Source of the DNA: Verrucomicrobiota bacterium | GTDB taxonomy: Bacteria > Verrucomicrobiota > Kiritimatiellia > RFP12 > UBA1067 | NCBI GenBank assembly: GCA_016280825.1 | Contig: JAEEHL010000004.1 | Span: 1-34,309 of the forward strand | DNA length: 34,309 nt | Direction: 5' to 3' | Shown here: positions 1 through 34,309 of the stretch, piece by piece | Numbering within the stretch: position 1 is the stretch's first letter | Layout of the letters: every line of letters starts with the position of its first letter | Notes under the pieces: generated by a model | Databases searched by the model: none | What the model was told of the DNA's origin: nothing | The model's input: only the letters and a program-made list of their open reading frames with translations | Position numbers and translations under genes: made by a program

Positions 1-408
1 CCCCTTCCTGCGAGACGCCTCGGGCAAGAGGTCCATCGAGCCAATCATCGGGGAGCAGTGGGTGTGTATGCAGTTTATGCTGACTCGCGAGGGATCTATC
101 TCGGGGATCCTCTTCTTGAGCTCGGCGCGCACCTCCTCCACCCACTAGTCGCACACGCTCACGTTGTCGATCGACCCGGTGAGGAAGTAGTCTCTGCCGT
201 TCCTGAACGCCACGGCGACGAAACTGAGCGGCGTATGGACGCCGTTTGCGAAGCGCTGGTAGTACTGCCCGTCGAGCGGAACCTTCTTGGTGAAGGGCGG
301 CGTTATGTCCGCCTCGCCCCAGCCAATCTCGATCTGTGCCAGGAGCGCATGCGGCAAAAGCGCGGCGCATGCAAGCGCCGCGGCCAGTCCGCCCAAAGGA
401 CGTCTCAT
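1..408 (-). pseudogene. Neutral/alkaline ceramidase-like secreted protein, interrupted by in-frame TAG at 145-147 and running off the left window edge
   Basis: ATG at 406-408 overlaps the fabZ stop (ATGA). Signal peptide MRRPLGGLAAALACAALLPHALLAQ then IEIGWGEADITPP. After the TAG the same frame continues open to base 1 as WVEEVRAELKKRIPEIDPSRVSISCIHTHCSPMIGSMDLLPEASRRKG (hand-translated). Confidence 0.65.
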
Positions 409-869
409 TTCCTCTCGCCCCCCCTTAGAATCATGCATGTGACGCGGCACTCCGCGGCAAGCGCGCCGTCGACATATCCCTTGAGCTCGTACACGCCGAC
501 GGGCGCGCGCTCGCGTACCACCTTGGCGACTGTCACAAACCTGTCGCCCGGGCACACCGGCCGTCTGAACTTCGCCTCGGAAATCGACGCAAGGGCGAAT
601 CCGACCTTTTCGCCGATGACGTCGCGCGCGATTAGCGACGCCCCTGCGACCTGGCTCATTGCCTCTACAAGCACAACGCCGGGGACAACAGGCCTGTCGG
701 GGAAATGACCTTCGAAAAACGAGTTCTTCCCGAAGTCGAAGGTATATTCGCCCAGTGCGCCCGTCTCGTCGGCTGATATCAGCCTGTCGACGAAAAGAAA
801 CGGGTCCCTATGCGGCAGGAGGTCGACTCCCTTTCTGTTGAAGACGGTCCTGAAGTGGGGATATTCCAT
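405..869 (-). CDS. fabZ: 3-hydroxyacyl-[ACP] dehydratase
   Basis: MEYPHFRTVFNRKGVDLLPHRDPFLFVDR...FFEGHFPDRPVVPGVVLVEAMSQVAG: FabZ hot-dog motif LLPHRDPFLFVDR and GHFP. Start trimmed from the ORF track (1019) to ATG at 869. Confidence 0.93.
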   Translation of the reverse strand: MEYPHFRTVFNRKGVDLLPHRDPFLFVDRLISADETGALGEYTFDFGKNSFFEGHFPDRPVVPGVVLVEAMSQVAGASLIARDVIGEKVGFALASISEAKFRRPVCPGDRFVTVAKVVRERAPVGVYELKGYVDGALAAECRVTCMILRGGERK

Positions 870-882
870 CTTGGAGCTCCTG

Positions 883-2166
883 TCAGACCTTCCTAAGCAC
901 GAGAATTCCGTTGTGCCCGCCGAAGCCGAGCGAGTTCGAAAGCGCCACGCGGATGTCGCGCTTCTTGCCGACGTTCGGCGTATAGTCGAGGTCGAGAGGC
1001 GTCTCGCCCTTCTCGACATCGACGTCGAGATCCGGATTTTCGTAGTTGATCGTGGGCGGCACGAACCCTTCGTGGATGGAAAGCGCGGTAATGGCGGCCT
1101 CGAGCGCGCCCGCCCCGCCGAGAAGGTGGCCGTGCATGGACTTCGTGGAGGATATGCTTATCTTATGCGCGAGCTCCTCGCCGAAGACGGTCTTGAACGC
1201 CTTCGTCTCCATCTGGTCATTCAAATGCGTCGATGTTCCGTGGGCGTTTATGTAGTCAACCTGCGACTTGTCCTCGACCCCAGCGTCCCTGAGGGCGATC
1301 TCAATGGCCCTTATCGCCCCGTCGGCGCTCGGATCCGGCGCGGTGATGTGGAATGCGTCGCACGTCGCCCCGTAGCCGGCAAGCTCGGCGTAGACCCTGG
1401 CGCCGCGCGCCTTGGCGTGTTCCTCCGACTCCAATATGAGCGTCGCCGCGCCCTCTCCCATGACGAAGCCGTCGCGGTCGGCGTTGAATGGGCGCGACGC
1501 CTTCTCGGGCGTGTCGTTGAAATGCGTCGATAGCGCCTTCATCTTCATGAACCCCGCGACGGTGAACTCCAGAACTGCAGCCTCGGTTCCGCCTGCCACG
1601 ACAACGTCGGCGCGACCGGACCTTATCATGTCGAGCGCAAAGCCGATTGCATCCGTAGAGGAGGCGCACGCCGTGACCACGACCTGCGACGGTCCCTTGG
1701 CGCCGAGGGCAATCGAGACGTTGCCTGCCGCCTCGTTCGGGATGAGCTCGGGCACTGCGAGCGGCGAGACCCTGTCGGGACCGCGGTCGAAGAGCGTGCG
1801 GAACGACTCGCCGATAATGTCAATGCCGCCTATGCCGTTCCCGATGAGCACGCCGACGCGAGTCATGTCGGGGCGGTTCGCCTCCGAAAAGCCAGCGTCC
1901 TGCCACGCCTCGCACGCCGTCGCGACCGCATACTGCGCGAACGGGGCCATGTGCCGAGCAGCCCTGCGGTCGAGATAGCCTTTCGACGTGGCCCACTCGT
2001 CGAACCCCTTGGCTTCGCCGGCGATCCTGCAAAAGCACCTGGAGGCGTCGAACTTCGTTATCTTGCCTATGCCCGGCGTTCCCGCCTTGATCGAAGACCA
2101 GACGGCGTCCTTGCCGTTTCCGTTCGCGCAGAACATTCCGATGCCGGTTATCATCACTTTCTTCAT
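883..2166 (-). CDS. fabF: Beta-ketoacyl-[ACP] synthase II
   Basis: 427 aa; VTACASSTDAIG active-site Cys, NAHGTSTHLND and SNSLGFGGHN motifs (Cys-His-His KAS II). Confidence 0.95.
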   Translation of the reverse strand: MKKVMITGIGMFCANGNGKDAVWSSIKAGTPGIGKITKFDASRCFCRIAGEAKGFDEWATSKGYLDRRAARHMAPFAQYAVATACEAWQDAGFSEANRPDMTRVGVLIGNGIGGIDIIGESFRTLFDRGPDRVSPLAVPELIPNEAAGNVSIALGAKGPSQVVVTACASSTDAIGFALDMIRSGRADVVVAGGTEAAVLEFTVAGFMKMKALSTHFNDTPEKASRPFNADRDGFVMGEGAATLILESEEHAKARGARVYAELAGYGATCDAFHITAPDPSADGAIRAIEIALRDAGVEDKSQVDYINAHGTSTHLNDQMETKAFKTVFGEELAHKISISSTKSMHGHLLGGAGALEAAITALSIHEGFVPPTINYENPDLDVDVEKGETPLDLDYTPNVGKKRDIRVALSNSLGFGGHNGILVLRKV

Positions 2167-2191
2167 TGTCGTGTTTCCTCTCCCTTGAAAT

Positions 2192-3199
2192 TCAGAGTGT
2201 CGGCCAGTCGCAGCGGACGCCGCCGTACGTAAGCCCCGCCCCGAAGCCGATCATGAGTATCTTCATCCCGTCCCTGAGCTCGCCCTTCCGCACGGCCTCG
2301 TCGAGCGAAATCGGGATCGACGCCGCAGACGTGTTCGCAGTCGTGTCGAGGTTCAGGAAGAACTTCTCGAGCGGCAGCTTCATCCGCCGCGCAACGGCCT
2401 CGATTATCCTGCCGTTTGCCTGGTGCGCAAACACCCTGTCGATGTCCGCAACCGCCTCGCCGCCCATATCGCAGAGCTCCTGCGCCGTCCTGGCGAGCAC
2501 CCTCACCGCAAAGGCGAAGACGTCGTGGCCCTGGAGGGTCATTACGGGCAGCCGGGGGTCGGGCCGGGCGGGAATGCCTGTCTTCGGGTCAAGCACGAGA
2601 GCGTCCTTCGTGCCGCCGCTACGCTCAATGAAATGGCTGCCCCTGCCGTCGGCACCGAGAACCACTCGCGCTGTCGGCGTGGCCTCGCCGTCCGCGCCCA
2701 CCACTACCGCCCCGGCACCGTCGCCGAAGAGTATGCAGCATGCGCGGTCGGTCCAGTCGAGTATCCTCGAAAGGCACTCCGCGCCGATTACGAGGGCCTT
2801 CTTCCCGGGATGCGTCGCCACGTAGCCGCGCGCCATGTCGAGCGCATAGACGAAGCCCGCGCACGCGGCCTGGAGGTCGAACGCCCCGGCGCCCTCGCAG
2901 CCGAGCATCCCCTGCACGATGCAGGCGGTCGAGGGGAAGGTGCAGAAATCGGGCGTGGACGTAGCCACGACGACAAGCCCTATCTCCCCGGGCTGAACGC
3001 CCGATGCCGCCATCGCCTCCTTCGCGGCCTTCGCCGCCATCGTGGACGTCGTCTCCCCGTCTTCCGCCACGTGGCGCGAATGGATGCCCGTGTGGGAGAA
3101 TATCCACTCGTCGCTCGTGTCAAGCGCAGACGCGAGATTGTCGTTCGTTATCACCTTCGACGGCAGGTAGCTGCCTGTTCCAAGTATCTTTATCGCCAT
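2192..3199 (-). CDS. fabH: Beta-ketoacyl-[ACP] synthase III
   Basis: 335 aa; GTGSYLPSKVITN, TDEWI-like SDEWIFSHTGI, DLQAACAGFVYAL, FAHQANGRIIEA, NTSAASIP motifs. Confidence 0.95.
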   Translation of the reverse strand: MAIKILGTGSYLPSKVITNDNLASALDTSDEWIFSHTGIHSRHVAEDGETTSTMAAKAAKEAMAASGVQPGEIGLVVVATSTPDFCTFPSTACIVQGMLGCEGAGAFDLQAACAGFVYALDMARGYVATHPGKKALVIGAECLSRILDWTDRACCILFGDGAGAVVVGADGEATPTARVVLGADGRGSHFIERSGGTKDALVLDPKTGIPARPDPRLPVMTLQGHDVFAFAVRVLARTAQELCDMGGEAVADIDRVFAHQANGRIIEAVARRMKLPLEKFFLNLDTTANTSAASIPISLDEAVRKGELRDGMKILMIGFGAGLTYGGVRCDWPTL

Positions 3200-3224
3200 T
3201 TCCTTTTATCCTCACAAGACATCT

Positions 3225-4997
3225 TCATGAAACTCCCACCAGCGCGGCAAGGCGCTTCTTGAGCGCCTCGAGCGTCTCGGCGGCGGCTGACGAATCCGGC
3301 AGCGCCTCGGCAAAGGAGGCGTAGCCCGCGAGATCCTCCCTCGAAAGCGCCGCGAGCACCTTCGACATCGCCGGTATGTAGCTTGGGCTCATCGAAAGCG
3401 CGTCTGCGCCGAACGCAGCCCAGAGAACCCCCGTCACCGGGTCGGCCGCGCTCTCGCCGCAGACCTCCACGGGAATCCCCCGCCTCTTTGCCGCGGCGAT
3501 CGTCATGCGCACGAGCTTGAGGACTGCGGGGTGCGTGGGCTGGTAGAGCCTTGCCACCGTCTCGTTGGCCCTGTCCGCAGCGAGCGTGTACTGCACAAGG
3601 TCGTTCGTGCCTATCGAAAGGAAGTCCACCTTGCGCGCAATCGCGTCCGCGACGAGGGCGGCGGCCGGAACCTCGATCATCGCCCCCACGCGCACGGAGG
3701 CCGCATAGTCCGCGCCGGAGGAGACAAGCTCGCCTTTCACCTCGTCGACGAGCGCATTCGCCGCGTCCACCTCCTCGACACAGCTGATCATCGGGTACAT
3801 GAGCCTCACATGCCCGCCTTCGGAGGCGCGCAGGATCGCCCTCACCTGCCTGCGGAACACGTCCGGGCGTGAAAGGAGGTACCTTATCGACCTGTTGCCG
3901 AGAAACGGGTTCTCCTCGTGCGCTCCCACCCCGGCCACTGCCTTGTCCCCGCCGATATCGAGCACCCTTATGACGACCGGGGCGTCCGGCGAGAGCTCCC
4001 TAGCGAGCTGGGCGGCCTCATGGTAGGCCTTGTACTGCTCCTCTTCGCCCGGCTCCTCGCCACGCTCGATCCAGAGGTATTCACTGCGGTAGAGGCCTAT
4101 GCCGCGCGCGCCGGACTTCCTCGCGCCGTCGAACGGCATCCCCGGGTGCAGGTTGACGTAGAGACCTACGCTGCCTCCGTTCCTGAGCGACCCAGCGGAA
4201 GCCTGCGGGACGGCGGCAGCCTCCCGCTCCTTTTCGGCCTTGGAGGAGAAGGCCTTCTCGGCGGATTCGTCGGGGTTGAGGATGACAGAGCCCTCCGCAC
4301 CGTCGATGAGAATGCGCTCGCCCGCGCTGACGCGGGAGGAGATGTCGCCCAGGCCGGCAATGCACGGTATGCCGAGGGCTCGCGCAAGAAGAGCCACGTG
4401 GCTTGTGAGAGAACCCCTGTCTGTGACGATGCCAAGCACCTTGGCATGCGGAAGGCGCATCGTTTCGGAGGGGGTAAGGTCGTCCGCGACGACTATCGCA
4501 GGGCCAGGCATCTCCACCGGAACGTCGGAACCCGTGCCGGAAAGCCTGTCTAGAAGCCGTCTTTCCACGTCGTCCAGGTCAAGCACGCGCTCGCGGAAGT
4601 ACTGGTCGCTCATCTTCTCGAACTTCGAGCGCAGCGCCTCCGCCGCGCGGTGGACCGCGCCTTCCGCGTTCAACCCCCCATTCGAGACGAGCGACCTTAT
4701 CTCGCCTATGAGAAGCGGATCGTCGAGCATCATGCGGTGGCACTCGAAAAGGCGCGTGTCGCGGAGGTTCAGCCGCTCGCCGAGCGACGTTGCAAGCGCG
4801 TCAAGGTCGCGCATGCACTCCTCGCGGGCATTTTCAAGGCGCTTGAGCTCGTGCTCGACGAGCTCGGGCGGAATCTCGTGCCCGCCCTCGCCGGAGTCGG
4901 GCGGGCGGCGCGGGAAAATGTAGACGCCTCCCGCGGCGCATCCTGGCGACACGGGCAGCCCCTTCAGGGTTTCTGCGTCTCGGCCCCTACTGCTCAT
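3225..4997 (-). CDS. ptsI: Phosphoenolpyruvate-protein phosphotransferase (PTS enzyme I)
   Basis: LKGLPVSPGCAAG N-terminus, GSLTSHVALLARALGIPCI phospho-His motif, GGDKAVAG, FLSIGTNDLVQYTLAADR. Start likely MSSRGRD at 4997, overlapping ptsH end. Confidence 0.93.
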   Translation of the reverse strand: MSSRGRDAETLKGLPVSPGCAAGGVYIFPRRPPDSGEGGHEIPPELVEHELKRLENAREECMRDLDALATSLGERLNLRDTRLFECHRMMLDDPLLIGEIRSLVSNGGLNAEGAVHRAAEALRSKFEKMSDQYFRERVLDLDDVERRLLDRLSGTGSDVPVEMPGPAIVVADDLTPSETMRLPHAKVLGIVTDRGSLTSHVALLARALGIPCIAGLGDISSRVSAGERILIDGAEGSVILNPDESAEKAFSSKAEKEREAAAVPQASAGSLRNGGSVGLYVNLHPGMPFDGARKSGARGIGLYRSEYLWIERGEEPGEEEQYKAYHEAAQLARELSPDAPVVIRVLDIGGDKAVAGVGAHEENPFLGNRSIRYLLSRPDVFRRQVRAILRASEGGHVRLMYPMISCVEEVDAANALVDEVKGELVSSGADYAASVRVGAMIEVPAAALVADAIARKVDFLSIGTNDLVQYTLAADRANETVARLYQPTHPAVLKLVRMTIAAAKRRGIPVEVCGESAADPVTGVLWAAFGADALSMSPSYIPAMSKVLAALSREDLAGYASFAEALPDSSAAAETLEALKKRLAALVGVS

Positions 4998-5268
4998 CAG
5001 ATATGTCGAACTTGCGCCCGACAAGCCCCGACAGGTCGTCGAGAACCTCCTTCGCCTGCGGCCCCGACGCGGTAACCTTGAGGACGGTGCCGCACACCGC
5101 CTCGAGCGTCATCAGGGCCATGATGGACTTGCCCGACACGACGTTGCCGTCCTTCTCGACGGTGACGTCAGCGTCATAGCGGCTTGCAACCTTGGCGAAA
5201 AGCCCTGCAGGCCGCACATGCATGCCATAGCGGTTGAGGAGCTTCATCTCCCTTGTGAGAACTTCCAT
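4987..5268 (-). CDS. ptsH: HPr phosphocarrier protein
   Basis: RYGMHVRPAGLFA (His15 site) and GKSIMALMTLEA (Ser46 site). Stop is TAG. Confidence 0.93.
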   Translation of the reverse strand: MEVLTREMKLLNRYGMHVRPAGLFAKVASRYDADVTVEKDGNVVSGKSIMALMTLEAVCGTVLKVTASGPQAKEVLDDLSGLVGRKFDISDEQ

Positions 5269-5274
5269 CTTGGG

Positions 5275-6285
5275 TTATCTCCTTGGTTTTGAGTTTTCTG
5301 GTCTGTCGGAGCCGGTCGCCCGGCAGGCACGGCTTTTAAGCCTAGCGGAAAGCTCGCCCACTACGTCCACTCCGGAAAGAAGTAGCTTCTGCTGCTGCGC
5401 GGCGGTCTCGACGAGGTTCACGAGGTCGCGCCCTTCGCTCACTGGTATTATCACCTGCGGCACGTCCACGCCGAGTATCGTCTTGAATCGACGCTTCTGG
5501 CCGACGCGGTCGACTTCGCCCGCGATGTCCTTGAGGCGCTTGAACGTGACGACCATCTGCAGGCGCTTCTCGCCGCGCACGGCGCCCACGCCGAATATCT
5601 TGCCCACGTCGATTATGCCTATGCCCCTTATCTCCATGTAGCCGGCGGTCGACGCGGAGGCGCTCGCGTAGAGGAGGTTGTTCGCGACATCCTTGCGTAT
5701 GCAGGTGAAGTCGTCGGCGACGAGCGCGTGGCCTCGCTTTATGAGGCCCAGCGCCGTCTCGCTCTTGCCGAGACCGGGGTCGCCCTCGACCATGACGCCG
5801 AGGCCGCACACCTCGATCGTCGTCCCGTAGAGCGACGTCTTCGGCGCGGCAAGCGCCTCGAGGACGAACGCGCTGTGGTGGGAAAACACCCTCGTCTTCA
5901 GCGGCGACGAGAACGCGACGCGCCCGTACTCCGACACAAGCGAGAGTATCTTGGGCGAGGGCTCCGTGCCGCCGGTGAAGATGAGCGAGTTGGCCCCGCG
6001 CTCGAAAAGCGCCCTGAGGCGCTCAAGCGCGGTTTTCTCGCCGAGCGACTTCAGGTACGACATCTCGGCCTTGCCGATGAGCTGGAGGCGCCTGTAGGCG
6101 AAATGCTCGTAGAAGCCCGTGAGCGCGAGCCCCGGCCTGTTGACCATCGGCTCGACGATGCGGCGGTCCATCCCCGCCCCGCCGACGAGCGTGGTGAGCT
6201 TCAGCCGCTCCCTGCCGGCTTCGTAGAAGTCGGCAATGGTGAAGTTAGCGCCGGAATTGTCTTTCGCCGTAGGCACCCGTTCCAT
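5275..6285 (-). CDS. hprK: HPr kinase/phosphorylase
   Basis: Walker A VEGDPGLGKSETALGLIKRGHALVADD; EIRGIGIIDV signature; FSSPLKTRVFSHHSAFVLEALAAPKTSLYGTTIEVCGLGVMVEG. Confidence 0.94.
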   Translation of the reverse strand: MERVPTAKDNSGANFTIADFYEAGRERLKLTTLVGGAGMDRRIVEPMVNRPGLALTGFYEHFAYRRLQLIGKAEMSYLKSLGEKTALERLRALFERGANSLIFTGGTEPSPKILSLVSEYGRVAFSSPLKTRVFSHHSAFVLEALAAPKTSLYGTTIEVCGLGVMVEGDPGLGKSETALGLIKRGHALVADDFTCIRKDVANNLLYASASASTAGYMEIRGIGIIDVGKIFGVGAVRGEKRLQMVVTFKRLKDIAGEVDRVGQKRRFKTILGVDVPQVIIPVSEGRDLVNLVETAAQQQKLLLSGVDVVGELSARLKSRACRATGSDRPENSKPRR

Positions 6286-6294
6286 GTCCGCTTC

Positions 6295-6630
6295 TCAGTT
6301 CTTGACGGAAGCCGCCCTCTCGCGGCGCACCACGCCCTTGCGCGCCTTCACGCGCATCTTCAGAAGCTGCCTCTCGGCCCTCGCCGCAGCCGCGTCGATG
6401 ACGCTCTTGCCGCTCGGAGAGAACTCCTTCGCGCCGACGGCCGTCTCGCCGAGGCGGTTCGCCACGACTTCGGCCATGTACATGTGCTTCTTGGCGTCGA
6501 CGTCTATGACAACCGAGACCTTCGTCACCTTGGGAAACTTCTCCTTGAGTATGCCCATGCGCTTCTCGGCATACTCCTTCAGCGCCTCTATCCTGACGTC
6601 GCTGTGCCTCATCGTTACCTCTATGCTCAT
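6295..6630 (-). CDS. hpf: Ribosome hibernation promoting factor, short form
   Basis: MSIEVTMRHSDVRIEALKEYAEKRMGILKEKFPKVTKVSVVIDV... matches HPF/YfiA family; 111 aa. Confidence 0.88.
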   Translation of the reverse strand: MSIEVTMRHSDVRIEALKEYAEKRMGILKEKFPKVTKVSVVIDVDAKKHMYMAEVVANRLGETAVGAKEFSPSGKSVIDAAAARAERQLLKMRVKARKGVVRRERAASVKN

Positions 6631-6698
6631 TCCCTTTCTCCTTTCCTTGTCTCTTTTCGTCTTTTCGTTTCGCCTGCCTCCATCTCCGGGGGCGTGGG

Positions 6699-7478
6699 CT
6701 ACATCCTAAAATTCTCCCCGAGATACTTCTCCCTCACTTCCGGGTCGGCAACGAGATCTTCGCTCGTACCCTCCTTCAGAAGCATCCCGTCGTAGACGAG
6801 ATACGCCCTGTGGACCGTGGAGAGAGTCTCCCGCACGTTGTGGTCCGTTATGATTATGCCGAGGCCCGAGGAGGCGAGGTTGCGCACGATGTCCTGTATC
6901 TCGCAGACGGAGAGCGGGTCCACCCCGGCGAACGGCTCGTCGAGCATCAGTATCGATGGGTTCCTCGCAAGCGCCCTTGCGATCTCGAGCTTGCGGCGCT
7001 CGCCGCCGGAGAGGGTGTATGCGGGCTGGGCTGCGACCTTCAGGAGGTCGAACGGCGCAAGAAGCTCATCCGCCCGGGCCTTGCGCTCGCGGCGCGACAG
7101 GGGCAGCGTCTCGAGGACGGCCATCACGTTGTCCCTCACGGAAAGCTTGCGGAAGACGCTCGGCTCCTGCGCGAGATACCCAAGCCCGAGCCGCGCGCGC
7201 CTGTAGACCGGCATGCGCGTCATGTCGACCCCCTTGAAGACGACGCTCCCGCCGTCGGCGCGAACGAGCCCCACTATCATGTAGAACGTCGTCGTCTTCC
7301 CGGCGCCGTTCGGCCCCAGCACTCCCACGATCTCGCCGCACGAGCAGGAGACGTCCATGCCCTTTACGACGGTGCGATCGCCATACGCCTTCACGAGCCC
7401 GCGGGCGCAGAGGTCGGGCGTCTTCAGGCGCTCCGCCGCCATTTCGGCCATTGCCCTTGAAACCGGATCGTCGTTCAC
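6699..7478 (-). CDS. lptB: LPS export ABC transporter ATP-binding protein
   Basis: GPNGAGKTTTFYMIVGLV, YLAQEPSVFRKLSVRDN, LSGGERRKLEIARALA, ITDHNVRETL. Likely GTG start at 7478 overlapping the upstream TGA (GTGA). Confidence 0.92.
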   Translation of the reverse strand: MNDDPVSRAMAEMAAERLKTPDLCARGLVKAYGDRTVVKGMDVSCSCGEIVGVLGPNGAGKTTTFYMIVGLVRADGGSVVFKGVDMTRMPVYRRARLGLGYLAQEPSVFRKLSVRDNVMAVLETLPLSRRERKARADELLAPFDLLKVAAQPAYTLSGGERRKLEIARALARNPSILMLDEPFAGVDPLSVCEIQDIVRNLASSGLGIIITDHNVRETLSTVHRAYLVYDGMLLKEGTSEDLVADPEVREKYLGENFRM

Positions 7479-8413
7479 AGCGCCCCCCCCCCTAGGACCT
7501 TGGAGTCTATCCGCGACGCATCCGCAATTATCGTGGCGCCGTCTATCACCACCTGCTCCGTCTTCGGCCAGAAGACTATCTTGCGCCCCTCGAGCCGCCA
7601 CTTGTTTTCGCCGTTCTCCTCGATGAACGCGGGTGCGCCCTCCTCAGAATGCATTTCAAGCCTCTCGGCGGAGCGCAGGTAGACCGCCCTTGGGCAGCCC
7701 CCCTCGCGGGAGGAGTCGGAGAACCTGACGTTGCCGAGCGCAACTACGCGCTTCAGGTCGTTCGTGCCCTCGAGAAACGCAAACGCCCTCTCGCAGTCGA
7801 GCCTGCGTCCTCCCTCGGAAAGGCGCACCGCCCCCTCGAACATGACTACTCCCTCCGCCCTGTCGTATGCCGCGCGGGAGCCGGAAAGCGCTACCTCCGA
7901 GACCTCGGCTCCGCCGAGTTTCACGTCGCTCACCCTGACGAGCGCATTCGACGCAATGCTCGCGAAAAAGCCGTCGAGCGAGATGTACACGCCGTCGCCT
8001 TCAAGGTGCGCCCCTCCGTGGTCAGCTTCCGCTCGCCCCTCCACCCAGCCGGTCTTCTCGACCCTGTTGACTATGCAGCTCCTTGCGCGCACGACCGACT
8101 GCGTGGCACCAGTCTCCGCAAATTGGCATATCGTGACGCCCTCGCCCCAGATGTAGTCGCTCCCGAAGATTACGCGCGCCTTCTCCGCCGAGAGAACGGT
8201 CTTGACCGAGCCTGCCGGATACGTCTCCACGGGGATGGAGATGTCAAGCGCGGGATCCACCGCCTCCGCCGCGTATTTCGCGTAGAGCGAACGCATGCGA
8301 GAGGAAAGCTCCGCCGTCCTCGCGCACTTGACCTTCCATGCGTCGAGGTCGAATGCCCGCGCGGACAGCGCGGCAAGGGCCGCCACTATGGAAACGGCAA
8401 CCCTCATCGACAT
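7475..8413 (-). CDS. LptA/OstA-like (possibly LptC-LptA) LPS transport periplasmic protein
   Basis: N-terminal signal peptide; repeated beta-jellyroll-like segments (VVMFEGAVRLSEGGRRLDCERAFAFLEGTNDLKRVVALGNVRFSD); located directly upstream of lptB. Confidence 0.75.
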   Translation of the reverse strand: MSMRVAVSIVAALAALSARAFDLDAWKVKCARTAELSSRMRSLYAKYAAEAVDPALDISIPVETYPAGSVKTVLSAEKARVIFGSDYIWGEGVTICQFAETGATQSVVRARSCIVNRVEKTGWVEGRAEADHGGAHLEGDGVYISLDGFFASIASNALVRVSDVKLGGAEVSEVALSGSRAAYDRAEGVVMFEGAVRLSEGGRRLDCERAFAFLEGTNDLKRVVALGNVRFSDSSREGGCPRAVYLRSAERLEMHSEEGAPAFIEENGENKWRLEGRKIVFWPKTEQVVIDGATIIADASRIDSKVLGGGAL

Positions 8414-9228
8414 CCCTTCACCACGGCGTTGATATCGACGAGCTTGCGCCAGAGGCGCTCCACTTCCGAAAGCCTTATCGCGTTCGCCGCGTCGGACTTC
8501 GCCTCCGGCGGGTTGAGGTGCGTCTCCATGAAGACGCCGTCGACCCCTGCCGCGACCGCTGCGCGCGCGATGAGGGGCGCGTACGCGCCGTCGCCGCCCG
8601 ACCCCGTGCCAAGGCCGCCCGGACGCTGCACGGCGTGCGTCGCGTCCATGATGACGGGGTATCCCGCATCGCGCATTATCGCAAGCGAGCGCATGTCGAC
8701 CACGAGGTTGCGGTAGCCAAAGCTCGACCCGCGCTCGCAGAGGCAGATGCGCCTGTTGCCGGTCGACTCGATCTTGCGCACCACGTTTACCATGTCCTCG
8801 GGGGCCATGAACTGGCCCTTCTTCACGTTCACGACTGCGCCCGTCCTGCCTGCGGCGACGAGAAGATCGGTCTGGCGGGCGAGAAAGGCCGGTATCTGGA
8901 TTACGTCGCAGACTTCAGCGACAGGGGCGCACTGCCATGGCTCGTGCACGTCGGTGAGAACCGGCACGTCGAACTTCGAGCGCACTTCCGCAAGTATCTC
9001 AAGCCCCTTGTCAATGCCAGGGCCGCGGAACGAGTCGACGCTTGTGCGGTTGGCCTTGTCGAAGCTCGCCTTGAAGACAAAGGGCGCCTTGAGCCGCCGC
9101 GCTATCGAAGAGAGCCTGCGGGCAAGGTCAAGCGCCATTCCCCGCGACTCTATGACGCAGGGACCGGCCACGAACACGAGTTCGCGGCAGCCGAACGCAA
9201 CGCCCCTGTCTACCGGCACCTTCCTCAT
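8404..9228 (-). CDS. kdsA: 3-deoxy-8-phosphooctulonate (KDO-8-P) synthase
   Basis: FVAGPCVIES, FKASFDKANRTSVDSFRGPGIDKGL, DVHEPWQCAPVAEVCDVIQIPAFLARQTDLL, MDATHAVQRPGG. Confidence 0.96.
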   Translation of the reverse strand: MRKVPVDRGVAFGCRELVFVAGPCVIESRGMALDLARRLSSIARRLKAPFVFKASFDKANRTSVDSFRGPGIDKGLEILAEVRSKFDVPVLTDVHEPWQCAPVAEVCDVIQIPAFLARQTDLLVAAGRTGAVVNVKKGQFMAPEDMVNVVRKIESTGNRRICLCERGSSFGYRNLVVDMRSLAIMRDAGYPVIMDATHAVQRPGGLGTGSGGDGAYAPLIARAAVAAGVDGVFMETHLNPPEAKSDAANAIRLSEVERLWRKLVDINAVVKGCR

Positions 9229-10358
9229 TCGACCTCCCTCTTCGGCCTAGACGGGAACACCACTCCGTCCTGGCGCTTCTCCTCGCAGCAGTAGAGCCAC
9301 ATCGACTTCACACCGCCCGATTCCTTCGGCATCCCGAACTCGCCGCCGAACTTGAGGACGAAAAGGTCCGTCTCGGCCATAAGCGAGCAGCTCTTCACGC
9401 CGTCGCCAAGGTCCTCTACCTTCACCTCGCCCGAAAACGTGGCGCCGCACTTCGCCGCAATCTCGGCAAAGCGCCCAAGCGCGAACTCCTCGACGTTCTC
9501 CACGGCGCCGTCGAAAGCCCCCTCGCCTTCGCAGACATACGGTCCCTCGCCCGCCTGCGACCATGCCGCGCCGTCGAAGAGCGGCAGCGAGCGCTCCTTC
9601 GCCTTTGCCATCACGGTCTCGTGGTTCTTCGCCATGGCCTCGGCGTTCTCCTTCGTCCAGACGGCCATCTTGCGCGCATAGCGGTCGTCGGCGAGGATTT
9701 CCTTCTGCTCGTCCACGGGAACCCATGCAAGCGACGGGTCGACGAGCTTGTCCCTCACGGAGAGCATCGCCGTCCAGCGGCCGTCGGCGCGCTGCCCGAC
9801 GGCGCAGATGACGACGTACCTGAGGTATTCGGCAACCCACGAGCCGGCGAAGTCGTAGATCTTGAGGGGGTTGCACTTCGCCGCGAACTCCGCCTTCATG
9901 CGCCTGGAGGCGTCCATCGCCACGGCCTCGGAGTCGACATAGACCGAGAAGAACGACTCGCCGACGCGGTAAAGCCTTGCATCCACGTCGAAATGGAGTA
10001 TTGCGCCGGCATATCCCTTGAACCCAAGCGCCTCCGACTCTCTCACGTAGGTGTCGAACCACGGCTCGACGTCGCGGCGCGAATAGCCTTCGGGCATTCT
10101 GTCAAGCGCTTCGCCTGGCGCAATCAGCTTCATCTCCGCGACAAGTGCCTTCTCGCGGTCTCCCACAGGGTAGTCACGCTCGTTCGTCATAAGGGCGCGC
10201 GCGGGCAGCCAGTTCGTCGCCGAGCCGAGGGCGAAATACATCTTCTCGTCGTTGTCGAGGTCTGACCCCTTGTAGCCGAAACGACGGCCCTCGCGATCGC
10301 CGCAGCCGGCGAGAACGAGCACTGTGGCGAACAATGCGCCAAAACCAATCCCCTTCAT
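9225..10358 (-). CDS. Putative lipoprotein of unknown function
   Basis: MKGIGFGALFATVLVLAGCGDREG: signal peptide with lipobox LAGC. Start trimmed to ATG 10358, preceded by AGGGGAGG. Confidence 0.75.
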   Translation of the reverse strand: MKGIGFGALFATVLVLAGCGDREGRRFGYKGSDLDNDEKMYFALGSATNWLPARALMTNERDYPVGDREKALVAEMKLIAPGEALDRMPEGYSRRDVEPWFDTYVRESEALGFKGYAGAILHFDVDARLYRVGESFFSVYVDSEAVAMDASRRMKAEFAAKCNPLKIYDFAGSWVAEYLRYVVICAVGQRADGRWTAMLSVRDKLVDPSLAWVPVDEQKEILADDRYARKMAVWTKENAEAMAKNHETVMAKAKERSLPLFDGAAWSQAGEGPYVCEGEGAFDGAVENVEEFALGRFAEIAAKCGATFSGEVKVEDLGDGVKSCSLMAETDLFVLKFGGEFGMPKESGGVKSMWLYCCEEKRQDGVVFPSRPKREVE

Positions 10359-10396
10359 GGCGAGACCTCCCCTTGAATGCTTTTCCACTATTGGGA

Positions 10397-10425
10397 ATTA
10401 TACCAAAAAAGCGCGGACAAATCAA
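10397..10425 (-). promoter_or_regulatory. Sigma70-like promoter (TTGATT-17-TATAAT) for lipoprotein-kdsA-lpt operon
   Basis: Reverse strand reads TTGATT TGTCCGCGCTTTTTTGG TATAAT between the hybrid kinase stop and the lipoprotein start; exact 17-nt spacer. Confidence 0.65.
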
Positions 10426-12551
10426 ACTTGCAGCAAGTTGCGACGCAATTCCTCAAGCGTGTAGGGCTTGGCGAGGAATCTGTCGTACTTGACATCTGCG
10501 AAAATCTTCCTGACGTGCTCTTCGGCGCTCCCGCTGGAGACGACAATCGGCACCCCCGGCGCAGACGCGCGGAGACTCGCGGCAAGGCGCACCGTGTCCA
10601 TTCCGCCGAGGTTGACGTCAAGGAGTATGGCCCTGAGGGCGCTTGCGCGGCGGCGCGCCACGGCAAGGGCGGCGGAGGCGCAGTCCGCAGTGTGCGCTGA
10701 AAGCCCCATCAGTTTCAGGAGCATCGAGGTGGAACGCAGCACCAGTCGGTCGTCGTCAACCACGAGAACCTCCCCTCCGGACGCGCGGGCGGCTGCGTTT
10801 TCAGACTTCTGGCTCTCCACATCCGCGACGGCGGCGGGCGAGGACGACTCCGGCAGGTAGATCTCGAAGCGAGTGCCCTTGTTCACTACGCTCTTCACCC
10901 TTATTCCGCCTCCGTGCGCCTCGACGATCGTCCGGACTATGGCAAGCCCAAGCCCCCTCCCAACCGCCTTCGACGACACAAATGGGTCGAAGAGCCGCTT
11001 GACCATCGCCGGCGGTATGCCAGGCCCGTCATCCTCGATCGCGATGAGAATCCCAACGCCTGGCAGAAGCGGGGCCGTCGAGGAGAAGGCGATCGACTCG
11101 CGCGGGGTCATCGAGAACCTCGACACGCTGACGTCGATGTGTCCGGGCCTCCCGGACATCGCCTCCGCGGAGTTCTTTATTATGTTGAACGGCACCTTCC
11201 AGAACTGGTGGAGGTCCACGTCTACCGGCGGAAGGTCAGCATCGCAATGGTAGTTGAGCGCGATGTTGCGCCCCACCGCCCCGTTCGCGAGGAGCTTCAC
11301 GTCGTCCAGCACCAGGACGGGGCTCACCTTCAGAAGAGTCATCCTGCTGTCGCCCGCGAACGTGGAAAGCTCGCTCATCATCGAGGAACCGCGCCTCACC
11401 GCGTCGCGTATCGTGTCGAGCGCGTTCTTAGAGTCGCCGGAAGGGTCTGCCTCGGCCGACTCCGCCGCCGAAAGGACGACGGAGAGGACGTTGTTCATGT
11501 CGTGCGATATGCCTGCAGCGAGAAGCGTAAGCGACTCGCGCTTCCGGGAGTCCTGCGCGCGCTCCTCGGCGGCAAGGCGCAGGCGGTGCTCCTCGAACTC
11601 GACCGTGACGTCCCTGGCTATCGCGAGGACGAAGTGCTCATCCATCTTCGTAAGCCGCACCTCGAAGTGCCTGTTCCTCTGCCCCCCGCTGCCCGTCGCC
11701 ACCACAATCCTCAGACGGCCGATTTCGCCTGTCGACGCCGTCTTCTCGAACTCTGCATTGAACCGCTCCACCTGGGCCGTGCCGAACACGCTCTCGCTCG
11801 GTCCCTCTCCGACGGCAAGCCCGGGCATTGGGTCCACGCCCTCGGCCTCCTTCGATATCGAGACAAGCTTCCCGGCGCGGTCGAAGATCGCAAGCGAGTC
11901 GGGAAGGCCGCGAATGAGCGCGTGGTGGCGCGCCTCCATCTGCGCGACGGCAAGGGATCGCCGGGATATCGTCTCGAGCATCCTGTTCACCGAGACGGCA
12001 AGCTGGGCGAATTCGTCCTTGCCCTTCCACTCGAGGCGCGGGCAGTCTGTGTCGGCGTTGTGCTCGCCTATCTCGGCCAGGGCCTTCGTCATCCTGGTAA
12101 GGGGATTGAGGAGAACCTTCCCCTGGCATAGGAAGGCGATGAGCACGAAGACCATGCCGCCGATGGCGATGAACATCACGAGCCTCTCGAACGCCATCTT
12201 CGCAGCGCGGGCGGGAATCGTCTTTGGCGCATGCCTGCGGTCGATCAGCCAGTGCCCTCCGGAATAGAACTCGAGCGCGCCGTTCACCATCGGCACGATG
12301 GAAAACTCGAACGGCTCCTGGCGTTCCGCGATCCGCACCACCGGCGTATGGCTTTCCTCCGAGTCGTGAATCAGCCTTACGAGAACTATGCGGCCGCCGA
12401 TGTAAAAGATGACAAGCGCCGCAATGAGCAGGAACGCGGTAAAAAGCGAATACCTCGTCCGTATCGAACTCAACGACTGGGAAAGGGCGGCGCGCCATCC
12501 GCCGCGCCTGCCGTCCGCCGTGTCTCCGCCCCCTAGAATGCTAGTTTCCAT
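10422..12551 (-). CDS. Hybrid sensor histidine kinase (2 TM, HAMP, PAS-like, HisKA, HATPase, C-terminal receiver)
   Basis: H-box LLAAGISHDMNNVLSVVL; N-box FNIIKNSAEAM; DDGPGIPPAMVKRLFDPFVSSK; GRGLGLAIVRTIVEAHGGGI; receiver VLVVDDDR...ILLDVNLGG...AKPYTLEEL. Confidence 0.9.
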   Translation of the reverse strand: METSILGGGDTADGRRGGWRAALSQSLSSIRTRYSLFTAFLLIAALVIFYIGGRIVLVRLIHDSEESHTPVVRIAERQEPFEFSIVPMVNGALEFYSGGHWLIDRRHAPKTIPARAAKMAFERLVMFIAIGGMVFVLIAFLCQGKVLLNPLTRMTKALAEIGEHNADTDCPRLEWKGKDEFAQLAVSVNRMLETISRRSLAVAQMEARHHALIRGLPDSLAIFDRAGKLVSISKEAEGVDPMPGLAVGEGPSESVFGTAQVERFNAEFEKTASTGEIGRLRIVVATGSGGQRNRHFEVRLTKMDEHFVLAIARDVTVEFEEHRLRLAAEERAQDSRKRESLTLLAAGISHDMNNVLSVVLSAAESAEADPSGDSKNALDTIRDAVRRGSSMMSELSTFAGDSRMTLLKVSPVLVLDDVKLLANGAVGRNIALNYHCDADLPPVDVDLHQFWKVPFNIIKNSAEAMSGRPGHIDVSVSRFSMTPRESIAFSSTAPLLPGVGILIAIEDDGPGIPPAMVKRLFDPFVSSKAVGRGLGLAIVRTIVEAHGGGIRVKSVVNKGTRFEIYLPESSSPAAVADVESQKSENAAARASGGEVLVVDDDRLVLRSTSMLLKLMGLSAHTADCASAALAVARRRASALRAILLDVNLGGMDTVRLAASLRASAPGVPIVVSSGSAEEHVRKIFADVKYDRFLAKPYTLEELRRNLLQV

Positions 12552-12867
12552 CCTCTCCCCTTCCAACCTTTAAAAGAAGCGCCGCCAGAAGCACGGCCGC
12601 TAGAAAGACGGGCGCCCACACGTCTGAGTGCCGCGCAGGTGCCGCAGGCGCGCTTTCCGCTGTGTGCCCCACGTCCTCCACGAGCTCGCCGCCCCTGGTC
12701 CAGCGCTCGCCTTCCGAGGCTGCAATCGCAAGCTCGCCCTCCCGCTCCCGCTCGGACAGAAGCGAAATCCCCTCCATGCGCCGGGCCTCCCGCCTGCGCC
12801 TGAGCTCGCCCTGTTGCTCCCGTTTCTGGGCCTCCGCCATCGACGGCGAGATGGTGGGGTCAAACAC
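12541..12867 (-). CDS. Small hypothetical protein: charged coiled-coil region plus C-terminal transmembrane helix
   Basis: Likely GTG start (12867) overlapping the 3' end of the PilX-like gene; RBS-like GGCGGAG; C-term VWAPVFLAAVLLAALLLKVGRGEDGN. Confidence 0.6.
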   Translation of the reverse strand: MFDPTISPSMAEAQKREQQGELRRRREARRMEGISLLSEREREGELAIAASEGERWTRGGELVEDVGHTAESAPAAPARHSDVWAPVFLAAVLLAALLLKVGRGEDGN

Positions 12868-15205
12868 CTCCGCCCCCCGTGGCGAAGTTCGGGTTCCACG
12901 TCGGCGGCACGAGCTGCCAGATGAGCGTGCGCGGCTTGCCCGAGCCGACGGGGAGGCTGAGCTTGTCGTTGCCTACGCCCTCCGAGCCGCTTTCCTTCAG
13001 CCGCATGTCCCAGTTGAAGATGAGCTTGCCGAGGCCGGAGACGCCCACAAGCGCCTCGTCGCGGCAGATCAGCGAGCCGTTCAACGTGAAGTTCGCGCCG
13101 CTCCGCCCCACCTGCCCGAACGTGCCGTGATTGTCGTATATTACGGCGTTGAGCCGCGCCACGCCCGCGCCGGTGCCGGAACCGAAGACGTAGCTGTTGC
13201 CGTTCTGCGCCACCGCGTTCAGCACCCAGTCGCCGCAGAGGGTGTCGTAGTAGCGCGCGCCTAGGTTGTAGTACGAGGAGGGCTTCGAGACGCTGCGCGA
13301 CATGTAGCTGTTCACGCCGGAAGCGTGCGCCGTCGTGCTGTTGCCGATCACCTCGTAGGCCGTGCACTTCGTGACGCGCCTCGTGGAGGTCGAAGACGTC
13401 ACCTGCTCCGTGTAGAGGTTGTTCATCGTCTCCGCGGTGAGGTTCCGCGTTCCGGTATAGGGGTTGTCCAGCGGCTTCAGCACCGGGGTGGAATAGGACG
13501 CCGAGCTGTACGAGGTCGACTGCACGACGCCGTTCCTCAGGGTCTCGGTCTTGGTCCACGTCACGGGAACCGCGTATGCGCAGTCGTAGTGCTTGGGCAG
13601 TTCGGCCTGGTTCAGGGTCTGCGCCGTGTAGTTGCTGTTGAACTTGTACTGGGAGGAGGGGTATCCTATCGACGTGTCGTTGTCGTCGCAGTAGTACGCC
13701 CTCGTGTAGTCGCTCGACTGGTCGATGTACGACTCGATCGAGCTTTTCCACGAGGAGCTCGTGCAGTTGCCGACGACGACGCACCCCTTCGCCATGAGGG
13801 AGACGAGGTCCTTCGACTTGTTCGACTCCGCCGTCGCCTCGGGGTTCGTGTCCGGGTGGTTCCAGTTGGGCGGGTTCACGTACACAATGTCGCCGACGAC
13901 ATGGATGTTCCGCCCCGAGTAGATCGTGCCCTGCCCCTTCACATAGCCCATTATTATGACGTCGGAGGCGACGATGACCGGCCCGTCTATCTCGATCGGG
14001 TCGGAGGCCGTGCCGACGAGGACAAGCGCCCCCTGGTCGCCGTTCGCAGCGTTGCCCGAAGGACCTGCCGCCGCGCTCTTGATCATCTCGTTCGCAGTCT
14101 GGGTGTTCACGTCGTCGTCGGCAGTGTAGTTGCAGACGGTGATCGTCTTCTTCGCTCCCGCCACAAGCGCTCCCGTCGCGGGGTTGACCGTCATCTCGCG
14201 GTACTTCAGGGTCGAGGTCGCAGGTCCGCCGTCTTCCCTCAGCGCCTCGGCGTACTCGCGGTAGTCGGAAAGGTCGGATATGAACGGCATCGGCAGCGGG
14301 TCGGCCTCCTCGTGGAGGTACTTGTGCGCGGCATTGGAGGCGCTCGAGAGCGCGGACGAGTTCAGCGTCAGCGTGGAAGACGGCGCATTGAACCCGCCGT
14401 CCCACAAAGGCGCGTTCGCGCCGGAATAGGTCGGCGACGTCGGGCGCGCGGAATTGCCGGCGTTCGACCAGTAGTAGTCGCGCGCCCATATCGACGGGTA
14501 CACCGAGCTGTAGCCGGAGCGTATGTAGGAAAGGAGGATCTCGCCGTCAGCCCCGACCTCCGCGTTTGGGGCTGCCCATATCTCGCCGTTCACGATGGAG
14601 CCCGCTATCGACATGTCGCCGTTCGCCCGCATGTCGCCGTTGATGATGATCGACGTTCCGTTCATCCAGCCGAAGTTGTTCACGAAATACGCATACTCGA
14701 AGACCTGCGAGCGGCTCGGGTTCGGATCGACGATCCTTGCCATCTCGGCGATCGTCACGTTCTCCCCTCCGCTCTCGGCCGTCGCGACGAGCACGATGGA
14801 CCCAGGGCCGTGTCCCCACGTAGTCTTCGCGGCATGGAGATAGACCGCGCAACCGTTGTAGTTCGTGACTGCCGGGCGGGTGGCTACGCACCCTCCCTTC
14901 CCGACCGAGACGAGCGAACGCGAGCTCGTCACCTCCTCGAACCACGGGAGCGCGTCGGCGCAGTTTATGCCGACGTGCACGTCGCGCTTGCACATGTAGA
15001 GGCTGAACTGGCGCTTGATCTCGCCCTTGTACATCTCGATGACCGACTGCGCCGCGCCGGCAAGACGCGCCCTTGTGACGACGGCGGCGGCGTACCGCGA
15101 CGCCATCATCGCGTGCGTGAAAACTGCCATGAGCACTATCCCCGCGCATGCGAGAAGCACGAGCGCGACGGCCAGGGCGTAGCCCTCTCTGCAGTGCGTC
15201 TTCAT
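12860..15205 (-). CDS. Large PilX/GspK-like minor pilin-type protein with beta-solenoid-like ectodomain
   Basis: MKTHCREG^YALAVALVLLACAGIVLMAVFTHAMMASRYA: type III signal-like N-terminus without Glu5, typical of GspK/PilX. ATG at 15205 overlaps the upstream TGA at 15202. Ectodomain contains short-period GDM/GSI/GEI repeats and AVIYDN...FTLNGSLICRDEALV...LIFNWDMRLKE. Confidence 0.8.
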   Translation of the reverse strand: MKTHCREGYALAVALVLLACAGIVLMAVFTHAMMASRYAAAVVTRARLAGAAQSVIEMYKGEIKRQFSLYMCKRDVHVGINCADALPWFEEVTSSRSLVSVGKGGCVATRPAVTNYNGCAVYLHAAKTTWGHGPGSIVLVATAESGGENVTIAEMARIVDPNPSRSQVFEYAYFVNNFGWMNGTSIIINGDMRANGDMSIAGSIVNGEIWAAPNAEVGADGEILLSYIRSGYSSVYPSIWARDYYWSNAGNSARPTSPTYSGANAPLWDGGFNAPSSTLTLNSSALSSASNAAHKYLHEEADPLPMPFISDLSDYREYAEALREDGGPATSTLKYREMTVNPATGALVAGAKKTITVCNYTADDDVNTQTANEMIKSAAAGPSGNAANGDQGALVLVGTASDPIEIDGPVIVASDVIIMGYVKGQGTIYSGRNIHVVGDIVYVNPPNWNHPDTNPEATAESNKSKDLVSLMAKGCVVVGNCTSSSWKSSIESYIDQSSDYTRAYYCDDNDTSIGYPSSQYKFNSNYTAQTLNQAELPKHYDCAYAVPVTWTKTETLRNGVVQSTSYSSASYSTPVLKPLDNPYTGTRNLTAETMNNLYTEQVTSSTSTRRVTKCTAYEVIGNSTTAHASGVNSYMSRSVSKPSSYYNLGARYYDTLCGDWVLNAVAQNGNSYVFGSGTGAGVARLNAVIYDNHGTFGQVGRSGANFTLNGSLICRDEALVGVSGLGKLIFNWDMRLKESGSEGVGNDKLSLPVGSGKPRTLIWQLVPPTWNPNFATGGGGV

Positions 15206-15729
15206 AGCGGTATCCCCGTTGGCGGGAAGGCGGGCAGGGTGTTCGTCACCGCCACAGTCGCGCCATTCTTCGACATTTCCACCCTGAACTCGAGCCCGTC
15301 CGTCCCGCTCGCGCCGGCGAAGGAATCCCAATCGCCGTCGAGACGGGTCGGCGTGAGCCACGAATACGTCGAGGGCACGTTGTCCACAACCACCTTGCCG
15401 TCGTTCCACATGAGGCGGCGCGTCACGCCGACCACGTCGAACGACGAATTCGCGAAGCAGAACCCGCTAAGGCCCATTGCCACGCTGTCGACGTAGGCCA
15501 CCTCGAGCGACGCCGCGCCGGGCGCGTAGACCTCCGGGTCGGGGGTGAGCCTGTGGTAGAGCCTCTCCCGCATCTCGTGCGCCGCCAGGGCGAGGTCGCA
15601 CTGCGCGTACGAAGCGGATATGAGGCGCCTAAGGCCGAGGACGACGAAGAATATCTGCGCCATGACCACCACCGTGACGGCGGAGGCCACCACGAGCTCG
15701 ACGAGCGTATATCCGCCGCGACCTCTCAT
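15202..15729 (-). CDS. PilW/GspJ-like minor prepilin
   Basis: MRGRGG^YTLVELVVASAVTVVVMAQIFFVVLG: prepilin peptidase site and N-terminal helix; ATGA overlap with the upstream gene. Confidence 0.85.
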   Translation of the reverse strand: MRGRGGYTLVELVVASAVTVVVMAQIFFVVLGLRRLISASYAQCDLALAAHEMRERLYHRLTPDPEVYAPGAASLEVAYVDSVAMGLSGFCFANSSFDVVGVTRRLMWNDGKVVVDNVPSTYSWLTPTRLDGDWDSFAGASGTDGLEFRVEMSKNGATVAVTNTLPAFPPTGIPL

Positions 15730-16058
15730 TCGCCCCTTTCCATGCCTGCGCACCTGAAGTACACTATCGACGTTCCCTCCCCCTCGATCGGGACGGATAT
15801 CCTGTAGCCTTGCCCTGAAAGGTCTTCCGAAACCCGCGAGTCCGAAGACGCGGCAAGGGCCGAAAGCTCCGAAATCGACAGGTTGAAGAGCGTCCACGCC
15901 TCGTCGGCGGCCCTGTCCGACGCGGCGATTCTCGCGGCGCTGTCGGCGGCCACTCTCGCTGCGACGCCCGCGCCGAAGAAAAGCGCAATCGACACGACGG
16001 ACGCAAGGGCGCCCGCCACCACGCACTCCACTAGCGTGAACGCTCCTCTCCCCTTCAA
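15726..16058 (-). CDS. Minor prepilin (GspI/PilV-like), probable TTG start
   Basis: (TTG)KGRGA^FTLVECVVAGALASVVSIALFFGAG; TTG at 16056-16058 overlaps the upstream TGA at 16055-16057. Confidence 0.75.
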   Translation of the reverse strand: MKGRGAFTLVECVVAGALASVVSIALFFGAGVAARVAADSAARIAASDRAADEAWTLFNLSISELSALAASSDSRVSEDLSGQGYRISVPIEGEGTSIVYFRCAGMERGE

Positions 16059-16858
16059 GCCCCCTCCTTTCCGCCCTCGCCGCTCTCCGCGGCAACAAGG
16101 GTCTCCACGGCCTTTTCGATCTTCGACGGCTCCGCGAGGAAGAACCTCGCCTTCAGCCCGAGCGCGGCGGTTACCGCCCTGTGCAGTAGCGAGTCGTTCG
16201 GCGAAAGGTGGGCGACAAGCGCGACGTCGCCGATGCGCGCAAACGCCACCACGCCGCGGAGGGCCATGAGTTTCGCGGGGAGGCGCGGCGCCGCAAGGAG
16301 AAGCGGGGCGAAGGCGTCCACCGGCACCGGCGGTTCGCCATACTCGTCCGAAAGCCTCGCAAGCGCAGCCTCGCATGCCTCGGAGGAATCCTTCTCCATT
16401 AAATAGAGCGCGGAAACGAGGCCCTGCTCGCCCGGCTGGAGCGCCCTGATGCGCCCGGCAAGGTCATTTTCGCCGAGCTTCTCGGCAAGGGCGGCCTCGC
16501 TCTCCACGGCGGAGGCGAATTCGTCGGCCCGCGCGGGCGGCGCCTCCTCCGCCTTCAGCTCCGGCATCGGCGCGATGCTGGCGCGGACCTTGAGGGCCAT
16601 GGCCTGCGCCTCGTGCGAACCGCACTCCTCGAGGCGCGGCAGAAGCGCCTCCGCCGACTTGAGGTCACCCTCCTTCACGAGCACGCGCGCAAGCTCGGAA
16701 AGAGCAGCCTCGGCCTTCAGCGTCTCGCCCATCTGCGGATACGCGACGGCAAGGAACTCCAGGGTGGTGCGGTCGTCCGGCATCACCTTGAGCATTTTCT
16801 CGAAATACTCCACGCCTTCCTTCAGGCGCGCGTCGAATTTCTGCATCTCTTCAGCCAT
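16055..16858 (-). CDS. TPR-like helical repeat protein in pilus operon
   Basis: MAEEMQKFDARLKEGVEYFEKMLKVMPDDRTTLEFLAVAYPQMGETLKAEAALSELARVLVKEGDLKSAEALLPRL: TPR-type spacing. Confidence 0.65.
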   Translation of the reverse strand: MAEEMQKFDARLKEGVEYFEKMLKVMPDDRTTLEFLAVAYPQMGETLKAEAALSELARVLVKEGDLKSAEALLPRLEECGSHEAQAMALKVRASIAPMPELKAEEAPPARADEFASAVESEAALAEKLGENDLAGRIRALQPGEQGLVSALYLMEKDSSEACEAALARLSDEYGEPPVPVDAFAPLLLAAPRLPAKLMALRGVVAFARIGDVALVAHLSPNDSLLHRAVTAALGLKARFFLAEPSKIEKAVETLVAAESGEGGKEGA

Positions 16859-17225
16859 TTGCAAGCTTGTCCCATGAGAATCTTGGCGGCGCCTTCTCGC
16901 GCCACTCCTTGAGCGAAATCATCTCCCCGGCCCTCTCATTGGCGGAAAGGTACGCCTCGCGCGCGTATTCGCGCTTCTCCTTCATCTCCGCGAGAAGCGA
17001 GCGTATCTCCATCGCCGCGTCGTAGCAGATGTCCAGGACTTCCTTCTGCGTCTCGGCATCGCAGCCCATCCTCAGGAGCTCGATCGACGAGAGAAGAACC
17101 GTCGCCGGCTGCCCGAACGCATGGCAGAAGCCGGCGAGCGAGTCCATCACCGTCCTCGACCGCTCCGCCTGCAGCTCCGCGAGCGCAAGCCTGCGCAGAA
17201 GTTCGTCTCTCTCGTCCTTTTCCAT
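16851..17225 (-). CDS. Stand-alone histidine-kinase DHp-like protein, no ATPase domain
   Basis: SLAGFCHAFGQPATVLLSSIELLRMG resembles a HisKA H-box (x-x-H-[ED/AF]-x-x-x-P-L/A-T-V-L); 124 aa only. Confidence 0.6.
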   Translation of the reverse strand: MEKDERDELLRRLALAELQAERSRTVMDSLAGFCHAFGQPATVLLSSIELLRMGCDAETQKEVLDICYDAAMEIRSLLAEMKEKREYAREAYLSANERAGEMISLKEWREKAPPRFSWDKLANG

Positions 17226-17253
17226 CTCCTTGACTGCCTTTCCTCCTCTCCCG

Positions 17254-18324
17254 TCAGTGGGCAAGGCCGCCCATGTTGAATATCGGCAGGAACATCGCCA
17301 CGACGATCGTGCCTATTATGCTGCCGAGAAACACCATCATGAAGGGCTCCATGAGCGCCGTCAGCGTGGAAAGCAGCGTCTCCACCTCCTCGTCGTACGT
17401 GTCGGCGACGGAATCGAGCATCTCCTCGAGCCTGCCGGCCTTCTCGCCCGCCGCGATCATTCGTATCATCATGATCGGCATGTAGGGCTTGCCCGTGAGG
17501 GCGGTGTTGAGCTGGTTGCCCTGCTCCACCTCCTTGCGGGCGAGCATCACCGACTTCTCCAGGACGCGGTTGCCCATCGAACCGGCGACGACCTCAAGCG
17601 ACTTCAAAATCGGCACGCCGCTCCCCATCATCTGCGCCAGAAGCCGCGCGAAGCGGGCGACGGCCGCCTTGTGGCCGAGGTTGCCGAAGACGGGGAGCTT
17701 CAACTTGAACTCGTCGAACCTGTACCTCCCGGACTTCGTGGACTTCCACTTCGTGAAAAGCGTCACGAACGCGGCAATGCCGCCAAGTATGTACATCCAG
17801 TTGCGCTTCACGCCGTCGGAAAGGTCCACCAGCGCCTGCGTAAGGCCGGGGAGGGGCTTCCCCGAGCCGGAGAACATCTCCGCGAAGACGGGCACGACGA
17901 ACTGGATGAGGCCCGCGCAGAGGAGGACCGATATGGAGATGACCACGGTCGGGTAGGTCATCGCGCTCTTCACCTTGCGCTTCAGGCGCGAGGAGCTTGC
18001 GAGAATGCCGGCAAGACGCTTCAAGATCGCCGCGAACTGACCGGACTGCTCGCCTGCGACGGCCATGTTCACGTACATCTCGTCGAAGATCTTTGGATAG
18101 CGCGAAAGCCCCTTCGAAATCGGGTCGCCGCCCTCGATCGTGTCGAGAAGGTCCTTCAGCACCTTCTTGAACTCGGGGTTCTCGGCCTGCTCCTCCAGGG
18201 TCTGCATCGTCGTCAATATCGACATCCCGGCGCCGGTCATCGACGCGAGCTGCTTCGTGAACGGAACGAGATCGCGGTTCACGATCCGCTTGACACCATG
18301 CACTCTGACTTTCCTCTCTGCCAT
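17254..18324 (-). CDS. pilC: Type IV pilus/type II secretion inner membrane platform protein
   Basis: GspF-family: FTKQLASMTGAGMSILTTMQTLEEQ, QMMGSGVPILKSLEVVAGSMGN, MPIMMIRMIAAGEKAGRLEEML. Confidence 0.93.
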   Translation of the reverse strand: MAERKVRVHGVKRIVNRDLVPFTKQLASMTGAGMSILTTMQTLEEQAENPEFKKVLKDLLDTIEGGDPISKGLSRYPKIFDEMYVNMAVAGEQSGQFAAILKRLAGILASSSRLKRKVKSAMTYPTVVISISVLLCAGLIQFVVPVFAEMFSGSGKPLPGLTQALVDLSDGVKRNWMYILGGIAAFVTLFTKWKSTKSGRYRFDEFKLKLPVFGNLGHKAAVARFARLLAQMMGSGVPILKSLEVVAGSMGNRVLEKSVMLARKEVEQGNQLNTALTGKPYMPIMMIRMIAAGEKAGRLEEMLDSVADTYDEEVETLLSTLTALMEPFMMVFLGSIIGTIVVAMFLPIFNMGGLAH

Positions 18325-18340
18325 CTCTTTTCCCCGGAAA

Positions 18341-19990
18341 TCAGTCTCCGCCCGTCACCGCGAACGCGGCCTCAAGCGACGTTAGTCCAGCCCGCACCTT
18401 TATCATGCCGGCCTCCTTCAAGGTCACCATCCCCTCTTCAAGCGCGACCTTCCGCAGAAGGTCGGCGTTGCCGCCCTTCTCGATTATGGAGCGTATCTTC
18501 GGCGAGACCGGCAGCACCTCCATCATCGCCCCGCGCCCCTTGTATCCCGTGTTGTGGCACTTTGCGCACCCCCTTGGCCCGAATATCTCGACTCCCTCGA
18601 ACGGCGCGGGGTCGACCTTGTTGGCCGCAAGAAGCTCAAGGTCGGGCTTCACGCTCTGGCGGCAGTTCGGGCAGAGCCGCCTGAAAAGGCGCTGCGCCTG
18701 CGCGAGTATGAGGGAGCTGGCGAGGAGGAACGGCGGTATCTGCATGTCTATGAGGCGCGGGATGACGCCGCATGCGTCGTTCGTGTGCAGCGTGGAAAGG
18801 ACGAGGTGGCCGGTAAGGGCGGCCTTTACCGCGATGTCCGCAGTCTCGTTGTCGCGGATCTCGCCGACGAGCACGATGTCCGGGTCCTGTCGGAGGACGG
18901 ACCTCAGGATGCCCGCGAACGTAAGCCCCTGTGCCACGTTCACATGGCACTGGTTGATGCCCGGCAGTTCGTATTCAACTGGGTCTTCGGCCGTGACGAT
19001 GTTGACGTCGCTCTTGTTGAGGTCCTGAAGGCACGAGTAGAGGGTAGTCGTCTTGCCCGAGCCGGTGGGGCCGGTAACGAGGATGATGCCGTGCGGCTGA
19101 TCGATCGCGAACTTCATCGCCTTGTAGGCGTAGTCGTCGAGCCCGAGCGACGAAAGCCCGGGGGCGAGGTTCGCCTTGTCGAGGATTCGCATTACAACCT
19201 TCTCGCCGTGCACCGTGGGGAGGATGGAGACGCGAACGTCGACCTCCTTCTGGAGGGCGCGGATCTTGAAGCGCCCGTCCTGCGGGCGACGACGCTCGGC
19301 GATGTCGAGGTTCGACATGATCTTTATGCGCGAAACGACGGCGCTATGCAGGGCCTTTGGCGGCGCTGGGCGGTCGACGAGCGCGCCGTCGATGCGATAG
19401 CGGAGGCGCGAGGTCTTCTCGAGCGCCTCAAAATGGATGTCGGAGGCCTTCGTCTTCAACGCCTCCATCATCATGGAGTTCACCATGCGGATGACCGGAG
19501 CCTCGCCGGCCGCGTCCAAGGAGGCGTCTATCTCGTCCGCCTTGCCGGTGTCGACGCTTGCAAACTCAATGTCGGCCTCCTGGCCTTTCATGATGTTCTC
19601 CATCGCAAGCGCGGGGTTCGACGCGTCCTCCCTCGACTTCACGCGGTTTAGCGCCTCGACTACATCCATCTCGGGGGCCACCGCCCCCCACATCCCGGCT
19701 CCGCACGCACGCGAGACAGCCTCCCTCGCAGGAAGGTCGAACGGATCTGCAAAAAGGACGAGCATACGCCCTGCGATCCGCGCCATCGGCAGTGCCTTCG
19801 CCTTCACCCAGAAGTCGGCGCCCTTGCCGCAAAGGAGGGAAATGTCGGGAAGAAATCCGGGCGGGACGGCAAGCGGAGGCATGGAGAAGTGCTCAGCCGC
19901 CGCGAGCGTCTGCTTTTCAGGGTCGGCAATCGCCTTGATTTCCGCAGCGGAAAGCCAACTCTTCTTTTTCTTTATCCCGATTATTGCCAT
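18341..19990 (-). CDS. pilB: Type IV pilus assembly/type II secretion ATPase (PilB/GspE)
   Basis: Walker A VTGPTGSGKTTTLYSCL, AEDPVEYELPGINQCHVN, ILRQDPDIVLVGEIRDNETADIAVKAALTGHLVLSTLHTNDA, zinc motif CPNC...CAKC. Confidence 0.95.
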   Translation of the reverse strand: MAIIGIKKKKSWLSAAEIKAIADPEKQTLAAAEHFSMPPLAVPPGFLPDISLLCGKGADFWVKAKALPMARIAGRMLVLFADPFDLPAREAVSRACGAGMWGAVAPEMDVVEALNRVKSREDASNPALAMENIMKGQEADIEFASVDTGKADEIDASLDAAGEAPVIRMVNSMMMEALKTKASDIHFEALEKTSRLRYRIDGALVDRPAPPKALHSAVVSRIKIMSNLDIAERRRPQDGRFKIRALQKEVDVRVSILPTVHGEKVVMRILDKANLAPGLSSLGLDDYAYKAMKFAIDQPHGIILVTGPTGSGKTTTLYSCLQDLNKSDVNIVTAEDPVEYELPGINQCHVNVAQGLTFAGILRSVLRQDPDIVLVGEIRDNETADIAVKAALTGHLVLSTLHTNDACGVIPRLIDMQIPPFLLASSLILAQAQRLFRRLCPNCRQSVKPDLELLAANKVDPAPFEGVEIFGPRGCAKCHNTGYKGRGAMMEVLPVSPKIRSIIEKGGNADLLRKVALEEGMVTLKEAGMIKVRAGLTSLEAAFAVTGGD

Positions 19991-20015
19991 GATTCAACCC
20001 TGTTTAGCATTATGT

Positions 20016-20031
20016 AGCAAATAGTGTGCCA
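20016..20031 (-). promoter_or_regulatory. Sigma54 (-24/-12) promoter of pilB operon
   Basis: Reverse strand TTTTGGCACACTATTTGCT: TGGCAC-N5-TTGCT; 10 nt between GG and GC; 25 bp upstream of the pilB ATG. Confidence 0.85.
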
Positions 20032-20093
20032 AAATGTGCCTGGGAGTCGAAATGCTACGGCGAGGCAATCGCTCAAAAAGTACAAATTTCTCA

Positions 20094-20118
20094 ATTCTGC
20101 AAAAAATCTTTTGCAAAA
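20094..20118 (-). promoter_or_regulatory. Putative upstream activator site (UAS), pilB copy
   Basis: Reverse strand TTTTGCAAAAGATTTTTTGCAGAAT; 20/25 identical to the copy upstream of the pilin promoter and 63 bp from its sigma54 element. Confidence 0.55.
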
Positions 20119-20135
20119 CGGAGAAAAAAACATTC

Positions 20136-20170
20136 GGGATCTGTCCCCAGATGTCTGGGGTCTGTCCCCA
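20136..20170. repeat. Tandem GGG(G/A)TCTGTCCCCA units flanking a palindrome (REP-like element and/or terminator)
   Basis: Unit 1 gggatctgtcccca 20136-20149; unit 2 ggggtctgtcccca 20157-20170; ccccaga-tg-tctgggg palindrome 20145-20160; T7 tract follows on the minus strand. Confidence 0.6.
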
Positions 20171-20176
20171 AGTCGT

Positions 20177-21541
20177 CTATTCGCCGTAGGCGTCGGCGCG
20201 AGTGCACCAAAGGCAGGCGAAAAGCACCGCACCGACGGCACCCGTGGCAACCATCACGACGACCGGCAGCCTCCAGCCGCCCGACGACTGGGCAAGATTG
20301 CCGCATACCTTGCCCGCGACGGAAACGCCGACATACGAGAAGAGCGAAATGAAGCCGATGGCCGTGCCGGCAAAACGCTTTGTCGCCATGTTCGTCGCCG
20401 TGACGCCTGTCAGCGCCTGAGGGCCGTAGAGGCAAAAACCGGAAAAGCACAGGGCAGCCGCTCCGGCAAACCCTGCGGGAAGAACCCAGAACCCGGCGAG
20501 GAGCGCAGCTGCCAGCGCCATCAAGAAGAGGCAAAGGCGAGGAGCGCGTCCACCGAACAGGCGGTCGGTGGCCCAGCCCGCAAAGAGCATTCCCGCAATG
20601 CCGGCAAACTCAAAGAGCATTATGACCGTGCCAGTCTCGCTAGAATCAAGCCCCTTCGCCTCCTGGAGCATCGTCGGGCCCCAGTCGGCTACAAGCGCGC
20701 GCACTGCGTTTATCGTGAAGTTGATGAAGCCAAGCATCCAGATCACGGGATTTAGGAAAACCATCTTGAGCGCGGAACTACCCCCTCCCGCCCCTTCACC
20801 GCTTTCCACCTTCGCTTCCGTTCCCGGCAGATCGGGAAGCCCCTCGTCCTTTGGGGTGCCTGGAAGCAGGGCAAGCATCAGCACAATGCCGAGAGCGCCG
20901 AGAATTGCCGTCGCCCAGAAGCACCAGCGCCACATCCCCACGCCCTGGTTCGCCGCGCCAATCGCGCCAAGGCCCATTATGACGCCGCATATCTTCGCGA
21001 CGAGCCCGCCGCCGATGGAGTGCGACGTGTTCCAGACGCTCATCTTCGTCGCAAGCTCCTTCGGCGGAATCCAGAACGCTATCAGCTTCGCGCACGGCGG
21101 AAAGCCCGTCCCCTGGAAGAACTGGTTCACGACGAGGAGAATCCCGAACGTCCACGCCATCGCCTGCACGCCGCCGTCCGACTGCCAAAGGACCTGCGCG
21201 TCGCCTGCAAAGAGCGCGGCGATCTGCGGCACGAAGCCGAAGGCGACGTTCACGATCGTGCAGGCAAGAAGGCCGAAGCACAGCATCTTCTTCGGATTCA
21301 CCCTGTCGCCGACAATGCCGTTAAGGAACTTTGAAAGACCGTAGACGATGCCGCCCCAGAAGAGGAAGTTGCCGAGCATCGACTTCGATATGCCGCAATC
21401 CTGCTGAAGCCCAGGCATCGCGAACGAGAAGTTCTTGCGCATGAAGTAGAAAAGCGTATAGCCGATCATGGTGGCGATAAGCATCCGCCACTGCATGCGG
21501 CCGAACCTGCGGTCGATCGAGGGGTCTTCGAAAATCTTCAT
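20177..21541 (-). CDS. MFS transporter, organophosphate:phosphate antiporter (UhpT/GlpT/UhpC) type
   Basis: 454 aa; GYTLFYFMRKNFSFAMPGLQQDCGISKSMLGNFLFWGGIVYGLSKFLNGIVGDRVNPKK, FQGTGFPPCAKLIAFWIPPKELATKMSVWNTSHSIGG: OPA-family signatures. Confidence 0.88.
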   Translation of the reverse strand: MKIFEDPSIDRRFGRMQWRMLIATMIGYTLFYFMRKNFSFAMPGLQQDCGISKSMLGNFLFWGGIVYGLSKFLNGIVGDRVNPKKMLCFGLLACTIVNVAFGFVPQIAALFAGDAQVLWQSDGGVQAMAWTFGILLVVNQFFQGTGFPPCAKLIAFWIPPKELATKMSVWNTSHSIGGGLVAKICGVIMGLGAIGAANQGVGMWRWCFWATAILGALGIVLMLALLPGTPKDEGLPDLPGTEAKVESGEGAGGGSSALKMVFLNPVIWMLGFINFTINAVRALVADWGPTMLQEAKGLDSSETGTVIMLFEFAGIAGMLFAGWATDRLFGGRAPRLCLFLMALAAALLAGFWVLPAGFAGAAALCFSGFCLYGPQALTGVTATNMATKRFAGTAIGFISLFSYVGVSVAGKVCGNLAQSSGGWRLPVVVMVATGAVGAVLFACLWCTRADAYGE

Positions 21542-22464
21542 TTGCGCCCTTTGAGACGATTCACGAACTCAATGTCGGGCGGGGAGCCGCCCGGCATTGT
21601 GCAGGCGGCCGAACCAGCAGCAACGGCCCGCTCGGCAGCCTCCGCCATCCCCCCGCATTCCGCCTGCCCGCCTCCCCAGACGCGCCAGCAGAATTCCGCA
21701 AGGAGCGTATCCCCGGCAGCCGTCGTGTCGACTACATCCACCTCTGGCGCGCCGACGAACGCGCCGTCGAACCACGCGCCTGAGGGCCCATCTGAAATGA
21801 CGACATGCTCCGACTTCTCGCGCAAAAGCCGCGTCGCCCGGAGAAACTCCTCCGGCGACTTCGGCACGAACCCCACAAGGTCCTCGCACTCCTCGGCATT
21901 GGGCTTGACAAGATGAGGCCGCGCCTCAAGGGCAAGCTTCATCGCCTCGCCGCTTGCATCGACAACGACTTTCCAGCCAGATGACCTGAAGTGGCTCGCA
22001 GCCTTCGCATAGAAATCGCATGGAACCGCAGGCGGTAGCGAGCCGGAGAGGATTGCAACGCCCGGAGCAAGCCCCTCTACACGGGACAAGACCGCATCCC
22101 ACGCCCCGTCCACAAGCCCGGGAAACGCCGGATGGTTGATCTTGACCGAGCCCCCCGGCCAAGTAATCATCTCGTTGCGCCGCGTCTCGCCTGGAACTCG
22201 CACGAAGAGATCTCCAATGCCGCAGGCGGCAAGTTCCCGCTCAAACGGCGCCGCATTGTCCTCGCCCAGCAGTCCGCCGACGGCAACCTCCTCGTCCCGC
22301 CGAGCAAGCCATCGCGCCACGTTGACTGCCTTCCCTCCTGGGAGAATATCCTCGCGAACGTCCTTGAAGATTTCGCCGTCGCCCTTCGGTGCACGCGGCA
22401 GATAGACCGTAGCGTCAATCGCCGGGCTCATGCAGAGGCAGAAAAACTCCATTGGCTTTCTCAT
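21538..22464 (-). CDS. PfkB-family kinase, 1-phosphofructokinase/tagatose-6-P kinase-like
   Basis: FFCLCMSPAIDATVYLP (cf. LNPAIDxT), GGKAVNVARWLARR, VKPNAEECEDLVG, DTTAAGDTLLAEF. ATGA overlap at both ends. Confidence 0.87.
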   Translation of the reverse strand: MRKPMEFFCLCMSPAIDATVYLPRAPKGDGEIFKDVREDILPGGKAVNVARWLARRDEEVAVGGLLGEDNAAPFERELAACGIGDLFVRVPGETRRNEMITWPGGSVKINHPAFPGLVDGAWDAVLSRVEGLAPGVAILSGSLPPAVPCDFYAKAASHFRSSGWKVVVDASGEAMKLALEARPHLVKPNAEECEDLVGFVPKSPEEFLRATRLLREKSEHVVISDGPSGAWFDGAFVGAPEVDVVDTTAAGDTLLAEFCWRVWGGGQAECGGMAEAAERAVAAGSAACTMPGGSPPDIEFVNRLKGRK

Positions 22465-23849
22465 CTGGCGTTCAGCGCGATTCTGCGTTCCACGATCTTC
22501 GCCGCAGGCTCGCCGATCGCGACCTTCGGCGCATTCGCAAGAAGGTAGTCTTCGGCCTCCTTGCACCATAGGCCGCGGCTGGCGGAGCATATCCTCGCAA
22601 GCTCCGCGTAAAACGGATCGTCCCTTCCCCTTTCGGCGAAGTCGTCAATCGCGACCATCGGCAGGTCGGCATGAGTGTACACAAGGCGCTTCCCGCCGGG
22701 CACAACCGGCAAGTCGAGCGTTGCCTTCGCGGCAGAAGGAAGGCCGCCTACGTGCGTGATCATCACCTCCGGGTGGAGGATGCCCCTGCCTATCCAGTCG
22801 ACGGAATCGGCCATGTCCCTTACGTCCCCGCCCGAGTTCGCGACAATATGGTGGTTCATGTAGTGGATGTTGTAGAAATTGAACGGCGCAGATAGGCGTT
22901 GGTCGGTCGGGCCTGCGAAAAAGTTGAGGCACCCGCCGAAACCAAGAAGGTCAGAGCACTGCGTGATGAGCGCCGGCACGGCCGCAAAGAGGAATATGTC
23001 GTCGTAGCCGCCGCCCGTGGAAGTCGGGTTCGCCGCATCGGCGCCGTCCGCCTCGTTGTATGACTTAAGGAGCGCAACAGGGTCAGAAGCGCCCCTCGTG
23101 TTGACGAAGTGGAGTTCCACGCCGTTCACATTGCCGTCGGCGCGCCCGCCGGAATAGCCAAGGCCGAACATCCGCGCCGCGCGTGAAAGCCTGCCGTCGT
23201 CTATGTCAGTGACGACGAGGCGCCGCGGCCGCTTTTCCGGGCCGTTGCAGGCGATGTCGATGCACCCAAGGCCCATTGCGCCGCAGCCTGCAAGAAGAAG
23301 CATCGTGCCGCCGTCAACGATCCCCGGCTCGTGCCTGTGCGAGCCAAAGGCGTGGTGGTAGTTCGTGCGGAACGCCGAGACAATGCACGAAATCGGCTCG
23401 GCGAGGGAGCACTTGAAGAAAGCGTCGCCGTCATACGGCAGGAGGCACCCCATCTCGAGGATGATCGACGGCAGGTAGACGTGCGTCGTCTCGCCGCCCA
23501 CGGAGTGCCACGCATAGCCCATCGTCTCCAGCTCGTGGCCCGGGATGTTGAATGCGGGCTGGATGCCGACGCGCTGCCCGGGCTTGAACTGAGCCGCCCA
23601 CCTTGGGCCAACCTCGCGGACAACCCCTGAAACCTCGTGACCGAACATGATCGGGTTTGTCGCGATGTCACGCGGCACGCGCTTGTGGCCTGTCCCCAGC
23701 GAAACCGCCTTGCAGTCGCTAAGGCAGATCGTGTTCGTGACGATCTCAACAACGACGCCGTCTTCGCCGGCCCCTTCCAGTTCCACGTCCTCAAGGCGCA
23801 TGTCCTTAGCGCCATACAGCCGCCATGCTTTCGCGTTCAACTCAGCCAT
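22461..23849 (-). CDS. Zinc-type alcohol dehydrogenase superfamily, L-sorbose-1-phosphate reductase (SorE)-like
   Basis: NTICLSDCKAVSLGTGHKRVPRDIATNPIMFGHEVSGVVREVG; GTMLLLAGCGAMGLGCIDIAC Rossmann motif. Confidence 0.78.
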   Translation of the reverse strand: MAELNAKAWRLYGAKDMRLEDVELEGAGEDGVVVEIVTNTICLSDCKAVSLGTGHKRVPRDIATNPIMFGHEVSGVVREVGPRWAAQFKPGQRVGIQPAFNIPGHELETMGYAWHSVGGETTHVYLPSIILEMGCLLPYDGDAFFKCSLAEPISCIVSAFRTNYHHAFGSHRHEPGIVDGGTMLLLAGCGAMGLGCIDIACNGPEKRPRRLVVTDIDDGRLSRAARMFGLGYSGGRADGNVNGVELHFVNTRGASDPVALLKSYNEADGADAANPTSTGGGYDDIFLFAAVPALITQCSDLLGFGGCLNFFAGPTDQRLSAPFNFYNIHYMNHHIVANSGGDVRDMADSVDWIGRGILHPEVMITHVGGLPSAAKATLDLPVVPGGKRLVYTHADLPMVAIDDFAERGRDDPFYAELARICSASRGLWCKEAEDYLLANAPKVAIGEPAAKIVERRIALNAR

Positions 23850-23894
23850 CCCCTTTCGGCACCGCAATTTGAAATCAACCCCTCTCAAAGACAA

Positions 23895-23916
23895 GGCGCG
23901 GCAGAAATGCCGCGCC
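23895..23916 (-). terminator. Hairpin downstream of the pilin gene (9-bp perfect stem, 4-nt loop)
   Basis: GGCGCGGCA-TTTC-TGCCGCGCC on the minus strand, followed by TTGTCTTTG; lies between pilin stop and sorE-like gene. Confidence 0.6.
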
Positions 23917-23939
23917 CCATCGCTTGCTCTATAGAACCA

Positions 23940-24329
23940 TTATGGATTCTCGCCGCCACCGCCACCGCCGCCGGCCGACTTCTCGGAGCCGTCGTCGTTG
24001 TGCGTACCGCACGTGACGACAATTGCGCCGTTGTCGATGGTGATATCGTAGTCATCACCGCTCTTGGGGCACTTCGGCATCGTCTTCAGAAGGCCAGTGC
24101 CATCCGAGTTGACGAGATCCGACTCGACGGGAGCCGTTGTGCCCGGGTGCTTGGTGAGCCACGTCTCGGCAGCCGTCTTGATGGTGGCCATGTTGCCCAC
24201 GCAGGCGTTGCCTTGCGATTCATTGCGGTATGCAATGAAGTTCGGGATCGCAATTGCGGCCAATATGGCGATGATTGCGACCACGATCATGATTTCAACA
24301 AGCGTGAAACCTTTATTGAACTTTCTCAT
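23940..24329 (-). CDS. Major type IV pilin / type II pseudopilin
   Basis: MRKFNKG^FTLVEIMIVVAIIAILAAIAIPNFIAYRNESQGNACVGNMATIKTAAETW; RBS GAAAGGA. Confidence 0.93.
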   Translation of the reverse strand: MRKFNKGFTLVEIMIVVAIIAILAAIAIPNFIAYRNESQGNACVGNMATIKTAAETWLTKHPGTTAPVESDLVNSDGTGLLKTMPKCPKSGDDYDITIDNGAIVVTCGTHNDDGSEKSAGGGGGGGENP

Positions 24330-24389
24330 GGTTGTGTTCCTTTCTTTTGTAGTCGCAATCGGCACCGTGCCGGTCGCTGCAAGCATTAT

Positions 24390-24405
24390 AGCACAAGGCG
24401 TGCCA
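24390..24405 (-). promoter_or_regulatory. Sigma54 (-24/-12) promoter of pilin gene
   Basis: Reverse strand TTTTGGCACGCCTTGTGCT: TGGCAC-N5-GTGCT, GG-N10-GC spacing exact. Confidence 0.8.
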
Positions 24406-24458
24406 AAACCCCCCTATGCCCCTGAATCGCGGCTTTTGGGCGTCCTCACGCACCTCAC

Positions 24459-24490
24459 TTTTGCAAATTTGCAAAAAGGCATTTGCAAAA
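24459..24490 (-). promoter_or_regulatory. Putative UAS, pilin copy, containing an 18-bp perfect palindrome TTTTGCAAATTTGCAAAA plus a third half site
   Basis: Palindrome at 24459-24476; third TTTGCAAAA at 24482-24490; minus-strand 24490-24466 TTTTGCAAATGCCTTTTTGCAAATT matches the pilB copy. Confidence 0.55.
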
Positions 24491-24498
24491 TCAAGAAT

Positions 24499-25854
24499 CT
24501 ACTCATCCGAAAGCTTCCTATAAAGAGTGGAAAGGTTTACCTTCAGCGTCTCGGCGGCTTTTTCCTTGTCGCCGCCGGTGGCATCGAGTATCTGGCCTAT
24601 GTATTCCTTTTCCTTCCTGCGGAGGAAGCTCTTCAGGGAGGAGTTCCCGTCTGCTGCGGACACCGGGCCTTCGGCGTCCTTCGAGACCTTGAAGTCCTTT
24701 ATCCGCGGCGGCAGGTCGTCCACGGCTATCTCGGGGCCGCGGCAGAACGTAAGCGCGTGCTTGACGGCGTTTTCGAGCTCGCGCACGTTCCCGGGCCAGT
24801 TGTAGGCCACAAGCGCTTTCGCCGCCGCGTCGGAAATCTCCGGAGGCTTCCTGCCGCCTTCGATCTCGTGCGCCACGAAGTGCCGCGCCAAGGGCAGTAT
24901 GTCCTCAGGCCTGCTGCGCAGTGGCGGAATGTCTATCGTGATGACGGCGAAGCGGTAGAAGAGGTCGCTCCTGAACTTGCCCTTTACTACGGCCTCCTCG
25001 AGATTGGCGTTCGACGCGGCGATGACGCGCACGTCGACGGGGATGTCCTTCGTACCGCCGACGCGGCGAATCTCGCGCTCCTGCAGCGCCCTGAGGAGCT
25101 TGCCCTGCAGAAGAAGCGGCATCGACGAAATCTCGTCAAGGAACAATGTCCCCCCGTTCGCGGCCTCGAAAAGCCCCTCCTTGTCGCTTACCGCCCCTGT
25201 GAAGGAGCCCTTCACGTGCCCGAACATCTCGCTTTCAAGGAGGTTCTCCGGTATCGCCGCGCAGTTCACCGCCACCCACGGCCTAGAGGCGCGCGTCGAG
25301 TTCCTGTGGATCGCGCGCGCTACCACCTCCTTTCCCGTGCCCGACTCGCCGTAGATGAGAACCGTCGCGGCGGTGGGCGCCACGCGGGAAATCATCTCGC
25401 AGACGTCGGTCATCGCGGGAGAAGTCGCAATGAGGTTTTCAAAGCGGTACCTGAGCGGAGCCGGCGAGAAGGACGCCGCAACGGATGAGTCCTTCGCAAT
25501 CTTCTCCTCGGCCCGCTTTAGGCACGATACGAGCTCGTCGACCTTGAAGGGCTTCGTGAGATAGTCGAAGACGCCGCTTTTCATGGCCTCGATCGCCGTC
25601 TCGACGCTCGCGTACGCAGTGACGAGTATGACGGGGATGGCCGGGTTGAACGACTTGATCTCGCGGAAGAGCTGCATGCCGTCCATCGGCTGCATCCTGA
25701 GGTCCGTCATCACGACGTCAATGCCGCCATTTTTGACAATTTCAAGCGCCGTCGGACCGTCCGGCGCCGTCTCGACGTCGTAACCATTCGACTTCATGAG
25801 CCCCCGCATCAGGAGAAGGATGCGCGGCTCGTCATCTACGATGAGAATCTTCAT
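24499..25854 (-). CDS. NtrC-family sigma54-dependent response regulator (PilR-like)
   Basis: Receiver ILIVDDEPRILL...VVMTDLRMQPMDG; AAA+ GESGTGKEVVARAIH, GHVKGSFTGAVSDKEGLFEAANGGTLFLDEI; Fis-type HTH at the C-terminus. Confidence 0.93.
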   Translation of the reverse strand: MKILIVDDEPRILLLMRGLMKSNGYDVETAPDGPTALEIVKNGGIDVVMTDLRMQPMDGMQLFREIKSFNPAIPVILVTAYASVETAIEAMKSGVFDYLTKPFKVDELVSCLKRAEEKIAKDSSVAASFSPAPLRYRFENLIATSPAMTDVCEMISRVAPTAATVLIYGESGTGKEVVARAIHRNSTRASRPWVAVNCAAIPENLLESEMFGHVKGSFTGAVSDKEGLFEAANGGTLFLDEISSMPLLLQGKLLRALQEREIRRVGGTKDIPVDVRVIAASNANLEEAVVKGKFRSDLFYRFAVITIDIPPLRSRPEDILPLARHFVAHEIEGGRKPPEISDAAAKALVAYNWPGNVRELENAVKHALTFCRGPEIAVDDLPPRIKDFKVSKDAEGPVSAADGNSSLKSFLRRKEKEYIGQILDATGGDKEKAAETLKVNLSTLYRKLSDE

Positions 25855-25870
25855 GTCCTCTCAGGTGCGT

Positions 25871-25879
25871 ATTATATCA
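25871..25879 (-). promoter_or_regulatory. Extended -10 sigma70-like promoter (TGATATAAT) for the NtrC-type regulator
   Basis: Reverse strand TGATATAAT 17-25 bp upstream of the regulator ATG. Confidence 0.5.
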
Positions 25880-25884
25880 AATTT

Positions 25885-25900
25885 TGGCACGGTTTTTGCT
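25885..25900 (+). promoter_or_regulatory. Sigma54 (-24/-12) promoter of pilMNOPQ operon
   Basis: TTTTGGCACGGTTTTTGCT: TGGCAC-N5-TTGCT, exact spacing. Confidence 0.85.
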
Positions 25901-25915
25901 AACAATTTTTTATAA

Positions 25916-27082
25916 ATGGAAATCAAGCTTACAAAGGACAGGAAGTTGACGCTCGGCGGGAAGCGCCGCAAGCGGCGTGGGAAGCTCGACATTACGGGCG
26001 TGGATCTCGTGCCCGTGGAGGGCAAGGGCTGCCCGGCCGTGCGCATTGTAGAGAAGAAAGGCGTCCTCCGCCTGCTCGCCGCCGGCTACGTGCCCGCGCC
26101 CTCCGACCCAGTGCCGGACTCTTGGGAGGCCGCCGCAAAGAGCTGCACCTGGGCGTTCCCGACGCAGTTCCAAAGCCCTGCCGCGGCCCTCGCCGTGTCG
26201 TCGCCCGACGTCTTCGTGGCCCAGACAACCCTATCCGCCCTGAAGTCGGACATCTCGTCGGGCACTCACAACAAGCAGGAATCCGCCGCATCGGCAGGTT
26301 CCAGGAGAATCGGCCTCAGGCGCGAGCCTCGTCCTGCCGCGCAGCAGGCTACGCCGAGCGCGCCATCTGACATCGCCGAGCCAAAGCCAGGCGTCCCCGT
26401 CTCGAACGGCGGAATGCGCTTCGTGATGCGTCCGCTCGACGGCTCCGACGGCTTCATACTCGAGGCGGGCCTCCCCGAATACCAGGCGCTCTGGTATTCG
26501 CGGCTTCTCCCCGAGGGTCGCCGCCCCACGGCCGTCTCGATACAGCCAAGGCAGGCGGCGATTGCGTCCTGCCCCGTGCTACAGAAGGCGTTTTCCGAAG
26601 CGGGGGGGGACGTTCTCGCGCTCTTCGCCGACACTGGCCATTTCAGCATCGCTGGCTACAAGGGCGGCAGCATGGTCCTCCTGCGCGAATGCCGCGTAGG
26701 CGGCGGGATGAGCTCCATTGCGGAAAAACTGAAAAAGGGCCTCGGCCTCGACGACGAGATGCTTTCAAGCGCGCTTGACGACAACCTCATCGACCCGCGC
26801 CCGGTTCTCGACCCGCTCGTGGCGCCGATAATCGACGAGCTTTCCGCGTCGAAGGACTATCTGAGCGGCAAGCTCGGGTGCGAGCCGAAGGCCGTGATCG
26901 TGTCCGGGGTCGACGTGGGCTTTTCCCACTGGAGTTCGTTCTGCGAGGAGCGCATGCGGCTCAAGATGGCGCGTCTCGACGTGTTCGAGGGGTTGCTGGG
27001 CGTCCCCCCGCAATGCGCGGGCGACTTTCTCGTCGCGACTGGCGCTGCGCTTGCGGTAATAGGGGAGGAGGAGGCGTCATGA
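25916..27082 (+). CDS. pilM: PilM/GspL-like type IV pilus assembly protein
   Basis: First gene of a five-gene pilMNOPQ-like cluster; DITGVDLVPVEG... and SIAGYKGGSMVLLRECRVGGGMSSIAEKL, actin-like fold pattern. Start could be TTG at 25946. Confidence 0.7.
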   Translation: MEIKLTKDRKLTLGGKRRKRRGKLDITGVDLVPVEGKGCPAVRIVEKKGVLRLLAAGYVPAPSDPVPDSWEAAAKSCTWAFPTQFQSPAAALAVSSPDVFVAQTTLSALKSDISSGTHNKQESAASAGSRRIGLRREPRPAAQQATPSAPSDIAEPKPGVPVSNGGMRFVMRPLDGSDGFILEAGLPEYQALWYSRLLPEGRRPTAVSIQPRQAAIASCPVLQKAFSEAGGDVLALFADTGHFSIAGYKGGSMVLLRECRVGGGMSSIAEKLKKGLGLDDEMLSSALDDNLIDPRPVLDPLVAPIIDELSASKDYLSGKLGCEPKAVIVSGVDVGFSHWSSFCEERMRLKMARLDVFEGLLGVPPQCAGDFLVATGAALAVIGEEEAS

Positions 27083-27783
27083 TGACGAAGACTTGCCACC
27101 TCAACCTGCTCATGGATTCCGAACGGGTCAGCTCCTCGCCCGTAAGGCTTCGCATAATGCTGCCGACGGCCGCCATACTCGTCTCGGTGTCGATGGCGAT
27201 CTGGTGGCTCATCCTCACCGGCCAGGACATACTCGCCAAGACCCAGATGTCGAACCTAAGGGACGACATGGAGCGGCACCAGGCCGAAAACGCCAAGGCA
27301 ATAGCCGACGCGGAGATGGCGGACGAGCTCCAGTCGCAGCTCGAGCAGCTTGAAGGCTACGGCGAGAGCTGCAAGCGCAGGTGGAGCGAGACCCTCGCCT
27401 CGCTCGCGGAGGTGATGCCCCTCAAGGTGCAGCTCACGAAGTTCGAGATTCCAGCGCCGCCGCCGCAGGTTCTCTCCTTCGTTACCGTGCAGAAGGGGAA
27501 GAAGCGCACCGTGAAGCTGTGGGGCCCCACGAACAAGACGGAGTCGGTGTCGATGGTCATCGCCGGCCGCACCCCGAAGGAGACGCCCGTAATCTCGCTC
27601 ATGGAATCCCTTGAAGGCGATGCATTCACGAATTCGATCGTGATAGCCAAGGATCCGCGAAACCCCAATCCGAGCCCGAAGGTGCGCTCGTTCAGGCAGG
27701 ACATTCCCCAGCGCGGCGAGGGCTCGCGGATGCTCGCGTTCGAGATCGAGTACACGGCGAAGGAAAGGAGGTTCGCGAAATGA
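27079..27783 (+). CDS. pilN: PilN-like inner membrane protein
   Basis: MMTKTCHLNLLMDSER..., one N-terminal TM helix then coiled coil; ATGA overlap with pilM. Confidence 0.7.
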   Translation: MMTKTCHLNLLMDSERVSSSPVRLRIMLPTAAILVSVSMAIWWLILTGQDILAKTQMSNLRDDMERHQAENAKAIADAEMADELQSQLEQLEGYGESCKRRWSETLASLAEVMPLKVQLTKFEIPAPPPQVLSFVTVQKGKKRTVKLWGPTNKTESVSMVIAGRTPKETPVISLMESLEGDAFTNSIVIAKDPRNPNPSPKVRSFRQDIPQRGEGSRMLAFEIEYTAKERRFAK

Positions 27784-28373
27784 ACCTCGGAGGAATGGCC
27801 CCCAACTCAAGACGCTCGGCGCTCGTCACCATGGCTTTCTCGCTGCTGGCGGCAGGGATATACTTCCTCGCCGTCTCGCCGACGAAAACTCGGCTTGAAA
27901 AGTCGTCGAAGGCGCTTTCCGATCACCGCGCAAGGCACGCAACGGTGATGAAGAACCTCGCCTCGTCAGGCACTGTCGCCAAGAGGATCGAGGAGACGGA
28001 ATCAGCGCTTAAGCCGTTCCGCGACGCAATGCTCGAGCCCCTTCTCGAATCCCTCGCGATGAGGGCGAAGTCGCTCGTCGACGCAATGGCGCAGGAAGCG
28101 GGGCTTGCCGACCTCGAGTACGAGGCGCTCGGCCAGCGCGCCCTTCCCGTCCCCGGGCGGATGCCGCGCCAGCTCCACTCGAGGGAGCCCATCCGCATCA
28201 CAGCAAGGGGCTCGTACCAGGCAGCGGCGTCCTTCCTCATGCGGCTCGAGCGCGACATGCCGCTCGTTGCACTCGAGGCCCTTTCGATAACGGCGGTACA
28301 GGCCACCCCGGAAACGCAGAGGGTCGAGATGATTCTTGAATGGCCTGTGAAAGGAGCGGTGACAAGGCAATGA
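27780..28373 (+). CDS. pilO: PilO-like inner membrane protein
   Basis: N-terminal TM then coiled coil and ferredoxin-like C-terminus (SYQAAASFLMRLERDMPLVALEALSI); ATGA overlap. Confidence 0.72.
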   Translation: MNLGGMAPNSRRSALVTMAFSLLAAGIYFLAVSPTKTRLEKSSKALSDHRARHATVMKNLASSGTVAKRIEETESALKPFRDAMLEPLLESLAMRAKSLVDAMAQEAGLADLEYEALGQRALPVPGRMPRQLHSREPIRITARGSYQAAASFLMRLERDMPLVALEALSITAVQATPETQRVEMILEWPVKGAVTRQ

Positions 28374-28837
28374 ACGCTGCAGCCCTTGTACTGGCGTCGA
28401 CAGTAGCCCTGCGCAACCCGTTCTGGCCAGTCGGCTACAACGGCGAGCGCGAGGCAATATCGCCTGAGCCGAAGTACGCGGCGAAGGTGGAGACGGCCCC
28501 ACAGGAGGAAGACGTCAAGACCGGCCTTGAGATAGCGAGCGCGGCGGAACGCGAGACCGCCGTCCAGGGAGGGTCGGAGAACAGGATGTGGGTCGCCGCG
28601 AGAAAGTCGCTCAAGTTCTCGGGCGGGTCCCTGAGGACGAGCGGCACCAAATCGCGCCAGGCCATCATGATCAACGGCCGCGTATACGGCGACGGCGACC
28701 TGGTGTCGGCGAATTTCGAGGGGATGCGCTTCACGTGGAAGGTGAAAAGTCTCTCCGAAAGCGGAACGCTGAAGCTTCAGCGCGTCCGGATGCGCAGCTT
28801 GAACGAAGACGAAGAAACGAAAGGACAGACAAAATGA
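28370..28837 (+). CDS. pilP: PilP-like protein
   Basis: Positional (between PilO and secretin); small exported protein with C-terminal IMINGRVYGDGDLVSANFEGMRFTWKVKSL; ATGA overlaps on both sides. Confidence 0.6.
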   Translation: MNAAALVLASTVALRNPFWPVGYNGEREAISPEPKYAAKVETAPQEEDVKTGLEIASAAERETAVQGGSENRMWVAARKSLKFSGGSLRTSGTKSRQAIMINGRVYGDGDLVSANFEGMRFTWKVKSLSESGTLKLQRVRMRSLNEDEETKGQTK

Positions 28838-30873
28838 AAATCCGCCTTGCAATGCTGACGATGGCCGCGGCCTTCGCGACGCACGCCGACGACACCGCAG
28901 CCGACCCGAAGGCAGTCGAGAACCCGTTCGAGATCGCCCCCGCGATTGTTGCAGCCCCAGGACAAAAGGAGGAGGCGGCCGCTCCTGCCAGGGAAAAGGC
29001 GCCTGTCGCCGAGCAGGAGCCCCCGCCGGCGCAGGAGGCCGCCGCGCCGACCGTCCAGCAGGAAGAGGCCCCGCCTGCCGCCCCCGCCGCGCAGGATCAC
29101 GTGCCTGCCGCGCTCGAGAACGATTCCCCGGCTCTCCGCGAGGAAGGCACCGACGAAGTGGACCTTGAGGAAATCGACGACTCCGCGGAAGCAGCGAAGA
29201 AGCCGAGTATCAGGCCAGTGTCCACTGAAAACGTCGAGTATGTCGACATTTCGTGCGACGAGGCAACGCTCGCCGACATCCTGCGCCAGTTCCGCAAGAC
29301 CACTAAGGCGAACATCATCCACGATGACTCCACCAACCTTCAGAAGCGGGTGAGCGTCGAATTGAAGCACGTTCCGTGGCTTAGCGCGATGCTCTCGATC
29401 CTCAACTCGCGCGGGTTCAACATCGAGGAGAGGGAGGGTATCTACTTCGTCGCGGAGGACAAGCGGGTCGAACCGGTCGTCACAAAGTGCTTCCAGCTGA
29501 ACCATGCCTCCGCCGACGATCTCGCCGCCCTCTTCAACGCCAACTACGCGCCCAAGAACCCGAACGGCACAACGGCAAGGAAGATAGCGAACTCCTTTGC
29601 CGAGGCGAACACGGTGATCGTGACCGCCAACGAAAAGACGATCGCCGACTGCGCCGCCATCGTAAAGGCAGTCGACAAGGCAGTTGCGCAGATATACATC
29701 GAGGCGAGGTTCCTCGAGCTTTCGTCGGCGGCGATGCACTCGCTCGGCATAGACTGGAGCTCCCTGAAGAGCTGGGGCGTGCACGCGCGCGGCATTACCG
29801 CCGGGGCCACCATGAACAACGGCAAGTCCGCCTACTACGGAAGGCGCCTCTCCAACCTGACACACACGGGCGAGAGGACGACGACCACGGTCGACGAGGA
29901 AGGCAAGTCGAACAAGAACATCACCGGGTCCCAGGCGACGACCACCTACGAAGGCATTGCGCCAAGCGAAATCGGGGCCGCCGCGGGCGGCGCGATTTCC
30001 GCGGAGGACATGGCGTGGCGCAATGCGTACGGATTCTCCGGCCAGCTGACAGCCGACGAGTTCTCGATCGCCCTTAGCGCGTTCGAGTCGCTCGGCGAGG
30101 GCAAGATATTCTCGAACCCGAAGATTATCGTGGCAAACGGCAAGCAGGCAAGCGTTGACATGACAACGAAGGAGCCGAACGTCTCCGTCGACGCCAACTA
30201 CACCGGCGCCAACTCGCAGAACATGTCGATTTCGACGAAGATAGAGACCATCCCCGGCAAGGACCCCCTCATGTTCGCAGGCGAGGCGTTCTTCTCCTAC
30301 GGCATTACGCTTTCTGTGAAGCCGCGCATATCGCCCGACGGGCTCATAAACGTCGAGATCGTCCCTACGATAAGCCAGCTCGACACCACAAAGGGCGACA
30401 ACGGCTACAAGGTCGTGCAGGGAGCCTCTGACCAGTCCGTCTACACCAAGTACCCGATCATAGAGGTAAAGCGCCTTACGACGAACTTCACGATGAAGGA
30501 CGGCGCGACGGCCGTCATCGGCGGGCTTACGCTCACCACGGAGTCGGACCGCGACACCGGCATTCCCTACCTTCGCAAGATACCGTGGATCGGCCCGAGG
30601 CTCTTCGGCAACAAGGTACGCGTGAAGGAACAGAACGAGATAATCGTCTTCGTCACAGTCGGCATAGCAAACCCCGGGGAACTGCCGAAGGACGTAGGGC
30701 TCCCGAAGAACTCCATCCTCGGCCGCGAGTACGTAACCGGCGAGCGGCTTGAGCCGGGAGACCGCGTCGGCGCCGGGGCGAAAAGCTCCCTCGAGCTCGA
30801 CATGACCCCTCTCCACCTGCGCGAAAACGGGGGCGGCGGCAAGGGAACGGTGTCGATCACCCCGGCAGGATAA
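28834..30873 (+). CDS. pilQ: Secretin (PilQ/GspD family)
   Basis: Signal peptide, Ala/Pro-rich linker, EYVDISCDEATLADILRQFRKTTKANIIHD STN-like domain, secretin core IYIEARFLELSS...IFSNPKIIVANGKQASV...VPTISQL...VIGGLTLTTESDRDTGIPYLRKIPWIGPRLFG. Confidence 0.92.
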   Translation: MKIRLAMLTMAAAFATHADDTAADPKAVENPFEIAPAIVAAPGQKEEAAAPAREKAPVAEQEPPPAQEAAAPTVQQEEAPPAAPAAQDHVPAALENDSPALREEGTDEVDLEEIDDSAEAAKKPSIRPVSTENVEYVDISCDEATLADILRQFRKTTKANIIHDDSTNLQKRVSVELKHVPWLSAMLSILNSRGFNIEEREGIYFVAEDKRVEPVVTKCFQLNHASADDLAALFNANYAPKNPNGTTARKIANSFAEANTVIVTANEKTIADCAAIVKAVDKAVAQIYIEARFLELSSAAMHSLGIDWSSLKSWGVHARGITAGATMNNGKSAYYGRRLSNLTHTGERTTTTVDEEGKSNKNITGSQATTTYEGIAPSEIGAAAGGAISAEDMAWRNAYGFSGQLTADEFSIALSAFESLGEGKIFSNPKIIVANGKQASVDMTTKEPNVSVDANYTGANSQNMSISTKIETIPGKDPLMFAGEAFFSYGITLSVKPRISPDGLINVEIVPTISQLDTTKGDNGYKVVQGASDQSVYTKYPIIEVKRLTTNFTMKDGATAVIGGLTLTTESDRDTGIPYLRKIPWIGPRLFGNKVRVKEQNEIIVFVTVGIANPGELPKDVGLPKNSILGREYVTGERLEPGDRVGAGAKSSLELDMTPLHLRENGGGGKGTVSITPAG

Positions 30874-30883
30874 CCTAGCGCGC

Positions 30884-31980
30884 TCAGGCCTCGACCATGT
30901 AGCCGTCGTCCGGGTGCCACCAGACGAACACCTTGTCGTTCCACGTGACCGGCTCCTGGTCCAGGAGGAAGCGCGAATGCGGCTTAAGGGCCGAAATCCG
31001 CTGGCCCTGCGAGTCAAGCCAGTACTTCGTGTAGACACCCTGGTAGACAATGTCCTTTACGATGGACTGGAAGACGTTGATCGAGGCCCCCTTCTCCGGC
31101 GGCGGAGGCGAAAGCGTGACCCTGATCTTCTCCGGGCGCACGGAAAGCGAGACCTTCTGCCCAGGTTGCATGTTCTTGTCGTTGAACGCCTTGATCTGCG
31201 CAAACCCCTCTGGCTGTATGAAGCAGTAGTCGCCCTCTACGGAGACGACTTCGCCTGAAAGGAAGTTCGTGTCGCCGATGAACGAGGCGACGAAGCGCGA
31301 GGCCGGGGCCTCGTAGATCTTCGCAGGCCCGTCAAGCTGCTCCACCTTGCCCTTGTTCAGAACGGCTATCCTGTCGGAAAGGCTCATCGCCTCGCCCTGG
31401 TCGTGCGTGACGTAGAGGAAGGTAATGCCAACCTGGTCGTGTATCGTGTCAAGCTCGAGAAGCATGTGCTGGCGGAGCTTCAGGTCGAGCGCGGCAAGCG
31501 GCTCGTCGAGGAGCAGCACCTGCGGACGGTCGACAAGGGCGCGCGCAATGGCGACGCGCTGCTTCTGGCCGCCAGAAAGCTGGCTCGGGTACTTCCAGGC
31601 GTGGTCGGACATCTGGATCATGTCGAGTATGTCCTCGACCTTCTCCTCTATCTCCCTCTTGCTGAGATGGGCGAGCTTGAGGGAAAAGGCGATGTTGTCC
31701 CAGATGGTCATCGTCGGGAAGAGCGCGTAGTTCTGGAATACGGTATGGACTCGCCTGCGGTTCGGCGGGAGGTCGGTTATGTCCTTGCCTTCAAGGTAGA
31801 TTCGCCCGGAATCGGGGCGCTCGAAGCCGCCGAGCATCCTCAAAAGCGTCGTCTTGCCGCAGCCCGACGGCCCGAGCAGCGAGAAGAACTCGCCCTTCCC
31901 GACGGAGAGCGAAACGTCGTTCACGGCCGTGAGCGCGCCAAAGCGCTTCGTCACATGGTCAAAAACGAGAAAGTCGTCTT

Positions 31981-31984
<4 letters not shown>
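30884..31984 (-). CDS. potA: Spermidine/putrescine-type ABC transporter ATP-binding protein
   Basis: GPSGCGKTTLLRMLGGFERPDSG, TVFQNYALFPTMTIWDNIAF, LSGGQKQRVAIARAL, LLLDEPLAALDLKLRQHM, SRFVASFIGDTNFLSG; TOBE-like C-terminus. Confidence 0.9.

Positions 31985-34309
<2,325 letters not shown>

Follow-up and report, generated by a model that had tools for sequence, protein, structure and literature searches.

A class-wide tandem palindrome upstream of sigma54 pilus promoters in Kiritimatiellota, a putative enhancer for the neighbouring PilR-type activator

The enhancers of NtrC and XylR are tandem inverted repeats located about 100-150 bp upstream of sigma54 transcription starts, with 16-bp repeats in the case of XylR and the sequence TGCACC-N5-GGTGCA in the case of NtrC. 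The element described here is likewise a tandem of inverted repeats, with the 16-bp length of the XylR repeats and a sequence different from either. In Pseudomonas aeruginosa, the NtrC-family regulator PilR (of the PilS-PilR pair) activates the sigma54 promoter of pilA from an upstream site, and its sites have the form 5'-TGT-N11-AGA with GTCT elements (PMC6058289). The present locus is similar in having a PilR-type regulator and a sigma54 pilin promoter with an upstream site, but neither TGT nor GTCT is found in either of its 38-bp elements and, unlike in P. aeruginosa, pilB also carries a copy of the box. In Geobacter sulfurreducens, pilA has an RpoN promoter and directly follows pilR (PMC2725144), a likeness to the present locus that is drawn from the shared pilR-pilA gene order. 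Among described layouts, the closest is found with Myxococcus xanthus NmpR, an NtrC-like response regulator with targets in an oxygen-utilisation regulon that also acts on pilR, for which two GCGCA-N5-TGCGC inverted repeats lie upstream of sigma54 sites with 14-15 nt between them, or 5 nt at pilR (PMC11841059). The corresponding gaps here are 6 or 14 nt, but the arms and the spacer differ (TTYKCA-N4-TGMRAA), and GCGCA-N5-TGCGC is not matched. No description of the box, its layout or its class-wide conservation was found in the open-access literature searched, nor was any relevant paper on pili in Kiritimatiellota. The kind of system, that of PilR/NtrC enhancers, is already known; the putative operator sequence is new.

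The window, that is, the whole stretch of 34,309 nucleotides that was analysed, contains the pilus genes and promoter features collected in Table 1. The genome encodes sigma54, and the protein at 24499-25854 is composed of a receiver, an AAA+ sigma54-activating domain with a GSFTGA loop and a Fis-type HTH, its nearest solved relatives being NtrC-family regulators. Here and in relatives, this pilR gene adjoins the sigma54 pilin gene. In the window, three genes, for a dehydrogenase, a sugar kinase-like protein and an MFS transporter, separate pilin from pilB.

Table 1 Features of the pilus locus, in window coordinates
Feature	Position	Strand	Remarks
pilB 38-bp element TTCTCCGTTTTGCAAA-agattt-TTTGCAGAATTGAGAA	20125-20088	-	
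pilB distal box TTCTCCGTTTTGCAAA	20110..20125	-	centre 87.5 bp from -24 G; held-out matrix 16.5, rank 5/34,294
pilB proximal box TTTGCAGAATTGAGAA	20088..20103	-	centre 65.5 bp from -24 G; 22 bp from distal box; rank 2
pilB sigma54 promoter TGGCACACTATTTGCT	20016..20031	-	exact match to TGGCACN5TTGCW
pilB, pilus extension ATPase	18341..19990	-	Pfam T2SSE 4.6e-132, MshEN
pilin 38-bp element TTCTTGATTTTGCAAA-tgcctt-TTTGCAAATTTGCAAA	24497-24460	-	
pilin distal box TTCTTGATTTTGCAAA	24482..24497	-	directly past pilR stop codon; rank 3
pilin proximal box TTTGCAAATTTGCAAA	24460..24475	-	perfect palindrome; centre 63.5 bp from -24 G; rank 1
pilin sigma54 promoter TGGCACGCCTTGTGCT	24390..24405	-	one mismatch to consensus
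major type IV pilin	23940..24329	-	Pfam N_methyl 1.8e-9
PilR-type response regulator/sigma54 activator	24499..25854	-	Pfam Response_reg, Sigma54_activat, HTH_8
sigma54 promoter TGGCACGGTTTTTGCT of pilM-like gene 25916-27082	25885..25900	+	exact sigma54 match; no box upstream

Palindromic boxes at the sigma54 pil promoters

The earlier note had reported two minus-strand 25-mers, 20118-20094 ahead of pilB and 24490-24466 ahead of pilin, identical at 20 of 25 positions and lying 64 and 62 bp, respectively, upstream of the -24 GG, and all of these values were reproduced. The anatomy given to them was not. The spacer had been put at N5, the shared pattern being TTTTGCAAA-N4-TTTTTGCA, and what had been read as a bipartite unit, two TTTGCAAA boxes with 14 bp between their GC centres, forms the interior of a 38-bp element consisting of two 16-bp palindromes, TTYKCA-N4-TGMRAA, placed 22 bp centre to centre, or about two helical turns, at both promoters. 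The 25-mer owes its bipartite look to the inner arms of the two 16-mers, which match TTTGCAAA fully or almost fully; the pilin promoter has a third TTTGCAAA, at 24460, that had been missed. The unit was recognised from the pilR-pilin intergenic regions of relatives, where 16-bp palindromes fitting TTYKC-N6-GMRAA occur, usually as a pair, and the refined consensus is symmetrical with conserved G/C positions in its arms. One 16-mer of the pilB promoter, TTTGCAGAATTGAGAA, recurs unchanged in a pilin promoter of another genome (G032).

When scored with a matrix trained on the relatives' pilin promoters only, the four held-out boxes ranked 1, 2, 3 and 5 among 34,294 window positions. Genome-wide scans used patterns as well as a sequence-only covariance model. 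The pattern TTTTGCAAA-N4-TTTTTGCA is not spread randomly through the 2.32-Mb genome, its two exact matches being those at the two sigma54 pil promoters; the remaining matches with up to three mismatches are either weak or these two sites again, read from the opposite strand, and the reversed pattern, as a control, gave no match in the 2.32 Mb even at three mismatches. The degenerate TTYKC-N6-GMRAA was too loose on this scale, with 72 sites, and fixing the inner A/T left 3 matches to TTYKCA-N4-TGMRAA in the 2.3-Mb genome, two of which are the proximal boxes at the pil promoters. The third (contig C80) falls within a coding frame that lacks a sigma54 site and was attributed to chance, as was TTTTTATAAATGGAAA at 25907, which scores highly and overlaps the pilM start but is not found in the same place in most relatives. 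The pilM promoter is without a copy of the element, as had been claimed, and the remaining exact sigma54 sites in the genome have no TTTGCA boxes upstream.

Exact sigma54 promoters were also observed at dnaK-, clpB- and lipoprotein-like genes (L043, G000:C100; L038, G000:C15; L044, G000:C181). Each of these promoters has an inverted repeat, TGYGACA-N3-TGTCRCW, upstream, and exactly three perfect matches to this repeat occur in the genome, all at these promoters; it may be the enhancer through which a second sigma54 activator controls chaperones. A further exact sigma54 promoter, TGGCACGAATTTTGCT, is located upstream of a P-II (glnB-like) gene (L039, G000:C59).

Conservation across the class and the genes that carry the boxes

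The element is conserved at orthologous loci. A box pair lies between pilR and pilin in all 10 members of the genus with pilin directly downstream of pilR, and likewise in G040, a member of another family, and in G004, where a 1.4-kb insertion splits pilR from pilin, the pair remains with pilin at its 22-bp spacing. Among 31 further PilR loci, mostly of the class Kiritimatiellota and outside the training set, a box of at least 13 bits follows pilR within 250 bp in 12, against a mean of 0.38 in shuffles, and precedes it within 200 bp in 14, against a mean of 0.4. Many of these distant loci have no box above the threshold, in part because pilin is not downstream of pilR there. A blind search of 346 class genomes with a sequence-only model of the 38-bp element returned 13 full-length matches outside the training set at E <= 0.05 per genome, a threshold at which some chance matches are expected across this many genomes. 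All but one of the 13 are upstream of a correctly oriented sigma54 site, with exact sigma54 sites expected by chance at about 0.012 per 350 bp of one strand, and 9 of these 12 directly precede a type IV pilin gene; one of the 12 (G223) is at a contig end. In G283 (C171; L262 1447-1546), a box pair at 30 bp and an exact sigma54 site are found upstream of an ArdC-like antirestriction gene, which may be due to chance, and in G239 (C131; L265 2002-2036) two near-perfect boxes 19 bp apart follow closely on pilC, and no sigma54 site was found near the pair. Overall, the box is conserved across the class, in lineages from rumen to sediment.

The box centres are 22 bp apart in the six elements of the model (both elements of the window, G077, G004, L123 and G040). 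Most other pairs are spaced by 21-24 bp, those of the G029 group by 19 bp and those of the G011 group by 30 bp, all values lying near two or three helical turns. The distance from the centre of the proximal box to the -24 G is usually 50-140 bp, with outliers up to 330 bp. Such a tolerance of distance is a trait of enhancers and not of ordinary operators. A correctly oriented -24/-12 promoter downstream, with inverted repeats, usually paired, at variable distance upstream, is the arrangement by which sigma54 enhancers are recognised, and the elements described here show it.

The pair is at pilin in nearly all cases. It is also present at pilB in this genome and in G011, G032 and G075 (21 bp); G004 has one strong and one weak box at pilB, and G013 has one box. 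In eight members of the genus, pilB has a sigma54 promoter but no box was found within 330 bp; a divergent gene precedes pilB in these eight, and this gene often has a sigma54-like site of its own. In the closest relative, G077, pilB directly follows pilin, with sigma54 present and no pair at pilB. Literal TTTGCA boxes are almost absent upstream of pilB in genus members, which would have suggested that the element is not conserved, the real unit being visible only from the pilin promoters. At the pilB loci L013, L014, L016 and similar ones, the sigma54-like promoters of pilB and of the divergent gene were observed to stand nearly back to back, e.g. tagcacataccatgcca...tggcacggtatgtgct, an arrangement that could cause mutual exclusion of the two promoters.

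Sensor genes and pilM relatives also carry the pair. In G231, it lies between the sigma54 promoters of a pilM relative (the name pilM is given from position and between-genome similarity, there being no Pfam match) and of a PAS-HisKA gene, and in L126 it lies ahead of a PAS gene similar to that of G231. The pilB cluster of the window contains a HisKA-like gene (16851-17264) and a hybrid kinase gene (10422-12566). The former encodes a short, HisKA-only protein whose G231 relative, with two PAS domains, has a box pair ahead of its own gene; this protein is a candidate PilS partner.

Alternative readings and the putative PilR enhancer

Instead of the two 16-mers, the unit could be taken to be a single, NtrC-like palindrome at the centre of the element, TGCAAA-N6-TTTGCA, or the two TTTGCAAA boxes. 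TGCAAA-N6-TTTGCA is found in both elements of the window and, with each inner arm palindromic in its own right, the sequence of one genome allows both readings. The single palindrome requires the 22-bp spacing, however, and it was rejected because spacing varies between relatives: at 19, 21, 23, 24 and 30 bp it is lost, as is the 25-mer, and both 16-bp palindromes are kept. Single 16-mers also occur alone in relatives. The variable spacing largely refutes this unit, which we consider very improbable. A coincidence of A/T-rich sequence, or a structural feature such as bent or IHF-like DNA in a GC-rich genome, has next to no probability. The regions are A/T-rich relative to the 63% GC of the window, but shuffles of these same regions gave boxes at only about 0.4 loci where 12 and 14 were observed, conservation extends to G/C positions of the motif, and two of the 3 pattern matches in 2.3 Mb are at pil promoters. 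This explanation is refuted by the conservation data.

The two 16-mers might instead be enhancers for a different sigma54 activator, or sites for another DNA-binding protein, rather than for the adjacent PilR. The genome encodes other sigma54 activators, and in several genomes pilin and its boxes do not adjoin pilR within the stretch examined. We nevertheless regard a different binder as unlikely, as enrichment of the box is seen class-wide on either side of pilR, the HTH of PilR is nearly invariant where the box occurs, and any other factor would have to track pilR as the box does.

The reading that we prefer, at a probability of about 0.88, is that the paired palindromes form a tandem enhancer for the neighbouring PilR-type activator, predicted to drive the sigma54 promoters of pilin and pilB. 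The earlier note had mis-measured the element and had, it appears, correctly guessed its role: a putative enhancer for the local NtrC-type regulator at sigma54 pilus promoters is strongly supported by conservation, by sigma54 linkage and by the absence of the element elsewhere, and the element is real and looks functional. PilR is very probably the protein that binds the predicted sites and switches on the pilus genes; we infer its binding, cooperativity and activation from the linkage to pilR, the nearly invariant HTH and the mechanism of the NtrC family. Each 16-bp palindrome has the length expected of a site for a single dimer of PilR's Fis-type HTH, and the paired palindromes, two helical turns apart, would lie on almost the same side of the helix. 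Phosphorylated PilR would occupy the pair, leading to assembly of the AAA+ ring, which would loop to RNA polymerase-sigma54 at the -24/-12 element about 65 bp downstream and open the promoters of pilin and pilB. Under this proposal, since both promoters would be opened by PilR, the pilus subunit and its motor would be made together.

In environmental families, a box is located about 10-100 bp before the pilR start, which suggests autoregulation. More tentatively, and with some doubt on our part, the box may be a Kiritimatiellota-specific PilR operator that serves both as the sigma54 enhancer of pilin and pilB and, in environmental families, as a negative autoregulatory site upstream of pilR, giving a class-wide feedback circuit with a recognition sequence unlike characterised PilR sites.

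So read, the enhancer moves with the pilin gene and, in rearranged clusters, is found again at pilB, pilM or a sensor gene. The regulon of PilR would thereby be readable from metagenome-assembled genomes alone, and the box provides a concrete candidate pilus-regulator site for a class with very few cultured members.
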